This document shows, piece after piece, positions 1-64,000 of a stretch of 64,000 nt of DNA. A model generated the notes under the pieces. It had not been told where the DNA came from. It did no database searches and saw only the letters and a list, made by a program, of their open reading frames with translations. Source of the DNA: Actinoplanes oblitus (GTDB taxonomy: Bacteria; Actinomycetota; Actinomycetes; Mycobacteriales; Micromonosporaceae). A program made the position numbers and the translations under genes. Each line of letters begins with the position of its first letter. Positions within the stretch are counted from its first letter, which is position 1. The DNA lies in assembly GCF_030252345.1 (NCBI RefSeq), contig NZ_CP126980.1, positions 4,975,501-5,039,500 on the forward strand, given 5' to 3'.

Positions 1-1
1 C

Positions 2-640
2 CTGTCGCTGCTGCTGGTGACGGCGACGGTGCTGGGACCGACCGACGAGCGGCACGCGTACGCGTTCACCGACTGGAACGGCGACAAGAAGCCGGACCTG
101 ATCCTGACGCAGCGGTCCGGGACGGCGAGCGGGCGTACCGAAGTGCGCGTCGTCGACGGCGCGTCCAACTTCCAGAAGGATCTGCTGAACACGGCGACCG
201 GGCTGCCGGCGACCGACGACCGCTACCAGTTCGCGGTGGCGGACTGGACCGGCGACGGGCGGGCCGACCTGGTCGCGGCGCAGACGGCCGGGACGAGAAG
301 CGGGAAGGTCGAGGTCCAGGTCCTCGACGGAGCGTCGAACTTCCAGCAGGTCGCGCCGGCCGTGGTCAGCGGCACGCCGGCCGGGGCCGGTGTGCAGGTC
401 GCGGCGCTGGACTGGAACGCCGACAAGCGGCTCGATCTGGTGACCCTGCAGAACGGCGGCCTGCGGGCCTGGGACGGGACGGGGCTCGGACGGTCACTGG
501 CCCAGGCGAACGCCGCCGTCGTCGGCAAGGAGGTCGTGGTCACCGACTGGAACGCCGACGGGCACCCGGATCTCGCGGCCGTCCAGGCGGCGGGCACCAC
601 CCCGGGCCTGGCCGAGGTGTCGGTCCTCGCGGGGCAGTAA
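2..640 (+). CDS. FG-GAP/VCBS repeat protein, C-terminal part
   Basis: The reading frame is open to the left edge, so only the last 212 residues are present. It shows at least four tandem units of about 48-60 residues, each with an aspartate-rich loop such as DWNGDKKPDL, DWTGDGRADL, DWNADKRLDL and DWNADGHPDL. These are calcium-binding FG-GAP/VCBS blades of a beta-propeller, usually found on secreted actinobacterial proteins. The protein ends cleanly with TAA after the last blade. Any N-terminal signal peptide or catalytic domain lies outside the window, so the substrate cannot be given. It is followed 33 bp later by an MFS gene on the same strand, with no sign of coupling. Confidence 0.85.
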   Translation: MSLLLVTATVLGPTDERHAYAFTDWNGDKKPDLILTQRSGTASGRTEVRVVDGASNFQKDLLNTATGLPATDDRYQFAVADWTGDGRADLVAAQTAGTRSGKVEVQVLDGASNFQQVAPAVVSGTPAGAGVQVAALDWNADKRLDLVTLQNGGLRAWDGTGLGRSLAQANAAVVGKEVVVTDWNADGHPDLAAVQAAGTTPGLAEVSVLAGQ

Positions 641-673
641 CGCGTCAGCCGGACCGCTGGCGTTCCTCCGACG

Positions 674-1990
674 GTGGCGACATCCGAGACGGATGGGTCG
701 GCTTCGGGCTCTGTCGCCGGTGCTGTGCGGGTGACCGAGGCGGGGTGGCGCCGGGATCTCCGCTGGCGGTGGGCTGCCTTCGCGACGAGCGAGGTCGGCA
801 GCGCGCTGGGCTACTCGGCGTTGCCGATCGTCGCGGTCCTGGTGCTCAGGTCATCGGATTTTCAGGTCGCCCTGTTGAACGTGCTCGCCGGTGTCGTCAG
901 CGCTGTACTGGCGTTGCCCCTGGGCCCCTGGATCGAGCATCACCGCAAGCTGCCGGTGATGGTCGCGGCGGATCTGCTGCGCTTCGCGGTGATCGTGTCG
1001 ATACCCGCTGCTGCCCTGCTTGGCGTTCTGACCTACTGGCAGCTGTGCCTGGTCGCGGTCGTGCAGATGGTGGCTCGTTTGGTGTTCAACTCGGCCGGAG
1101 TCGCGCAACTGCGGACGTTGGTGCCGATCGAGCATCGGCCGGCGGCCAACGGCCGATTCGAGACGACGTTGTGGACCGCGAACGCGATGGGCAATCCCGC
1201 GGGCGGCGTGATCGTTTCGTGGTTCGGCGCCACCGTCACGATGGTTCTCGACGCCGTCAGCTTCCTCGCCTCCGCTCTGCTGCTGCGCCGGCTTCGAACG
1301 ACCGAGCCGCCGCCAACCCGGGCCACGGAGCACCACTGGGCGCGCGACATCACGGCGGGATGGCGCTACATCCTCAGGCATCGTGGACTGGCGGACCTGT
1401 TCTGGAACTCGATCATTTTCGGGGGCTGCCTCATGGCCCTCACTCCGCTGCTGACCATCATCGTCCTGCGTGATCTCGGCTTCGCTGCATGGCAGTTCGG
1501 ACTGATCAGCGGCGTTGCGGGAGTGGCCGGAACCCTCGGGTCGTTGCTGAGCAAGCCATTGACGACACGGCTCGGCGGCCACCGGCTCTTGCTTCTCGGC
1601 GGTGTCGGCCGCAACCTGTGGCTCTGCCTCATCCCGTTCGCGCCGTCGTCGACTATCGGATTCATCATGATCGCCGCCTCAGAGTTCTTGCTGGTGTTCT
1701 TCGCTGGCATGTTCAACCCGGCCTTCGCGACCTACCGCATGAACGCCACCGATGACGCGCACATGTCCCGGGTGGTCCTGGCGTGGTCCGTCACCAACAA
1801 GACGATCCAGCCGATATTCACTGCCGCCGCCGGCGCTCTCGCTGCCGCCACCAGCGCGAAGACATCGGTGATCGCCCTGGCCGTGATCCTGGTGTTCGGC
1901 ATCGTGTTGCTGCCGTGGCGCCACGACACGCAGGGCAAACCAGCCCAGCCATCACCCGACACGAAGGCACCGCGCCGCCAGCGTCACTAG
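674..1990 (+). CDS. MFS transporter (EntS/MFS_3-like drug or siderophore exporter)
   Basis: A 438-residue membrane protein with about 12 hydrophobic helices and a polar central loop (around residues 210-225, rich in Arg, Thr and Pro) splitting two six-helix halves. The order and the short charged loops fit the MFS_3 group that includes enterobactin exporter EntS and macrolide efflux proteins. A soluble tail rich in Pro, Lys and Arg ends the chain. The start is GTG at 674; no strong Shine-Dalgarno is visible. Codon use is less GC-extreme than in its neighbours (for example TTG, ATA and TTC codons), which could mean later acquisition. The substrate cannot be predicted. Confidence 0.85.
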   Translation: MATSETDGSASGSVAGAVRVTEAGWRRDLRWRWAAFATSEVGSALGYSALPIVAVLVLRSSDFQVALLNVLAGVVSAVLALPLGPWIEHHRKLPVMVAADLLRFAVIVSIPAAALLGVLTYWQLCLVAVVQMVARLVFNSAGVAQLRTLVPIEHRPAANGRFETTLWTANAMGNPAGGVIVSWFGATVTMVLDAVSFLASALLLRRLRTTEPPPTRATEHHWARDITAGWRYILRHRGLADLFWNSIIFGGCLMALTPLLTIIVLRDLGFAAWQFGLISGVAGVAGTLGSLLSKPLTTRLGGHRLLLLGGVGRNLWLCLIPFAPSSTIGFIMIAASEFLLVFFAGMFNPAFATYRMNATDDAHMSRVVLAWSVTNKTIQPIFTAAAGALAAATSAKTSVIALAVILVFGIVLLPWRHDTQGKPAQPSPDTKAPRRQRH

Positions 1991-2066
1991 GCGGATGGTG
2001 ACGGATGCTGGTGGACAACGGCGCCATCGGGAACGCGACCGGCGTGCTCTGCCTGCTGGCATCGCG

Positions 2067-2537
2067 TCAGTCGAACCAGTTGAACAACAGATCGCCGCGT
2101 CGAGACGGACGATGGTAGGCGACATCACGCCGCTCATCCGCCATGAGCGCGTGCAGATCGCGATCACTGAGCGGTTCATTGAGCTGCGCCGGGCTGGCCA
2201 CCTGGAGTCCTCGCTCCGAGAAGACCCCGCTGCCTGGCACGGCTGTGAACACCAGTGCGGTCTCCTGAGGATCGGCCGCTTCGGCCGCAGCGACCAACAC
2301 CGCGGCCGCGTTGAACAAGATGACCCCTGCGACACCGTCACGGGCTTTCACCGCCACCCGGTAGTAGTTGCGGCCCACAGTCGGTTCCTCGGCAGCGGTG
2401 ACGACGGCACCGCGGACGCTCCTCATCGCCTCGTGCACGGCGGCGAGCCAGGAAGCACGCGCGGCGTGATCGACGTGTGGCTTGGTCACGCCCGGCTGCA
2501 GCAGTTCGAGGATCTCCACGAGCTCATCGTCAAGCAT
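2067..2537 (-). CDS. Conserved hypothetical protein, 156 aa
   Basis: A soluble 156-residue protein with no signal peptide or membrane segment. The N-terminal third is helical and acidic (LVEILELLQPG). The middle contains alternating hydrophobic stretches (GVILFNAAAVLVAAAEAADPQETALVF) that look like a small alpha/beta fold, and the last 40 residues are charged. No catalytic motif is recognised. It lies convergent with the MFS gene and divergent from the esterase. The composition looks like real coding sequence rather than a shadow, because the opposite-strand frames are low-complexity and Arg-rich. Function unknown. Confidence 0.6.
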   Translation of the reverse strand: MLDDELVEILELLQPGVTKPHVDHAARASWLAAVHEAMRSVRGAVVTAAEEPTVGRNYYRVAVKARDGVAGVILFNAAAVLVAAAEAADPQETALVFTAVPGSGVFSERGLQVASPAQLNEPLSDRDLHALMADERRDVAYHRPSRRGDLLFNWFD

Positions 2538-2657
2538 CTGCCGTGAAGACGGAACTCATTCGCTTCGTTCTCATGGCCGAAGCCAGGGGTGGCCGGTCGA
2601 TCCGGGCTCGCCGCAAAATGGCTGGCGGCGGCGACGGATCGGGGCGAGGATCCGGCT

Positions 2658-4244
2658 GTGCCTGAAGTTCGTGTGACAGCGGGTGTGGTGCGCGGCCGGG
2701 TGGAGGCCGGGCTGGCGGTGTTCCGCGGGATTCCGTACGCGGCACCGCCGGTCGGGGTCAACCGGTTCGGCGCGCCGCGACCGGTGGAACGCTGGGACGG
2801 GACACGGGCGGCGGTGTCGTTCGGGCCGCCGGTGCCGCAGAGCGAGGTGCTCGGCCGGGACGCGGCCCGCGAGGCCGACGACGGCGACTGGCTGACCCTC
2901 AACGTCTGGTCACCGGCTCTCGACCCGGCGGCGGGACTGCCGGTTCTGGTGTGGATCTACGGCGGCGGGTACGCGGTCGGCATGTCGAGCCGGCCGGAGT
3001 ACGATGGCGGCCACCTCGCCCGGGACGGCCAGGTCGTCCTGGTGACCTTCAACTATCGGCTCGGCGTGGAGGGTTTCGCGCACCTCGCCGGGGCGCCGGA
3101 CAACCGTGGGCTGCTCGACCAGGTCGCCGCCCTGGAATGGGTGCGGGACAACATCGCCGCGTTCGGTGGCGACCCGGGCCGGGTGACGGTCTTCGGTGAG
3201 TCGGCCGGTGCCGGCTCGGTGGCCGCCCTGCTGGCCATGCCCCGTGCGGCCGGGCTGTTCCGCGGCGCGGTGGCGCAGAGCGTGCCGGGCACGTTCTTCT
3301 CCCGCGAACTCGCCGCCGACGTCGCCACCGCCTGCGCGGCCGAGCTGGGGCTGCGTCCGACCGTCGCGGACCTCGCCGAGGTGGACCCGGCGCTGCTGGT
3401 CCTCGCGGGTGACGCGGCGGTGGCCGAGCCGCCGGACCGCTGGGGCCAGGCCGGGTACCGGTCGATCGGGTTCGCGCCGGTCGTCGACGGCGACACCCTG
3501 CCGGACACGCCGTGGCGCGCGGTGGCGGCCGGCTCCGCCCGGGACGTGGTCCTGCTGACCGGGCACACCCGGGACGAGCAGCGGCTGTTCACCGCGATGG
3601 CCGGCCTGCTCGGGCAGGTGACCGCCGGGCAGGCGGCGACCGCTCTCGACATGCTCGCGCCCGGCCCGGACGGCGCGCGGCGCTATCGGGAGGCCTACCC
3701 GGAGGCCGGCCCCGAGCGGCTCTACGAGCTGGTCCACTCCGACTGGCTGTTCCGGATGCCCAGCCTGCGTCTGGCCGACGCGCAGGTCGCGGCCCGCGGT
3801 CGAGCTTTCCTGTACGAGCTGAGCTGGCCCGCCCCGGGTATGGGCGGAGTCCTGGGTGCCTGCCACGGCCTGGACGTCCCCCTCGTCTTCGGCAACCTGA
3901 CCAGCGGCCAGCCCGCCCTGCTCCTCGGCGACCGCGGTGGGCGGCGCGGCGACGGCGGTGACCGGCGCGGTGATGAGAGCGAGCGGTCCGTGGATGGCAT
4001 CGCCGAGCCCGGCGACGACACTGCTCGGCCTGTCGATGAGGCGGCCGTCCTGTCCGCGCGGATGCGGGCCGCCTGGACCGCCTTCGCCGCCGACGGCGAT
4101 CCGGGCTGGCCCGCCTACACCGCCGACCGGCGGAGTACCCGGATCTTCGACGTCCCGGATGCCGTCGCCGCCTATCCCGAGGAGCGCTCCCGGCTGATCT
4201 GGGCCGGTCACGACTTCCCGCCGCTCACCAGGAGCCTGCAATGA
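2658..4244 (+). CDS. Type B carboxylesterase
   Basis: Alpha/beta hydrolase of the carboxylesterase/cholinesterase family, 528 residues from the chosen GTG. It shows the N-terminal signature FRGIPYAAPPVG, the oxyanion-hole motif YGGGY, the nucleophile elbow GESAGAGS (Ser182) and the catalytic His in ACHGLDVP (His403). The family hydrolyses short carboxylic esters. An ATG-like upstream extension to 2589 is possible, but family alignments normally begin near VRVTAGVVRG, so GTG 2658 is preferred. Just after the His motif lies a roughly 40-residue Gly/Arg/Asp-rich insertion (about 3935-4050) that looks like a low-complexity expansion in a surface loop. There is no signal peptide, so it is probably cytoplasmic. 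Confidence 0.9.
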   Translation: MPEVRVTAGVVRGRVEAGLAVFRGIPYAAPPVGVNRFGAPRPVERWDGTRAAVSFGPPVPQSEVLGRDAAREADDGDWLTLNVWSPALDPAAGLPVLVWIYGGGYAVGMSSRPEYDGGHLARDGQVVLVTFNYRLGVEGFAHLAGAPDNRGLLDQVAALEWVRDNIAAFGGDPGRVTVFGESAGAGSVAALLAMPRAAGLFRGAVAQSVPGTFFSRELAADVATACAAELGLRPTVADLAEVDPALLVLAGDAAVAEPPDRWGQAGYRSIGFAPVVDGDTLPDTPWRAVAAGSARDVVLLTGHTRDEQRLFTAMAGLLGQVTAGQAATALDMLAPGPDGARRYREAYPEAGPERLYELVHSDWLFRMPSLRLADAQVAARGRAFLYELSWPAPGMGGVLGACHGLDVPLVFGNLTSGQPALLLGDRGGRRGDGGDRRGDESERSVDGIAEPGDDTARPVDEAAVLSARMRAAWTAFAADGDPGWPAYTADRRSTRIFDVPDAVAAYPEERSRLIWAGHDFPPLTRSLQ

Positions 4245-4251
4245 TCGGCTC

Positions 4252-4593
4252 ATGGAGCCGAGAGCGCTGACCGAGCGCGAGCGAGCAGTGCTCGACGCGT
4301 TGCTGGCCGTGGACTTCGAGGGTGTCGAGGAGCTGCGACGCCAGGCTGCCGAGGCACAGGTCGTCGGCGCGTGCGGGTGCGGCTGCCCGTCCGTCGACTT
4401 CCAGGACGGGGTGGGGATGACGGTGCGGGTCGACGGGGCCGTCCGGGGTACCTACGACGCGCTGTTCCTCTACACGTTCGGGGACGGGCGGCTCGGCGGG
4501 ATCGAGTGGGCCGGCGTCGAGGCGAAGCCGGCCGAGTTCCCGCCGCCCGAGCTGCTGGACATCAGCGTCCCGCCGCCGCCTTCTTCCACATAA
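4252..4593 (+). CDS. Small conserved hypothetical protein with CGCGC motif
   Basis: A 113-residue acidic protein starting 8 bp after the esterase stop. The N-terminal helix (LTERERAVLDALLAVDFEG) is followed by a Cys cluster (ACGCGCPSVDF) and a beta-rich C-terminal half. Proteins of this layout occur in many actinomycetes without assigned function; the Cys cluster might bind metal, but this is inference. The last 32 bp overlap the end of the convergent FUSC-type gene. Confidence 0.6.
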   Translation: MEPRALTERERAVLDALLAVDFEGVEELRRQAAEAQVVGACGCGCPSVDFQDGVGMTVRVDGAVRGTYDALFLYTFGDGRLGGIEWAGVEAKPAEFPPPELLDISVPPPPSST

Positions 4594-6199
4594 GGCGGAC
4601 GGCGGGCAGCACCTCGGAGACCGCCGGAAGGCCCGGCCCCGGCTCCCGGACGCCCACGGTCAGCGCCGGGGCGGACCGCTCCAGCGAACCGGCCATCCGG
4701 TCGATGTCGGTGATGATCGAGCCGGTGAGGACCAGCACGCCGGTGTCGTCGATCTCGGTCCGGACCGTCCGCAGCGTCTGCTGCCGGGCGTCCCGCAGAG
4801 CCTGCAGCGATTCCTCGAGGCTGCGCTGACCGGCCCGCGAGGCGGTGTCACCCGGCGCGGCCGAAGCGGCCCGAGAGGCGGACGCGGCCGGCGACGCGGT
4901 GTCATCCTGCGCGGCGGAAGCGGCCCGCGAGGAGGCACCGGCCGGCGAGACGGTGTCCTCCGGCGCGGCGGAGCTGGTCGGCGCGGACGAGCCGGCACAG
5001 GCAGCGGACTCGGCCCGCGCGGACGAGCCGGTTCGCCCGGGGGAGTCCCCGGTCGCGGGCGTGCCGCCGAACGACACGGTGGTGCCCGCGATCGACGAGG
5101 TGCCGGCGTGCCAGAAGCCATCGTGCGGCGCGACACCGGCGTGTGCCGCGAACGCCTCCGACGCCGCGGTCAGCACCGGCCCGATCTGGGCCGGGACCCC
5201 GGGTGCCTGCGGTGTCGCGGCCGCGTCGAACATCGTCCGGGCCACCGAGTTGACCTGGTGCACGCCGTGCTCCAGCGCCCGCAGCGTGTCGCGCAGCGGC
5301 GTCACCCGGGCGATCGGGGTGGTCAGCGACCAGCGCGCCTGCCGGAGCAGGTCGTCCACTGCCGCGGCCGCCTCGTCCCGGTCGTCGCCGAGTTCGCGGG
5401 AGCGGGCCAGCCACTGCGCGGCCTGCTCCCGGCTGTAGCCGTCGCGCGCCCCGGCACCGAGCCGGCCGAGCAGACCGGCGATCTCGGTGGCGAGCCGGGT
5501 GAGGTCCCGCCGGGCCCGCTCCAGCGGTGTCATGCCGCCGACCAGCGGGGACAGGATCGCGCCGACCACGATGCCGAGGGCGGTCGCGCCGATCCGCTGC
5601 CAGACGAACGTCTCGGTCACCGCGGTGCCGCCGACCATGATGCCGAGCGAGGTGATCGGCACGGCGACCGAGCTGTCGCCGAGGCGCAGCAGCCGGCCGG
5701 CGGCCAGGCCGCACCCGGTGATCACCGCGATGGACAGCGGGCTGAGCCCGACCGTGCCCCACACCGCGACGGTGACGGCGATCCCGGCGAGCGTGCCGAT
5801 CAGCCGCTGGGTGCCCTCGCGGACCGAGGCGTGCGAGCTCAGCTGCACCGACAGCGTCGCCGAGACCGCCGCGGTGACCGGCCCCTCCAGCCGCAGGGTG
5901 CTCGCCGCCGACCAGGCGATCCCGGCGGCGACAGCGGTCACCAGTCCGGTGCGGGCGGCGGCCGGATCGATCCAGCCGCGGCACCGGCGGGCCACCCGGC
6001 GCAGCCGGGCCGGCAGGTGCGGTCGCAGCCGGGCGAGGGCGGCCCGGCAGGCGGACTCGACGGCGGGCCGGACCTTGCGGCGCAGCACGGCGGTGGTGAG
6101 CGCACACAGCAGGAGGCTGGCGGCGACGACGGCGATCGGACGGAGGTGATCAACGAGCTGATGGGGCAACGGAGCGGCTTTCTCTTCCGGGTTCGACAC
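4562..6199 (-). CDS. FUSC-family (aromatic acid exporter-like) membrane protein
   Basis: About 545 residues from GTG 6199. After a first membrane helix (IAVVAASLLLCALTTAVL) come a basic linker and a block of about six hydrophobic helices typical of the FUSC/aromatic acid exporter fold, then a long soluble C-terminal helical domain. That domain ends in a Ser/Ala/Asp low-complexity stretch coded by an 18-codon tandem repeat. Related proteins (p-hydroxybenzoate exporter AaeB, YccS) span the inner membrane; the substrate here is unknown. The open frame extends to 6514, but that would overlap the epimerase gene and gives Gly/Arg-rich nonsense, so the GTG just before the first helix was chosen. It is convergent with the 113-residue gene. 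Confidence 0.75.
   Translation of the reverse strand: MSNPEEKAAPLPHQLVDHLRPIAVVAASLLLCALTTAVLRRKVRPAVESACRAALARLRPHLPARLRRVARRCRGWIDPAAARTGLVTAVAAGIAWSAASTLRLEGPVTAAVSATLSVQLSSHASVREGTQRLIGTLAGIAVTVAVWGTVGLSPLSIAVITGCGLAAGRLLRLGDSSVAVPITSLGIMVGGTAVTETFVWQRIGATALGIVVGAILSPLVGGMTPLERARRDLTRLATEIAGLLGRLGAGARDGYSREQAAQWLARSRELGDDRDEAAAAVDDLLRQARWSLTTPIARVTPLRDTLRALEHGVHQVNSVARTMFDAAATPQAPGVPAQIGPVLTAASEAFAAHAGVAPHDGFWHAGTSSIAGTTVSFGGTPATGDSPGRTGSSARAESAACAGSSAPTSSAAPEDTVSPAGASSRAASAAQDDTASPAASASRAASAAPGDTASRAGQRSLEESLQALRDARQQTLRTVRTEIDDTGVLVLTGSIITDIDRMAGSLERSAPALTVGVREPGPGLPAVSEVLPAVRLMWKKAAAGR
4844..5005. repeat. 54-bp in-frame coding tandem repeat
   Basis: Three diverged copies with a 54-bp period start at 4844, 4898 and 4952, each beginning GGTGTC. 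They encode 18-residue Ala/Ser-rich units near the C-terminus of the FUSC-type protein. The period is a multiple of three, so copy-number changes would not break the frame. Confidence 0.7.
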
Positions 6200-6312
6200 G
6201 TGCTTCGGTTCGAAAGCTATCGCCGCCGAGTCGGCATATAGGAGAAATAGCCGGATTGTGACGGCCGTCGCCCCCGGACGAGAAGGCCGGCGCGAGCCGG
6301 CATCACCGGCCC

Positions 6313-7149
6313 TCAGGTCATCCGGAAGACCGGGTGCTCCGGCGTCCAGGAGAGTTTCTCCCGGGCCAGCGCGTTGTCGGCGCCACGCTCCCAGCCGGCC
6401 CGCACCGGAGTCACCGGCGGCGCGGGCGCCCCGATCGCCTCGGCGAGGGCGCCGGCCCACACCGGCCCCGGCAGCGGCTGATCGTCCACGATGTTGTAGA
6501 CCCCGGCCGGCCACTGTACCGCCAGCGCCGCCGCGCTCGCCGCGTCCTCGATGTGCAGGAACGACGTCACCCCGGTACCGACGGTGAAGCCCCCGTCGAG
6601 CAGCTGCCGCCCGATCCGCCCATCGCGGTGGTACCAGGTGCCGGGCCCGTAGAACATGCCGTACCGCAGGATCACGTGCTCGGCGATCTCCGCGGCCTGG
6701 GTCTCCAGCGCGTGCACCCCGCCGACCGTCACCCCGCGCATCCCGTCGGCGCCCAGGTCGAGCGGCGCCTCCTCGCCGGCCGGCGTGTCACCGGCCTGGT
6801 AGGCCCAGGCGATCGACTGCGCCACGATCCGCCGCACGCCGGCTGCCGCCGCCGCGTCGACCAGGTTCCGCGTCCCCGCCCGCCGGATCCGTGCGTTGTC
6901 CGCCAGGTTCCCCGCGCCCAGCGCGGTCAGCTGATGCATCAGCACGTCCGGCGCGGCCGCGCGCATCGCCGCGGTCAGCGCCTCCCGGTCGTAGACGTCC
7001 ACCCGGACGCCGGTGGCGCCCTGCTCGGCCAGCGCCCGCAGGGCGGTGTCACCACGCCTGATCCCGGTGACCTCATGGCCGTCGGCGATCAGCTTCGGGA
7101 CGAGCAGGCGTCCGATCTGGCCGGTCGCCCCGGCCACGAAGATCCGCAT
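6313..7149 (-). CDS. NAD(P)-dependent epimerase/dehydratase
   Basis: A 278-residue extended SDR. The Rossmann nucleotide-binding motif GATGQIG is at residues 8-14, followed by a strand and a helix typical of the family, and the chain keeps a C-terminal substrate-binding half (VYNIVDDQPLPGPVWAGALAEAIG). The expected catalytic Tyr/Lys pair is not obvious: the region around SIAWAY may hold the Tyr, as in atypical NmrA-like or nucleoside-sugar epimerase relatives. It lies 9 bp downstream of the MarR gene on the same strand, so it is probably part of that autoregulated unit. Confidence 0.85.
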   Translation of the reverse strand: MRIFVAGATGQIGRLLVPKLIADGHEVTGIRRGDTALRALAEQGATGVRVDVYDREALTAAMRAAAPDVLMHQLTALGAGNLADNARIRRAGTRNLVDAAAAAGVRRIVAQSIAWAYQAGDTPAGEEAPLDLGADGMRGVTVGGVHALETQAAEIAEHVILRYGMFYGPGTWYHRDGRIGRQLLDGGFTVGTGVTSFLHIEDAASAAALAVQWPAGVYNIVDDQPLPGPVWAGALAEAIGAPAPPVTPVRAGWERGADNALAREKLSWTPEHPVFRMT

Positions 7150-7158
7150 GCGGTAACG

Positions 7159-7689
7159 CTAGGGCGTCCCGGGGCCGCCACCATGGTCCAATTCGGCATC
7201 GGCCGGTTGGGCCATTCCGTCGCCGGTCGCACCTTCCGCGGGAAGCCCCGGCGACTCCAGCCGCTCGCGCCAGAGGCGCAACCCGTCGGCCAGCTGAGCC
7301 AGCACCGGTCCGGGCAGCGCGGCGGCCTGCTCGGCCCAGGCCGCCTCCAAGGTGGGCGTCGCCGTGGCCAGGGCCTGCTCGCCGGCCGGGGTCAGGAACA
7401 GCAGCGACGAGCGGCGGTCGTCCGGATTGGCGCGCCGCTCGCACCAGCCGCGGGCGACCAGGCGGTCCACGCCCTTGCTGGTGGCGCCGACGGTGATGTC
7501 CACCTCGTGGGCGATGTCATAGACCCGGCAGCCGGGCCGGGTGCTGATGATCCGCAGGAACTCCAGGGTGCCGAGCGGCATGTCGTGCCCGGCGCGCAGC
7601 CGGGCGTCGATGCGGTTGTAGAGCCGGGTCTCGGTCCGGACGAGATCGGTGAACAGCGATGTGAGGTCCGTCACGCGCGCAACCTTCAT
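7159..7689 (-). CDS. MarR-family transcriptional regulator
   Basis: A 176-residue winged-helix regulator. The DNA-binding core spans roughly residues 35-105, with the recognition helix in VDITVGATSKGVDRLVARGWCERRAN cut by the wing DDRRSSLLFLTPAG, a hallmark of MarR. The C-terminal helices form the dimer interface, and the extreme tail is disordered and Gly-rich. The ATG at 7689 lies inside the first of three operator-like palindromes shared with the divergent esterase, so autorepression and control of both neighbours is likely. The ligand is unknown. Confidence 0.88.
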   Translation of the reverse strand: MKVARVTDLTSLFTDLVRTETRLYNRIDARLRAGHDMPLGTLEFLRIISTRPGCRVYDIAHEVDITVGATSKGVDRLVARGWCERRANPDDRRSSLLFLTPAGEQALATATPTLEAAWAEQAAALPGPVLAQLADGLRLWRERLESPGLPAEGATGDGMAQPADAELDHGGGPGTP

Positions 7690-7746
7690 TCCAAGGAATT
7701 AGCTTCCAAGGAAGCTAGTTATGGAGATAGCTTCCTTGGAAGGAAT
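7688..7746. promoter_or_regulatory. Triple MarR operator between divergent genes
   Basis: Three related dyads sit in 59 bp: ATTCCAAGGAAT at 7688-7699, AGCTTCCAAGGAAGCT at 7701-7716 (7-bp arms around a 2-bp centre) and AGCTTCCTTGGAAGGAAT at 7729-7746. The second and third also form a 13-bp inverted repeat (7704-7716 with 7729-7741). The array covers the start codon of the MarR gene and the promoter region of the esterase, which suits cooperative repression of both directions. Confidence 0.75.
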
Positions 7747-7775
7747 CTTGCCAGTCCATCGTCTTGGAGGTCGAC

Positions 7776-8672
7776 ATGAGCCGACAGCAGCAGCGTGACG
7801 CGGTCCGGGCGGCGCTCGCCGCGACGCCGAAGGAGCGCGGGACCGTGGAGCAGGAGCGTGCCGGGTTCGAGCTGTTCGGGACGTCCCGGCCGCTCGCCGA
7901 CGGCGTGCGCGCGGAGGAGGTGACACTGGGCGGGCGGCCGGCCGTGCGGCTGCGTGGCGATGATCAGTCCCGGACGGTGCTGCTCTATCTGCACGGCGGC
8001 GGCTATGTGGTCGGTTCGGCCCGGACCGGCGCGCGGCTCGCCTCGGCGCTGGTCGCCCGGACCGGCGGGACCGGGTACTCGCTGGACTACCGGCTCGCCC
8101 CGGAGCATCGGTTCCCGGCGCCGGTCGAGGACGCGCTGGCCGCCTACCGCGAGCTGCTCCGGACCACCGCGCCCGGTGACATCCTGGTCGCGGGTGACTC
8201 GGCCGGCGGCGGGCTGGCGGTCGCCCTGCTGGTCGCGGTGCGCGAGGCCGGGTTGCCGCAGCCGGCCGCGGCCGCCGTGTTCTCCCCGTGGACCGATGTG
8301 ACGGTCAGTGGCGACAGCGTCCGCACCCGGGCCGCCGCCGATCCGCTCTTCGACGCCGCGGCGCTGCGCTGGTACGCCGATCACTATGCGCCGACCGCGG
8401 AGGCGGCGCGGGCGGCGAGCCCGATCTTCGCCGACCTGTCCGGGCTGGCGCCGCTGCTGGTCCAGGTTGGCGCCGACGAGCTGTTGCTGGACGACGCGGT
8501 GCGGCTGGCGGCGCGGGCCGCCGCCGGTGAGGTCGAGGTGACCCTGGAGGTCGGCCCCGGCCTGCCGCACGTCTACCAGCTCAACTTCGGCGCGCTCGAC
8601 GACGCCGACGACGCGCTGGACCGGGCCGGCGCGTTCCTGGCCCGCAGGCTGCCGGCCACGGTGGCCGCCTGA
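7776..8672 (+). CDS. Alpha/beta hydrolase (HSL-type esterase/lipase)
   Basis: A 298-residue hydrolase of the hormone-sensitive-lipase family. It has the oxyanion-hole motif HGGGY, the nucleophile elbow GDSAGGG (Ser142), the acid-residue segment QVGADELLLDD and a C-terminal His in LPHVYQL. The start ATG 7776 has GGAGG 5 bp upstream; an in-frame TTG at 7764 lies before that Shine-Dalgarno and was rejected. There is no signal peptide. Divergent from the MarR regulator and probably repressed by it through the operator array; the regulator and hydrolase may handle the same ester-type effector (inference). Confidence 0.9.
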   Translation: MSRQQQRDAVRAALAATPKERGTVEQERAGFELFGTSRPLADGVRAEEVTLGGRPAVRLRGDDQSRTVLLYLHGGGYVVGSARTGARLASALVARTGGTGYSLDYRLAPEHRFPAPVEDALAAYRELLRTTAPGDILVAGDSAGGGLAVALLVAVREAGLPQPAAAAVFSPWTDVTVSGDSVRTRAAADPLFDAAALRWYADHYAPTAEAARAASPIFADLSGLAPLLVQVGADELLLDDAVRLAARAAAGEVEVTLEVGPGLPHVYQLNFGALDDADDALDRAGAFLARRLPATVAA

Positions 8673-8687
8673 GCGTTCCCCCTGCAC

Positions 8688-8776
8688 GATCAAAACCCGT
8701 TCGGCGTACGCCGGGAGCGCACCCGCCGTGATCACCACGGGAGGCGCTCCCGGCGTACCGAAAGCGGTCTTTGATC
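8688..8776. terminator. Long imperfect inverted repeat, probable terminator
   Basis: Two 33-nt arms, 8688-8720 and 8744-8776, face each other across a 23-nt loop. The inner 15 bp (GTACGCCGGGAGCGC and its complement) pair perfectly and both outer ends read GATCAAA/TTTGATC. It sits 15 bp after the esterase stop and before the kinase start, where a hairpin would end esterase transcription. A similar right-hand tail (CGGCGTACCG) follows the 57.7-kb hairpin, so it may belong to a repeated intergenic element. Confidence 0.6.
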
Positions 8777-8844
8777 TTGGGGTGTCCGGTCGCGATGCGG
8801 GAGAGCATCCGCCGCGCCCGGTGACGTGCGAGGATATGGGCGTT

Positions 8845-10899
8845 ATGTCGAGTATGGCGGTGGGCCGGGGCGGTAGCGAGCTCGACTACCGGTCGCTGTT
8901 CCAGGGCGCACCGGCGGCGCTGCTCGTGCTCGACACCGACCTGGTCATCCGCGAGGTCACCGACGCCTATCTGGCGATCACCATGCGCGAGCGCGACGAG
9001 CTGCTCGGGCAGCACATCTTCACCGCCTTCCCCAGCAATCCCGGCGAACCCGGCGAACAGGGGGTGGCCCGGCTCGCCGCCTCCCTGGAGCGGGTCTGCC
9101 GGGAAGGCGTCACCGACGTGATGGGCATCCACAAGTACGACATCCGGCGGCCCGGCGGCGGCTTCGAGACCCGCTACTGGGCGCCGGTCACCTCGCCGGT
9201 CTTCACCCCGGGCGGCGAGATCGCGCTGCTCGTGCACCGGGTGGAGGACGTCACCGAGTACATGCTCGCCCAGCAAGACGGCGCCCTCGGGCGGCTGGCC
9301 GGCGAGCTGCGGGCGCGCACCGAGCAGATGGAGTCGGCGCTCTTCGCCCGCCGGCAGGCGCAGGAACGGACGGCGACCATGCAGGCCGCGGTGGACAGCC
9401 TGGACATCGCGATCTTCGCGTGCGACGCGCACGGCCGGCCGGTGCTGCGCAACCAGATCGCCCACGACCTGCTCGGCGACCACTGGCCCGAGCAGCTGCG
9501 GCCGCCGCTGCGGCGCGCGGTGCGCGGCGAGGTGGTGGACACCGAGGCGGAGCTGCGCCTGCCCGGCCTGCCCCGCCGGATCCTGCGGATCAACGCCCGC
9601 CCGATCGCCGGGCAGCCGGGCCTCAGCACGGTGGTGGCACTGCGTGACATCACCGCCCGCCGGCTCGCCCTCCGGCTGCAGGAGGGCGAGCTGGAGGTCA
9701 CCCACCTGATCGCCCAGGGCCAGCCGTCCGGGGAGACGCTGCAGCAGGTGATGCGCATCGTGGGCACCTCGATCGGCTGGTCGGCGACCGAGTTCTGGGT
9801 GCTCGACGAGGTGACCCGGTCGCTGCGCCGCGAAGCCCGCTGGGTCTGGCCGCACCGCGAACCCGGCCGCGCCGGGCCGGCCTGCCTGGGATCGACCGAC
9901 CGCGGGCCGGGCGACCCCCGGCAGGCGCTGCCGGGACGGGCGTGGCGGGCCGCCGAGCCGGTGTGGGAGCCGACGTCGCCGGACGGCGGCACGCTGGCCA
10001 TCCCGGTACCGGCCGGGCCGAAACCGCTCGGGGTGCTGGTCTGCTACAGCGACACCGACGACATCCCCGAGGTGCTGCGCGACGGCGTGGTCACCGGGAT
10101 CGGCGCCCGTCTCGGCGAGTTCCTGGAACGCCGCCGGGCCGAACGCCTCTCCGCCGAGCTGGAACGCACCCGCGACGAGTACATCGCGCTGGTCGGCCAC
10201 GAGCTGCGTACCCCGCTGACCAGCATCCAGGCGCACACCGAGCTGCTGCTCGACGAACCCGGCCTGGACGAGGACCAGCGCGACGCCCTCGAGGTGATGC
10301 GGCGCAACACGGTGAGCCTGCGCGACATCGTGATGCGGCTGCTCGACGTGGCCGGCCTGCGCTGGGGACACATCGCGCTGAACCGGGCGCCGATGGACCT
10401 CGCCGGCCTGGTCCGCGAGGTGGCGGCGGCCCGGCCGGACCCGGCCGCCACCAGCCTGTCCCGGACCGGCGCGGCGCTGTCCCGGACCGACGCGTCCGGC
10501 GCCCGGACCGGCGTGGTCGTCGCCGAGGCCGGGCCGGTCATCGTCGACGGCGATCGCGACCGGCTGCGGGAGGTGCTGGACGAGCTGCTGGCCAACGCGG
10601 TGACCTGGGCGGCCGGCGGCAGCACCGTCGAGGTCACCGTGCGGGCCGACGCGGGGGCGGCGGTGGTGACCGTGTCGAACCTGGGGAAGGGCATCCCGCC
10701 CGACGAGCGGGGCCGGCTGTTCGACCTGTTCTTCCGCGGCGAGGCGGCCCGGCACCAGGGCGTTCCCGGCCACGGGCTGGGGCTGACGGTGGCCCGGGCC
10801 ATCGTCGAGCAGCACGGCGGCACCCTGACGGTGAGCGGGCCGGGGGAGCCGGCCACCACGTTCACGATCCGCCTGCCGGAACGCCGCGACACGGCCTAA
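8845..10899 (+). CDS. PAS-domain sensor histidine kinase
   Basis: About 684 residues, without membrane segments, so a cytoplasmic sensor. Order: an N-terminal PAS domain (YRSLFQGAPAALLVLDTDLV onwards), a short coiled-coil linker, a second PAS-like domain (about 185-280), a GAF-like region (about 285-430), a HisKA dimerisation domain with phosphoacceptor His452 in VGHELRTP, and a HATPase with N-box ELLANAV, G1-like NLGKGI and G2-type GHGLGL motifs. The start is uncertain: ATGs at 8836, 8845 and 8854 are in frame, and GAGGA at 8830-8834 best serves 8845. No response regulator gene is adjacent, so it is an orphan. A duplicated LSRTGA/LSRTDA stretch precedes the ATPase domain. Confidence 0.88.
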   Translation: MSSMAVGRGGSELDYRSLFQGAPAALLVLDTDLVIREVTDAYLAITMRERDELLGQHIFTAFPSNPGEPGEQGVARLAASLERVCREGVTDVMGIHKYDIRRPGGGFETRYWAPVTSPVFTPGGEIALLVHRVEDVTEYMLAQQDGALGRLAGELRARTEQMESALFARRQAQERTATMQAAVDSLDIAIFACDAHGRPVLRNQIAHDLLGDHWPEQLRPPLRRAVRGEVVDTEAELRLPGLPRRILRINARPIAGQPGLSTVVALRDITARRLALRLQEGELEVTHLIAQGQPSGETLQQVMRIVGTSIGWSATEFWVLDEVTRSLRREARWVWPHREPGRAGPACLGSTDRGPGDPRQALPGRAWRAAEPVWEPTSPDGGTLAIPVPAGPKPLGVLVCYSDTDDIPEVLRDGVVTGIGARLGEFLERRRAERLSAELERTRDEYIALVGHELRTPLTSIQAHTELLLDEPGLDEDQRDALEVMRRNTVSLRDIVMRLLDVAGLRWGHIALNRAPMDLAGLVREVAAARPDPAATSLSRTGAALSRTDASGARTGVVVAEAGPVIVDGDRDRLREVLDELLANAVTWAAGGSTVEVTVRADAGAAVVTVSNLGKGIPPDERGRLFDLFFRGEAARHQGVPGHGLGLTVARAIVEQHGGTLTVSGPGEPATTFTIRLPERRDTA

Positions 10900-11897
10900 C
10901 TCAGCACGGCGATGTCGGCGGCGGTCAGGCTGCCGGCGACCACCAGGCCGTCGCGCTCGGCGACCGAGGTGACGAAACCGTACGACCCGTCGGTGGCCCG
11001 CAGGTCGTGCACCCGCCGGCCGTCCAGGTCGAACGCCATCACCCAGGCGATCGGGGCGGCCTTCGGGCGGACCGCCTCGGGCAGGTTCCAGACCAGCAGG
11101 CGCAGCAGGCCGTGGCCGGGCAGCAGCCGGTCGATCAGCGGGTTGCGGGGCGCGGCGATCGCCACCCAGAGCAGGCCGTCGCTGCCCAGCCACATGTTGT
11201 CCGGGAATCCGGCCAGCCCGGCCACCAGTGTCTCGGTGCGCCCGGCCGCCGGACCGGACAGCCAGTGCCGCCGGATGCGGTAGCCGGCCGTCTCGGCCAC
11301 CAGCAGGTACGACTCGTCCGGGGCCAGCACCAGCCCGTTGCCGAACTTCAGCTCACCCAGCAGGGTGGTGACGGTGCCGTCCGGGTCGCGGCGGATCAGC
11401 CGGCCGGTGCAGGTGTGCTCGACGATGTCGCCCAGGTGATCGGCGAGGTCCCAGCGGCTGGTCGAGGTGGTGAACCAGATCGTGCCGTCCCGGCCCTGCA
11501 CCACGTTGCTGGCGAAGGTGAGCGGCTCGCCGTCGACGGTGTCGACCAGGACGTGCACGGTGCCGTCCGGGCGTACCTCGAGGAGCCCGCGGTCGTGGTC
11601 GCAGACCAGGACGCCGCCGTCGGCCCGCGGATGCAGGCCGAGCGGGCGGCCGCCGGTGTCGGCCAGCACGGTCCGGTCACCGGTCGCCGGGTCGATCCGG
11701 ACGATCCGGCCGTCCCCCAGGCCGGTGACGATCCGTCCGTCGTGGTCGAACACGACGTCCTCGGGGCCGCGGCCACCGGTCGGCAGCAGCCTGGCGACGG
11801 TCAGTGGGCCGGTCGGGCCGGGGTCGCTCAGCGGCGGCGGCGTCCAGGGGCGCGGCTTGATCAGACGGCGGGCCACGGCGACTCCTTCGATAGGCAT
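10896..11897 (-). CDS. SMP-30/gluconolactonase-like beta-propeller protein
   Basis: A 333-residue protein with repeated six-bladed propeller strands (PEDVVFDHDGRIVTGLGDGRIVRID and similar), the NGLVLAPDESYLLVAET segment conserved in strictosidine-synthase and SMP-30 relatives, and PDNMWLGSDGLLWVA near the end. Members are calcium-dependent lactonases or related hydrolases; the exact substrate cannot be assigned. No signal peptide is evident. Its stop overlaps that of the convergent kinase by 4 bp. Confidence 0.8.
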   Translation of the reverse strand: MPIEGVAVARRLIKPRPWTPPPLSDPGPTGPLTVARLLPTGGRGPEDVVFDHDGRIVTGLGDGRIVRIDPATGDRTVLADTGGRPLGLHPRADGGVLVCDHDRGLLEVRPDGTVHVLVDTVDGEPLTFASNVVQGRDGTIWFTTSTSRWDLADHLGDIVEHTCTGRLIRRDPDGTVTTLLGELKFGNGLVLAPDESYLLVAETAGYRIRRHWLSGPAAGRTETLVAGLAGFPDNMWLGSDGLLWVAIAAPRNPLIDRLLPGHGLLRLLVWNLPEAVRPKAAPIAWVMAFDLDGRRVHDLRATDGSYGFVTSVAERDGLVVAGSLTAADIAVLS

Positions 11898-11974
11898 CCG
11901 TAGCCCCGAATCTAGGCGGCGCCCGTGGCCGCGGTCATCCGTCGCGGGTCATAGGATCGTCCGGTGATCCGATC

Positions 11975-12559
11975 GTGAGCCTGGGCATCATCGGTCAGGC
12001 GGTGGGCCTGTTCGCCGTCACGAACATCGACGACATCCTGGTTCTCGCGCTCTTCTTCGCCCAGGGCGCCGGGCAGCCGCACGTCACCCGCACCATCATG
12101 ATCGGTCAGTACCTCGGTTTCGCCGGCATCCTGGCCGTCGCCGTGGCGGCCGCGCTCGGCGCCACCTTCCTGCCCGAGGCGGCGCTGCCCTACCTCGGAC
12201 TGCTGCCGCTCGCGCTCGGCGTCAAGGCGGGTGTCCAGGCCTGGCGCCACCGGCACGACGACGAGGAGGCCACCGCCCGGCCCGCCGACGGCCCGCGGAG
12301 CCTGGAAGTGGCGGCGGTGACCTTCGCCAACGGCGGCGACAACATCGGCGTCTACGTCCCGGTCCTCGCCACCGCCGGGGCCGGCGGGATGACCACCTAC
12401 GCGATCGTCTTCCTGATCCTGGTCGCCGTCTGGGTCGTCGCGGGCCGCTTCTTCGCCACCCGCCCGGTGATCGCCGAGGCACTCAGCCGCTGGGGCCACG
12501 TGCTGCTCCCGGTAGTCCTGATTGGTATCGGTCTCCTGATCCTCAGCGAAGGACTTTAG
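11975..12559 (+). CDS. CadD-family cadmium resistance/permease-type transporter
   Basis: A 194-residue membrane protein with five to six helices. The conserved CadD features are the N-terminal TNIDDILVLALFFAQ and the internal repeat FANGGDNIGVYVPVLAT, which form the LysE-type two-fold repeat with acidic residues in the membrane. Members export cadmium or related cations. The start is GTG 11975, and no metal-dependent regulator is adjacent, so inducibility by metal cannot be inferred from context. Confidence 0.85.
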   Translation: MSLGIIGQAVGLFAVTNIDDILVLALFFAQGAGQPHVTRTIMIGQYLGFAGILAVAVAAALGATFLPEAALPYLGLLPLALGVKAGVQAWRHRHDDEEATARPADGPRSLEVAAVTFANGGDNIGVYVPVLATAGAGGMTTYAIVFLILVAVWVVAGRFFATRPVIAEALSRWGHVLLPVVLIGIGLLILSEGL

Positions 12560-12578
12560 GCCGAAGCGACCCGGCGTC

Positions 12579-12995
12579 TCAGCGATCCAGGCCGGTCAGG
12601 CGGCTCAGGGCGGCGAAGCCGTCGTCGGTGCCCGGCCAGTGCCGCCGGACCGCGCCGAGGCCGGCGCGGCGGACGGTCGAGCGCAGCACGGCGACCACGA
12701 TGATCGCGTCGTCGGCGTAGCCGAGCACCGGGATGAAGTCCGGGATCAGGTCGAACGGGACGGCCAGGTAGCCGATCAGCAGCCCGAGCCGGATCCGGAC
12801 GCCGCGCGGCAGGCTCCGGTCGGCGGCCAGGCGGCGCAGCAGGCGCAGCAGGTCGGGCAGCAGCCGGAGGGCCTCGGTGAGCTGCGCCTTGCCCGGCTTG
12901 GCGGCGAGCAGGGCGATCAGCAGGGCGATCCAGGTCAGCACCAGCGCCACTCCGACACCGATCAGCGTCCGCCACCACCAGTCCACGCCTGCCAT
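12579..12995 (-). CDS. DUF1232/YkvA-family membrane protein
   Basis: A 138-residue protein with one N-terminal membrane helix (IGVGVALVLTWIALLIALLA) and the DUF1232 core in which LLIGYLAVPFDLIPDFIPVLGYADDAIIV is split between a loop and a helix; the PFDLIPDFIP motif is diagnostic. The function of DUF1232 proteins is not established. Convergent with the CadD-type gene. Confidence 0.85.
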   Translation of the reverse strand: MAGVDWWWRTLIGVGVALVLTWIALLIALLAAKPGKAQLTEALRLLPDLLRLLRRLAADRSLPRGVRIRLGLLIGYLAVPFDLIPDFIPVLGYADDAIIVVAVLRSTVRRAGLGAVRRHWPGTDDGFAALSRLTGLDR

Positions 12996-13015
12996 CTTGC
13001 CCCAGCGATCCCCGG

Positions 13016-13128
13016 ATGTGGCGGGACCCGCTCACCGACGACGACCGGGTCGCCCATGACCGGCTGGTGCGCTCACCGGCACGGCCGAGTTCGTCGACTG
13101 GCTCCACCGGTTGAACCGGTACCCCTAG
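13016..13128 (+). pseudogene. Possible small gene remnant
   Basis: Two coding-like pieces lie in different frames: an N-terminus-like MWRDPLTDDDRVAHDRLV from ATG 13016, and a C-terminus-like ALTGTAEFVDWLHRLNRYP ending at a TAG near 13128. They would join with a frameshift or deletion around 13070. The family is not recognised and chance cannot be excluded. Confidence 0.2.
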
Positions 13129-13131
13129 TCA

Positions 13132-13161
13132 CTTTCTTTAGTATGCAACTCTTTGTATAGT
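13132..13161 (+). promoter_or_regulatory. Likely leaderless promoter with overlapping inverted repeat
   Basis: TATAGT at 13156-13161 is a good -10 element located 7 bp before the ATG at 13169, so the transcript would start at or next to the start codon; no Shine-Dalgarno is present. The dyad TATGCAA-CTCT-TTGTATA (13142-13159, one mismatch) overlaps the -10 and could be the operator of the PadR regulator encoded at the end of this operon. The -35 is weak. Confidence 0.5.
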
Positions 13162-13168
13162 CGCCCCC

Positions 13169-15175
13169 ATGACGAGCCGCTACCCGACGTTGCTGAGCCC
13201 GCTGGACCTCGGCCACACGGTGCTGCGCAACCGCGTGGTCATGGGGTCGATGCACACCAAGCTCGAGGACCGCCTCAGCGACCTGCCGAAACTCGCCGCC
13301 TACTTCGGCGAGCGGGCCAAGGGCGGGGTGGGCCTGATGGTGACCGGCGGGTACGCGCCGACCTGGCGGGGCTGGCTGGCCCCGTTCGCCAGCCGGATGA
13401 CCACCCGGCGGCACGCGGACGCGCACCGGGTCGTCACCGACGCCGTCCACGAGCACGACGGCAAGATCCTGCTGCAGGTGCTGCACGCCGGGCGGTACGG
13501 CTACCACCCCTTCACCCAGGGCGCCTCCAACCGGAAGTCGCCGATCACCCCGTTCCGCCCGCGCGCCATGTCCACCCGGCAGGTGGAGCGGACCGTCGAC
13601 AGCTTCGCCCGCGCCGCCGAGCTGGCCCGCCGCGCCGGCTACGACGGCGTGGAGATCATGGGCTCCGAGGGTTACCTGATCAACCAGTTCCTCGCCGCCC
13701 GCACCAACGACCGCACCGACGCCTGGGGTGGCTCGGCCGCCAAGCGGATGCGCTTCCCGATCGAGGTGGTCCGCCGGACCCGCGACCGGGTCGGCGCCGA
13801 CTTCATCGTGCAGTACCGGATCAGCCTGCTCGACCTGGTCGACAACGCCCAGTCCTGGGAGGAGACCGTCGAGCTGGCCCGCGAGCTGCAGACCGCCGGC
13901 GTGTCCCTGTTCAACACCGGCATCGGCTGGCACGAGGCCCGGGTGCCGACGATCGTCACCTCGGTGCCGCCGGGCGCCTTCACCTGGGTGACCGGCAAGC
14001 TCCGCAAGGAGGTGACCGTCCCGGTCGTCGCCTCCAACCGGATCAACCGGCCGGAGGCCGCCGAGCAGATCCTGGCGGCCGGGGAGGCCGACCTGATCTC
14101 GATGGCCCGGCCGCTGCTGGCCGACGCCGAATGGGTGGCGAAGGCCGCGCAGGGGCGGGAACGCGAGATCATCACGTGCATCGCGTGCAACCAGGCCTGC
14201 CTGGACCACACGTTCGCGAACCAGCGGGCCACCTGCCTGCTCAACCCGCGTTCCGGGCGGGAGACCGAGCTGGTGCTGCTGCCCACGCGTACCGTGAAGA
14301 ATCTCGCCGTGGTCGGTGCCGGCCCGGCGGGCCTGACCGCGGCCATCGAGCTGGCCGGGCGCGGGCACCGGGTGACGCTGTTCGAGGCGGCCGGCGAGAT
14401 CGGCGGGCAGTTCAAGCTGGCCGCGCGGATTCCCGGCAAGGAGGAGTTCGCCAGGACCCTCGACTACTACCGGCACATGATCGACGTCCGCGGCGTGACG
14501 CTGCGGCTCGGCGTGCGGGCGACGGCCGAGGAGTTGGCCGGGTTCGACGAGGTGGTGATCGCCACCGGGGTGCGGCCGCGGGTTCCGGAGATCCCCGGCG
14601 TCGACCACCCCACGGTGGTCACCTATCAGCAGCTCATCGACGGGGCACCGGTCGGCGACCGGGTGGCGGTGATCGGGGCCGGCGGCATCGGGTTCGACGT
14701 CAGCGAGTTCCTGCTGCACGAGCCGCACGAGCCGCTCGGCGACTGGATGCGGCGCTGGGGCGTGACCGACCCGCAGACCGCGCCGGGCGGGCTGGCCACC
14801 AAGGTCAAGGTCGAGGCGCGCCGCGAGGTCTACCTGCTGCAGCGCAAGACCACGACGCCGGGCAAGGATCTCGGCAAGACCACCGGGTGGGTGCACCGGA
14901 CGACGCTCAAGGACTCCGGCGTCACCATGCTCAAGGGCGTGACGTACCGGCGGATCGACGACGAGGGACTGCACCTCACCGTGGGGGAGGAGCCGCGGGT
15001 GCTCGCGGTGGACACGGTGATCCTCTGCGCGGGTCAGCTCTCGGTCCGCGAGCTGGTCGCGCCGCTGCGGGAGCGGGGCGTCACCGTGCACGTCATCGGT
15101 GGCGCCGACGTGGCCGCGGAACTCGATGCCAAGCGGGCGATCAAGCAGGCCACCGAGCTGGCCAGCCGGATTTAA
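13169..15175 (+). CDS. 2,4-dienoyl-CoA reductase-like FMN/4Fe-4S/FAD oxidoreductase
   Basis: A 668-residue enzyme of the FadH/trimethylamine-dehydrogenase type. The N-terminal old-yellow-enzyme barrel (about 1-330) binds FMN. Cysteines 337, 340, 344 and 356 form the CxxCxxxC-x11-C pattern that ligates a 4Fe-4S cluster. The C-terminal part has an FAD Rossmann motif (VVGAGPAGLTAAIEL) and a second dinucleotide site (VIGAGGIGFDVSEF) for NADPH. The reaction is NADPH-dependent reduction of an unsaturated acyl-CoA or related enone (family knowledge). It is first in an operon with an enoyl-CoA hydratase and a PadR regulator, so the substrate is probably an unsaturated fatty or aromatic acyl-CoA. Confidence 0.88.
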   Translation: MTSRYPTLLSPLDLGHTVLRNRVVMGSMHTKLEDRLSDLPKLAAYFGERAKGGVGLMVTGGYAPTWRGWLAPFASRMTTRRHADAHRVVTDAVHEHDGKILLQVLHAGRYGYHPFTQGASNRKSPITPFRPRAMSTRQVERTVDSFARAAELARRAGYDGVEIMGSEGYLINQFLAARTNDRTDAWGGSAAKRMRFPIEVVRRTRDRVGADFIVQYRISLLDLVDNAQSWEETVELARELQTAGVSLFNTGIGWHEARVPTIVTSVPPGAFTWVTGKLRKEVTVPVVASNRINRPEAAEQILAAGEADLISMARPLLADAEWVAKAAQGREREIITCIACNQACLDHTFANQRATCLLNPRSGRETELVLLPTRTVKNLAVVGAGPAGLTAAIELAGRGHRVTLFEAAGEIGGQFKLAARIPGKEEFARTLDYYRHMIDVRGVTLRLGVRATAEELAGFDEVVIATGVRPRVPEIPGVDHPTVVTYQQLIDGAPVGDRVAVIGAGGIGFDVSEFLLHEPHEPLGDWMRRWGVTDPQTAPGGLATKVKVEARREVYLLQRKTTTPGKDLGKTTGWVHRTTLKDSGVTMLKGVTYRRIDDEGLHLTVGEEPRVLAVDTVILCAGQLSVRELVAPLRERGVTVHVIGGADVAAELDAKRAIKQATELASRI

Positions 15176-15184
15176 GGATTGATC

Positions 15185-15997
15185 ATGAAGTATGTGGCCG
15201 TGTCCGTCGAGAACGGTATCGCCCAGGTGCGGCTGAACCGCCCGGAGAAGCTGAACGCCCTCACCCTCGACACCCTGGACCAGCTGATCGCGGTGGCCCG
15301 CCGGCTGCGCCGCGACCGTCAGCTGCGGGCCGTGGTGATCGCCGGCGAGGGTCCGTCGTTCAGCGCCGGCCTGGACATCGCCGGCACGCTGAAGTCGCCC
15401 GGCCGGGTCGCGCGCGCCTTTGTCCCGGCGCCGTGGCGGGGCACCAACAAGTTCCAGGAGGCCTGCTGGGCGTGGCGGCGCATCCCGGTCCCGGTGATCG
15501 CCGCGGTCCAGGGCCACTGCTACGGCGGCGGCATCCAGATCGCGCTCGCCGCCGACCTGCGCTTCGCCACCCCCGACTCGAAGTGGTCGGTCCTCGAAGG
15601 CAAGTGGGGCATCATCCCGGACATGACCGGCGTACGCACCCTCACCGAGGTGGTCGGCGTCGACGTGGCGAAGAGGCTCACCATGACCGCCGAGCAGTTC
15701 AGCGGCACCGAGGCCGCTCGCCTCGGGCTGGTCACCGAGCTGAGCGACGAGCCGGTCAAGGCCGCCACCGCGTTCGCCGAGAGCCTGCTCGCCAAGTCCC
15801 CGGACGCGCTCGCCGCCGCCAAGCGCCTCATCGACGGTGCCCTGACCAGCAGCGCCCGCCGCACGTTCGCCCGCGAACGCTGGGAGCAGCTGCGGCTGCT
15901 GCGCCTGCCGAACACCGGCGTGCTGCGCCGCGCCGTGCTCAAGAAGGAGACTCCGGCCTTCCGTCCGAGGGCCCGTAAGATGCGCCTGTGGCTCTGA
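15185..15997 (+). CDS. Enoyl-CoA hydratase/isomerase (crotonase family)
   Basis: A 270-residue crotonase-fold protein with the oxyanion-hole segments PSFSAGLDI and QGHCYGGGIQIALAADLRFA. The region SVLEGKWGIIPDM holds the position where a catalytic Glu/Asp is usual. Members hydrate or isomerise enoyl-CoA thioesters in beta-oxidation and related routes. ATG 15185 has AAGGA with 6-bp spacing; a TTG at 15179 was rejected. The gene lies 9 bp after the flavoenzyme stop and overlaps the PadR start by 10 bp, so all three are co-transcribed. Confidence 0.9.
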   Translation: MKYVAVSVENGIAQVRLNRPEKLNALTLDTLDQLIAVARRLRRDRQLRAVVIAGEGPSFSAGLDIAGTLKSPGRVARAFVPAPWRGTNKFQEACWAWRRIPVPVIAAVQGHCYGGGIQIALAADLRFATPDSKWSVLEGKWGIIPDMTGVRTLTEVVGVDVAKRLTMTAEQFSGTEAARLGLVTELSDEPVKAATAFAESLLAKSPDALAAAKRLIDGALTSSARRTFARERWEQLRLLRLPNTGVLRRAVLKKETPAFRPRARKMRLWL

Positions 15998-16545
15998 GGA
16001 ACGCCCTGCTGGCGGCGCTGATCGATCGGGAGTCCTCCGGTTACGACCTGGCCAAACGGTTCTCCGTCTCGGTCGCGAACTTCTGGACGGCCACGCCGCA
16101 GCAGCTCTATCGGGAACTGGAGAAGATGGAGGCGGAGGGGCTGCTCACGGCCCGTGTCGTCAAGCAGGACAGGCGCCCCGACAAGCGGTTGTTCTCGGTC
16201 ACCGAGGCCGGCCGCGAAGCCCTGTACACCTTCACCCGGCAGGACCCGAAACCGACGACGGTGCGGGACGAGTTGCTGGTGCAGGTGGAGGCTCTCGCGT
16301 ACGCGGATCTGCCCAGCGTCCGGGCGTCGATCGAGTCCCGCATCGCGCAGAGCAGGCAGCGGGTGGCCAGCTACGAGGCTTCGCTCGCGGAGATCCTGGG
16401 GGCGCGCAGCCACGAGGACTTCCTGGCCACCGGGAACCGGATCGGGCCGTATCTGACGCTTCAGCGTGGCATCAGCTTCGAGCGGGACAACATCGCCTGG
16501 GGGATCCTGGCTCTGGAGATTCTCGCGCGCCGCTTTCCCACCTGA
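15988..16545 (+). CDS. PadR-family transcriptional regulator
   Basis: A 185-residue PadR protein: an N-terminal winged helix (LLAALIDRESSGYDLAKRF, then a wing after KQDRRPDKRLFSVTEAG) and a C-terminal helical dimerisation domain of the Vir_act_alpha_C type (residues about 90-175). It starts with GTG 15988 inside the hydratase gene. As the last gene of the unit it probably represses its own operon through the dyad at 13142-13159 and is relieved by a pathway intermediate (inference). Confidence 0.88.
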   Translation: MALRNALLAALIDRESSGYDLAKRFSVSVANFWTATPQQLYRELEKMEAEGLLTARVVKQDRRPDKRLFSVTEAGREALYTFTRQDPKPTTVRDELLVQVEALAYADLPSVRASIESRIAQSRQRVASYEASLAEILGARSHEDFLATGNRIGPYLTLQRGISFERDNIAWGILALEILARRFPT

Positions 16546-16561
16546 TTTCGCTTCCGTACGC

Positions 16562-16579
16562 CCGGGGCACGGTCCCCGG
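16562..16579. terminator. Weak hairpin after the PadR operon
   Basis: CCGGGG at 16562-16567 pairs with CCCCGG at 16574-16579 around a 6-nt loop, 17 bp after the PadR stop. The stem is short and has no U tract, so it is only a tentative terminator. Confidence 0.3.
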
Positions 16580-16683
16580 TGGCGCCGGCTCCCGTCGCGG
16601 TCCACAGGTCGCGCGTCGCTGCCGCCCTCTGCCGCTCGTCGCGGTCCGCGCTGCCGCTCGCGGGTCCGCTGCCGGTTTGGTGA

Positions 16684-16866
16684 GCTGGTGCTCATGGTTG
16701 TCTCCCGGGCTGGGATAGGGCCTTGGTGACCAGCCGGGGTTCTTGGGCTGGTGCTGATGGTTGTGTCCCGGGTTGGGATAGGGCTCTGGTGACCAGCCGG
16801 GGTTCTTGGGCTGGTGTTCACGGTTGTCTCCGGGGCTGGGACAGGGCCGTCACGGCCAGCTGGGGT
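16684..16866. repeat. 63-bp minisatellite, three copies
   Basis: Three direct copies begin GCTGGTG at 16684, 16747 and 16810, so the period is exactly 63 bp; the third is partial and more diverged. They contain CCAGCCGGGGTTCTTGG and a central CCCGGG-type core. The spacer between the PadR gene and the lipoprotein gene (16546-16965) holds this array and otherwise no recognisable gene. The unit resembles the complement of the 62-bp array at 60.0-60.3 kb. Confidence 0.85.
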
Positions 16867-16965
16867 TTGGCGATTGGCGGGCGGCGCGGTGCGGGCTGCG
16901 TGCGCCGCGCTGGCAGACTGGCTCCGCGAGGCAGGATGTCGGACGGGGTGGGCGGGCGCGAGTAC

Positions 16966-17907
16966 ATGGTGAGTGGGAGCGACAAGACGGGGCGATGCCG
17001 GCGGTTGCTGGCGGCTCTACTGGTCTGCGGCGTCGCGGCGGGTTGCTCGGGCAGCCCGACTCCGCCCGACTCCGCGCCGCCGCCGAGCGCACCGGCCGGG
17101 GTCTCGTCGCCAGGCGCCGGTTCGGCGGCCGGGGTCACGCCGCCGGGCGGCAAGTCGCCGGTCGGGGGCACCTCGCCGGGGATCGGTTCGCCGGCCGGGG
17201 ACGCGACCGCCGCGCCGGGCTGGCTCGGCACGCGGGTCCTGCCGGTGGGATCGGATGGTTTCGCGGCGGCCGGGGACACCCCGCCGGAGCTGCGCCGGCG
17301 GTCCATCGTGACGACCGATGTGCTGTCCCCGCCGGCGGACGGACGGTTCCACGCGACGATCCAGGCGGTGCCGGCGAGTGTGCTCGCCCGTTCGTCGTGG
17401 ACGTCGGCGTGCCCGGTGAAGGCCACCGACCTGCGCTACGTCACTGTCGGCTTCCGCGGGTTCGACGGGCTGGCGCACACCGGTGAGCTGCTGGTGCACA
17501 AGCGGGCGGCGACCGGACTGGTCACGGTGTTCGGCCGGCTGTTCGCCGCGGGCTATCCGATCGAGGCGATGCGGGTGACCGGCGCCGACGAGCTCAACGC
17601 GCCGCCGACCGGGGACGGCAACGGCACCGACGCGTACGCCTGCCGCCCGGTCCGCGGGCGCACTTCCTGGTCACAGCATTCGTACGGGCTGGCGGTGGAC
17701 ATCAATCCGTTCCAGAACCCGTACCACCGCGGCAAGGTGGTCCTCCCCGAACTGGCCACCTCCTACCTGGACCGCGGCGACGTCCGGCCCGGCATGATCG
17801 AGCCGGGTGGGCCGGTGGTGCGGGCGTTCGCCGCCATCGGCTGGAAGTGGGGCGGCGACTACCGGTCCCTGAAGGATTTCATGCACTTCTCGGCAACCGG
17901 CGGCTGA
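16966..17907 (+). CDS. M15-type D-Ala-D-Ala carboxypeptidase-like lipoprotein
   Basis: A 313-residue lipoprotein. It starts with a basic n-region and hydrophobic helix ending in the lipobox VAAGC, so the mature Cys is lipidated and the protein is tethered outside the membrane. A Pro/Gly/Ser linker with repeated SP(A/V)G units follows (residues about 30-85). The C-terminal domain has the M15_4 zinc motifs SQHSYGLAVDINP and DFMHFS, as in VanY-like peptidases that trim peptidoglycan stem peptides or act on other cell-wall peptides. ATG 16966 was chosen because the upstream in-frame region is the minisatellite. The TGA stop at 17905-17907 is also the left copy of the 3-bp target duplication of the adjacent mobile element. 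Confidence 0.85.
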   Translation: MVSGSDKTGRCRRLLAALLVCGVAAGCSGSPTPPDSAPPPSAPAGVSSPGAGSAAGVTPPGGKSPVGGTSPGIGSPAGDATAAPGWLGTRVLPVGSDGFAAAGDTPPELRRRSIVTTDVLSPPADGRFHATIQAVPASVLARSSWTSACPVKATDLRYVTVGFRGFDGLAHTGELLVHKRAATGLVTVFGRLFAAGYPIEAMRVTGADELNAPPTGDGNGTDAYACRPVRGRTSWSQHSYGLAVDINPFQNPYHRGKVVLPELATSYLDRGDVRPGMIEPGGPVVRAFAAIGWKWGGDYRSLKDFMHFSATGG

Positions 17908-18197
17908 GAGCCTGTTCCTGAACTCGTTTTCGCAGCTCAAGGCATCCACCGACCGTGGGGTGACGCCGTCTGGATGGTCATCAAGACGAGGGCGGTCGGC
18001 AGCTGACACCTGAGATTCGTCAGCTACGCGGCGTGACGGTGAGCGGGCCCGCGACATCCGGATCTAGCCGATGTGAGTGCGTTCGGGTCGCCCCGGCGAA
18101 ACCCTGTTGGGCCTCTCGCTATACCTTTGCGACGGTCTACGCGCCTGCGTATGCGCCATGAATTCGCGTAGTTCAGCCTCGAACTCCCGGGAGTACC

Positions 18198-19646
18198 GTG
18201 CTCGCTCCGCTGATCCTGCTCGCCTTGGCCGGGAACCGCGCACTGCAGCCGGAACACATCGATGCCCTCTTGGCGATGAACGACCCAGATTTGTCACGGG
18301 AAGTGGCCCGGGAACAGCGCCTCAGCTCCGCGCAAATCGACCGGCTTGCCGGTAGTGGTCAGCGCGACATCCTGGTGGCGCTGGTCGAGTCAGGTAGCCT
18401 AGCGGTGGAGCGTATTCCGGACGATGACCCGTGGGCGCTTCTTGCCACCATCGGCCGGGCCGACGCCCCCGACGACTTGCTGCCCAGGCTTGCCAGCTGG
18501 CCGGACCCCGCAGTCCGCCTGGCGCTGGGTGAGCATGCGTCGGAGCGGGCTGATATCGCGTATCTCGTGGCAAACGATGAAGACTGCTCGGTGGCTGCCT
18601 GCGCGGCTCGCCTCTGGGAACTTCCCGAGAAGCTGGCGCTGCTGCTATCGGGGCGTGCCGAGGCCTGCGTCCGGACCGCCCTGGCATCGAACATCCATGC
18701 TCCAGGCACCATTCTCGCTGACCTGATACGCAATGGCGGCGAGCCAGGGACAACCCCGTGCCCACACCAGCCCGGCGACGCCGCGGCGGTCACGAGACAG
18801 GTAAGACTGCTGGCTGCAGGTAATCCCGCGAGTCCCGTAGCCGCAGTCGAGCCGTTGGCAGCCCGACCCGATTCCACATGGGCGCTGACGCTCGCGAGAC
18901 GATCAGACTTATCTGACGAGACCTATCGGCACCTTCTGGAGCTTCACGACCACGACGTGATGGCTAGCATCGCGGCGAACTGGGCAGCACCTCCCGATCT
19001 TCTCCGTGCGCTCTACGACCTCGAGGGCGGCCGGTGGCGACACTGGGTCCTGGCGAATCCACGCACCCCGCTAGACCTGCTGGTGCGCTACAGCCGCGAG
19101 GGCGGCTCACCGCCCACCGAATATCACCCTGACCTTGACGGGTTGCTCACGTTGGCCCGAGACGCCGACCCGCGGGTCAGGCTCGTCGCCGCTGCAAGCT
19201 TCAGGCTGCCGGCAGACGTCCGCGCAACCTTGATCGACGACGCGGACTTCGAAGTCGCATGCCGAGCAACCCGCTACTACACCGTGTCCGCCGAACAGGT
19301 CCGTACGCTCGTGACACGATACGGTTCACGCGTCTTCTCGCAGGTGGCCGGTCACCCCGCTTGCCCGCCCGACGTACTGCTCACCATCGCAACGGACCCG
19401 ACCAGCTCAGCCGAAGAAATCCTCGACGTCGCGGTACGCGAGTCGGCGCCACCCGCCGCCTTGGCTGCTTGCCTCAGACATCCACATGCGGCCGCCGGCA
19501 TCGCGGGCAATCCGTCGACGCCGCCGGACATGCTCATCAAACTTGCAGCTCATTCAGATCCCCAGGTCCTATGGGAACTCGCGAGAAATCCGAGTCTCCC
19601 CACCGCAGCCGTCGATCTCATCCTCAAGAACTTCGCCGCCAGCTGA
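18198..19646 (+). CDS. Leucine-rich-repeat-variant/HEAT-like repeat protein
   Basis: A 482-residue soluble protein built from helical repeats of about 24-30 residues with patterns like LA.NP.TP.DLL..LA (LANPRTPLDLLVRYS, IAGNPSTPPDMLIKLA, LARNPSLPTAAVDLIL). This is characteristic of the LRV/HEAT-like solenoids found in actinobacteria, which act as protein-binding scaffolds. No enzymatic motif or signal peptide is seen. The start is GTG 18198. Codon use is less GC-rich than that of neighbours and the gene lies inside the element with inverted ends, so it is probably transferred cargo. Function unknown. Confidence 0.75.
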   Translation: MLAPLILLALAGNRALQPEHIDALLAMNDPDLSREVAREQRLSSAQIDRLAGSGQRDILVALVESGSLAVERIPDDDPWALLATIGRADAPDDLLPRLASWPDPAVRLALGEHASERADIAYLVANDEDCSVAACAARLWELPEKLALLLSGRAEACVRTALASNIHAPGTILADLIRNGGEPGTTPCPHQPGDAAAVTRQVRLLAAGNPASPVAAVEPLAARPDSTWALTLARRSDLSDETYRHLLELHDHDVMASIAANWAAPPDLLRALYDLEGGRWRHWVLANPRTPLDLLVRYSREGGSPPTEYHPDLDGLLTLARDADPRVRLVAAASFRLPADVRATLIDDADFEVACRATRYYTVSAEQVRTLVTRYGSRVFSQVAGHPACPPDVLLTIATDPTSSAEEILDVAVRESAPPAALAACLRHPHAAAGIAGNPSTPPDMLIKLAAHSDPQVLWELARNPSLPTAAVDLILKNFAAS

Positions 19647-19715
19647 CCGGCTGCTCTCTCGCCCACGCCATACTTAACTGCCGCCGCCCGTGCTGGCACC
19701 GTCGACTCACACCGT

Positions 19716-20171
19716 ATGGCCGCAGCGCACCAGGTCTTCATATATCGTCAGGCATTGTGGCCGCTAGAGAGCGCAGCGCCGGAAGTTGTTGAGGAGCGTC
19801 GACGACTCGCGGATGCTGCGCGGGACGTGCTCCTGGCTGCCGGCTTGCCCGTATGGCGCCTCGACAACGGAAGCATCGACTCCGCTGACCCGGTCGTGGG
19901 CGCCACCGTTAACGTGGACCCATTCGTAGAGGGTGGTGTCTTCGTCGCCTGGAAAGCGTCGATGGCGATCGTCAACTCCGCTATCAAGGCCCTTGAGGAG
20001 AATCGCCTAGATGATCCGGCAATGGAGCGCTACGGCGCCATCATTGCCGCCATGATGCCAGCTGTCGCCCAGTTGCTTACCACGGCCGGGTTCACGGTCG
20101 CCGGAACCGACCCGGCGGGCTTTCGGCCACTGGAGCTTGAGATCACCGCAGGCCCCAAGCATGCTAAATAG
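19716..20171 (+). CDS. Hypothetical protein, 151 aa, passenger of the mobile element
   Basis: A 151-residue acidic protein starting with ATG 19716, 69 bp after the repeat-protein gene. It has an N-terminal helical region (VVEERRRLADAARDVLLAAGLPVWRL), a beta-rich core (VVGATVNVDPFVEGGVFVAW) and a second helical segment. No family is recognised; the alternation suggests a compact alpha+beta domain. It lies in the same lower-GC block and may work with the repeat protein, but no direct evidence supports this. Confidence 0.6.
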   Translation: MAAAHQVFIYRQALWPLESAAPEVVEERRRLADAARDVLLAAGLPVWRLDNGSIDSADPVVGATVNVDPFVEGGVFVAWKASMAIVNSAIKALEENRLDDPAMERYGAIIAAMMPAVAQLLTTAGFTVAGTDPAGFRPLELEITAGPKHAK

Positions 20172-20393
20172 GCGACGGCTAGCGCCTGCCCCGATTTCGG
20201 CCAAGGTGAGGTAGTAGCACTCATCCGCCGCGATCCGGGCGTCGACCCGCTTTTCCTGGTCATCCAGAGTCGCGTTCGCGCCAGGTCGCCTCGCATCCGG
20301 CGTCCTGGTCGTCGAGGACCTGGCCGCGCCGTTCGCCATTTTGAGGCCAAAGACGCTAGTCAGGGCATGATCAGCGGTTCAGGAAACAGGCTC

Positions 20394-20847
20394 TGAGCCG
20401 GCGCGGCAGGTGCCGCCCCTGTTCGCGCGATCGCACCCACCACCTCGGACAGCCCGTCGCCGGCGGGGGCCGCCTCGACGAACGGCCGGGTCCCGTCGTG
20501 GCCGGCGACCCCCGAGGCGACGGCGTGGGTGAAGCCGGATCGGGCCGCCCCGGAACTGCCGCACCGCGGCACGGACGGGTGCCGGCGACAGCCGCCAAAC
20601 GGGGTCGGGTCGGCGCGCCGTCGTCAGCCATCGCGCCACGGTAGGACAGGTGGGGGCGGTCGCCGTACCGGAAAGCGGCGGTCCGCTGCTGAAGCGGACC
20701 GCGAGCGGCTCGATGTCCGGTAAGGGACAGCGGTGGCGTCGTCCCATACGTATCGTTACCGGGCCGTGTCCTCTGCGTGGTTTGGGGTTTTCGGGCGGCG
20801 GGCAGACTGGCAGCGCTTGATGATCTTTCGGCCTGGGGGAGGACCGG
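20394..20847. other. Gene-poor spacer to the right of the element
   Basis: About 450 bp without a convincing gene. On the minus strand a coding-like stretch (MADDGAPTRPRLAAVAGTRP near 20630, then in another frame ARSGFTHAVASGVAGHDG) runs leftwards into the element's inverted end, where it stops; it may be a remnant of a gene cut by the insertion. A hairpin lies at 20678-20702. Confidence 0.4.
20678..20702. terminator. Perfect 10-bp hairpin
   Basis: GCGGTCCGCT (20678-20687) and AGCGGACCGC (20693-20702) pair perfectly around a 5-nt loop. With no adjacent gene end it may be a terminator of the broken minus-strand frame or a regulatory hairpin. Confidence 0.4.
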
Positions 20848-21249
20848 ATGACCGCGGTGGCGGAGACCGAGGACCTGCAGAAGCGGCGGGCGGAGTTGCG
20901 GCGGCGGGAGCTGCTGCTGATCCTGGAGCGGTGGGCGCCGGCCTACCGGGAGGTGGCCGGGGACGCCCTGGCCTACGTGTTCGAGATCGCCGGGGCCGAC
21001 GAGGGCGAGCAGGCGTTCCTGCGCGAGCACGTGGCGCAGAACGGGATGCCGCAGGTGGTCGGGCGGACCGCCGACGAGATCCTGGAGGCGGGCCGGCAGG
21101 CGAACGCGGCGTCGAGCGCGGCGTTCCTGGCGGGCGACTACGACCGGGCCCGGGACCTGATCGACGACGCCCGGCTCTACGGGGCGCTGCTGGAGACCGA
21201 GTGGGTCAAGCTGCACCGGTTCATCGCCGCGAAGGCCGCCGCGAGCTAG
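20848..21249 (+). CDS. Helical conserved hypothetical protein, 133 aa
   Basis: A charged, almost fully helical protein (LQKRRAELRRRELLLILERWAPAYREVAGDALAYVFEIAG at the start, cut by a Gly turn). ATG 20848 follows a GGAGG-type Shine-Dalgarno in GGGGGAGGACCGG. No signal peptide or known motif. It is followed after 57 bp by an SPW-repeat membrane protein on the same strand. Function unknown. Confidence 0.7.
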   Translation: MTAVAETEDLQKRRAELRRRELLLILERWAPAYREVAGDALAYVFEIAGADEGEQAFLREHVAQNGMPQVVGRTADEILEAGRQANAASSAAFLAGDYDRARDLIDDARLYGALLETEWVKLHRFIAAKAAAS

Positions 21250-21306
21250 GCCTCTTCTGGCAAGCTCTCCAGGAGTGCTGGTCAGCGGCGTGAACGGGGA
21301 GACACC

Positions 21307-21714
21307 ATGCATCTGAGCCCACCCCTGCGGCATTGGCATCCGGCCCGCGACACCCGGCGGCTGGTCGCCGAGCTGGTGCACAGCCCGAGCGAGCTGCTGG
21401 TGCTCATCGGGGTCTGGCTGACCGCGGCGCCACTGATCTTCAGTCACAACTCGGCGGTCAACACGTACGCCGGGTGGAGTGACGTGATCTCCGGGCTGGG
21501 GCTGGTGGTGCTCGCCTACCTGCGGGTCATGACGCCGGCCGGGACCACCTGGATGATGCTGCTCACCGCCGCACTGGGCGCCTGGGTGATCGCCGCGCCG
21601 TTCGTCCGCGGCTACGCCGAGGTGCGCTCGACCACCTGGAACGACGTGCTGGTCGGCACCGCGGTGATCGCGCTCAGCTTCGCGAGCTGGTGGCTGGGAC
21701 GCCGGAAGGGCTGA
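21307..21714 (+). CDS. SPW-repeat membrane protein
   Basis: A 135-residue protein with four hydrophobic helices arranged as two SPW repeats. The diagnostic helix starts are AGWSDVISGLGLVVLA and TTWNDVLVGTAVIALS, each preceded by a helix (LIGVWLTAAPLIF, AALGAWVIAAPFV) ending near a Pro-containing loop. SPW repeats are found in small bacterial membrane proteins of unknown role. Likely start ATG 21307 with GGGGAGA upstream. Confidence 0.85.
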   Translation: MHLSPPLRHWHPARDTRRLVAELVHSPSELLVLIGVWLTAAPLIFSHNSAVNTYAGWSDVISGLGLVVLAYLRVMTPAGTTWMMLLTAALGAWVIAAPFVRGYAEVRSTTWNDVLVGTAVIALSFASWWLGRRKG

Positions 21715-21740
21715 GATCGGTCCGCCCGGAGACTGGTGGG

Positions 21741-22382
21741 ATGTCGAGTCATCTCGCGCTGGCCGTTCTCGAACTGGTCGGGATCTTCGTGTTCGCGATC
21801 TCCGGCGCCCTGACCGCCATCCAGAAGGGTTTCGACGCGATCGGGATCCTGATCCTGGCCGAGGTGACGGCTACCGGCGGCGGCGTCGTCCGGGATCTGA
21901 TCATCGGGGACACCCCGCCGGCGGCGTTCCGGCAGGCCGAGTACCTGCTGGTGCCGTTCGCGGCGGCGGTCGTGGCGTTCTTCGGGCACCCGGTGATGGA
22001 ACGGCTGACCTTCACCGTGCTGCTGTTCGACGCGGCCGGGCTCGGGCTGTTCTGCGTGACCGGCACGCTGAAGGCGCTCGACCACGGGCTCGGGCCGGTG
22101 CAGTCGGCGGTGCTCGGCGTGACCACCGGGGTCGGCGGTGGGCTGCTGCGCGACGTGATCGCCCGGGAGACGCCGGCGCTGGTGCAGGTGGACACCGACC
22201 TGTACTCGATCCCGGCGATGATCGGGGCGGCGGCGGTCACCGCCGCCCAGCGGATGGACGCCCCGATGAGCGTGGCGGCGCCGGCCGCCGCGGTGTTCGT
22301 GTTCGCGTTCCGGGTGGTGGCGATGGTCCGGCACTGGACGGCGCCGCGGGCCTGGACCCGCCGCCGGGACCGGGCCGGCTGA
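21741..22382 (+). CDS. TRIC/UPF0126-family cation channel-like protein
   Basis: A 213-residue, seven-helix membrane protein made of two inverted halves. Each half carries the glycine-rich signature with a charged pair: TGGGVVRDLIIGDTPP and VGGGLLRDVIARETP. This is the UPF0126 family, related to the TRIC trimeric intracellular cation channels (YicG/YadS). ATG 21741 was chosen since translation begins directly before the first helix. Convergent with the BioD-like gene. Confidence 0.88.
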   Translation: MSSHLALAVLELVGIFVFAISGALTAIQKGFDAIGILILAEVTATGGGVVRDLIIGDTPPAAFRQAEYLLVPFAAAVVAFFGHPVMERLTFTVLLFDAAGLGLFCVTGTLKALDHGLGPVQSAVLGVTTGVGGGLLRDVIARETPALVQVDTDLYSIPAMIGAAAVTAAQRMDAPMSVAAPAAAVFVFAFRVVAMVRHWTAPRAWTRRRDRAG

Positions 22383-22400
22383 GCCGGGCACCGGACCGGG

Positions 22401-23102
22401 TCACGACGGGTGGCCGGGGGACGCGCCCAGCCAGGCCACGCCGCACACCAGCACGACCAGCAGGACGAAGATCCCCAGGAGCCCGAGAACGAACGTACGG
22501 CCGCTTACCGTCGGCTTCTCCGGGAGGGCCGGCTCCGCCGCCGCGACGAGTGCCGGATGGAACCACCCGGCGGCCCCGGCGAAGTCGGCCGGATGATCCG
22601 CCGGGACCCGGCCGATCGGGGTGACCGGCAGCGCCGCCTCGTCGAAGTCGTCCCCGGCGCCGACGGTGATGACCGAGGCGGAGATCCCGTGACCGGCGAG
22701 GGCGCCCAGCGCCAGCGTCGTGTGGTTCACCGCGTCCGGCCCCGGACCGGTCACCACCAGCGCGGCCGCCCCGAGCGCGGCGACCAGGTCGGCGAGCGCC
22801 CAGTCCGGCGAGCCGACCGGCACCAGCGGTCCGGCCGGGGCCGCCACCAGCACCACGCCGTAGGCCTGGCGGACCGCGAGCACCAGGTCACGGGCCTGCT
22901 CCAGGGTCAGCCGGTCGGCGGCGGACAGCTCCACTATCGCTGCCATCCGGGGCCGGACCGGATCGTCCTCGGTGACCGGCGTCCCGATGATCACCAGGGC
23001 CGCCGGGACATCGACCGCGGCGGCCACCGCCGCCGCTCCGAGCCGCCAGTCGACCTCCGCCGAGGTGGCCATGATCATCCACAACCGTCGACGCGCGTCC
23101 AC
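22401..23102 (-). CDS. Membrane-anchored dethiobiotin-synthetase-like protein
   Basis: A 233-residue protein whose middle resembles BioD/AAA_26: VLVAAPAGPLVPVGSPDWALADLV reads like the BioD motif after its Gly-rich loop, and the segment after it (ALVVTGPGPDAVNHTTLALGALAGHGI) matches the nucleotide-specificity part where an Asn-His pair follows. The N-terminus, where the P-loop GxxxxGKT is expected, has MIMATSAEVDWRLGAA and lacks the Lys, so ATPase activity is doubtful. A single C-terminal membrane helix (VLGLLGIFVLLVVLVCGVAWL) ends the protein, unlike true BioD. Role unknown; no biotin genes are nearby. Confidence 0.65.
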   Translation of the reverse strand: MDARRRLWMIMATSAEVDWRLGAAAVAAAVDVPAALVIIGTPVTEDDPVRPRMAAIVELSAADRLTLEQARDLVLAVRQAYGVVLVAAPAGPLVPVGSPDWALADLVAALGAAALVVTGPGPDAVNHTTLALGALAGHGISASVITVGAGDDFDEAALPVTPIGRVPADHPADFAGAAGWFHPALVAAAEPALPEKPTVSGRTFVLGLLGIFVLLVVLVCGVAWLGASPGHPS

Positions 23103-23267
23103 GCGGCCACACTAACGGACGGCGATCTCTCGACGCTCACGACGATCACCCGCCAGCGGCCGCACGAGCCGCAGGACTGGTAGTGCACCAGACCGTCGCT
23201 GGTCGGGTGGGTGGAGCGGGTCTGCCAAGCATGGTCATCCATGCGGCAAGCGTGCTGTAATGGTCCT

Positions 23268-23825
23268 GTGCATATCAACCCTTACGGCGAAGACCCGGTG
23301 CGGCTCGCGCTCGGCCTGGTGACCGACCCGCCGGTGAGCGCGGCGGATCTCCAGCGGCGGTGCGAGGCGGCCGGCCTGGTCGTCGACGTGCCGGCGAGTG
23401 AAGCCGACCTCGCCGAAACCACCCGGTTCCTCGAGGCCTGGCTGGGCGTCGTGGACGCCCCCGGCGAGAGCGCCCGCGCCGACCGGCTCAACGCGCTGCT
23501 GGCCGAGGCCGCCGCTTACCCGCGCCTCACCAACCATGCCGCCGACGGCTGGCACCTGCACTATCGCGACCCGGATCGGCCGCTCGCCGCCGCACTGCGC
23601 GCCCTGATCAGCGTCGGCACCGCGCTGCACCTGTCCGGCCGCGGCATGCACCGGCTGGGGCGCTGCGCGACCACCGGATGTGAACGGCCGTTCGCCGATC
23701 TGAGCCGCACCGGCCGGCAGCGTTACTGCTCGCCGGCCTGTGCGAACCGCGACGCGGTCCGGCGTCACCGCAGCCGCGCCGTCCCGGTCTCCGCCGACAA
23801 GGTCACATCTTCCGGTACGACCTGA
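23268..23825 (+). CDS. CGNR zinc-finger protein
   Basis: A 185-residue protein of the CGNR family: an N-terminal ABATE-type helical domain (residues about 10-125) and a C-terminal zinc finger with Cys in RCATTGCERPF and RYCSPACANRDAVRRHR. The family name motif CGNR is CANR here. Members are predicted stress-responsive transcription regulators. GTG 23268 is preferred over an upstream ATG at 23211 because the family starts near INPYGEDPVRLAL. The 3' end overlaps the convergent gene by 23 bp. Confidence 0.87.
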   Translation: MHINPYGEDPVRLALGLVTDPPVSAADLQRRCEAAGLVVDVPASEADLAETTRFLEAWLGVVDAPGESARADRLNALLAEAAAYPRLTNHAADGWHLHYRDPDRPLAAALRALISVGTALHLSGRGMHRLGRCATTGCERPFADLSRTGRQRYCSPACANRDAVRRHRSRAVPVSADKVTSSGTT

Positions 23826-24666
23826 GCGTCCGCACCGCCTGCAGCGTCACGATCCCCCGCCACTCCAGCCGGGAGGCCGCACCCGGCGGCTCCCAGGCGA
23901 TCGGCCACCCGCCGTCCGGCTGCTGCGCGCCCGCCAGCTGGTCGAGGTGCGCCGCCAGCTGGGCGTCGTCGAAGAGCCGCCGCCACGGCGAGTCGGCTGT
24001 CGCGGCCACGTGCAGCGGGGTGAGGCCGTACTCGCCGGGCTTCGGCATGGACTGGAACATCGGCGACGACGTCATCCGCTCCAGCACCACCGGCGCCGCC
24101 TTCTCCGCGCGGGCCCGGTCAGGCACGTACGCCAGGAACGTCATCGCCTCGCCCAGCGCGTGCACCTCGTCCGGCAGCTCCCCGGACTCGATCACCCGCC
24201 AGCAGTACGCCGTCGCCGCCTCCCGCCACTGATGCTCGAACCCCAGCCGGTGCAGCAGCCCGGCCAGCCCGGCCGTCGGGTTGAGCCCCGGCGCGTAGGT
24301 CCACTCGGTCCAGTGCGCGGCCCGCGGATAGTCCTCGATCACCGGGAAGGCCAGCGGCACCGACCCGTCGGCGGCGGCCACCCCGCTCAAGAAGTCACAC
24401 GCCGCTTCGAGCAGGCCGGCATCGGCCGCCCCGGCTGCGGCGAGCGCCTGGACCGCTACCTCCACGTCGACCGGCAGGCTGGCCGGGCAGCGCTTGTCCG
24501 GTTCCAGGCCGTGCCCGAACCCGCCGTCCGCGTTCCGATAGCCGCGCAGCGCCGCCACCACCCCGTCGGCGGGCGCGTCCCGGAACAGTGTGTCGAAGAG
24601 GCGGCGCTCCAGCAGGCGGGCTTCGGCCCGCAGGAAACGCTCGGCGGCGAGGAACTCATCGGTCAT
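23803..24666 (-). CDS. Prenyltransferase/squalene-cyclase-like alpha-toroid protein
   Basis: A 287-residue protein with repeated QW-like motifs of the alpha-alpha toroid fold: YRNADGGFGHGLEPD near residue 45 and QQPDGGWPIAWEPP near residue 260. These are typical of a family of small actinobacterial proteins related to terpenoid cyclases, but the catalytic DxDD motif of cyclases is not visible. It may bind an isoprenoid or act as a scaffold; no signal peptide. Divergent from an AraC regulator with a 50-bp gap. Confidence 0.72.
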   Translation of the reverse strand: MTDEFLAAERFLRAEARLLERRLFDTLFRDAPADGVVAALRGYRNADGGFGHGLEPDKRCPASLPVDVEVAVQALAAAGAADAGLLEAACDFLSGVAAADGSVPLAFPVIEDYPRAAHWTEWTYAPGLNPTAGLAGLLHRLGFEHQWREAATAYCWRVIESGELPDEVHALGEAMTFLAYVPDRARAEKAAPVVLERMTSSPMFQSMPKPGEYGLTPLHVAATADSPWRRLFDDAQLAAHLDQLAGAQQPDGGWPIAWEPPGAASRLEWRGIVTLQAVRTLRSYRKM

Positions 24667-24716
24667 GACAGGCAGGCTAGGTGCGCCGGCTTGGGCTCGT
24701 CTTGTAAGAATCGGAC

Positions 24717-25433
24717 ATGAGCTACGTGGAGTTGGCGCCGCCGGCAGCGCTGCGGGGAGTCGCCACCTGCCTGTGGCGCAGCACGATCCCGGACCGTCCG
24801 CGGCGCGCGCCGATCCTGCCGGACGGGTGCGTCGACCTGATCTGGGAGAGCGGGCGCGGTGCGTTCCTGGCCGGCCCGGACACCGGCCCGGTGCCGGATC
24901 ACACGCCGGGCGGGCGCACGCTGGTTGGGGTGCGGCTGCGGCCGGGGGCGGGCGGGACGCTGCTCGGCGTACCCCTGGAACCGCTCCGGAACCTGCGCCC
25001 GGATCTGACCGACCTGCGTCCGGGAGCGGCGCTCCGGCTGCCGGGCGACCTCCCGCCGGCCGAGGCGTTGCGCCGCCTGGTGGCGCTCACCGGCGCGCTG
25101 TCGCGGGAACGGCCGCCGGATCCGGCGCTGCTGGAGGCGGTGCGGCTGCTGAGGGACCCGCGGGTCCGGGTGCCGTCCCTCGGCGATCGTCTCGGCATCG
25201 GTGACCGGCAGCTGCGGCGCCGGTTCAGCGCGGCGGTCGGTTACGGGCCGAAGACGTTGCAGCGGATCTTCCGGTTCCGCCGCTTCCTGAGCCTGCTGGG
25301 CCAGGGGAGTGCCGCCGAGCTGGCGGCCCTGGCCGGATACACCGACCAGGCCCACCTCACCCGGGAGACCGTCGAGTTCGCCGGGCTCACCCCGGCGGTG
25401 CTGGCCCGCGCCCGGACCGTGGATCAGCAGTAA
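24717..25433 (+). CDS. AraC-family transcriptional regulator
   Basis: A 238-residue regulator. The N-terminal half (residues 1-110) has LPDGCVDLIWE, a signature of the DUF6597-type ligand domain found in many actinobacterial AraC proteins. The C-terminal half carries two helix-turn-helix motifs; the first includes LGDRLGIGDRQLRRRF and the second AALAGYTDQAHLTRETVEFAG. The ligand is unknown. Its 3' end overlaps the next gene on the opposite strand by 10 bp. Confidence 0.87.
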   Translation: MSYVELAPPAALRGVATCLWRSTIPDRPRRAPILPDGCVDLIWESGRGAFLAGPDTGPVPDHTPGGRTLVGVRLRPGAGGTLLGVPLEPLRNLRPDLTDLRPGAALRLPGDLPPAEALRRLVALTGALSRERPPDPALLEAVRLLRDPRVRVPSLGDRLGIGDRQLRRRFSAAVGYGPKTLQRIFRFRRFLSLLGQGSAAELAALAGYTDQAHLTRETVEFAGLTPAVLARARTVDQQ

Positions 25434-25942
25434 CCGGACGGGCACTCGCCGCTGGCCAGCAACTCGTACTGCCGGCAGCGGGGGCAGATCGGCCGGTCCG
25501 GGCGTGGCGCCGGCTTGCTCGCCCGGGTCGACGCCGGCTTCGGCGCCGCAGCGGCCCGCGGCGTGCGTGGCGCCTTCGCCGGACCGCCCGCCTTGCGCAT
25601 CTCGACCGCCTGCACGGCGGCGGTCAGGATCGCGTCGTAGTTGGCGTCGATCAGGTCACCGTCGACACTGACGAACGGCACCGGGTCGTCCGGGTCCTTC
25701 ACCGTCGCGCCGACGATGGTGCCGGCCACCTCGTCGGCCTGGGCACGCGCCACCGCGATGTCGACCCCGCCCGGGTGGATGTGCACCGCCGTGTTCCGCG
25801 CACCCTGCGGCCGGACCTGGATGCTGCGGCCGACCGGCTTGACCTCGACGGTCGTCCGCCCGCGAAGCTCCAGAAGCAGTCGCGCCACCGACGGCGCCGC
25901 TCCGATCCCCTCGGATTCCGCTTCCACGTCCTGGTAGTCCAT
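25424..25942 (-). CDS. Hypothetical protein with C-terminal zinc ribbon
   Basis: A 172-residue protein. The N-terminal 110 residues form a beta-rich region (VEVKPVGRSIQVRPQG, VHIHPGGVDIAV), followed by an Ala/Pro/Lys-rich linker and a terminal zinc-ribbon-like motif CPRCRQYELLASGECPSGYC. ATG 25942 has GGAGGA upstream and is preferred over the ATG at 25981. No membrane segment. The ribbon suggests nucleic-acid or protein binding, but no function is known. Confidence 0.65.
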   Translation of the reverse strand: MDYQDVEAESEGIGAAPSVARLLLELRGRTTVEVKPVGRSIQVRPQGARNTAVHIHPGGVDIAVARAQADEVAGTIVGATVKDPDDPVPFVSVDGDLIDANYDAILTAAVQAVEMRKAGGPAKAPRTPRAAAAPKPASTRASKPAPRPDRPICPRCRQYELLASGECPSGYC

Positions 25943-26618
25943 GTGTTCCTCCCGATCCCCGTGCACGCCCATGTCCGGCACCGAGATGCCGCGCGTGAGG
26001 CCGCCGTTGGCGAGCCTACCCGGCGCGATGATCGCCCATCGGCAACCGGGCTCCCTCCTTCGCCGCCGGGCCGTTTCCCTCGAGGTTCACCGATTCGGGT
26101 ACGCCCTGAGCACCGCACCCCGGTCGCCGCCGCGTCCACCGCCCGACCTGCGCTCATGACCGTGAAGCCGGCGGCCGGCCGGGCCGTTCGCCGCCGCGCG
26201 CCAACGCCTCATCGGTGCTGGCCATCCCGCGTGGCCCGCCCGCTCGTGGCCGCTGCGGCCTTCGATCTCCCCGCCCGCCCTGCCCGCCCCGCCTGCTCGT
26301 GGCCGCTACCGCCTTCGATCTCCCCGCCCTGCCCGCCCCGCCTCGACCGACGACCTGCCGAACCGGAGTCAACCTATCTTCCTAGGATGCCCTACGGGAT
26401 GCGAGGTACACGGCACCGGTGCCGTCGGGAAAGACGCCTGGGCGGCACTCGACCGGGGTGACGTTCCGGCCCGCAGCCGGTGGGTCCGTCCGCGGGGTGG
26501 TACCGGGAGCGGCCGGCTTGCCCGACGAGGCTTTCCGCCCGGCGCGGCTGGGCTTGGTGGCGTGCTCCCCGTAGCGTCTAGCGACGCCGGTCGATCGGCG
26601 TCGCGGGAGGGGGTGCCG
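25943..26618. other. Long spacer with a 53-bp tandem duplication
   Basis: About 676 bp with no gene I can support. A 53-bp duplication lies at 26242-26343: GCTCGTGGCCGCT starts at 26242 and again at 26295, with a 4-bp deletion in the second copy. A minus-strand coding-like stretch near 26382-26575 (VECRPGVFPDGTGAVYLAS) lacks a start codon and is left unassigned. Confidence 0.5.
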
Positions 26619-26903
26619 ATGGAGGGGGACACCAGGCGGGGCTGGCTCGGCTTCGGCGCTGCCGTCGCGCCACATCTCGCCCTGCTCGGCTGTCTGCTGG
26701 TGCAGTCGGTGCGGCACGGGTGGGTGGCCTACTACGGCGTACTGGAAATCTTTCTGGCGCCGCTCGGGGTGATCGCCTCGCTTCTGCTGTGGTTCTCGAA
26801 GCCGGCCCGGGCCTTCGCCGGCGGGGTGGCCGGCGGCACGGCGGCCGGCTTCGCGCTGGTGGGCCTGTTCGTGCTGGCGGTGGGCGCCGCGGGCGGTGGC
26901 TAG
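26619..26903 (+). CDS. Small membrane protein, 94 aa
   Basis: A 94-residue protein with three hydrophobic helices (HLALLGCLLVQSV, YGVLEIFLAPLGVIASLLLWF, GGVAGGTAAGFALVGLFVLAV). ATG 26619 lies 8 bp after GGGAGG. Typical of uncharacterised small actinobacterial membrane proteins; no neighbours indicate a role. Confidence 0.6.
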   Translation: MEGDTRRGWLGFGAAVAPHLALLGCLLVQSVRHGWVAYYGVLEIFLAPLGVIASLLLWFSKPARAFAGGVAGGTAAGFALVGLFVLAVGAAGGG

Positions 26904-27121
26904 GCCCTTGATGCTGGTGAGACCGCTTGTTCGAGTGTCGCGAGTGCGTTGCTGATGAGCGAGCAACGCGGTCCAGGAAAGGGCCAGAACCCGGGCAACG
27001 GCAACGCGGGAAACAACGCGCGAGCAGGTCTGCGACGGCTCGGGTTGGACCTTTCGGGCCCGTGCTGAGGCGCGGGCCCGGATCATGCTGTCGGCCCGAA
27101 CGGCGCCGGAAAAGACCACGA

Positions 27122-27388
27122 CGCATCTGGTGGCGCGGGCTCACGGACACCGGGGCGGCCTTGGGCGTGCCGACCGGTGGCGGCGCCGCGATGGCCGCGG
27201 TGCTGGTCACGGTGTTCGGGCCGACGCTGTCCGGCTGGCAGACCGAGCTGCTCGCGCAGCCGGCCGTGTGGACGGTGCCGCTCGCGTTCACGGTGATGGT
27301 GGCGGGCTCGCTGCTGCCCCGCGGCCGGGTGCCGACCGACGTGGGCGCGACGATGCTGGCGGCCGCACGCCCCGGGGATTCCCGTTAA
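27122..27388 (+). pseudogene. C-terminal fragment of a sodium:solute symporter
   Basis: The last 88 residues of a symporter of the SSS family remain: the segment WWRGLTDTGAALGVPTGGG, a helix (AMAAVLVTVFGPTLSG), a second helix (VWTVPLAFTVMVAGSLL) and the family-like tail GRVPTDVGATMLAAA. No N-terminal part exists upstream; 26904-27121 has only a broken sequence. This is a decayed remnant rather than a functional gene. Confidence 0.55.
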
Positions 27389-27487
27389 AGAAACTTTAAG
27401 GAACGCTTGCTCAGCGTCATGAACGGCTGCCACATCATCGCTCGTATATCTCGGCACAAGCAGTACCGAAACGAAAAGGAGCCGTGC

Positions 27488-28426
27488 ATGTATCGACGCG
27501 GAGTCAGCAGCCGGACGCGCAAGCTGGTGATGGGAGGTGTCGCCGCAGCGCTGCTCGGCTCGGCGCTCGCGGTCGGCACGGGGATGAGCCAGGCTGCCGT
27601 CCAACCCGGAGCCGGCTCTGGTGACATCAACGCGTTGGTGCCGGCGCTGGGTTTCAGCCCGGGCAATCCGGACGCGACGGCCGACCGCGTAGGCCCTACC
27701 GGGGTGAAAGTTCCCGGTCGCTGCCCACCCACTCAAGCCCAGGTGAACGCGCAGGTTGCGCTCAAGAATGCGAACTTTCCGAGTGGAGCGGACCTGGAAA
27801 GCCGCATTCAGCGTTTTGAGAAAACCTTGTCGGCGATTCAAGACTTGAAATGCCCCGCAGCTTCCACGACTTTGCTGGGCCGGTTGAAATCTTTGACCGC
27901 GCTGCGCGCGAACGCGGACCGCGACAACATCCTGCGTGGTTTGGGTTTGAACGAAACGCCAGCGGACAGAGCCGCCGCGGGATCCGGTGACGCGGCCGGG
28001 AGCGGAGCGACGGGGAACACCGGAGCCGGCTCCGGTGACATCAACGCGTTGGTGCCGGCGCTGGGTTTCAGCCCGGGCAATCCGGACGCGACGGCCGACC
28101 GCGTAGGCCCTACCGGGGTGAAAGTTCCGGGTCGCTGCCCACCCACTCAAGCACAGGTGAACGCGCAGGTTGCGCTCAAGAATGCGAACTTTCCGAGTGG
28201 AGCGGACTTGGAAAGCCGCATTCAGCGTTTTGAGAAAACCTTGTCGGCGATTCAAGACTTGAAATGCCCCGCAGCTTCCACGACTTTGCTGGGCCGGTTG
28301 AAATCTTTGACCGCGCTGCGCGCGAACGCGGACCGCGACAACATCCTGCGTGGTTTGGGTTTGAACGAAACGCCAGCGGATAAAGCCGCGGGGAATGCGG
28401 CGCCGCAAAACGCGCCAGCGAAATAA
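27488..28426 (+). CDS. Secreted protein with two nearly identical internal domains
   Basis: A 312-residue secreted protein. A signal peptide (basic start, helix VMGGVAAALLGSALAVG, probable cleavage after SQA) is followed by two copies of a roughly 120-residue module beginning GAGSGDINALVPALGFSPGN. At DNA level the copies have a 414-bp offset and differ at only a handful of positions. Each module has one Cys after PGR and one after DLK, perhaps a disulfide, and a helical region (LESRIQRFEKTLSAIQDLK). Codons such as TTG, AAA, TTT and GAA are unusually common for this genome, which suggests high-expression bias relaxation or foreign origin. ATG 27488 follows AAAGGAG. Function unknown. Confidence 0.8.
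   Translation: MYRRGVSSRTRKLVMGGVAAALLGSALAVGTGMSQAAVQPGAGSGDINALVPALGFSPGNPDATADRVGPTGVKVPGRCPPTQAQVNAQVALKNANFPSGADLESRIQRFEKTLSAIQDLKCPAASTTLLGRLKSLTALRANADRDNILRGLGLNETPADRAAAGSGDAAGSGATGNTGAGSGDINALVPALGFSPGNPDATADRVGPTGVKVPGRCPPTQAQVNAQVALKNANFPSGADLESRIQRFEKTLSAIQDLKCPAASTTLLGRLKSLTALRANADRDNILRGLGLNETPADKAAGNAAPQNAPAK
27608..28388. repeat. 414-bp near-identical tandem duplication inside a gene
   Basis: GGAGCCGGCTC starts at 27608 and again, one base different, at 28022. About 365 bp of each unit align with roughly five substitutions (for example CTCTGG/CTCCGG, CCCGGTC/CCGGGTC, GACCTGG/GACTTGG). This implies a recent duplication or ongoing gene conversion. Confidence 0.9.
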
Positions 28427-28500
28427 GCGGCTCGCGGGGCGGCGCCGCGGACAACGGCAACCTGATCCTTCGCGGATCCTGATCCACCGCACGGCACCAC

Positions 28501-28539
28501 CGCGCCGGAGGCCCTCGCACCACGGGGGTCTCCGGCGCG
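28501..28539. terminator. Hairpin terminator after the duplicated-domain gene
   Basis: CGCGCCGGA (28501-28509) pairs with TCCGGCGCG (28531-28539), and CCC/GGG extend the stem inward. It lies 75 bp after the stop of the secreted protein gene. Confidence 0.6.
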
Positions 28540-28553
28540 TCCGTGTGCGGGCC

Positions 28554-31512
<2,959 letters not shown>

Positions 31513-31516
31513 TCGG

Positions 31517-31550
31517 CGGATCGGGCGTGGCCAGCGCCACGCCCGATCCG
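31517..31550. terminator. Strong hairpin terminator of the cellulase operon
   Basis: A perfect 15-bp stem (CGGATCGGGCGTGGC at 31517-31531, complement at 31536-31550) with a 4-nt loop starts 5 bp after the CBM2-protein stop. It should end transcription before the diguanylate cyclase gene. Confidence 0.8.
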
Positions 31551-31585
31551 CTCAGCTTCCGATTCGCCCGGCCGAACGGGATCGC

Positions 31586-33106
31586 ATGCGAGCCGTACTG
31601 GTCCCGGCGTACGTCGCCGCGGCCCTGTGCGCGGCGCTGTACGCCCTGCTCTCCTGGCACCGCCGGCACGTGACGCCACTGGCGAAGTCGCTGGCGCTGA
31701 TCACCTCCGGGGCCGCGCTGTGGTCGCTGGCGCAGGCCTTCGCCGCGGTGGCCTCGCCGACGGTGGCGGTCGCCGCCACCTACGCCATGTTCCCGGGCGT
31801 CGCCATGCTGGTGGCCGGCTTCCACTGGCACATCACCGTGTTCACCGGCTACGGCCTGGACCGGTTGCGCCGATGGCACGCGCTGCTGTTGATCCATCCG
31901 GTGCTGCTGACGTCGGCGGTGGCGACCGACCCGTGGCACCACGCGTTCTTCACCTCGGTCACCAGCCACCCGGACGGTGGGGTCACCCCGCACTTCGGCC
32001 CGCTGTACTGGGTGCACACCCTGTACAGCTACACGATCATCGGGATCGGGATGGTCCGGGCGGTGGCGGCGATGCGCAAGGCGGTGCGCGGGCACCGCCG
32101 GGTCTTCCTGATCTTCCTGGTCGGTGGGCTCGTCCCGGCCGCCGGGAACCTGGTCAGCATCCTGCTGCTCACCAAGGACCGGCAGCTGGACCTCACGCCG
32201 ATCCTGTTCCTGATCACCGCCTCGATGTGGTGGTGGGCGGAACGGTTCGGCACGCCCGCCCGGCGGACGCCGGTCTCCTACAAGCAGGTGATCGCCGCGC
32301 TGCGCGACGCGGTGATGGTCCTCGACGCGGACGGCCGGTTCCTGGACGTGAACCCGGCAGCCGTCGAGTTGCTCGCGGTGCTGCGCGGCTGCGGTGGCAG
32401 CGTGGTGGGCCGGCGCTGGCAGGACGTGCTCGGTCCGCGGCTGGCGTCCGCGTTCGCCGGGATCGACCAGCAGACCGTGGCCTCCGCCGACGGGCGCACC
32501 TACGACGTACGGGTGGTGCGGATGCCGGCGGAGAACGGCGCGGTTGTGGTGGTCCGCGACATCACCGAGCTGGAACGGCTCCGCGCCGAGCTGACCGACC
32601 AGGCCGTACGGGACGGCCTGACCGGGGTCTACAACCGCCGGCACCTGACCGCCGTGCTACGGGAGCAGGTGACCGGCAGCCAACCGCTGGCCGCCGTGAT
32701 GATCGACGTGGACCACTTCAAGGCGGTCAACGACACCTACGGGCACGCGGTCGGTGACGAGGTGCTGATCCGGCTGGCCCGGGAGATCGGCGACGCGGTC
32801 GGTGCGGCCGGCACGGTGGCCAGGTACGGCGGCGAGGAGTTCGCGATCCTGCTGCCCGGCGCCGACGCGCGGACCGCGGCCGGCCTGGCCGAGCAGTGGC
32901 GGCACCGCTGCGCGCAGATCACCGTGGCGACGCCGGTCGGCCCGCTGCGGGCGACGTTCAGCGCCGGGGTGGCGCAGTTGGAGCCCGGCGAGAACGCCGA
33001 GGACCTGCTGCGGCGCGCCGACCGGGCGCTGTACGCCGCCAAGGAGCGGGGCCGCGACCGGGTGGTCACCGACGGCCCGGAACGGCTCACGGCCGTGCTG
33101 CCGTAG
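31586..33106 (+). CDS. Membrane diguanylate cyclase with PAS and GGDEF domains
   Basis: A 506-residue protein: seven N-terminal membrane helices (residues 1-225; histidine-kinase-N 7TM type), a PAS domain (about 235-340) and a GGDEF domain with the signature RYGGEEF and the metal-binding MIDVDHFKAVNDTYGH. It should make cyclic di-GMP from two GTP. The inhibitory I-site RxxD, expected a few residues before GGEEF, is replaced by AVGAAG, so product inhibition is unlikely. No EAL domain. Monocistronic; its stop is 8 bp from that of the convergent STAND gene. Confidence 0.92.
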   Translation: MRAVLVPAYVAAALCAALYALLSWHRRHVTPLAKSLALITSGAALWSLAQAFAAVASPTVAVAATYAMFPGVAMLVAGFHWHITVFTGYGLDRLRRWHALLLIHPVLLTSAVATDPWHHAFFTSVTSHPDGGVTPHFGPLYWVHTLYSYTIIGIGMVRAVAAMRKAVRGHRRVFLIFLVGGLVPAAGNLVSILLLTKDRQLDLTPILFLITASMWWWAERFGTPARRTPVSYKQVIAALRDAVMVLDADGRFLDVNPAAVELLAVLRGCGGSVVGRRWQDVLGPRLASAFAGIDQQTVASADGRTYDVRVVRMPAENGAVVVVRDITELERLRAELTDQAVRDGLTGVYNRRHLTAVLREQVTGSQPLAAVMIDVDHFKAVNDTYGHAVGDEVLIRLAREIGDAVGAAGTVARYGGEEFAILLPGADARTAAGLAEQWRHRCAQITVATPVGPLRATFSAGVAQLEPGENAEDLLRRADRALYAAKERGRDRVVTDGPERLTAVLP

Positions 33107-33113
33107 CACCGGG

Positions 33114-36100
33114 TCAGGCCAGTTCGGCCCGGGCGACCAGGTGCGCGAGCAGGTCCACCGGGAACTTGGCGAGATGGTTGGTGGCGGTCGGGGTCAGCAA
33201 CAGCATCTCGAGGGCGGTGTCGCCGTCGGTGGTGTCGTGGGTCGTACCGTCGAGGCTCATCAGCTCGGCCAGGACGGCGGCCTGTCGTTCCGGGTCGCCG
33301 ATCCGCCGGGCCGCGGCGACCGCCCGCCGGGCGGCCCGCGCGGCGCCGGCGTCGTGGGCCGCGCGCTGTTCCAGCCGGGTGAGTTCGCGCAGGATCCGGC
33401 ACTGCGTCTCCGGTGACCCGATCGCGTCACCGGCCAGCAGGATCCTGGCGCCGGCCAGTGCGGCCTGTTGCGTGGCGCCGGCCTCGTGCAGCACGGCGGC
33501 CAGGCGCAACAGGGCGTCGCAGCGGTCCGCCGGGTCGGTGATGGTGTCGCCGGCCGTGAGGGCCTCCCGGGCGGCGTGCGCGGCCTGCTCGGTGCGGCCG
33601 ATCGTGTGCAGGTCACGGGTGATGTCGGTGAGCGTCGCGCAGCGCGCCACACCATCGGTGATCGCCTCGGCGGTTCGCACGGCGGCGTCGCCCTGCCCAC
33701 CGGCGGCCAGGGTGGCGGCGACGGCGGCGAGCACGACGGTACGCCGGTGCGGGAGTGGCATCGCTGAGGCGGCGGCCCGGGCGGCCTCCGCGTGGCCGAG
33801 GGCGGCCAGACAGCGGGCGACGGCGCTGAGGATGTCCACCCGCCTCGGCCCCCGTAGGTCGGCGGCGGACCGGGCGGCGGCGTCGGCTGACTGGCTCGCC
33901 GCGCTCTCGCTGTCGCGGGCCGACTGGCCCGTCGCGCTGTCGGCGGTGCGGGCCGATGGGCTCGCCTTGCTGCCGGCGGCGTTGGCTGACTGGTTCGCCC
34001 TGCTGTCGGAGCTGTCGGTGCTGTCGGGGCGGGCGGCCGCGGTGACCAGGCGGCGAACCTCGATCTCCGGCTTGCTCCGGCACAGCGAGGCGAGCGTGGC
34101 GAAGGGCGATGACGTGGACGACGGCTCCGGCGGCGGCGCGGTGGCGGACGGTGCCGGTCGGAGTGACTCCCTGGTCATCGGCGTCGAGCGGCCTCCGGCG
34201 CCGGTGCGCGTCGCGATGATCGTGGCGACGTCCCTTTCGGTGCGCCTGACGTGCGAGTTCATCTCGGCCCGGGTGGGCAGGTCGATGATCTGGCCGGCGG
34301 CCTGGATCGCCTCATCGAGGGCCTTCCGCGCCGGTTCCGGGCGGCCGGCGACGCTGAGCTGCCGCGCGACGTTGCTGAGGAGCAGGGCTCGCTCGTGGGG
34401 CTCGCGTGGCTGCCGGGCGAGGCGGAGTGCCTCCGCCGACGCGGCGGCGCCGTTCGCGGTGATGCTCGGGTGCTGGAAGGCGTGGGCGAGCGCGCACATC
34501 CCGTGGGCCCGCTGCGTCAGCTGGGCGAACCGGAGCACCGCCGCCTGGGCGAGTTCGGCCGCCTCGCTCGCCGGTTCGGCGAGGCCGGCGTCGGCGAGGC
34601 CGGTGGCGATCCTGGTCAGGGTGCTCACCCGGCTCGCCACGTCGCTCTGTTCCGTCGCGCTCCGCACGGCGAGTGTGGCCGCCCGGCCGGCGACGGCAAG
34701 CTGCTCGGCCCGCTGGCCGATGGCCTGCGGGGGAGAGGCAGCCGTGCGCTGGCCGGCCTGCGGGGGAGAGGGAGCCGTGCGCTGGCCGGCCTGCGGGAGA
34801 GGGATAGCCGTGCGCTGGTCGGTGGGGTGTGGGGGAGACGTGACGGCGTGCTGGTCGGTCGGTGGGCCGGTGGCGAGTCCGAGAGAGGCGATCGCGCGGT
34901 GACCCGGGTCGTCGATCAGGGTGGCGGTGTCGAGGGCTGCCGCCGGGTGCCCGCCGTCGGCGAGTGCCCGGGCCACCTCCGCGAACAGGTCGTCCCGATC
35001 GGTCCGCTCGGTCGCCGCGCCGACGGCCGTCCGGGCCAGGCCGGCCTGACCGGCCCGGGCCAGGTCCAGGCTCAGGCGGCGGACCGCGTGGGTGCGCTGT
35101 GACGGGTCGGCGATCGCCGCGACCGCCTGGAGCGCCTGCGCCATGGTGCGGCCGGCCGGCCGGTCCTGACCGGCCCGGGCCAGCGCCACCGTCAGGTCGG
35201 CGAGCGTCCCGGCCCGCCGCTGCGGGTCGTAGATCGCGCCCGCGACGGTGGCGGCCGCGGTGGCCGCCGCGTTCGCCTCGTCGGTGCGGCCGGCCGCGGC
35301 GAGCGCCCGCGCCAGCCGGCCATAGCTCTCCGCCCGCAGCGCGAGGTCGTCGATCCACTCGACGGCGGTCCGGGCCTGGTCGAGGTAGCCGGCCTCGGCC
35401 AGCCGGATCGTCACCGCGCCGATGATCTCCGGGTCACGCCAGTGATACGTGCCCATCATCGCCTGCACCGCCTCGTCGGCGGTGGCCTCGGCCGCCTGCC
35501 GGTGACCGCTCTGTGCCAGTCCCAGCGCCACGTGGCTGAGCACCATGGCGCGGTACTCGTCGCCGGTGACCTGCCGGGCCGCCGCGATCGCCGTCTCCGG
35601 CCGGCCGGCGGCGGCCGCCGCGCGGGCCAGCACGTCGATGGACCGTTCGCGCGCCGACGACTCGGGCAGCGCGGCGGCGGCCCGCAGCGCGAGCGCGAAC
35701 CAGCCGGCCTGGGCCAGGGTCGTGGACACCGTGCCGAGCAGCCGGTTGCGGGTGTCCGGCCGCTGCTCGTCCTCGGCCGCCCGGACGGCGCTCTCCGCGA
35801 TCGGCGCCGCCTCGGTCTCCAGGCCGCCCGCGGCCAGCTGGGCGGCCAGCTCGGCGAGCCTGGTCGCCCGGTCGGTCGAGCTGGTGATCTCCAGGGCGAG
35901 CCGGTGCGCTCGGTCCACCGCGCGGGCGGCCTCGTCCGCGCGCCGCTGCTCGCGCAGCGAGCAGGCCAGCACACCCAGGCCGTGGATGCGGCGGTCGGCG
36001 GCGTCGATCCGGTCGACCATCTCGTACGCCCGGCCGGGCTCGCCGTCCCGGGCGTACGAGATCGCGACCTCGGTGATCACCTTGGCCCGCTGCCAGTGGT

Positions 36101-39100
36101 CGTCGAGCCGTTTCACCTCGGCCATCGCCTCGACCGGCCGTCCCGCGTGGGCCAGCGCGTCCAGTGCCGACCCGAGCATCCGGATCCGGGTGCTGCGGTC
36201 CTTGATCTGGTACACCAGGTCGACCGCCCGCTGCGCGGTGGCCGCGGCCTTCTCCTGGTAACCGGCCCGCACCAGCGGGCGTACCGCGGCCACGAGCGTC
36301 GCGACCTCGTCCTCCGGCGTGGCGTCCCGGGGTGCGGCGACCATCTCGTCGATCAGCCGAGCGGCGTCGCGGTCCCGGCCCGCCTCGGCGAACGCGTGGG
36401 CGAGCCGGCCGAAGGCGTCCATCAAGGCGAGCCGCTCGGCGGTGTCGGACGGTATCGCGGGGGCGATCCGGGCGATCTCCGAGCCGAGCGCCGGGTCGCC
36501 GGCGGGCGCGGACCGCAGCAGGCCGGCCAGCGTCTCGATCCGGCCGACGGGGTCGATGACGCGGCCGGCCAGCCGCACCGCGGGCGCCGTCCGGCCCGCC
36601 TCGGCCAGGGCGCGGGCCGCCGCGGCGAACGCCCGGTCCTCGTCGGCCGGGCGGCCGGTCGCCCGGGCCACGGCGAGCCGCACGACACGCTCGACGAGGT
36701 CCGGCCCGGATCGGGCGGCGAGGGCGGCGGCCAGGCCGGCCAGGCTGATCGCGGCCAGGTAGGCGGGCCACCGGGTGCTCACCGTGGTGACCAGGTCGGC
36801 CGCCTTCGCCGCGTCGCCCAGCCCGATCAGTGCCCGCACCATCCGGTCGACCACCTGGGCCTGCCGGACCGGATCGGCCAGCGCCGGCACGTCCGCGCCG
36901 GCCTTGTCGACGGCCGCCGCGGCCAGGTCCGGCCGGTCGGCGCAGAGCCGTTCCGCCACGTCGGCGAGGGCGAGCGCCCGCAGCCACCGGTCGGCGATCT
37001 GGGTGGCGATGGCGTACGCCTCCGGCTCGGCGGACGTCTCGGCCAGACCGGTGGCGACGTCGCGGGCGACCGTCTCGGCGTCCGGATGGCCGCCGAGTTC
37101 GGCGAGGGCGCGCAGCGCCGGCTCGACGTCGCCGCGCGCGGCCAGCAGCCGGGCCACGTCGGCCAGGGCCATGCCGCGTTCCAGCGGGTCGTCGATGCCG
37201 GTGGCCAGGGCGACAGCGGCCGGCGAACGCCCGGTGCGCGCCCAGGTCCGGGCGATGGCCGAGGCGACCCCGGCCCGGGTGGTGGTCAGCGGCTGCCGGC
37301 GCAGGGCCAGCGCGGCCAGCCGGAACGACATCTCGGCCGGGTCGAGGCCCAGGCCGGCGCCGAAGTCCACGATGATCTGCTGGGCCGCGGCGATGTCGGC
37401 GTCCGGGGCGGCCGGATTGCCGACGTACTCGAACAGCCGCAGCAGCCGGTCGCGGTCGGCGACCAGGGCGAACAACCGGTCCAGGGCGGCTCGCCGCCGC
37501 TCGGTCGGCGCTGTCGTGTCGCGGACCCGTTCGGCGAGCTGGCGCGCGTACGGCCGGAGCAGGTACCGCGGCGTGGCCAGCGGCCAGTGCCGGCCGGTGT
37601 ACTCGTCGGCCCACCCGTCCAGCAGCTGGTAGTAGCGCGGCAGATCGCCGGTGAACCGGTGCTGGGCCTCGACCAGCAGCCGGTCGTGCGCGAAGACGAA
37701 GACGGACATCGGGCCGCCCTCCGGATCGGCGATCTCGATGACGCTGCGGCCCAGTCCGTGCCGCAGCGACTCCTCGATCTCGCTGACGTCGAAGTCGCGC
37801 CCGCGCCGGCGCAGGATCTCCTCGAGTTCCGCTGCCGACAGGCCGGTGTACGACATCGCGAGGCAGCTCAGGATCGGCGACAGGTGCCCGCCGGGATGGG
37901 TCCGGATGCGGTCGATCTCGGCGCGGACCACCTCGTGCATGTCGTTCGCGATCTCGGCCGGGGCGATCGGGGTCTGGTGGTGGCGCAACGGGTGATCGGC
38001 GGGCAGTTCGACGGTGGCGCCGGACCGGCTGGCCGCCACCAGGGTCACCCCGGCCGGCAGTGACGTCCGATCGGGCAGCCAGTCCAGGCCGCCCCGGGTG
38101 GTGTCGTACTCGTCGAGGCCGTCCACGACGAGCATGAGCCGCTGGCCCCGCTGCCGGACCGCGGCGGCCGCCTCGGGCAGCAGCACGAGCAGGTCGTCGA
38201 CCAGGTCGGCCAGGTAGTGCGAGGGACGGTACTCGGGCCGGCCGGCGATGGCCGCGAGCTGGCGGGTCAGCAGGTCCAGGGCGTACTCGGCGGTGTTCTC
38301 GCCGGTCGGGCGGCGCAGGAAGCAGGAGGCGACCTCGATCTCCGGTGGCGGCCGCAGCGTGAACCAGGCCAGCAGCGCGGTCTTGCCGGCGTACGCCTCG
38401 GCCACGATCCACCGCCACGCGGTGTCGGACGCGGCCAGCGTGCGCAACTCGTCCTGCTCCCGCTCGCGGCTGAGCAGGTAGACCGGGGCGAGGCGCCCGG
38501 CCACCCGCTGGGCACGGCGCACCTCGCTCTGGCGCAGGCTCGGCGGGTCGATCGGCACCAGCCCGTCCACCGACTCGGGAAGGTGCGCGAGCGCCTGCCG
38601 CCACCGGGCGATCGCGGCGGCGTCCGCGCCGGCGTAGAGGTTCGCCAGCGGACGGACGGTGAGGACGCCGGCGCCCTCGGCCGGGTGGTGCTGCCCGACG
38701 ACACCGAGCAGCCGCTGGCCCGACCACACCGGCCCGCCCGACATCCCCTCCCACGGCGAGTGCGGGTCGCCGGGGTGGTCGGCCGGGGCGGCGTCGACCC
38801 TCAGCTCCAGCGTGCCGGTCTTGTAGTTGGAGGCGGGAGCGATGGTGCCCAGGGCATGGCGGTGGTCGCGGACCAGGTCGTCGGACGCGGCGCCAGGCCG
38901 CAGCTTGAAGCGGGGGAAGCCGACCGCCGCCACCGGGATCTCGTTCGGTGCGGACCGGCGGACCCGGCCGAAGATCACCGGGTCGCCGCCGGTCAGGCCC
39001 GGCACCGGGACCAGTGCCAGGTCGGCCCAGGGCGCGGCCACCACCTGGTCCAGGTCGACCGGCAGGCCGGCGCCGGGATCGAGCCGGGCCGGTGCGCCGA

Positions 39101-39254
39101 GCCACACGCCGGCCGCCCGCGCGCCCGCCACCACGTGGTACGCGGTGAGCACCCAGCCGGGGGCGACCAGGTAGCCGGAGCCGCGGGCCATCGGCTCGCC
39201 CGGCCGCCGGACCGCGATCTCGGCGAGGCGCTCCCGCGCCGGGTGCTGATCCAC
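33114..39254 (-). CDS. Trypsin-STAND NTPase with long helical repeat region
   Basis: A 2046-residue protein. Residues 20-210 are a trypsin-like serine protease with His40 (TAYHVV), Asp78 (WADLAL) and Ser172 (EGMSGGPVW), all three present. Residues about 260-560 form a STAND/NACHT-type NTPase: Walker A AEAYAGKT (Lys291) and Walker B LMLVVDGLDEYD (Asp378), followed by a winged-helix-like region. From about 640 to the end come some 25 TPR-like repeats (RALALADVAERL, LARALAAAGRTDEA and similar), interrupted by two low-complexity inserts. This architecture is that of bacterial STAND conflict proteins in which the repeats sense a trigger, the NTPase oligomerises and the protease is the effector (family knowledge). 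The upstream gene is a trypco2 protein, 32 bp away, in the same operon. ATG 39254. Confidence 0.9.
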   Translation of the reverse strand: MDQHPARERLAEIAVRRPGEPMARGSGYLVAPGWVLTAYHVVAGARAAGVWLGAPARLDPGAGLPVDLDQVVAAPWADLALVPVPGLTGGDPVIFGRVRRSAPNEIPVAAVGFPRFKLRPGAASDDLVRDHRHALGTIAPASNYKTGTLELRVDAAPADHPGDPHSPWEGMSGGPVWSGQRLLGVVGQHHPAEGAGVLTVRPLANLYAGADAAAIARWRQALAHLPESVDGLVPIDPPSLRQSEVRRAQRVAGRLAPVYLLSREREQDELRTLAASDTAWRWIVAEAYAGKTALLAWFTLRPPPEIEVASCFLRRPTGENTAEYALDLLTRQLAAIAGRPEYRPSHYLADLVDDLLVLLPEAAAAVRQRGQRLMLVVDGLDEYDTTRGGLDWLPDRTSLPAGVTLVAASRSGATVELPADHPLRHHQTPIAPAEIANDMHEVVRAEIDRIRTHPGGHLSPILSCLAMSYTGLSAAELEEILRRRGRDFDVSEIEESLRHGLGRSVIEIADPEGGPMSVFVFAHDRLLVEAQHRFTGDLPRYYQLLDGWADEYTGRHWPLATPRYLLRPYARQLAERVRDTTAPTERRRAALDRLFALVADRDRLLRLFEYVGNPAAPDADIAAAQQIIVDFGAGLGLDPAEMSFRLAALALRRQPLTTTRAGVASAIARTWARTGRSPAAVALATGIDDPLERGMALADVARLLAARGDVEPALRALAELGGHPDAETVARDVATGLAETSAEPEAYAIATQIADRWLRALALADVAERLCADRPDLAAAAVDKAGADVPALADPVRQAQVVDRMVRALIGLGDAAKAADLVTTVSTRWPAYLAAISLAGLAAALAARSGPDLVERVVRLAVARATGRPADEDRAFAAAARALAEAGRTAPAVRLAGRVIDPVGRIETLAGLLRSAPAGDPALGSEIARIAPAIPSDTAERLALMDAFGRLAHAFAEAGRDRDAARLIDEMVAAPRDATPEDEVATLVAAVRPLVRAGYQEKAAATAQRAVDLVYQIKDRSTRIRMLGSALDALAHAGRPVEAMAEVKRLDDHWQRAKVITEVAISYARDGEPGRAYEMVDRIDAADRRIHGLGVLACSLREQRRADEAARAVDRAHRLALEITSSTDRATRLAELAAQLAAGGLETEAAPIAESAVRAAEDEQRPDTRNRLLGTVSTTLAQAGWFALALRAAAALPESSARERSIDVLARAAAAAGRPETAIAAARQVTGDEYRAMVLSHVALGLAQSGHRQAAEATADEAVQAMMGTYHWRDPEIIGAVTIRLAEAGYLDQARTAVEWIDDLALRAESYGRLARALAAAGRTDEANAAATAAATVAGAIYDPQRRAGTLADLTVALARAGQDRPAGRTMAQALQAVAAIADPSQRTHAVRRLSLDLARAGQAGLARTAVGAATERTDRDDLFAEVARALADGGHPAAALDTATLIDDPGHRAIASLGLATGPPTDQHAVTSPPHPTDQRTAIPLPQAGQRTAPSPPQAGQRTAASPPQAIGQRAEQLAVAGRAATLAVRSATEQSDVASRVSTLTRIATGLADAGLAEPASEAAELAQAAVLRFAQLTQRAHGMCALAHAFQHPSITANGAAASAEALRLARQPREPHERALLLSNVARQLSVAGRPEPARKALDEAIQAAGQIIDLPTRAEMNSHVRRTERDVATIIATRTGAGGRSTPMTRESLRPAPSATAPPPEPSSTSSPFATLASLCRSKPEIEVRRLVTAAARPDSTDSSDSRANQSANAAGSKASPSARTADSATGQSARDSESAASQSADAAARSAADLRGPRRVDILSAVARCLAALGHAEAARAAASAMPLPHRRTVVLAAVAATLAAGGQGDAAVRTAEAITDGVARCATLTDITRDLHTIGRTEQAAHAAREALTAGDTITDPADRCDALLRLAAVLHEAGATQQAALAGARILLAGDAIGSPETQCRILRELTRLEQRAAHDAGAARAARRAVAAARRIGDPERQAAVLAELMSLDGTTHDTTDGDTALEMLLLTPTATNHLAKFPVDLLAHLVARAELA
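34741..34840. repeat. 33-bp in-frame tandem repeat in the STAND gene
   Basis: GCCGTGCGCTGG begins at 34741, 34774 and 34807, a 33-bp (11-codon) period. The repeats encode Gln/Thr/Pro-rich units in a linker between blocks of helical repeats, and their copy number could vary without a frameshift. Confidence 0.75.
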
Positions 39255-39286
39255 CTACGGCTCCCGGACCCGGCGTGCCGCGCGGG

Positions 39287-39688
39287 TCAGGAGTGGTGCC
39301 CCAGCGAGGGGAGCTCCTCGCCCGGGGCGAAGGCGCCGTGCACGTCCAGCCCGCGGGTGACCACTGTGGTGGCGCCCGTCTGGTCCACGGTCGCCACCTC
39401 GACCCTCGGCTTGAGCTTGAGGGAGATGCGCTGGGTGTTGGCCTGGGCCGAGCCGAGCGCGCCCTTGACGGCGGCCTCGGCCGAGGCGACCACCCAGAAC
39501 TTGGCGCCGATCTTGCCGGACGTCTCGGCGGACCGGGTGGTCGTGTAGACCACGTCCATGGTTATCTCGATCTCGTCGATGCCCAGTCTCAGCTGCTGCC
39601 CGTCGGCGGCGCTCTGTGCCTCGGTCAGTTCGGCCCGCAGGTCCCGCAGGAAGTCGGCCAGGCCGATCAGGGTCGCGTCGTCGGCCAC
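39287..39688 (-). CDS. Trypco2-domain protein
   Basis: A 133-residue protein beginning VADDATLIGLADFLRDLRAEL. Its features match the trypsin-co-occurring domain 2 (trypco2): the opening helix, QLRLGIDEIEITMDVVYTT, then GKIGAKFWVVASAEAAVKG and the strand RISLKLKPRV. These small proteins are encoded beside trypsin-NTPase conflict proteins and are thought to be their partner, sensor or substrate (comparative genomics by Aravind and colleagues, from memory). GTG 39688 has GGGAGGA with 6-bp spacing and is preferred over an ATG at 39718. It is the first gene of the operon with the STAND protein. Confidence 0.82.
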   Translation of the reverse strand: MADDATLIGLADFLRDLRAELTEAQSAADGQQLRLGIDEIEITMDVVYTTTRSAETSGKIGAKFWVVASAEAAVKGALGSAQANTQRISLKLKPRVEVATVDQTGATTVVTRGLDVHGAFAPGEELPSLGHHS

Positions 39689-39810
39689 CGCGTGTCCTCC
39701 CGCTCCGTCAGCGTGCACTGAGCCGAGTTAATACCCCGGGCGAGCCCGTTGTCCACGGTTTCCCCGCGTGCCGGGAGGGATGACCGGTGGCAGCTGTCCG
39801 CGGGCGGGGA

Positions 39811-40239
39811 TCAGGCGGTGCCGAACGGGTTGTCGATGACGTAGCGCCAGCGGCCGTCCGGTCCGCGCCGCAGCACGTCCGTGGCGACGCCCCGCAGGTC
39901 GAGCGGGGAGCCCCGCCGGCTGGTGCCGCGCATCGACCAGTCGACGACGGACAGTGCGATGTCGCCGGTGGTGTAGAGGTGCCTGACCTGGGCTCGCATC
40001 GGCACCCCGAAGCCGAGTAGATGCTCGAGGGCCGCACGCCGCTCGCCCCCGCCGCCTCTCGGCGTGCCCGGTTGCGGCACCACGAGCGCGTCCGGCTCGT
40101 AGAACTCGTCGAGCAGGGCGCCGGACCCGGACGCGAACGCCGCGGTGTAGGCGGTCAGGTGGGCTCGCAGGTCGGTGGGCGGAGCGAGGTGCTCGGCCGG
40201 CATGTCGTCGCTGCCAGGTGGTGGCGGAAAGTTCGTCAT
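39811..40239 (-). CDS. SnoaL-like/NTF2-fold protein
   Basis: A 142-residue protein of the NTF2-like superfamily (DUF4440/SgcJ type): an N-terminal helix (LRAHLTAYTAAFASGSGALLDEFYEPDALVV), then alternating strands closing with VVDWSMRGTSRRG and GRWRYVIDNPFG. The cone-shaped fold binds small hydrophobic ligands or acts as an isomerase; no specific role is indicated. Separate from the trypco2 operon (about 120 bp gap). Confidence 0.8.
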   Translation of the reverse strand: MTNFPPPPGSDDMPAEHLAPPTDLRAHLTAYTAAFASGSGALLDEFYEPDALVVPQPGTPRGGGGERRAALEHLLGFGVPMRAQVRHLYTTGDIALSVVDWSMRGTSRRGSPLDLRGVATDVLRRGPDGRWRYVIDNPFGTA

Positions 40240-40306
40240 GCCCGGTCAGGATAACCGCCGTGGCCAGGCGGCCGCCCGCTCCGGGCGTACCGTAATCGGG
40301 TTGTGC

Positions 40307-40339
40307 CCGGGAGGGGCCGCGAGGCGCGGACCCTCCCGG
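40307..40339. terminator. Hairpin terminator of the mannanase gene
   Basis: CCGGGAGGG (40307-40315) pairs with CCCTCCCGG (40331-40339). It lies 9 bp beyond the stop of the minus-strand GH5 gene. Confidence 0.7.
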
Positions 40340-40347
40340 TGGTGGGA

Positions 40348-41703
40348 TCAGCTCGCGGTGCAGGTGGGGATGGGCGCGGTGTTGGTGCCGGTCCAGGAGC
40401 CGAGGAAGCCGAACGAGGTGGTGGCCTTGGCGGCGAGGCTGCCGTTGTAGCCGGCGTTCCTGGCGGTGACGGCGGCGCCGCTGCTGGTCACGGTGGCGGA
40501 CCAGGCGTTGGCGACGGTCTGGCCGTTGGCGAAGGTCCAGGTGACCGTCCAGCCGCTGATCGGGGCGCTGCCGGCGGTCACCTTCACCTCGCCCTGGAAG
40601 CCGCCGGGCCACTGGCCGGTGATGGCGTAGGTGGCGGTGCAGGTCTTGCCGGTGGGCTGGGACGGCGACGGCGACGACGGGGAAGGCGACGACGGCGACG
40701 GCGAGGCGGGGGAGGAGGTCGAGGTGCCGCCGAAGACGGTGGCCTCCCGGGCGGTGGCCTTGATCCCGTTGGGGCCGTCGAAGACCCGGCTGTACCAGGT
40801 GGTCTTCTGGTTCACGTCGAAGTTGAGCACCATGTCCAGGACCGGGTCGGTGTTGCCGGACCACGACCAGCCGAGGTAGCCGAGGCCGCGCTTGACCGCC
40901 TCGGAGATCACCGTCTGGTCGTCGACCTCACCGGACGCGAACTGCCAGCCGAACTCGCCGATCAGCAGCGGCCAGCCCTTGGACCGGAAGGTGTCCAGGT
41001 ACGAGGTGATCGTCGAGGCCTGGTTGTAGACCGCGTACATGTGGATGGACAGGATGGTGTTGTGCTGGGTGTCGGCGTCCAGCACGGCCTGCCCGTTGGC
41101 GAGCATGACCTGCTGCCAGTCCTGTCCCCAGTTCGGGGCGTCGACCATCAGCAGGTGCTGGAAGCCGTTGTCGCGCATCTTCTTGATCGCGGCGGTGGTG
41201 GCGGCGGTCCACTGGCTCGGGTTGGTGTTGCCGATCGGCTCGTTGCCGATGTTGATCGCGACGTAGTCCTCCTGGCCGGCCAGGACGCTCTTCAGGCTGA
41301 TCCAGTAGTTGACGGCCTGGTCCAGGGTGTATGCGGCGCTGTCCTCGCCGTACCCGGTGGTGTCGTGGTCCTCCAGGACGCAGATCAGTCTGCTGGCCTT
41401 GCACAGGGAGATCACGTTGGCCACGTCGGCGGCGCTGTTCGCGGTCCACCGGCCGCCGGAGAGCACCACCCGGACGGTGTTCGCGCCGGCCGCCTTGATG
41501 TTGGCGAACGAACTGGTCTGTGAGGTGTACCAGGTGTGCGCGTGGTTGACGCCGCGCATGACGAACTTGTTGCCGTTCGCCTCGTAGATGTCGGTGCCGA
41601 CGACGTGCAGGCCGGTGGCGGCGTACGCGGGGCTGCCGAGGGCGATCACCGCGCCGACGGCGGCGAGCAGGGCGGCGCAGAGTGCGAGGAGGACTCTTCG
41701 CAT
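40348..41703 (-). CDS. GH5 endo-beta-mannanase-like enzyme with C-terminal CBM2
   Basis: A 451-residue secreted glycoside hydrolase. The signal peptide (residues 1-28, cleaved near PAYA) is followed by a GH5 barrel with acid/base Glu155 in NIGNEP and nucleophile Glu250 in LIGEFGW. VNHAHTWY and HMYAVY are marks of the mannanase branch (GH5_8) rather than cellulase. A linker of SPS repeats joins a CBM2 with Cys at both ends (CTATYAITGQWPGGFQGEVKV to IPTC). It probably hydrolyses mannan or glucomannan. A CelR-type palindrome sits upstream, so it is likely co-regulated with the cellulase at 28.7 kb. Confidence 0.9.
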   Translation of the reverse strand: MRRVLLALCAALLAAVGAVIALGSPAYAATGLHVVGTDIYEANGNKFVMRGVNHAHTWYTSQTSSFANIKAAGANTVRVVLSGGRWTANSAADVANVISLCKASRLICVLEDHDTTGYGEDSAAYTLDQAVNYWISLKSVLAGQEDYVAINIGNEPIGNTNPSQWTAATTAAIKKMRDNGFQHLLMVDAPNWGQDWQQVMLANGQAVLDADTQHNTILSIHMYAVYNQASTITSYLDTFRSKGWPLLIGEFGWQFASGEVDDQTVISEAVKRGLGYLGWSWSGNTDPVLDMVLNFDVNQKTTWYSRVFDGPNGIKATAREATVFGGTSTSSPASPSPSSPSPSSPSPSQPTGKTCTATYAITGQWPGGFQGEVKVTAGSAPISGWTVTWTFANGQTVANAWSATVTSSGAAVTARNAGYNGSLAAKATTSFGFLGSWTGTNTAPIPTCTAS

Positions 41704-41739
41704 GATCTGCCCCTTTCTCTATCGATGGGGGACGTTGTC

Positions 41740-41751
41740 GGGAGCGCTCCC
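41740..41751 (-). promoter_or_regulatory. CelR/CebR-type operator upstream of the mannanase
   Basis: The 12-bp palindrome GGGAGCGCTCCC, with outer bases C and A, is the same core as the box before the cellulase gene. It lies 37 bp before the mannanase ATG. Confidence 0.75.
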
Positions 41752-41888
41752 ACCAGGGTCCGCATGTTTCTTCAGTTGGTCAAGTTAGTCACCGGAGTAT
41801 TTCCGCGGGCCGATGTCCGGGGCTGGTGATCAGGGGGACGGGGTGCCACTATTGCCGTCGTACCGGCGGTTCGCGGAGAGGGATGGTT

Positions 41889-42224
41889 GTGGCAAGCACC
41901 GGATCGGATGTCGACGCCATAGGTGAGCTACGCGGGCGGATCGACCGGGCACGCGCCGAGATGGCATCGCTCAACCCGAGGTCGCCGAGGTACCGCCAGC
42001 TGCGGCGGGACGTGGTGCGCGCCTCGGGCCGGCTGCGCGACCAGCAGGTGCGGGCCGAGCGGCGGGCCGGCCACGTCCGGGACCTGCGACTGCTCTACCT
42101 CGTGGCGAGCGCCGTCTGCGCGGTGGCCGGTTGGGCCGGCACCTGGCTGTTCTTCCTGGCGGCCGGTCTGCTGCTGGTCCTCGCGTGGTTCGTCGGCCGG
42201 CTGCCCGAGCACGCGTACCGGTGA
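41889..42224 (+). CDS. Small membrane protein with N-terminal coiled coil
   Basis: About 111 residues from GTG 41889, which has GGAGAGGG at optimal spacing; an ATG at 41883 is also in frame. The N-terminal half is a charged helix (IGELRGRIDRARAEMASLN, RASGRLRDQQVRAERRAG) and the C-terminal half has two membrane helices (LLYLVASAVCAVAGW, LFFLAAGLLLVLAWFVG). Function unknown. Confidence 0.6.
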   Translation: MASTGSDVDAIGELRGRIDRARAEMASLNPRSPRYRQLRRDVVRASGRLRDQQVRAERRAGHVRDLRLLYLVASAVCAVAGWAGTWLFFLAAGLLLVLAWFVGRLPEHAYR

Positions 42225-42239
42225 CGTCCGGGCTGGCCG

Positions 42240-42464
42240 TCAGCCCTCGGCCAGCGGGCTGAACTGCAGGCCGGCCAGCCGCCAGTCGCCGCCGTGGCGC
42301 ACCCAGGTCTGGCTCGCCCGCACGGTCAGCTCCATCGGCTGGCCCTGCCAGGCCGAGCGGCTGCGCTGGAAGTCGTCGGCCAGCAGCGAGCGCAGGGTGG
42401 CGGTGTCGGCGTGCAGCTCGGCCTCGTCGAAGGCCCGGACCAACCGATCGGCGTCGAACGTCAT
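42240..42464 (-). CDS. Shortened NTF2-like (DUF4440) protein
   Basis: A 74-residue protein. The start (RLVRAFDEAELHADTATLRSLLADDF is split by a turn) and the end (MELTVRASQTWVRHGGDWRLAG) match the two ends of a DUF4440/SnoaL-like protein, but the roughly 45 central residues usual in the family are missing. It may be non-functional. Its ATG overlaps the stop of the MmyB regulator (ATGA), so translational coupling was kept. Confidence 0.55.
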   Translation of the reverse strand: MTFDADRLVRAFDEAELHADTATLRSLLADDFQRSRSAWQGQPMELTVRASQTWVRHGGDWRLAGLQFSPLAEG

Positions 42465-43279
42465 GACCGCTCCAGCTGCCGGAGCCGGTCGGCGGCCGGG
42501 CTGCCCGGCGGGGCCGTGTACAGCACCAGCAGCTGGTCCGGTTCGCCGGGCAGGGTCAGGGTCTCGAACGCCAGGTCCAGCTCGCCGGCCACCGGGTGAC
42601 GCAGCAGCTTGGCGCCGAACCTCTTCTCCGCGACCCGCCGCTGCGCCCACAGCTCGGCGAACTCCGGGCTGGCCGCCGACAGCTCGTCCACCAGGGCGGC
42701 CAGCAGCGGGTCACCCGGGTGACGCCCGTTGTCGAGCTGCAGGTAGGCCACCGTCTCGGCGGCGACCGCGGCCCAGTCGCGGTAGAACGTGCGCGCCGCC
42801 GGTTCCAGGAACGTGTACCGCACCAGGTTGACCGGGCCGGTGAAGCCGTTGACGGCGGCGGCCAGCGGGTTCCAGGCCAGCACGTCCAGCCGGCGGCCCA
42901 CCACGAACGCCGGCACCTGCCGCATCATGTCCAGCGCGGTCCGCATGCCCGGACGGATCCGCTGGGCCGTCTGCCGGGTGGCACCGGCCGGCCGGGCCAG
43001 GTTGAACAGGTGCCGCCGCTCGACGTCGTCGAGGCCCAGCACCCGGGCCACCGATTCCAGCACGGCGTCCGACACGTTGCGCCCGCGGCCCTGCTCCAGT
43101 CGCATGTAGTAGTCCGGGCTCACCCCGGCGAGCTGGGCCAGCTCCTCGCGGCGCAGGCCGGGGACGCGGCGGCGGCCGTACACCGGCAGGCCGACCTGCT
43201 CGGGCCGGATGGCCGCACGCCGGGCACGCAGGAACGCGCCGATGCCGGACTCGGGGATGGAAGTGGAAGCGACAGCCAC
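42461..43279 (-). CDS. MmyB-like XRE-family transcriptional regulator
   Basis: A 272-residue regulator. The N-terminal helix-turn-helix has the family-typical VPGLRREELAQLAGVSPDYY and RLEQGRGRNVSD. The C-terminal MmyB ligand-binding domain (residues about 95-270) belongs to the PAS-like fold that binds fatty acids or other small ligands in this family. Divergent from an SDR gene across a 21-bp palindrome, a very common MmyB-SDR arrangement in actinomycetes, so it most likely represses the SDR and itself. Confidence 0.9.
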   Translation of the reverse strand: MAVASTSIPESGIGAFLRARRAAIRPEQVGLPVYGRRRVPGLRREELAQLAGVSPDYYMRLEQGRGRNVSDAVLESVARVLGLDDVERRHLFNLARPAGATRQTAQRIRPGMRTALDMMRQVPAFVVGRRLDVLAWNPLAAAVNGFTGPVNLVRYTFLEPAARTFYRDWAAVAAETVAYLQLDNGRHPGDPLLAALVDELSAASPEFAELWAQRRVAEKRFGAKLLRHPVAGELDLAFETLTLPGEPDQLLVLYTAPPGSPAADRLRQLERS

Positions 43280-43287
43280 CGCCCGAT

Positions 43288-43308
43288 CCTAGGTCTGCCA
43301 GACCTAGG
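43288..43308. promoter_or_regulatory. 21-bp operator palindrome for the MmyB regulator
   Basis: CCTAGGTCTG and CAGACCTAGG are perfect inverted arms around a single central C. It lies 9 bp upstream of the regulator start and 51 bp before the SDR ATG, in position to block both promoters. Confidence 0.8.
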
Positions 43309-43358
43309 TGACGACGCGCCCCTGCCTGACCCCGGCGCGCTCGGCGACGCTCGACGGC

Positions 43359-44117
43359 ATGAACAACTACGACCTGCACAGCCGGACCGCCGTCGTCACC
43401 GGAGCCGCCAGCGGCATGGGCGCCGCGACCGCCGCCCTGCTCGCCGCCGGCGGTGCCCGCGTCGCCCTGCTGGCCCGGCGCCGGAACCGCGTCGAGGAAC
43501 TCGCCGCCAAGATCGAAGCCGCCGGCGGGACGGCCCTGGCGGTGACCGCCGACGTCACCGACCAGGCGGCCGTGACGGCGGCCGCCGACCGGATCGGCGC
43601 GACGCTCGGCCCGGTCGACCTGGTGGTCAACGCGGCCGGCGTGATGCTGCCCAACCCGATCGGCGAGGCCCGCCGCGAGGAGTGGGCCCGGATGATCGAC
43701 ACGAACCTGACCGGTGCGCTGGACGTGATCAGCGCCTTCCTGCCCGGCCTGCGCGCCGCCGCGGCCGCCGGCCGGCCCGCCGACCTGGTGAACATCTCCT
43801 CGATCGGGGCGCACGTGCTGTTCCCGAACTACGCCGTCTACTCGGCCACCAAGGCGGCACTGACCCAGCTCTCCGCCGGGCTGCGGGCCGAGCTGGGTCC
43901 CGAGAGCGTCCGGGTCACCAACATCGAACCCGGCCTGACCGACACCGAACTCGGTGGGCACATCGACAACGGCGCCCTGTCCGGCCAGCTGGACGCGATG
44001 TTCCAGGCGCTGCCGGCGCTGAGCGCCGACGACGTGGCCGACCTGATCGGGTACGTGACCTCGCGTCCCCGGCACGTCAACCTGCGCCAGGTCATCGTGC
44101 TGCCCACCCCGCAGTAG
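43359..44117 (+). CDS. Short-chain dehydrogenase/reductase
   Basis: A 252-residue classical SDR: cofactor motif TGAASGMG, NAAG, active-site Ser in ISSIG and Tyr-x-x-x-Lys in YSATK, then PGLTDTEL. The substrate is unknown. ATG 43359 was chosen; the upstream frame runs through the operator palindrome. It is controlled by the divergent MmyB regulator. Confidence 0.9.
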   Translation: MNNYDLHSRTAVVTGAASGMGAATAALLAAGGARVALLARRRNRVEELAAKIEAAGGTALAVTADVTDQAAVTAAADRIGATLGPVDLVVNAAGVMLPNPIGEARREEWARMIDTNLTGALDVISAFLPGLRAAAAAGRPADLVNISSIGAHVLFPNYAVYSATKAALTQLSAGLRAELGPESVRVTNIEPGLTDTELGGHIDNGALSGQLDAMFQALPALSADDVADLIGYVTSRPRHVNLRQVIVLPTPQ

Positions 44118-44281
44118 CCGGCGATCGGTCGAGCGCCGTCACCCGGTCGCGCAGCTTGTCGGCCCGCTGCCGCCGCCCGTCCCGGCGGCTGGCGCCGGGG
44201 CGGGTCGTCACCCCGCCGGAGGCCACCCACGACGGCCGGAGTCCACGATGTCGTGCCCGCCACGCGGGCATGGTGGTGAGG

Positions 44282-44611
44282 TCAGGCACGCTTCTCCTGG
44301 GAGGCGCGTACCGCGGCGATCGCCTCCTCGCGGGTGTCGCCGAAGTGCAAGGGCACGAACTGGCCGGTACCGGACCGCCCGCACCTGACGAGGATGCCCG
44401 CCACCAGGCCGCCGCGCGGCGGGTCCCACGTCACCAGCGGGGAGAAGCGCGCCTCGGCGCCGGAGGCGGCAGTGGCGTCCGCCACCTTCTCCGCGGCGAC
44501 CACCTCCGGCGACGGCTGGTCCGACATCCAGCCGAACACCCGGCCGGCCCGCACCTCGTTGCCGTCCTGGGTCGCGCACCACAGCGGGTACGCCTGCGGA
44601 ATGACCGACAC
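44282..44611 (-). CDS. Small hypothetical protein, 109 aa
   Basis: A 109-residue soluble protein with a mixed alpha/beta profile and a C-terminal helix (TREEAIAAVRASQEKRA). It resembles small proteins that are common in actinomycetes but have no known domain. The codon pattern supports coding on this strand. Divergent from a small membrane protein. Confidence 0.5.
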   Translation of the reverse strand: MSVIPQAYPLWCATQDGNEVRAGRVFGWMSDQPSPEVVAAEKVADATAASGAEARFSPLVTWDPPRGGLVAGILVRCGRSGTGQFVPLHFGDTREEAIAAVRASQEKRA

Positions 44612-44715
44612 AGCGACCTCCCCGTCCTCGTCCCGTCATTCTGCGGCACAGCGGCAGGCCACCTGGCCGGTATCCGGACACCCGCGGCTAAGCTCCGGTG
44701 GTCGAGGGGAGCGGT

Positions 44716-45018
44716 ATGACGGACGTGGTGCGGACGCTGCGGTGGTGCGGTGCGGCAGCCGTTGTGGTGTTCGGCGTCCTGCCGGCGGTGATGCTGAGCC
44801 TGCTGGTGGCCGGCGGGCACACCCCGCGCTCGGTCGGGCTGCTGCTGATCCCCGGTGTCGGGCTGGTGGTGTGCGCGCTGATCTGCGCGGTCCGCGGCAT
44901 CACCACCGCCGATCCCGACGCCGGCGCCCAGCTGATGCGGCGCGGCATGGCCTTCGTCGCCGGCGCCGACCTGATCATGCTTGGTGGCAACGCGCTGATC
45001 CGGATGGCGACCAGCTGA
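44716..45018 (+). CDS. Small membrane protein, 100 aa
   Basis: Three hydrophobic helices (AAAVVVFGVLPAVMLSLLVAG, LLLIPGVGLVVCALICAV, GMAFVAGADLIMLGGNAL). ATG 44716 follows GAGGGGA. Its end overlaps the convergent anti-sigma-like gene by 44 bp. Function unknown. Confidence 0.6.
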   Translation: MTDVVRTLRWCGAAAVVVFGVLPAVMLSLLVAGGHTPRSVGLLLIPGVGLVVCALICAVRGITTADPDAGAQLMRRGMAFVAGADLIMLGGNALIRMATS

Positions 45019-45919
45019 CCTCACCGGAACCGCGACGCGGGCTGGAGAGGCCCGCCGGTGGCGACAGGGTGGCCCAGACGACCTTGCCGCCGCGGGCCGG
45101 CAGCACGCCCCAGGCGTCGGCGGTGGCGTGCACCAGCAGCAGGCCCCGTCCTCGTTCGCTCAGCGCGCCCGTCCCGCCCTGGCCGGCCGGATGATCCAGA
45201 TGCGGGTACCGGGTGTCGGCGTCGCGGACGGCCAGATGCAGCAGCTGGTCGCGGCGTGACACGGTGACCACGAGGTCGGTGCCGGCGTGCTGCACGGCAT
45301 TGGTGGTCAACTCGGACATGATCAGGCCGGCGTCGCGGCGCATCAGGGGCAGTCGCCAGGCGTCACAGGCTCGGACGACGAGACCCCGGGCGGCCGGCAC
45401 CGAGATCGGCTCGGGGCGCAGCCGGACCTGCAGCCGGTGACTGTGCGGCGGTCGTACCGATGTCGCTCGGCGCGCATCCGGCAGGGTGGTGAAGATCGGC
45501 GGCCGGTGCACGTCGTGATGTCGCAACCGGTAACTCAGCATCGTCTCGGCCGGCAGGCACAACACGATCTGGACCGGCACCGGCCGCAGGCGCGCCGCGC
45601 GCACCGTCGTCATCCAGAACTGCCTGCTGAGCCCGTGCTGGTCGGCCAGGTGGTGCAGGTCGATGATGATCGTCGCGACCGGGCCGGCCAGGCAGAGGTG
45701 CAGCACGCCGGTGACCTGGCTGCCGAGGTCCGGTGACCACTGGCCGTGCACTGTCATCTCGACCACCGAGGTGCTCGCGTCGGCCGTGACGCCCACCGCT
45801 ATGCCGCGCCGGCCGGTCGCGGTGGTGACCAGGTACGGCGGCTGTGCCGGGTGCGCCCGCCGCGATGGGCCGGCGGCGGCAGGATGAATCGGAACGGTCA
45901 CAGCGGCTCCAGGGCGCAC
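44975..45919 (-). CDS. STAS-HATPase anti-sigma-type regulator
   Basis: A 314-residue protein joining an N-terminal STAS-like domain (residues about 45-145; VATIIIDLHHLADQHGLSRQFW) to a HATPase_c_2 domain of the RsbW type (N-box IMSELTTNAVQHAG, then LAVRDAD and GRGLLLVHATADAWG). RsbW-like proteins bind sigma factors and phosphorylate anti-sigma antagonists; a STAS-HATPase fusion may hold both partner roles. No sigma factor gene is adjacent. Starts with ATG 45919; GTG 45901 is possible. Confidence 0.75.
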   Translation of the reverse strand: MRPGAAVTVPIHPAAAGPSRRAHPAQPPYLVTTATGRRGIAVGVTADASTSVVEMTVHGQWSPDLGSQVTGVLHLCLAGPVATIIIDLHHLADQHGLSRQFWMTTVRAARLRPVPVQIVLCLPAETMLSYRLRHHDVHRPPIFTTLPDARRATSVRPPHSHRLQVRLRPEPISVPAARGLVVRACDAWRLPLMRRDAGLIMSELTTNAVQHAGTDLVVTVSRRDQLLHLAVRDADTRYPHLDHPAGQGGTGALSERGRGLLLVHATADAWGVLPARGGKVVWATLSPPAGLSSPRRGSGEVSWSPSGSARCHQA

Positions 45920-46057
45920 GACGGGCGGTGCGCTGCCGAGGTCTGGAGCAGCGGACGGTGATGACGGGGCATCGCCGATGGCTCAACGGTACGCCACCCG
46001 GCCCGCGAGCGCCGGATGGGAACGACCCGTTCGTGGCGCCGGCGACGGGACCGGCCG

Positions 46058-46807
46058 TTACCGCCGGCGCCCGGATGGCGGGCCGGTCAGGCCCGGGATG
46101 GCCGAGCGGCTGGTCACCACGGTGCGGGCGACCTCGGCCAGGCGCAGGTTCCGGTTCCGCGCGTACGCGCGGATCGCAGTGAACGCGTCGTCGACGCTGA
46201 TCCCGCGGGCCTGCGCCACGACTCCCTTGGCCTGCTCGATCGCGACCCGGCTGTCCAGGGCGTCCTGCAGCTGACCGGCCAGCACCTCGCCGCGGTGGAT
46301 GGTGCGCTGCTGGAGCAGCCCGATCGTGGCGATGTCCGCCAAGGCCTGCATGACCGGTATGTCGGTTCCGCTGACGTCGCCGCCGGGGTGCGTGCCGAAG
46401 ACGTTGAGCGCGCCGATGACGTCGGACCGCAGGCGCAGCGGGAAGGCGTGCACGGAACGGAAGCCGGCCGCGGCGGCCCGCGGTGCGAACCCCGGCCAGA
46501 GGCCGGCGGCGGTGTCCAGGTCGACGTTGACGACCGGCCGGCCGGTCCGGAACGCCTCCAGGCACGGCCCCTCCTGGGCCTGCACCTGGAAGACCTCGAC
46601 CAGCCGGGCACTCTCGTCGGAGGCGGCCAGGAACGCCAGTTCACCGCCCTGGTCGGCCAGCAGCACGCCCACCGCTGCCGCGTCCACCAGGGTGACGGCC
46701 CGGTCGGCCAGCATGGTCAGGAACTCCAGCACCTCGAACTCGGCCACGAGCGTGTCGGCGATCTCGACGAAGATCGCCGCGAGGCGTTCGGAGGAAACCG
46801 ATGTCAT
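46058..46807 (-). CDS. GAF-ANTAR regulatory protein
   Basis: A 249-residue protein with a GAF sensor (residues about 10-170; typical LADRAVTLVDAAAVGVLLAD and EGPCLEAFRTG) and a C-terminal ANTAR RNA-binding domain (SRVAIEQAKGVVAQARGISVDDAF). ANTAR proteins act as antiterminators on hairpin pairs in nascent transcripts. ATG 46807; divergent from a second GAF-ANTAR gene over a 307-bp spacer. Confidence 0.88.
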   Translation of the reverse strand: MTSVSSERLAAIFVEIADTLVAEFEVLEFLTMLADRAVTLVDAAAVGVLLADQGGELAFLAASDESARLVEVFQVQAQEGPCLEAFRTGRPVVNVDLDTAAGLWPGFAPRAAAAGFRSVHAFPLRLRSDVIGALNVFGTHPGGDVSGTDIPVMQALADIATIGLLQQRTIHRGEVLAGQLQDALDSRVAIEQAKGVVAQARGISVDDAFTAIRAYARNRNLRLAEVARTVVTSRSAIPGLTGPPSGRRR

Positions 46808-47114
46808 GGACGTGCGTCCCCACCGTCGTGGCGCGATCGCTGGCGTTTCGACCCTTTCACGAGGGGGCGACCGGCGCATGTCGTGGCCGGCGCGGTCCGG
46901 ATCTGCAACCGATCGTGGCGCTGGCCCGAAGTGCCGTCGAGGCGGGTCCCTGTGATAGGCGTAGGCTAAAGGGTAATCTGCCGCAACCGGTGGGGGGCCG
47001 ATGGGATGCCGGCGAAATCTGCTTCCGGTCCGAAGCCGCGCCACAGTCCGCCGGGCAGGTTCGGAGGTTGGGTCATGGTCACATCCTGGTACCTGCGCGT
47101 GTCCGGGGCCGGCC
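46808..47114. promoter_or_regulatory. Divergent spacer between two GAF-ANTAR genes
   Basis: 307 bp with no gene. A TAGGCTAAAGGGTAAT stretch near 46965 is the most promoter-like AT-rich sequence. I could not define a specific operator or a clear ANTAR double hairpin by eye. Confidence 0.3.
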
Positions 47115-47840
47115 GTGATCGATGTGGATGACCCCGGCCATCGGCTGCAGGTGGAACAACTGTTGGCGGCGTACGGCCTGGATATCGACGGCCTGTGCCG
47201 CGCGTGCCTGACCGGTCTTCCCGGCATCGGCGGGGTCGGTGTGACCATGATGACTCCGCGAACCCAGCAGGTGCGTTACGCCAGTGACGCGGTGAGTGCC
47301 CGGGTGGAGCAGCTGCAGTTCCTGCTCGGCGAGGGGCCGTGCCGGGACGCGTACGCGACGGCGGGCCCGGTCCTGGCCGATGATCTGCGCGCGCCGATCT
47401 GGCTCGAGCGGTGGCCGGCGTTCGCGCCGGCGGCCGTCATGGCCGGGGCGCAGGCGGTGTTCGCCCTGCCCTTGCGCGTCGGCACGACCGGCGTGGGCGT
47501 CCTGGACCTGTACCGGGACAGCCCGGGGGAGCTGGCCGGCCGGACGCTGACAGACGCCCGGGTGCTCGCCGAGGCGGTGGTCGAGCTCATCCTGGTCGAG
47601 ACCGTGGCGTACGAGGACGGCGACAACCCGGCGGGTGCCGGCGATCGCCTGCTCCAGGGAGCCGCCGTGCATCAGGCGACCGGCATGATCAGTGTGCAGG
47701 TGGGCGTGCCGGTGGAGGACGCCTTGGCGCGGTTGCGCGCGCACGCCTACGCCACCGGGCGGGATCTCGACGAGGTGGCTGCCGACGTGGTGGCGCGGCG
47801 CCTGAGGTTCGACAACCTGACCGACGACGAAGACAGGTGA
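47115..47840 (+). CDS. GAF-ANTAR regulatory protein
   Basis: A 241-residue protein: a GAF domain (residues about 20-165, with LGEGPCRDAYATAGPVLADDL) and an ANTAR domain (HQATGMISVQVGVPVEDALARLRAHAYATGRDLDEVA, split over three helices). GTG 47115 was chosen; a longer frame exists upstream but is not family-like. The last codon overlaps the next GTG (GTGA), so it is co-translated with the following fusion regulator. Confidence 0.87.
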   Translation: MIDVDDPGHRLQVEQLLAAYGLDIDGLCRACLTGLPGIGGVGVTMMTPRTQQVRYASDAVSARVEQLQFLLGEGPCRDAYATAGPVLADDLRAPIWLERWPAFAPAAVMAGAQAVFALPLRVGTTGVGVLDLYRDSPGELAGRTLTDARVLAEAVVELILVETVAYEDGDNPAGAGDRLLQGAAVHQATGMISVQVGVPVEDALARLRAHAYATGRDLDEVAADVVARRLRFDNLTDDEDR

Positions 47841-48991
47841 CCCCGGTGAACGCAGCGCAGGACCCGGCGACGTTGGACCTCTTGGCGGAGTTGTCCGATG
47901 CCCTCGTCGCCGACCTCGACGTGGACGGACTGCTCGAACGCATCACGCACCGGTGTATCGAGCTGCTCGACGCCCAGGCCGCGGGGGTCATGCTGGCCGA
48001 CGATCGTGGCGTGCTGCGGCTGCTGGCGGCCGCACCGGAGTTCACCACCTGGATCGACCTGGTCGAGTCCGCCCCCGCGCCGGCCACCTGGAGCTTCGCC
48101 ACCGGCCTGCCGGTGACCGACGCGGACCTGGACATCCCCGATCCGCGCTGGGCGGCCTTCGCCCGTCAGGCTCGCGAGGGCGGATTCCGGTCGGTGGCGG
48201 CGCTGCCGATGCGGATCCGTGGCGAGGTGATCGGGGTGTTGAGCCTGCTCCGCCACCGCGCCGGGTGGCTCACCCCGGAGCAGCTGAGCCTGGCCCAATC
48301 GCTGGCGAACGTGGCCACCGCCGGGCTGCTCACCCAGCATGATCAAGGCTACCGCGCGGTCCTGGCGGCGCAGTCGCAGCGCGTGCTGAGCGGCCGCGTC
48401 GCCGTCGAACGGGCCCGGGGCATCCTGGCCGAGCTGCTCGACATCGGCGTGGACACCGCCCTGGACGAGCTGCGCCGCCACGCGTCCCGGACCGGACAGG
48501 GCCTGAGTGCCGCAGCGGACCAGGTCGTCGCTAGCGTGCCGCTCGCCCGGGAACTCGCCGCCGGCCCACCGATGCTGCTGGTCCACCGCATCACCGTGGA
48601 CACGCTGCCCGAACTGCGCGCGCTGGTCCGGCAGCGGATCGCCGACGCCGGCCTGTCCGGGTCCGCCGCCGACGCGTTCCTGCTCGCCGTGCACGAGGCC
48701 GCGGCGAACGCCGAGGAGTACGCGGTCGGCGGCCGGCTCTGGCTCTGGCACCACCGGGGCAGCGTGTGGTGCGAGGTCAGCGACGACGGCCCCGGCCTAC
48801 CCGTGGATTACCGGGACCGTACCGACTCGCCCCGCCCCGGCGACATGCGGCACGCCGGCCTCTGGCTGATCCGCCGGATCTGCCCGGACTCCGAGATCAC
48901 CAGCACGCCGCAGGGGACCCGCTTGTTGCTGCGCCAGCCGTTACCGGGTCACCCCGGCACGCCGTTCACCCCCGGGGACGCCGGCGGGTAA
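47837..48991 (+). CDS. GAF-ANTAR-HATPase fusion regulator
   Basis: A 384-residue protein: GAF (about 15-175; LLDAQAAGVMLADDRGVLRL), ANTAR-like helices (GRVAVERARGILAELLDIGVD), and a C-terminal RsbW-type HATPase (LAVHEAAANAEEYAVGGRLWLW as N-box, VSDDGPGLPVDYRD, AGLWLIRRICPD). A kinase-like ATPase and an RNA-binding antiterminator module in one protein would link partner switching with transcription antitermination; I know of few such fusions. Overlaps the next gene (opposite strand) by 43 bp. Confidence 0.8.
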   Translation: MTPVNAAQDPATLDLLAELSDALVADLDVDGLLERITHRCIELLDAQAAGVMLADDRGVLRLLAAAPEFTTWIDLVESAPAPATWSFATGLPVTDADLDIPDPRWAAFARQAREGGFRSVAALPMRIRGEVIGVLSLLRHRAGWLTPEQLSLAQSLANVATAGLLTQHDQGYRAVLAAQSQRVLSGRVAVERARGILAELLDIGVDTALDELRRHASRTGQGLSAAADQVVASVPLARELAAGPPMLLVHRITVDTLPELRALVRQRIADAGLSGSAADAFLLAVHEAAANAEEYAVGGRLWLWHHRGSVWCEVSDDGPGLPVDYRDRTDSPRPGDMRHAGLWLIRRICPDSEITSTPQGTRLLLRQPLPGHPGTPFTPGDAGG

Positions 48992-50037
48992 CCGAGAAGC
49001 GACGCCGTGTCGGTGATCTGCATGAGCATGCGCACCACGCCGGAGGCCGCGACCACGCTGACCGTACGGCCGGTGACGGTGGCATGCTCCCGCAGGTCGA
49101 GCAGGACGCGCAGGCCGGTGAGATCGCAGAAGCGCAGCCCGGTCAGATCGAGCTCCAGGGTTGTCACCGGCTCGTCGAGCAGGGCGGTCAGCCGGGTCGG
49201 AACGTCGATGGCGAGGGGGGCCGCCAGCTCGCCGTTCAGGGCGACCACCATCGTGGCGCCGATGGGCGGCCGGGTGGTGACGTGTACCCCGGCGCCCGGA
49301 ACCGGCATCACCGTGGCGAGCACCTCGGTCGCGGTCGTGGACAACGTCGCGTTCCTGGCGGCGGCCCGTTCCCGCAGCATGCGGCGGGCCTCCGCGGCAT
49401 CGCCGCCGTCCCACGCCATCAACGCACCGAGCGCCCGCTGAATGGTGACCCTGACCTGCAACGCCCGCCCGAGACCGACGAGCAGCTGCCGCGCGCCGGC
49501 GTCGTCGCACGCCTCCAGCCCGCTCTCCGGCACCTGCTCCGCGGCGAAGACGGCATGCACCCCCGCCAGCAGGCCGGCCAGCGCCGACGGCTCCCGTCCG
49601 TAAAGGTTCAGCACGCCCACCGGGATGCCGCCGCCGGCGAACAGCGGCACCGACACCGAGGTCCGCAGCCCCAGCTCGGTGGCCTGGCGGTAGAACCCCG
49701 GCCACGCCATCGTCGCGGCGATCTCCGGCACGCCCACCGGCTGGCCGGTCCGCGCCGCCTGCACACACGGTCCGGCCTGTTCGGCATGCTGCGCGTCGTC
49801 CACCGCCCGCGCCAGGTCGCTGCTGGCCGCCACGGTCGTGTAGCCGGCGCCGCGCCACGCCGTGATGGATGCGTAGAACACCCCGGCGATCGTCTCGGCG
49901 GCCGACGTCGCGATCTCGACGAGGAGCGCGTCGACGGCCGGCTCGTCGTCAGGTGTCTCGGCCAGTGACACCACCGCCCCGGCCAGCGAATCTCGCACGT
50001 CGTCGCTCGACGCGGCGGTTGGCTCCGAATCGCTCAT
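48949..50037 (-). CDS. GAF-ANTAR-like-STAS regulator
   Basis: A 362-residue protein: GAF (about 30-190; EQAGPCVQAARTGQPVGVPEI), a degenerate ANTAR-like helical segment (TIQRALGALMAWDGGDAAEARRML), and a C-terminal STAS domain (about 265-350; TTLELDLTGLRFCDLTGLRVLLD) where the phosphorylatable Ser position of anti-sigma antagonists is DLTGL (Thr). It could be the target of a HATPase-type kinase such as the convergent fusion protein. Confidence 0.8.
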   Translation of the reverse strand: MSDSEPTAASSDDVRDSLAGAVVSLAETPDDEPAVDALLVEIATSAAETIAGVFYASITAWRGAGYTTVAASSDLARAVDDAQHAEQAGPCVQAARTGQPVGVPEIAATMAWPGFYRQATELGLRTSVSVPLFAGGGIPVGVLNLYGREPSALAGLLAGVHAVFAAEQVPESGLEACDDAGARQLLVGLGRALQVRVTIQRALGALMAWDGGDAAEARRMLRERAAARNATLSTTATEVLATVMPVPGAGVHVTTRPPIGATMVVALNGELAAPLAIDVPTRLTALLDEPVTTLELDLTGLRFCDLTGLRVLLDLREHATVTGRTVSVVAASGVVRMLMQITDTASLLGYPPASPGVNGVPG

Positions 50038-50099
50038 CCTACTGGCCGCCCCTCAGTGCGGACTCTGCCGGCTGCCGCCGGCCCGGAAACAGGACCTCG

Positions 50100-50324
50100 T
50101 CACAGCACAGCACCGCGAGGTGCCACCTCGAGCGCGGCGACGCCTCGGCCGTAGAGCACCACGAGCCGATCACCGTGTGCGGTACGCAGCACTCCCGCGT
50201 CCCGCGCCAGAGTGGCGATCACGTGTTCCACCAGTTGATCCTCGTCGGATATGTCGCCGTCGGCGTACGTCAAGTCCATCCGTTCGCCGCCGATCAACCG
50301 CACGCGTAGCACCGTAGTGGCCAT
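50100..50324 (-). CDS. Small hypothetical protein, 74 aa
   Basis: A compact 74-residue alpha/beta protein (TTVLRVRLIGGERMDLTYAD, DQLVEHVIATLARDAGVLRT, RLVVLYGRGVAALEV). Good codon bias and a strand-helix-strand pattern support it. Families of such small proteins are common near GAF/ANTAR regulators. Function unknown. Confidence 0.6.
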   Translation of the reverse strand: MATTVLRVRLIGGERMDLTYADGDISDEDQLVEHVIATLARDAGVLRTAHGDRLVVLYGRGVAALEVAPRGAVL

Positions 50325-50469
50325 GCATAGAAGCTAGGCCGAGCCGGGCCGGGATGCCACGTACTCGATCGGAGGCGCGCCCCGCGACGGGGCCGCCACC
50401 GCCCGGCCGGGCCGGGAACCGGGCCTCGCGGGTGCGTGCGGACCGGGGCCGGATGAGATCATCGACGGT

Positions 50470-51066
50470 GTGTGGATCCCAACCGACGAGGAAATCAGGT
50501 CGCTGCACGAGCGGGCCGCGCCGACGCCGGAGGCGTTCGCGTCGGTGTACACGCACTGCCGGATCGTCTGCCGGATCGCCGAGCAGCTGCTCGACCGTCT
50601 CGGCCTCGGCCTGGACCGGGAACTGGTGCGGGCCGGCTGCCTGCTGCACGACATCGGCGTGTACCGGCTGTACGACCGGGACGGCGTCCTCGACTACCCG
50701 AACTACATCCGGCACGGCCTGCTCGGCCACGAGCTGCTGGCCGCCGAGGGCTTCCCCGAGGAGCTGTGCCGGTTCTGCTCCTGCCACACCGGCGTCGGCG
50801 TCACCCGCGCCGACGTGCTCGACCAGGGCCTGCCGCTGCCGCCGGCCGACTACGTCCCGGCCACCGGCGAGGAGACCCTGGTCATGTACGCCGACAAATT
50901 CCACAGCAAGAAGAACCCGCCGGTCTTCGTGTCGGCGGCGGCGTACACGGCGACCGTGAGCCGTTTCGGCCCGGACAAGGCGGCCCGCTTCACCGAGCTG
51001 GTCGCCACCTACGGCGAGCCGGACCTCGCCCCGCTCGCCGCGGAGTACCGGCACACCATCGTGTGA
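50470..51066 (+). CDS. HD-domain phosphohydrolase
   Basis: A 198-residue HD-superfamily protein. The metal-binding residues are His29 (YTHC), His60-Asp61 (LLHDIGVYR), His82/His87 (IRHGLLGHELL), His106 (CSCHTG) and a C-terminal acidic residue in YADKFHSKKNPP, which fits a predicted uridylyltransferase/HDIG-type hydrolase. Substrate unknown. Starts with GTG 50470. Confidence 0.85.
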   Translation: MWIPTDEEIRSLHERAAPTPEAFASVYTHCRIVCRIAEQLLDRLGLGLDRELVRAGCLLHDIGVYRLYDRDGVLDYPNYIRHGLLGHELLAAEGFPEELCRFCSCHTGVGVTRADVLDQGLPLPPADYVPATGEETLVMYADKFHSKKNPPVFVSAAAYTATVSRFGPDKAARFTELVATYGEPDLAPLAAEYRHTIV

Positions 51067-51077
51067 CGCAGGCGCGG

Positions 51078-52598
51078 TCAGCGCTTGCCCAGGCGCCGGT
51101 CGACCTCCTCGGCCACCCGCCGATTCAGGTCGGCCAGCTGCTCGTCGGTGTACTTGGTCAGGTCGCCGGCCGCCTCGGTGGCCCGGGCCCGCTCCTGCTG
51201 CTGTTTCTGCTGCTCCAGGCGTTGCAGCTCCTGCTCCTCCGGTGAGCCGGGTGCCGCGTACGCGCACCGCACCAGCGCTCCCTCGGCGGTCCGCAGGCAG
51301 GTGGCCTCCCGCCCGTCGATCTGGCCGCGGCCCTCCACCCGGTAGCGGATGCTCTGCTCGCTGCCCACGGTGGCCGTCCAGGTGCTGCCGCCGGTCGGGA
51401 TGACCTCGAAGACGCGGTCGTCGTTGTAGCAGCAGACGTCCCGGTACTCGGCCTTGATCAGCGCCACAATGGCCTGGGGGGAGGACCACGTCGGGTTGAG
51501 CCGGTGCACGGTGAGCCGGGCGAGTCCCGGGCCGGTCTGCCGGGTCGGCACCATCGACACGGCCACCACCGAGCTGGCCTCGCCCTGCGGGGTGAGCGGA
51601 GTGACGTACGCGCTGCCCGCCCCGTCGCTGTAGCGCAGCGTGAACTCCGAGTTGTTGCCCTCGTTGGCGCCGTCGTCGGAGGCGTCCCAGCCGGAGCGGT
51701 CGAACCACCAGTCGGCGAAGCCGCCGAGCCCGGCGGTGGCCTCGCGCTGCCGTTTGGCCAGGCTGATCGGGTACGTCGGCCCGGGCACCGCGGCGGTGTC
51801 GGTGGTGATCCGCAGCTGCCCCGTCCGCCCGTTGTAGAGCGCGACGCCGGCCGGCCGCTCGGTCACCGTCAGGATCCCGGCCTGGCGTTTCAGCGGCACC
51901 ACGACGATCGGGGTGTCGCCGTCGCAGTACCCGTAGACGTCGCGGGAGTCGAACCGGACCCACCGCCGCTCCGCGGAGATCCGGCGCCCGAGGTTGTGGG
52001 TGAACCAGCCACCGACCCGCGCCCCGGCCGCGTCGAGGTCGAAGGCGCAGCGCTGCGACGTGCGGCCGTTGCTGCCCAGCGGCACCTGCTGGACGACGTT
52101 CACCTCGTAGCCGGAGAGCCAGCCGCGCCGCTTGACCAGTGTGCCGAACCGGTCCAGGTCCGGCAGGTAGGTGATGTCGGAGACCTCGCCGGTGACGTCG
52201 CCCAGGTTCGGCGCGGTCTGCGCCTTGCCGACCAGGTAGGGTGCGCGGGCCGCGAGGCCGGGCACCGGGTCGTCGACCACGCTGATCGCGGTGGCGTAGT
52301 CCCGGTCGCGCAGGTACGCGTCGTACACCAGCCAGCCGATCCCGAGCAGCAGCCCGGCCACCGCGCCGAACCAGGCCAGCCCGGTGAGCGCGGCCCAGCG
52401 CCGTTCCCGGCGCCGGAACTGCACCGCGCCGACCAGGTGCGGCACGGCGGCCGCGAGGATGACGAGGGCGAGCAGCACCAGCCACGGGCTGAGCTTGCGG
52501 AGCTCCCACACGACGACGGTGGAGGCGTAGGACGCCCACCAGACGAACAGGGCGGTCAGAAGCCCCAGCGGAATCACCCATCGCAGCGCACGCACCAT
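51078..52598 (-). CDS. Large membrane-anchored hypothetical protein
   Basis: About 506 residues. Three N-terminal membrane helices (VIPLGLLTALFVWWASYAS, LVLLALVILAAAVPHLVGAV, WFGAVAGLLLGIGWLVYDAYL) precede a 360-residue soluble region, probably extracytoplasmic, with paired Cys (DVCCYNDD, CAFDL, GYCDGD, ATCLRTAEGALVRCA) and a C-terminal coiled coil (EEQELQRLEQQKQQQERA). ATG 52598 follows GAGGGGGAG. No family recognised. Confidence 0.65.
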   Translation of the reverse strand: MVRALRWVIPLGLLTALFVWWASYASTVVVWELRKLSPWLVLLALVILAAAVPHLVGAVQFRRRERRWAALTGLAWFGAVAGLLLGIGWLVYDAYLRDRDYATAISVVDDPVPGLAARAPYLVGKAQTAPNLGDVTGEVSDITYLPDLDRFGTLVKRRGWLSGYEVNVVQQVPLGSNGRTSQRCAFDLDAAGARVGGWFTHNLGRRISAERRWVRFDSRDVYGYCDGDTPIVVVPLKRQAGILTVTERPAGVALYNGRTGQLRITTDTAAVPGPTYPISLAKRQREATAGLGGFADWWFDRSGWDASDDGANEGNNSEFTLRYSDGAGSAYVTPLTPQGEASSVVAVSMVPTRQTGPGLARLTVHRLNPTWSSPQAIVALIKAEYRDVCCYNDDRVFEVIPTGGSTWTATVGSEQSIRYRVEGRGQIDGREATCLRTAEGALVRCAYAAPGSPEEQELQRLEQQKQQQERARATEAAGDLTKYTDEQLADLNRRVAEEVDRRLGKR

Positions 52599-52655
52599 CG
52601 GCTCCCCCTCGTGTCGGCATCGGAGATTCCGAGTCTGCGGCACCGCGTCCACACG

Positions 52656-53399
52656 CTACCGGGACGGCAGGCGCAGCCCGGACATCCCGCCGTCGACCGC
52701 CAGCGACATCCCGGTGGTCGCGCCGGACGCCGGGCTCACCAGGTACTGCACGGCCGCCGCCACCTCGTCGGCGGTCACCAGCCGGCCGGTCGGCTGCCGG
52801 GCGGCCAGCCGCGCCTTCTCGGCGTCCGGGTCGTCGGTGCGGGCCAGCAGCCGCGTCACCCACGGTGTGTCCACGGTGCCCGGCGCCACGCAGCACACCC
52901 GGATGCCCTCGCCGACCAGGTCCGCCGCCATCGCCAGGGTCAACGCGTGCACCGCGCCCTTCGACGCGCCGTACAGCGCCCGTTCCACCAGGCCCGCCGT
53001 CGCGGCGATGGACGACAGATTGACGATCACCGGGGTGCGGGAGCGGCGCAGGTAGGGCAGGGCGGCGCGGCTGGCGCGGGCCACGCCGGTGACGTTCACG
53101 TCGAGCACCCGGGCCCACTCCGCGTCGTCGTTGGCCTCGACGGTCCCGACCGCCGAGATGCCCGCGCTGTTCACCAGGATGTCGACGCCACCGTGCGCCT
53201 CGGCCAGCCCGGCGAACGCCGCCCGCAGCGACGCGGTGTCCCGCACGTCGGTCTTCAGCGGCAGGCCGGGGGAGTTGGCCGGGTCGAGGTCCAGGATGCC
53301 GACCTTCGCCCCGGCGGCGGCCAGCCGGCGGGCGCACGCCGCGCCGATGCCCGAGCCGCCACCGGTGATCGCCGCGACCAGACCGTCCAGATCTCTCAT
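52656..53399 (-). CDS. SDR, probable 2-keto-3-deoxy-L-fuconate dehydrogenase
   Basis: A 247-residue classical SDR: TGGGSGIG cofactor motif, NSAG, active-site SSIAA and Tyr-x-x-x-Lys in YGASK, then PGTVDTPWV. In the non-phosphorylating L-fucose pathway an SDR of this kind oxidises 2-keto-3-deoxy-L-fuconate to the 2,4-diketo compound (family knowledge). ATG 53399 overlaps the stop of a 43-codon ORF (ATGA); an ATG at 53405 is also possible. Last gene of the sugar operon. Confidence 0.85.
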   Translation of the reverse strand: MRDLDGLVAAITGGGSGIGAACARRLAAAGAKVGILDLDPANSPGLPLKTDVRDTASLRAAFAGLAEAHGGVDILVNSAGISAVGTVEANDDAEWARVLDVNVTGVARASRAALPYLRRSRTPVIVNLSSIAATAGLVERALYGASKGAVHALTLAMAADLVGEGIRVCCVAPGTVDTPWVTRLLARTDDPDAEKARLAARQPTGRLVTADEVAAAVQYLVSPASGATTGMSLAVDGGMSGLRLPSR

Positions 53400-53527
53400 C
53401 GCCATGCCTCGCCTTCCGGGTAGGCGTACCGGGCCGGCGACTCGGGACGCGTCGGGGTGAACCAGCCCGGCGTGCCGGGCGCCGGGTCGAGCAGGTCCCC
53501 CGGTTTTCGGTACGCCGCGATCCTCAT
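53396..53527 (-). CDS. 43-aa protein locked between two ATGA overlaps in the sugar operon
   Basis: A 43-codon ORF begins MRIAAYRKPGDLLDP. Its ATG overlaps the stop of the fumarylacetoacetate-hydrolase-like gene and its TGA overlaps the ATG of the SDR, both as ATGA, so it fits the coupled operon exactly. It is rich in Pro, Gly and Arg (TPGWFTPTRPESPARYAYPE) with no signal peptide or helix. It may be a real small protein, or a remnant that now only couples translation. Confidence 0.55.
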   Translation of the reverse strand: MRIAAYRKPGDLLDPAPGTPGWFTPTRPESPARYAYPEGEAWR

Positions 53528-54348
53528 CCCTTGACCACGCTGCGCTGACGGCCCAGCCCGTCGATCTCCATCTCCACCACGTCACCGGCGGCCAGGTAGG
53601 GGAACCGCCCGCTCAGTGCCACTCCCTGCGGTGTCCCGGTGTTGATCAGGTCGCCCGGCTCCAGCACGGTGAACTGGGAGAGATGCCAGATCAGGTAGCC
53701 GACGTCGAAGATCATGTCGGCGGTGCTGGAGTCCTGCCGGGGCGACTCGTTCACCCAGGAGCGCAGCCGCAGCGGGAAGCTCAGCTCGTCCGGGGTGACC
53801 AGCCACGGCCCGAGCGGGTTGAACGTCTCGCAGGACTTGCCCTTGGACCACTGCCCGCCGGAGCGGTCCAGCTGGTAGTCGCGTTCCGACACGTCGTTGG
53901 AGAGCACGTAGCCGGCGACGTGCTCCAGCGCGGTGGCGGCGTCCGGGATGTACCGGGCGGTCCTGCCGATCACCACGCCCAGCTCGACCTCCCAGTCGGT
54001 GCGCTTGGAGGCGGGCGGGATGAGGATGTCGTCCTCCGGGCCGACCACGGTGTTCGGTGCCTTGTAGAAGACGATCGGCTCGGCCGGCGGCGGGGCCCCG
54101 GACTCGGCGGCGTGCGCCGCGTAGTTCTGCCCGACGCAGAGCACCACGCCGGGCCGGGCGATCGGCGGGCCGATCCGGCGGTGGTCCAGGTCGGCCGGGG
54201 GCAGCTCGGTCGGGTCGCCGGTGAAGCCGCCGGCGGCCAGGAAGGCACCGTCGATGTCGGCGGTCACCTCGGACAGGTCGCGCAGCATGCCGCCGGCGTA
54301 CAGCACCGGACGTTCCGCGCCGGGTGCGCCGATGCGCAGGTACCTCAT
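53524..54348 (-). CDS. Fumarylacetoacetate hydrolase-family, probable 2,4-diketo-3-deoxy-L-fuconate hydrolase
   Basis: A 274-residue FAH-family enzyme: VLCVGQNYAAHAAESG, KAPNTVVGPEDDI, the metal-binding acidic motif in RTDWEVELGVVIGR, SNDVSERDYQL and INTGTPQGVALS. Members cleave C-C bonds in diketo acids with a divalent metal. In this gene order it fits the last step of non-phosphorylating fucose breakdown. ATG 54348 overlaps the preceding stop by 4 bp. Confidence 0.87.
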   Translation of the reverse strand: MRYLRIGAPGAERPVLYAGGMLRDLSEVTADIDGAFLAAGGFTGDPTELPPADLDHRRIGPPIARPGVVLCVGQNYAAHAAESGAPPPAEPIVFYKAPNTVVGPEDDILIPPASKRTDWEVELGVVIGRTARYIPDAATALEHVAGYVLSNDVSERDYQLDRSGGQWSKGKSCETFNPLGPWLVTPDELSFPLRLRSWVNESPRQDSSTADMIFDVGYLIWHLSQFTVLEPGDLINTGTPQGVALSGRFPYLAAGDVVEMEIDGLGRQRSVVKG

Positions 54349-55163
54349 TGCTGCTCCAATCGGTAGACGCGAATCGCGGTGCGGCCGAACACTTCGCCGG
54401 GGCGGCCGCCGAGGATGCCGGTCAGGACGGCGGCGACCTCCTCGTACGTCGCCACCACCTCGCACACCGGCCAGTCCGAGCCGAACATCAGCCGGTCCGG
54501 GCCGAACAGGTCGAGCGCGGTCTCCACGAACGGCCGCAGCAACGCCCGGGTCCAGCCCGGCCCGGCCTCGGTGACCAGCCCGGAGATCTTGGCCGTCACG
54601 TTCGGGCAGGCGGCGACCGGGGCGATCAGCTGCTTCCAGCCGTCCAGGTCGCCGAACGGCGGCTTGCCGAGGTGGTCGAGGACGAACGGCGCGTCCGGCA
54701 GGGCGGCCACCGCGCGGGCCACCGCGGGCAGCTGGGAGGCGCGTACCACCAGCTCGTTGACCAGGCCGGCGTCGGCCACGGTGGCCAGCCCGGCACGGAT
54801 GCCGGGCTGGTCGAGCAGGTCGTCCGGGCCGGCCTGCACCTGGTCGCGGATCCCGACCAGGCAGTCGCCGCCCGGCCCGGAGCGGTGCCGCGCCAGCATC
54901 GCGCGCAGATCGGGATCGGCCAGGTCGGCCCAGCCGACCACGCCGGCGATCTCCGGGGTGCGCGCCGCCAGGGCCAGGAAGCGGCTGGTCTCGGCGGCCT
55001 GGCAGAGTCCGGCCTCGACCAGCACGGTGCGCTGCACGCCGCAGGCGGCCAGGTGCGGCCGCAGATCGGCGACGGTGTAGTCGCGCCGGATCGGGGCCAG
55101 GCCGTCGGCGGCCAGCCACGGGTAGTCGGCGGTCCACAGGTGATGGTGCGCGTCGACGATCAT
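54345..55163 (-). CDS. Amidohydrolase-2 family, probable L-fuconolactonase
   Basis: A 272-residue TIM-barrel hydrolase of the amidohydrolase_2/COG3618 type: metal-binding VDAHHHLW at the start, FVLDHLGKPPFG in the middle and the catalytic Asp in MFGSDWPVCE. COG3618 members open sugar lactones such as L-fuconolactone. Both ends show ATGA overlaps (with the aldo-keto reductase before and FAH gene after). Confidence 0.87.
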   Translation of the reverse strand: MIVDAHHHLWTADYPWLAADGLAPIRRDYTVADLRPHLAACGVQRTVLVEAGLCQAAETSRFLALAARTPEIAGVVGWADLADPDLRAMLARHRSGPGGDCLVGIRDQVQAGPDDLLDQPGIRAGLATVADAGLVNELVVRASQLPAVARAVAALPDAPFVLDHLGKPPFGDLDGWKQLIAPVAACPNVTAKISGLVTEAGPGWTRALLRPFVETALDLFGPDRLMFGSDWPVCEVVATYEEVAAVLTGILGGRPGEVFGRTAIRVYRLEQQ

Positions 55164-56137
55164 GGGTGCGGCACGTCCGCGTCGAGCAGTCCGGCTCTGA
55201 CCAGGTCCCGCCAGAGCGCGCCGGGAATCTCCAGGGCGGCCATCGCGGCGGCGTCGGCCGCCTCGGCGGCCGACCGCATGCCGATCAGGACCGAGGCGAC
55301 AGCGGGATGCGCGAGGGGGAACTGCAGTGCGGCGGCCCGCAACGGTACGCCGTGCCGCGCGCACACCTCGGCCATCGCGCGCGCCCGGGCGAGAACCGCC
55401 GGCGGCGCGGGACGGTAGTCGAACGTCGCCCCGTCCGCGGGATCGGCGAGAACCCCCGAGTTGTAGACGCCGCCGCAGAGCACCGAGATCCCCCGCCGGT
55501 GGCACTCGGGCAGCAGATCGGCGAGCCCGGACTGGTCCAGCAGCGTGTAGCGCCCGGCGAGCAGGAAACAGTCGAAGTGGCCGGTGCGGGCGAACTCGGT
55601 GAGCATCGCGGACTGGTTCATCCCGGCCGAGACCGCGCCGATCGCGCCCGCCGCGCGCAGCTCTACGAGCGCCGGGAGAGCATCGTGCAGAGCCGGGCCG
55701 AAATGGTTGTCCGGGTCGTGCAGGTGCAGGATGTCGATCCGCTCCAGGCCGAGCCGCTCCAGGCTCTCCGCGTGCTGGCGCCGGACGCCCGCGGCGCTGA
55801 AGTCCCACACCCAGGCGGCTCCGGACCGCTCGGCCCAGATGTCGTCGCCCGGGTCGTCGCCGGTGATCAGGCGTCGGCCGACCTTGGTGGCGAGGGTGAA
55901 CACCGACCGGCTCCGGCCGTGCAGGGCCGCGCCGCCGCGCCGCTCGGACAGGCCCGCCCCGTAGAACGGTGCCGTGTCGAAGAAACGAACGCCCTGCTCC
56001 CAGGCGGTGTCGACAGCCACGCGCGCCTCGTCGTCGCCGACCGGCGTGAACAGGCCGGCGATCGGGGCCAGCCCCATGCCGAGGCGGGTCACGGTGACAC
56101 CGGTGCCGCCCAGCGACACCCTTGCGAACGGATCCAC
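55160..56137 (-). CDS. Aldo-keto reductase, probable L-fucose (D-threo-aldose) 1-dehydrogenase
   Basis: A 325-residue AKR with the family order: RLGMGLAPIAGLF, active-site Asp and Tyr in FFDTAPFYGAGLSE, Lys in LATKVGR, and HLHDPDNHF. The extended N-terminus and GERRGG-like spacing match D-threo-aldose 1-dehydrogenases that oxidise L-fucose to the lactone. First structural gene of the operon; its stop overlaps the lactonase ATG. Divergent from a GntR regulator. Confidence 0.88.
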   Translation of the reverse strand: MDPFARVSLGGTGVTVTRLGMGLAPIAGLFTPVGDDEARVAVDTAWEQGVRFFDTAPFYGAGLSERRGGAALHGRSRSVFTLATKVGRRLITGDDPGDDIWAERSGAAWVWDFSAAGVRRQHAESLERLGLERIDILHLHDPDNHFGPALHDALPALVELRAAGAIGAVSAGMNQSAMLTEFARTGHFDCFLLAGRYTLLDQSGLADLLPECHRRGISVLCGGVYNSGVLADPADGATFDYRPAPPAVLARARAMAEVCARHGVPLRAAALQFPLAHPAVASVLIGMRSAAEAADAAAMAALEIPGALWRDLVRAGLLDADVPHP

Positions 56138-56154
56138 TGCGCGGTCCTCTCGTA

Positions 56155-56168
56155 GATCCTATAGGATC
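56155..56168. promoter_or_regulatory. Palindromic operator, sugar operon
   Basis: GATCCTATAGGATC is a perfect 14-bp palindrome 18 bp upstream of the aldo-keto reductase start. A second dyad around TCTATAGA lies at 56236-56243, just before the GntR gene. They are likely half of a GntR-controlled divergent promoter. Confidence 0.6.
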
Positions 56169-56179
56169 CGCGTATCTGT

Positions 56180-56231
56180 CTAATGGGTTTCGATGGGCCA
56201 GTCAACTAATGGGTTTCGATGGGCCGGTCAA
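56180..56231. repeat. 26-bp direct repeat between operator and GntR gene
   Basis: Two consecutive copies beginning CTAATGGGTTTCGATGGGCC (56180 and 56206) differ by one base (CCAGTCAA/CCGGTCAA). They lie between the two dyads of the divergent promoter and could be regulator-binding repeats or a recent duplication. Confidence 0.75.
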
Positions 56232-56254
56232 CCTTTCTATAGAGGAAGGTGGAT

Positions 56255-56908
56255 GTGTCCGGGCCGACCCGCCGTTCGGTGCTCAGCGACAACGTGTACG
56301 AGCGGCTGAAATCGCTCATCCTGGAGCACCGGCTGGCCCCGGAGGACCGCGTCAACATCGACGGCCTGGCCCGTGAGCTGGAAGTTTCCCCGACGCCGGT
56401 GCGCGAGGCGCTGGTCCGCCTGGAATCCGAGGGACTCCTGCGGAAAAGGCCGCTCGCCGGTTACACGGTCAGTCCGCTGCTGACCCGCGAGCAGTTCGAC
56501 GACATGTTCGACATGCGGCTGGTTCTGGAGACCGCCGCCGCCCGGTGGGCGGCCACCAGGGCCGATGAGGCGGCGCGGGAGGCGCTGCGGGCCGAGGCTT
56601 CGCTTTTTTCGTACGCGGTGAGCGCGCCCCGTGCGCACGCCGCGTTCACCGCGGCCGACGCCCGGTTCCACGACCTGGTCGCGACGGCGGCGGTCAACCC
56701 CCTGCTCCGCGAGGCGATCGGCCGGCTGCACGCGCACCTCCACCTGCACCGGCTCTATTTCCCCTATGCCGAGACCGGCTCCACCCGGGACGAGCACGGG
56801 GTGATCGCCGCCGCCATCGGGGTGGGCGACCCGGACGCCGCGGAGGCGGCGATGCGAGCGCACCTGACCGCTGCCCGTGCCCGGCATCTGTCCGCCTTCG
56901 ACGGCTGA
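56255..56908 (+). CDS. GntR/FCD-family transcriptional regulator
   Basis: A 217-residue GntR protein: N-terminal winged helix (VYERLKSLILEHRLAPEDRV, LARELEVSPTPVREAL) and a C-terminal FCD ligand domain with metal-binding His and Asp positions (DARFHDLVATAAVN, EHGVIAAAI). It is divergent from the sugar operon and probably its regulator, with a pathway intermediate as ligand. GTG 56255 is at ideal distance from AGAGGAAGG; GTG 56249 is too close. Confidence 0.87.
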   Translation: MSGPTRRSVLSDNVYERLKSLILEHRLAPEDRVNIDGLARELEVSPTPVREALVRLESEGLLRKRPLAGYTVSPLLTREQFDDMFDMRLVLETAAARWAATRADEAAREALRAEASLFSYAVSAPRAHAAFTAADARFHDLVATAAVNPLLREAIGRLHAHLHLHRLYFPYAETGSTRDEHGVIAAAIGVGDPDAAEAAMRAHLTAARARHLSAFDG

Positions 56909-57232
56909 CCCGGGCCCGGCGCGGAGCGCGCCGGGCGATGAGCCTGGTCGTCGTTGTCGGATCGGACGCGGGGTGCCCGGGCCCGGCCGGGCGGTGGTCG
57001 GTGTGTCGGGATCTGGTGTGGGGTCGCGACCGGAAGTGGTCAGCCGCCTCCAGGATGCGCGCCTCCTGGGGCGGACGCCGGTCGGGCGCGGGGTCGTGCG
57101 GTCGGCCTGGTCCGATTCGGGGTCGTCCAGGGGTCGTGCGGTTGGCCTGGTCCGATTCGGGGTCGTCCAGGGCGGTGGTGCGGGTGAGTTCACGGTCGGC
57201 TCGTCGGAGCCGGCGTGCGCATTCCGGCGGGG
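56909..57232. repeat. Spacer with a 40-bp tandem duplication
   Basis: The 324-bp spacer contains a 40-bp unit starting GGGTCGTGCGGT at 57091 and repeated at 57131 with one difference; a third partial start follows. No gene could be supported. Confidence 0.6.
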
Positions 57233-57439
57233 TCAGGCTCGGGCGGGCTGGCTGCGGTGCAGGCGGATCCAGTCCTCGATGTCCTCGGCGAGCCAGACGC
57301 GGCCCTGCTTGAGCTCGGCGATCGGCTTGGGAAAGTGCGTCTTGGCGGTCAGCTGGTTGATCCGCTGCCGGCTCAGCTCGCCGCCGAGCCGGATCTGGAT
57401 CTCATGGGTGCCCATCAATCGGTGCTTGGTTCGCTTCAT
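57233..57439 (-). CDS. Small MerR/AlpA-like helix-turn-helix protein
   Basis: A 68-residue DNA-binding protein with a helix-turn-helix core (THEIQIRLGGELSRQRINQL, then FPKPIAELKQGRVWL and EDIEDWI), typical of small AlpA/excisionase-like actinobacterial proteins. ATG 57439 was used; ATG at MGTHE would give a shorter form. No integrase is adjacent, so it is an orphan regulator. Confidence 0.72.
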   Translation of the reverse strand: MKRTKHRLMGTHEIQIRLGGELSRQRINQLTAKTHFPKPIAELKQGRVWLAEDIEDWIRLHRSQPARA

Positions 57440-57704
57440 ACAAGCGACTATAGGCACTGAGCAACTGTCTGATAACCCCAGTGGGCCGGGCAGTCGCGGA
57501 AATTCACCGGATAGCTCGCCTCCGGAGCGCCTTGTCGCGCGGCCAGATGCCCAATGACCAGCGAAAGTCCGGCCTTGAGTCGACATGCATCGACAGTCAC
57601 CGTTTCGAGTGACGCCGGTCGGGCTCGCCGGGGCGGTTCCGAGCGGCGGGGGACCACGTCCGGGTGTCGCGCGGGGTGCGGGTGGCGTTCGGGGGAGGGG
57701 GAAT

Positions 57705-57736
57705 GCCGATGGCCGCGCCCGGGCGCGGCCATCGGC
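57705..57736. terminator. 32-bp perfect inverted repeat
   Basis: GCCGATGGCCGCGCCC and its exact complement abut with no loop. It lies 22 bp past the stop of the minus-strand copper-monooxygenase-like gene and is a very strong terminator. Its right side continues CGGCGTACCGGAAA, as in the 8.7-kb repeat. Confidence 0.75.
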
Positions 57737-57757
57737 GTACCGGAAATTGGTTGTGAT

Positions 57758-58906
57758 CTAGGTGGTGGGGGCGGTGACGAGGATGCCCAGGCACATCTCG
57801 TCGCTGGTGCCCTCACCCCAGACGACGTAGCGCGGGGGCAGTTGCCGCAGCTGGGGCAGCATCTTGCGGAGTTTGGCGTCGTGGGTGCAGGTGACCCGGA
57901 CGGTGTCGCCCGGTTTGACGGCGATCGGCTTGGCCAGCGGGACCAGGGCCTGGTTGTCGAAGTTGTACTGCGGGACGTCCAGGATGGTCTGGGTGCCGGG
58001 CTTGCCCGGGTTCAGCTCGATCTTGATGGAGCGGCCCAGCAGGTGCATGTGGCCGGCCGCCATGTAGATCGTCCCGGCCTCCTCGACCGGCTGGTCGCAA
58101 TGCTGGGTGTCGCCGGCCGTCACCTTGCCCTTGCTGCACCCCTGGACAAGGTATTTCTCCTGCTCGCCGGCCTCCTTGCCGAAGCGGCTGCCGACATCGG
58201 CGATGGCGGCGTCGCGGTCGCAGAGCGGGCCGGACTCGCCGGCCGCGCAGGGCAGCTCGATCGGTGCCGGGAACAGCTCGGTGGAGAGCGACTTGAGCGG
58301 GGTGGTCGCGGCGGCCACCCGCAGTTTGATGCCGGACTGGTCGGTCTGCCCGGCGGCGCCCGGCTCGAGCAGGTTGTAGTGCACCTGCATGACCAGCTTG
58401 CTGCCGGGTGGCATGGCGAAGCCGGAACCGGCCGGCATCAGGGTCTCGCCGGCGCCCGGCGCCCAGTGCGCGACCCAGGCGGTCTGCCCCTGCACGCCGG
58501 AGTCGCCGAAGCAGGTCCAGCCCTCACCGGGGGTCTGCTCGTCGACCTTGGCGGCCTCGGTGGCCTGCGTCGGGTCGAGCCGGTAGAAGATCGCGTGGTG
58601 CACGATGGCGGCGTTCTGCGGCTGGAACTGGCTGCCGGTGAGATAGGCGTTCTCGGTGAGACCCGGGTCGACCAGGAAGCAGCGGTAGTCGTCGGTGCCG
58701 CCGCTCGGGGCCTTCGGGGTGTAGGGCTGCGGGAGCGCCAGGTCGACGAAGCGCTCACCGCCACGGAGTGGTTTGGCCGGTGGTGCGGAGCCGGCGGTGT
58801 GCCCGGAGTGCGGGTTCGAGGCGGCCGGCGCGGCGGCCGGGGTGTCGTTGGTGCCACAGGCCGCGACGAGCAGCAGCGCGGCTGCCGGTAGCAGGACTCG
58901 CTTCAC
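57758..58906 (-). CDS. Copper type II monooxygenase-like lipoprotein
   Basis: About 382 residues from GTG 58906 (GGGAGGG upstream). The signal peptide ends in a lipobox VAACG, so the protein is membrane-tethered outside. The body matches the copper type II ascorbate-dependent monooxygenase fold (peptidylglycine hydroxylase relatives): His in VHHAIFY, MQVHYNL and GHMHLLG, and Met in TSDEMCLG, which correspond to copper ligands. Substrate unknown. Confidence 0.8.
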   Translation of the reverse strand: MKRVLLPAAALLLVAACGTNDTPAAAPAASNPHSGHTAGSAPPAKPLRGGERFVDLALPQPYTPKAPSGGTDDYRCFLVDPGLTENAYLTGSQFQPQNAAIVHHAIFYRLDPTQATEAAKVDEQTPGEGWTCFGDSGVQGQTAWVAHWAPGAGETLMPAGSGFAMPPGSKLVMQVHYNLLEPGAAGQTDQSGIKLRVAAATTPLKSLSTELFPAPIELPCAAGESGPLCDRDAAIADVGSRFGKEAGEQEKYLVQGCSKGKVTAGDTQHCDQPVEEAGTIYMAAGHMHLLGRSIKIELNPGKPGTQTILDVPQYNFDNQALVPLAKPIAVKPGDTVRVTCTHDAKLRKMLPQLRQLPPRYVVWGEGTSDEMCLGILVTAPTT

Positions 58907-59008
58907 AGCGCCCTCCCTGAGCGAACTTCGAGACATCCGGAATCGTCCCGATTCACCTTTCGTGATCACATCGGGGATGACCCGGAGATGGTCCCGCAGG
59001 GGACGATA

Positions 59009-59217
59009 GTGACATCGGTCAAATCGCTGAGTGGCAATCTGGCGATCGGCGTCGCGGCCATCACCGGATCCGCCTCCATGCTCGCCGAGCGCGTGCACTC
59101 GGTGGCGGACTCGACGAACCAGGTGCTCCTGCCGGTCGGCGGCCGCCGCGCCAAACTTCCCGCCTCGGCCCCGCACCCGTTCGGATACGCCCGGGAACGC
59201 TACGTCTACGCGTTCAG
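59009..59217 (+). pseudogene. Truncated CDF cation transporter (5' part only)
   Basis: From GTG 59009 the frame reads SLSGNLAIGVAAITGS, MLAERVHSVADSTNQVLLPV and HPFGYARERYVYAF, matching the start of CDF metal-proton antiporters with a small internal deletion. Homology stops at about 59217, exactly where a tandem repeat begins; the remaining helices and the cytoplasmic domain are absent. Confidence 0.65.
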
Positions 59218-59220
59218 CCC

Positions 59221-59350
59221 GGGCCTTTCAGCGGTTCGTTTCATCGGTCCGGGCCTTTGTCGGTCCGGCTTCATCGGTCCGGGCCTTTGTCGGTCCGGCT
59301 TCATCGGTCCCGGGCCTTTGTCGGTCCCGGGCTTCTTCGCCGGTCCCGGG
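59221..59350. repeat. 30-bp tandem repeat replacing the end of the CDF pseudogene
   Basis: Four copies of a 30-bp unit (core GGGCCTTTGTCGGTCCGGCT) start at 59221, 59251, 59281 and 59311; the first and last are diverged. They fill the space between the truncation point and the stop of the convergent GNAT gene. Confidence 0.85.
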
Positions 59351-59356
59351 CCTTTC

Positions 59357-59923
59357 TCACCGGCCCTGGGACAGCACCCAGATCGGGATCGGGGCGGTCG
59401 CCGAGGCGATGACCTGCCAGCCGGCCCGCTCGTACATCCGGACGTTCCCCTCGGTGCCGGTCTCCAGGATCGCCGGGAGGCCGGCGTCGGCGGCCCGCTT
59501 GAGCCCCTCGGCCATCACGGCGTGCCCGAGGCGGCGTCCATGGTGGTCCGGGTGGGTGCCGAGGACGCCGAGATACCAGTACGGCTGCTCCGGCAGCAGC
59601 GTGTGCATCATCCGGTCGTAGGCGTCGAGCCGCTCCTGCACGTCGGCGGGCATGCTCGGCGCGGGTAGCGGGGTGAGCGGGCCGCCGTCAGCGGGCGGTT
59701 CCCAGATGGCGACCGCGTTGCCGCCCTCCGCGACGAACACGGCACCCCGCTCGACCCGCTTGTCGAACAGGTGACCGAAGAAGGCGGCCGCGTGCTCGGG
59801 GTAGGTGTCGTCGCTGGGGAACAACCATCGGATCACCGGATCCCTGGCGAAGGTGGCGACCAGCGAGGCGACGATTCTGGAGCGATCGGCCGGCGTGGCC
59901 ACCACGATCTCGGGAGCAATCAC
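59357..59923 (-). CDS. GNAT-family N-acetyltransferase
   Basis: A 188-residue acetyltransferase with the GNAT core: strand 4 YWYLGVLGTHPDHHGRRLG with the acetyl-CoA pyrophosphate-binding loop, then ILETGTEGNVRMYERAGW. The acceptor is unknown. GTG 59923 follows GGGGAGC. Confidence 0.87.
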   Translation of the reverse strand: MIAPEIVVATPADRSRIVASLVATFARDPVIRWLFPSDDTYPEHAAAFFGHLFDKRVERGAVFVAEGGNAVAIWEPPADGGPLTPLPAPSMPADVQERLDAYDRMMHTLLPEQPYWYLGVLGTHPDHHGRRLGHAVMAEGLKRAADAGLPAILETGTEGNVRMYERAGWQVIASATAPIPIWVLSQGR

Positions 59924-60040
59924 AGCTCCCCAGCCTATCGGCGATCGCCGCACCCGATCCTGCCCACCCAACCACCGCAGCCGCCCACGCCCCGGCCTGA
60001 GGTCGCCGAGCGGGCCCGCCAGCCGCATCCGACAGTCCCG

Positions 60041-60290
60041 GCTGGCCCTCACGGTGGTCTCAGCACCCCGGATACCACTGTCAGGCCCAGCCGGTGGTTG
60101 TGGCTGGTTTTCACGGTGGTGTCAGCACCCCGGATACCACTGTCAGGCCCAGCCGGTGGTTGTGGCTGGTTCTCACGGTGGTGTCAGCACCCCGGATACC
60201 ACTGTCAGGCCCAGCCGGTGGTTGTGGCTGGTTTTCACGGTGGTGTCAGCACCCCGGATACCACCGTGAGGACCAGCCGGGACTCAGGGG
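60041..60290. repeat. 62-bp minisatellite, four copies
   Basis: CAGCACCCCGGATACCACTG begins at 60061, 60123, 60185 and 60247, giving an exact 62-bp period with an incomplete first copy from 60041. The complement resembles the 63-bp array at 16.7 kb. The rest of the spacer to 60640 holds no gene. Confidence 0.87.
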
Positions 60291-60639
60291 CGCTCGGGCT
60301 TTGGGTGCTGTGGGGGCTATTGGGAGGCCATGACCTGTGGGAACCCGGGCTGGGAGGTGACGCCGGCCAGGGCGCGTGGTTGCTGGCGACTGGCGGGAGT
60401 CTGCTGGTGGCGACGCGGGGCTTGACGATCTTGCTCGGGGACGCGCCTACGGCTTCGGCGGTGACGGGACGGCGGGGTTTCGGTGACCAGCGGCGGACCT
60501 TGAAGGGTGCGGCGATTGTTTTGGACGCGCAGCGGCCAGATCGCCGTGCCCGGCCCGCGCGGGAGCATGCGGTCCGCACCACAGCGGACGTGCGCATATG
60601 AAGGTCTTGATCTTGAAGGCTCCTCAGGATAGGCCGATC

Positions 60640-60777
60640 CGGATGGCTGTTCGGGAGGTGCTGGTCCGGAGGGCTGTTCGGGAGGCGCTGGTCCGGAGAG
60701 CTGTTGAGGAGGCGTCGCTTCGGAGGGCTGCTCGGGAGGCGCCGACTTGGAAGGCTGTCAGGAGGCGCCGATTCGGT
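60640..60777. repeat. 27-bp tandem repeat overlapping the end of the CDF gene
   Basis: Five copies of a 27-bp unit (GGCTGTTCGGGAGGCGCTGG core) start at 60645, 60672, 60699, 60726 and 60753. The last copy contains the final codons and stop of the CDF gene (60758-60760 on the minus strand), so the gene end is being shaped by repeat growth. Confidence 0.8.
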
Positions 60778-61798
60778 GTGAGATGCGCAGGTGGTGCTCG
60801 GCGCCCGGATAGGTGGCCGGGTCGACGTGGACGGTCGCCTCGGTGAGCCTGGGCACCGCGTGGGTGAGCTGGTGTTCGGCGTCGGCGGCGATCTCGTGGG
60901 CGGCGATCAGGCTGAGGTGCGCGTCGACCACCACGGCGGCCTCGGCGTGCAGGTGGTGACCGATCCAGCGCATGCGCAGGCCGGAGATGTCGCGCACGCC
61001 GGGGATCAGCCGCAACGCGCGTTCGGCGCGGTCGACCAGGTCCGGGTCGACCCGGTCCATCAGGCGTCGGTAGACCTCGCGGGCGGCGTCCTTGAGAACG
61101 AACAGGATCGCCGCGGTGATCAGCAGGCCGACGACCGGGTCGGCCCAGCGCCAGCCCAGCGCGGCGCCGGCCGCGGCGAGGACCACGGCCAGGGAGGCGA
61201 AGCCGTCGGTGCGGGCGTGCAGGCCGTCGGCGACCAGGGCGGCCGAGCCGATCCGCCGGCCGACAGCGATCCGGTAGCGCGCCACCAGCTCGTTGCCGGC
61301 GAACCCGGCCACGCCGGCCGCGAACACCCAGGGCAGATGGGTCATCGCCTGCGGCTCGACCAGGCGGCGCACGGCGACGAGCGCCGAGGCCGCCGCGGAG
61401 GCGGCGATCACCAGGACGATGACGACGCCGGCCAGATCTTCGGCACGACCGAAACCATAGGTGTACGCCCTGGTCGCGGCCCGGCGGCCGAGCAGGAAGG
61501 CGATGCCCAGCGGTACGGCGGTGAGCGCGTCGGCGAGGTTGTGCAAGGTGTCGCCGAGCAGCGCCACCGAGCCGGAGACCGCGACAATGGCGGCCTGGAC
61601 GCAAGCGGTCAGGGTCAGGACGGCCAGGGAGATCCACAGTGCCCGCATGCCGGCCCGGGAGGACTCCAGCGCCGGGTCGACCTTGTCGGCGGTGTCGTGC
61701 GAGTGCGGCGTCAGCCGGTGCCGGAGCCGGTGCCACCACTCCCGCATGGCGGTGCCGCCGTCGTGCCCGTGCCCGTGCTCGTGGTGATGCGTGGCCAT
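60758..61798 (-). CDS. Cation diffusion facilitator (CDF) family metal transporter
   Basis: A 346-residue CDF protein: His-rich N-terminus (THHHEHGHGHDGG), six membrane helices with the metal site residues in LLGDTLHNLADAL and VADGLHARTDGFASL (HxxxD pairs in helices II and V), and a C-terminal cytoplasmic domain with HHLHAEAAVVVD. It exports zinc or another divalent cation. Divergent from an ArsR regulator 41 bp away, the usual metal-responsive layout. ATG 61798 is preceded by GGGGAAG. Confidence 0.9.
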   Translation of the reverse strand: MATHHHEHGHGHDGGTAMREWWHRLRHRLTPHSHDTADKVDPALESSRAGMRALWISLAVLTLTACVQAAIVAVSGSVALLGDTLHNLADALTAVPLGIAFLLGRRAATRAYTYGFGRAEDLAGVVIVLVIAASAAASALVAVRRLVEPQAMTHLPWVFAAGVAGFAGNELVARYRIAVGRRIGSAALVADGLHARTDGFASLAVVLAAAGAALGWRWADPVVGLLITAAILFVLKDAAREVYRRLMDRVDPDLVDRAERALRLIPGVRDISGLRMRWIGHHLHAEAAVVVDAHLSLIAAHEIAADAEHQLTHAVPRLTEATVHVDPATYPGAEHHLRISHRIGAS

Positions 61799-61839
61799 CG
61801 ATGCTTCCCCGCTTCTGTCGCTCGCCCCGACCATAATAT

Positions 61840-61851
61840 GTGCTCATGCAC
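61840..61851. promoter_or_regulatory. Tentative ArsR operator
   Basis: The dyad GTGC-TCAT-GCAC lies at the start of the ArsR gene and next to the divergent CDF promoter (AT-rich CATAATATG just upstream). It is short for a classical 12-2-12 site, so confidence is low. Confidence 0.4.
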
Positions 61852-62178
61852 GCACGCGACAACGTTGCAGAAGCCAATGACCTGCAGGAACCTCCTTCGG
61901 GCGACACCATCGCCGTGGCAACGACAATGCTTTCGATGCTGGCCGACCCGACCCGCCTGCGGCTGCTGGCCGCCCTGCTCCCGGGCGAGCGGGACGTGTC
62001 GGCGCTGACCGCCGCGACCGGCTCGGCCCGCCCGGCGGTCTCTCAGCACCTCGGCAAGCTGCGGCTGGCCGGCCTGGTCCGGGTCCGCCGGGAGGGGCGC
62101 CGCCAGGTGTACGCGGTGTCCGGCCCGCACGTCGCCCGCCTGGTCGCCGAGGTCCTGCGCGCGGCGGCGCGGCACTGA
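61846..62178 (+). CDS. ArsR/SmtB-family metalloregulator
   Basis: A 110-residue winged-helix repressor: LADPTRLRLLAALLPGERDV, the recognition helix in SARPAVSQHLGKLRLAGLVRV and a beta-hairpin wing (RREGRRQVYAVSG). His/Asp residues near both ends (MHARD, HVARLVAEVLRAAARH) could bind metal. It probably represses the divergent CDF exporter until metal is bound. ATG 61846 or GTG 61840. Confidence 0.88.
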   Translation: MHARDNVAEANDLQEPPSGDTIAVATTMLSMLADPTRLRLLAALLPGERDVSALTAATGSARPAVSQHLGKLRLAGLVRVRREGRRQVYAVSGPHVARLVAEVLRAAARH

Positions 62179-62179
62179 G

Positions 62180-62902
62180 ATGACAATCGCCGCCATGCTC
62201 GCCGTGGCCCTGATCCTCGGCGTCGCCGCGTGCGCGCAGGTGGTCACCGGATTCGGGTACTCGCTGCTCTCCGTGCCGCTGCTCGGCCTGGTCGTCGGGC
62301 CGGTGGACGCCGTGGTCGGCTCCACGATCCTGGTGCTCTTCGTCAACCTGGTGATGGCGGTCCGGGATCGATCGCACGTCAGGTGGGCCGTCGCGCGGAC
62401 CGTGCTCGTCGCCGGCCTGCCCGGCCTGCCGATCGGCCTCTGGCTGCTGCACGTGCTCACGGCCCGGACTCTCAGCGTCCTGATCGCCGTGGTGGTGCTG
62501 GCCGGCACCGTCGCGATCGGGGCCGGGCTGCGGATCCGACCGCGATCCCTGACGCTCGCCGCGGCCGGCCTGCTCTCCGGCGTGCTGACCACCTCGGCCG
62601 GGGTGAACGGCCCGCCGATGGCGGCGGTCTTCTCCGCGATGGGCCTGCCGCCGCGCCCGTTCCGCGCGACGCTCGCCGCGGTCTTCGCGGTGGCCGGGCT
62701 CGGCGCGGTGGCCGGGTTCGCGGTGACCGGGCAGATCACGTCCACCGCCTGGCTGGTCACCATGGTCGGCGGTCCGGCTGTCGTGGCCGGCTGGCTGGCC
62801 GGCGACCGGATCTTCACCAGGCTGACCAACTTCCGCACGGTGGTGCTGTGTGCGCTGGTGCTGGCCTCGCTGACCACGCTGGGCCGGGCCGTCGCGGGTT
62901 GA
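62180..62902 (+). CDS. TauE/SafE-family permease
   Basis: A 240-residue, eight-helix membrane protein with the family's twin repeat: VVTGFGYSLLSVPLLGLV in the first half and LTTSAGVNGPPMAAVF in the second. Members carry sulfite, sulfonates or other anions. It begins 2 bp after the ArsR stop and is probably in the same transcript. Confidence 0.85.
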   Translation: MTIAAMLAVALILGVAACAQVVTGFGYSLLSVPLLGLVVGPVDAVVGSTILVLFVNLVMAVRDRSHVRWAVARTVLVAGLPGLPIGLWLLHVLTARTLSVLIAVVVLAGTVAIGAGLRIRPRSLTLAAAGLLSGVLTTSAGVNGPPMAAVFSAMGLPPRPFRATLAAVFAVAGLGAVAGFAVTGQITSTAWLVTMVGGPAVVAGWLAGDRIFTRLTNFRTVVLCALVLASLTTLGRAVAG

Positions 62903-62934
62903 CAGGATTCGATTGCTTATCGATTATCGATAAG
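62899..62934 (+). promoter_or_regulatory. Leaderless promoter with 19-bp operator palindrome
   Basis: A perfect -35 TTGACA (62899-62904), 17-bp spacer and -10 GATTAT (62922-62927) place the start of transcription at or next to the ATG at 62935. The palindrome CTTATCGAT-T-ATCGATAAG (62916-62934) overlaps the -10 and ends at the start codon; it is probably bound by the XRE protein encoded downstream. Confidence 0.75.
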
Positions 62935-63525
62935 ATGAACGTGATGAAGTCACTGCGCCGGCCCGACTGGCTCGACGAACTGCACGGGTTGCTGCTGGTC
63001 GCGCTGGTGCTGACCGGCATCGGCACGGCCCTCGGGGTGGTGTCGATCCTGGCCGGTCAGCCGGTCGAGGCCCAGGTCGCGGTGACCGGGGGGAGTGCCG
63101 CCGGCCCGCCGGCCGGGGTGACCTTCGGGTCCTGGATCGCGGTGGACATCGTGCACCCGTCGGCGGCGCAGAAGGGCTGGGCGCTCGTCGCGATGCTGCC
63201 ACGGCAACTGCTGATCGTGGCGGCGCTGGCGCTGCTGTGGCGCGTGGTGGGGCGAGCCCGCCGGAGTGACCCGTTCGGCCCGGGCATCGCTCCCGCGTTC
63301 CACCGGCTCGGGCTGGTCCTGGTGCTGGGCGGGCCGGTCGTGTGGATCGTGGACTTCGTCGCCCGGACCCGGCTCAGCGACAGCGCCGGTGTCGGCGGGA
63401 CGTACGCGGTCCTCGACTTCGTGGTGCCGCTGGCCTGGGGCTTCTGCGGGTTCGGGGCGTTCGCGATCGGGGAGATCCTGCGGCGCGGCCGGGCCATGCG
63501 GGTCGACCTCGACGGGGTGGTGTGA
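62935..63525 (+). CDS. DUF2975 membrane protein
   Basis: A 196-residue protein with four hydrophobic helices (LLLVALVLTGIGTALGVVSIL, LLIVAALALLWRVVG, LGLVLVLGGPVVWIVDFVA, FVVPLAWGFCGFGAFAIGEIL), matching DUF2975. Paired with a small XRE regulator in the usual arrangement, by which the membrane protein may modulate the regulator. The promoter makes it leaderless. Confidence 0.87.
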   Translation: MNVMKSLRRPDWLDELHGLLLVALVLTGIGTALGVVSILAGQPVEAQVAVTGGSAAGPPAGVTFGSWIAVDIVHPSAAQKGWALVAMLPRQLLIVAALALLWRVVGRARRSDPFGPGIAPAFHRLGLVLVLGGPVVWIVDFVARTRLSDSAGVGGTYAVLDFVVPLAWGFCGFGAFAIGEILRRGRAMRVDLDGVV

Positions 63526-63755
63526 TGCCACCGGAGGAGGAGCACCGGGTCGAGGTCCACCTCGACAAGCTGCTGGCGGAGCGCGGCCTGACGCTCACCG
63601 AACTGGCCGAGCGGGTCGGGCTGACGCTGGCCAACCTGTCGATTCTGAAGAACGGGCGGGCGCGGGCGATCCGGTTCAGCACGCTGACCGCGCTGTGCGA
63701 CGTCCTGCGGTGCCAGCCGGGTGACCTGTTCACGGTTCGGGAGCCGGTCGCCTGA
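63525..63755 (+). CDS. Cro/CI-type XRE regulator
   Basis: A 76-residue YozG-like DNA-binding protein: VHLDKLLAERGLTLTELAE, the recognition helix TLANLSILKNGRA and LCDVLRCQPGDLF. It overlaps the DUF2975 stop by one base (TGATG), so the two are coupled; autoregulation through the 62.92-kb palindrome is expected. Confidence 0.9.
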   Translation: MPPEEEHRVEVHLDKLLAERGLTLTELAERVGLTLANLSILKNGRARAIRFSTLTALCDVLRCQPGDLFTVREPVA

Positions 63756-63801
63756 GGGTCGTCGCGGAAGCGCTCGATGAACCAACAAGACCGAGGCGCG
63801 C

Positions 63802-63843
63802 GAATCCCGGTCACTGATCGCTGACGACCGCTGACCGGGATTC
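63802..63843. terminator. Bidirectional hairpin terminator
   Basis: GAATCCCGGTCA (63802-63813) and TGACCGGGATTC (63832-63843) form a perfect 12-bp stem with an 18-nt loop between the convergent XRE gene and the last partial gene. Confidence 0.75.
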
Positions 63844-63855
63844 GGAACTGATCGT

Positions 63856-64000
63856 CTAGCGGGCGTCCCACCGGACGTTCGTCGCGTAGCCGCTGCCGCA
63901 GCCGGCGATGCTGGCCTGGGTGGACTGGTTTTCTTGCCGGTAGATCCAGTCGCCGCCGATGGTGGAGACGCGACCCACGTTGGCGCAGTCGACCAGAACG
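63856..64000 (-). CDS. C-terminus of an unidentified, probably secreted protein
   Basis: The last 47 residues of a minus-strand gene that continues past the right edge: VDCANVGRVSTIGGDWIYRQ, then AGCGSGYATNVRWDAR. Two Cys suggest a disulfide. No family can be assigned. Confidence 0.45.
   Translation of the reverse strand, partial: VLVDCANVGRVSTIGGDWIYRQENQSTQASIAGCGSGYATNVRWDAR

Follow-up and report, generated by a model that had tools for sequence, protein, structure and literature searches.

A Trypco2 gene beside a protease-STAND-repeat gene in Actinoplanes oblitus: a candidate two-gene NLR-like signaling module

INTRODUCTION

Avs and bNACHT proteins are built in the order effector, STAND NTPase, and repeats, with the repeats acting as the sensor. 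Trypsin is counted among the effector domains of related NTPase systems (PMC8195603), and an MBL nuclease is activated by a protease in Hachiman and AVAST (Science 2025, PMC12799240). The Trypco2 domain owes its name to its occurrence next to trypsins in VMAP systems (eLife 2020, PMC7159879), and the same paper mentions a STAND protein that has a trypsin at its N-terminus. The comparison presented here narrows the question of what Trypco2 does. A previous sequence-only reading of the locus held that the trigger and target of trypco2-coupled proteases are not established, and the open-licence literature that we searched is consistent with this.

Here, we analyzed a window of 64,000 nucleotides from Actinoplanes oblitus (contig NZ_CP126980.1, positions 4,975,501 to 5,039,500), in which a Trypco2 gene precedes a gene that encodes a protease-STAND-repeat protein of 2046 amino acids. 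The occurrence of Trypco2 beside trypsins and the fusion of trypsin to STAND are already described. New here are the tracking of the protease by Trypco2, the occurrence of the pair on at least six architectures, a conserved Trypco2 tail, and the fast evolution of the repeats; the open-licence literature that we searched yielded neither the Trypco2-protease pair on STAND-TPR proteins, nor its exchange among sensor classes, nor the tail. We interpret the locus as a two-gene NLR-like signaling module in which Trypco2 would be the partner of the protease and most likely its first substrate, an explanation to which we assign, as a whole, a probability of roughly 0.5. The architecture, the conserved active sites, and the fast evolution of the repeats are shown here.

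RESULTS

Domain organization of the two genes

The features of the locus, all on the minus strand, are as follows.

39287..39718, minus strand: Trypco2 gene, longest open reading frame of 143 amino acids from the first GTG, with a PF19631 match
39407..39667, minus strand: Trypco2 core domain (helix and beta strands), residues 18-104, from the profile match and an AlphaFold model (mean pLDDT 74.4)
39314..39343, minus strand: Trypco2 tail motif VHGAFAPGEE, residues 126-135, from conservation, outside the Pfam model
33114..39254, minus strand: protease-STAND-repeat gene, open reading frame with a GTG start, 2046 amino acids, supported by family matches
38580..39242, minus strand: V8/HtrA-like serine protease domain, about residues 5-225
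39135-39137, minus strand: codon of H40
39021-39023, minus strand: codon of D78
38739-38741, minus strand: codon of S172
37455..38534, minus strand: STAND NTPase region and the helical part after it, about residues 241-600, from PADLOC STAND_TPR, the AlphaFold model, and Foldseek matches to 6mfv and 8dgc
38379..38396, minus strand: Walker A, AYAGKT, residues 287-292, from motif and conservation
38109..38135, minus strand: Walker B, MLVVDGLDE, residues 374-382, from motif and conservation
33285..37454, minus strand: TPR-like repeat array, about residues 601-1990, with low-complexity linkers between repeats, from the repeat profile, a period of 33/40, and helical hairpins in the model to residue 884

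The two genes are on the same strand and separated by 32 bp, in agreement with the two-gene arrangement proposed previously. The Trypco2 frame contains a further GTG at 39688, where the earlier reading ended the module; from it, the protein would have 133 amino acids, the length of the database protein. The trypco2 assignment was borne out by a profile search, in which the upstream gene scored 67.7 bits against PF19631 (curated cut-off, 24.2), and it is the single Trypco2 match in its genome. Elsewhere, one 217-amino-acid open frame (G012:C23:489800-490273) carries two tandem Trypco2 matches, the second of them weak.

The 2046-amino-acid protein matched Trypsin_2 in Pfam with 38.5 bits (cut-off, 27.6) and has the intact His-Asp-Ser triad of a chymotrypsin-fold serine protease. 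NPHP3_N (19.4 bits) and NACHT (17.0 bits) each scored under their own Pfam cut-offs, and the identification of a STAND NTPase rests on PADLOC STAND_TPR (130.6 bits over residues 251-1076), on conservation, and on the AlphaFold model with its Foldseek matches. The model of residues 1-885 (mean pLDDT, 90.2) begins with the protease fold; in Foldseek, it matched many proteases as well as the STAND-TPR crystal structure 6mfv (E, 6.4e-7) and Avs3 (8dgc; E, 2.5e-6), with low TM-scores across the whole model (0.21 and 0.17, respectively). The protein thus has a P-loop with Walker A and B motifs and a STAND-type fold, with K291, D378, and E382 conserved. In an alignment of 56 sequences, the protein itself and 55 picked among 120 listed matches of 170, S172, K291, D378, and E382 were present in 56/56, and H40 (a single gap) and D78 in 55/56 each. 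His40, Asp78, Ser172, and Lys291 are where the sequence-only reading had placed them. The alignment showed no close homologues that had lost their catalytic or Walker residues, an outcome that this reading had named as grounds for rejection. No VMAP domain was found in the protein (Pfam, E 0.1), nor was there any Pfam match to a CARD. CARDs are hard to detect by sequence.

Fast evolution of the repeat array

No Pfam TPR model matched the protein at E 0.1. The autocorrelation of its residues peaked at 33 and 40, and an iterated repeat profile gave 28 matches with a domain E of <0.5, of which 18 exceeded 10 bits and 2 (at residues 329 and 570) precede the array. The number of TPR-like repeats estimated previously, about 25, is fair as an upper estimate, with 18 clear repeats and some degenerate copies. 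Together with the helical hairpins of the model, the autocorrelation and the repeat profile point to C-terminal superstructure-forming repeats as in NLR-like proteins. At the DNA level, 33-bp tandem repeats of about 3 copies each lie at 34722-34822 (91% matches) and 33885-33979 (74-82% matches), where they encode proline-rich and serine/alanine-rich linkers that split the array. These DNA repeats could be prone to slippage.

Of 1133 pairs among 86 proteins, we compared the 60 whose N-termini were most alike; in 60/60 of these, the part past residue 660 was less similar than the first 640 residues, with mean identities of 47% versus 75%. Examples are the pairs P0013/P0023 (repeats 28% versus N-terminal part 78%) and L092/L127 (36% versus 78%). 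In ten close pairs, chosen among the named loci, dN/dS was 0.46-0.78 for the repeats, 0.15-0.34 for the protease, and 0.19-0.38 for the NTPase; in most pairs, dS was also slightly higher for the repeats. In 8/10 of these pairs, the repeats contained windows with a pN/pS of at least 1. Relaxed constraint and positive selection are both compatible with these values. By these comparisons, the repeats evolve much faster than the protease and the NTPase, a sensor-like pattern. The division suggested earlier, in which the repeats are the sensor, the NTPase the switch, and the protease the effector, is backed by the fold, by the near-invariant catalytic and Walker residues, and by this difference in rate. 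Fast-changing repeats beside a nearly fixed switch and protease lend themselves to a quantitative comparison with NLRs.

Trypco2 goes with the protease

In a sample from the family, proteins matched over both the protease and the STAND part had Trypco2 upstream on the same strand in 21/24 cases (one at 1.4 kb, the rest at most 0.3 kb away), and those matched over the protease part only in 19/30, versus 2/67 of those matched over the STAND part only. A sample of named loci, with at least 13 contigs in common with the first, gave the same picture: Trypco2 lay upstream of 40/49 protease-STAND genes (one at 1.35 kb, the rest within about 0.2 kb) and of 0/31 genes matched by the STAND part alone. 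The nine protease-STAND genes of the 49 with no upstream Trypco2 had it downstream in three cases and on the opposite strand in one, and five had none in the fetched stretch. The exceptions in the two samples, among which is the paralogue described below, weigh against the explanation that we favor. At three Pseudonocardia loci (L088, L100, and L110), Trypco2 lies about 2.5 kb past the matched part on the same strand rather than upstream.

Most of the proteins matched over the protease part only carry another module after the protease: NACHT, NB-ARC with TPR, CHAT with AAA16 and TPR, VMAP-C, or an nSTAND5-like NTPase (10 proteins, of which no more than 2 exceeded the Pfam cut-off); two short protease proteins had no NTPase match. 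Counting the query's own class, the Trypco2-protease pair is found on at least six NTPase or scaffold architectures, in a scan that left out L075 and in which L078 was undefined. Two open reading frames of 434 and 383 amino acids, at L068 and L070, respectively, have the window's protease clade and Trypco2 without an NTPase match, and they have in common a C-terminal motif, ICxQFxAPSSxVWxALxRR, perhaps belonging to an adaptor domain.

In a regression over 72 loci, from which eight duplicates had been removed, the distance between Trypco2 cores depended on the distance between proteases (standardized coefficient, 0.78; maximum of 500 permutations, 0.17) and showed no dependence on NTPase class (coefficient, 0.11; maximum permuted, 0.26), although setting a graded protease distance against a coarser class label favors the protease. 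For example, a VMAP protein (L045) and a TPR protein whose nSTAND5 match is below the cut-off (L080) differ by 25% in their proteases and by 14% in their Trypco2 cores. Within the STAND class alone, the Trypco2 distance correlated as well with the NTPase (r, 0.732) as with the protease (r, 0.717), so that the two are not told apart there. Together with those of the tail below, these comparisons show that, from one NTPase type to another, Trypco2 and the tail go with the protease. They support Trypco2 being a dedicated partner of the protease, most likely its substrate or its inhibitor. Of the earlier proposal that trypco2 is a partner or substrate, the partnership stands and can be traced to the protease domain, and the substrate role is to be set against that of an inhibitor.

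The genome contains a second protein of this kind, at C1:5787253 (G000:C1:5787253-5789289; L042:7155-13034), of 1930-1959 amino acids and with an intact triad, which is 54% identical to the window protein in the protease, 40% in STAND, and 26% in the repeats. No Trypco2 gene lies beside this paralogue, and the single Trypco2 may serve both protease-STAND proteins of the genome.

A conserved C-terminal tail

Trypco2 of this group ends in a short conserved tail past the Pfam domain and a linker of varying length, which is followed by a proline-rich end in close relatives of the window's Trypco2. The mean pLDDT of this part was 74 at residues 121-130 and 61 at residues 131-140. Across 41 pairs, I/V/L126 was kept in 41/41, G128 in 39/41, and E134 in 41/41, and the next residue was R in 25/41. 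The pattern [IVL]x[GD]x(4-6)E, which 18% of shuffled tails also match, was present at 53/53 loci of the window's protease clade versus 1/19 others. This split follows a natural gap in the protease score; with a cut at 176, which leaves L070 (175.6) below, the counts are 52/52 versus 2/20.

The tail was kept in 5/5 cases in which the window's protease clade sits on NACHT, NB-ARC, CHAT-AAA16, or no NTPase, and it was missing in 6/6 cases in which the STAND class is the same but the protease divergent. The latter contrast is the weaker one because the STAND part of those six loci has diverged too (STAND profile scores of 234-261 versus 338-568). Among the 14 other loci outside the protease clade, 2 matched the pattern. 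A wider search found a slightly looser tail pattern in 35/80 Trypco2 proteins, and others ended differently, e.g., in EINDxVxxLPxR. A His-His pair 17-18 residues past the catalytic Ser, H189-H190 in the window protein, goes with the tail (45/52 versus 1/20), in a region that, from this fold in general, presumably lines the substrate cleft. In our reading, the tail is a peptide by which the protease would recognize Trypco2.

Invariant residues that look catalytic are absent from Trypco2, as are a transmembrane segment (0/72 by hydropathy) and a recognizable fold. Because it lacks the first two, an effector role would be without a visible mechanism, and because it lacks all three, a role as inhibitor or pseudosubstrate is nearly as good an account as that of substrate. 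As an inhibitor or chaperone, Trypco2 would place its tail in the active-site cleft as a pseudosubstrate, and the protease would stay inactive as long as the STAND switch had not displaced the tail; the true substrates would be host or phage proteins. A small single-domain protein with a conserved C-terminal tail suits this role, as do the absence of catalytic-looking residues, the His-His pair that accompanies the tail, and the presence of two protease-STAND genes and one Trypco2 in the genome. However, the paralogue and the 5/49 loci whose fetched stretch lacks Trypco2 indicate that the protease gene can exist without a linked inhibitor, and in the one well-studied parallel the upstream partner is a substrate (PMC12799240). 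We consider the inhibitor rather unlikely, and we prefer Trypco2 as the substrate, by analogy with the nuclease-trypsin pairs.

Distribution and neighborhood

All of the named loci kept (80/80, the best 80 of 427 relatives) bear actinobacterial names; one protein from the aligned search comes from a record labeled Phenylobacterium. Residues 1-685 were matched in 80/200 genomes of the family, own genome included, with up to 5 candidates scored per genome, so that the number of places is a lower bound. The window's Trypco2 was matched in 9/60 genomes of the genus, also including its own. Relatives occur in 23 plasmid records (22 Streptomyces and 1 Rhodococcus), with the protease part reached in 4 of the 15 listed, and the phage records searched contained no relatives.

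The neighbors of the module include cellulases with CBM2 domains on both sides, a Cip1-like CBM2 protein, a GGDEF protein, and a SnoaL-like protein, whose gene lies upstream of Trypco2, itself upstream of the protease-STAND gene. The module is flanked by cellulose-degradation genes, GH5-CBM2 and Cip1-like-CBM2 at 28664-31512 and another GH5-CBM2 at 40348-41703. A Pfam scan of 12 neighbor open reading frames (some of those within 26.6-33.1 and 39.8-47.2 kb) found no MoxR, vWA, or defense domain, and no CRISPR protein.

Around the 49 protease-STAND loci, Trypco2 was the sole widely recurrent neighbor (40/49); the next families, present at 9/49 at most, start about 6-8 kb past the match start and resemble transporter genes. 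This bears on a further role of Trypco2, that of an adaptor bringing other proteins to the protease. Trypco1 and Trypco2 are termed adapter domains in a PNAS 2024 paper (PMC10907252), but no further family recurs widely beside the pair (next best, 9/49), and the adapted partner would therefore need to be encoded elsewhere. Of the roles weighed here, we regard the adaptor as quite improbable.

The survey of homologue neighborhoods for defense islands that the sequence-only reading had proposed gave no defense enrichment: there was no excess of defense families near the loci, with 125 neighbor genes versus 126 control genes from random regions. The match of the window's protease to the LmuA profile was weak (E, 0.005). 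For the paralogue and three further Trypco2-linked proteins that were scanned, E values of 2e-8 to 6e-4 were obtained with the LmuA, HamA, Avs1b, or RT-protease profiles over the protease region. Rather than defense, the module might serve to lyse or kill the cell during development or gene transfer, in the manner of LypABC of Caulobacter; such a purpose is compatible with any of the mechanisms. LypABC is a CARD-NLR-like system that includes trypsin and TPR-STAND parts, serves gene-transfer-agent lysis, and lies outside defense islands (PMC13236601), and the lack of defense-family enrichment around our loci agrees with such a purpose. However, the patchy spread in the genus (9/60), the plasmid-borne relatives in Streptomyces and Rhodococcus (the protease part being reached in 4 of the 15 listed), and the fast evolution of the sensor fit a conflict better than a fixed developmental role. 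We hold a non-defense purpose to be unlikely; an anti-phage action is a plausible possibility, to which the evidence speaks only indirectly.

DISCUSSION

In the module that we propose, the variable TPR-like array would sense a protein cue, and the STAND NTPase would then, as in known STAND proteins, swap its nucleotide and oligomerize. Oligomerization would gather the N-terminal V8/HtrA-like protease domains and thereby activate them. Trypco2, which its co-variation with the protease suggests is held via the conserved C-terminal tail, would most likely be the first substrate, and its cleavage or release would relay the signal, the outcome of which is probably growth arrest or cell death.

More broadly, Trypco2 and the V8/HtrA-like protease could form a mobile protease-substrate cassette for at least six NTPase sensors (NPHP3-like STAND, NACHT, NB-ARC, nSTAND5-like, CHAT-AAA16-TPR, and VMAP), which would make it the Trypco equivalent of the MBL nuclease-trypsin pairs. 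The co-varying tail would then be a recognition code for each protease clade, and Trypco2 a non-enzymatic pro-effector. We offer this extension tentatively and think it possible though doubtful. If Trypco2 is the substrate of the protease, the predicted conflict systems of bacteria would gain a second, non-nuclease protease-substrate cassette that is used across unrelated sensors. The comparison ties Trypco2 to the protease, not the sensor, and points to the short conserved tail past the Pfam domain as the part to test.

Comparison with known systems

As in the MoxR-vWA-VMAP ternary systems, which are predicted conflict systems of multicellular bacteria (PMC7159879), a Trypco2 gene adjoins a trypsin-like protease. 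Unlike in these systems, the window protein has no VMAP, the 12 neighbor open reading frames scanned include no MoxR or vWA, and its protease is fused to STAND-TPR. The window's Trypco2 tail also differs from that of the sole VMAP locus sampled (L045).

In Hachiman, AVAST, Lamassu, and DRT (Science 2025, PMC12799240), the MBL nuclease-trypsin pairs likewise have a separate gene upstream of a fused trypsin and move between systems as a pair, and Trypco2-linked proteases weakly match the LmuA, HamA, Avs1b, and RT-protease profiles. In contrast to that module, the upstream gene here is Trypco2 and not an MBL-fold nuclease, and Trypco2 is a putative substrate.

With the CARD-NLR systems, e.g., LypABC (PMC13236601) and the Lysobacter gasdermin operon, the window protein shares a trypsin-like protease, STAND with TPR repeats, and an NLR-like logic. 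In LypABC, the protease and STAND-TPR are separate chains that meet via CARD, whereas the window protein is one chain with no CARD detected by Pfam. The PADLOC STAND_TPR system (Xre-HTH, ATPase, and TPR; found near cas1-less I-E in Streptomyces) has the same STAND-TPR core (130.6 bits), but the window protein has an N-terminal protease in place of the HTH. Finally, Avs and bNACHT proteins have the same effector-STAND-repeat order, to which the window protein brings a protease as the effector and a dedicated partner protein.
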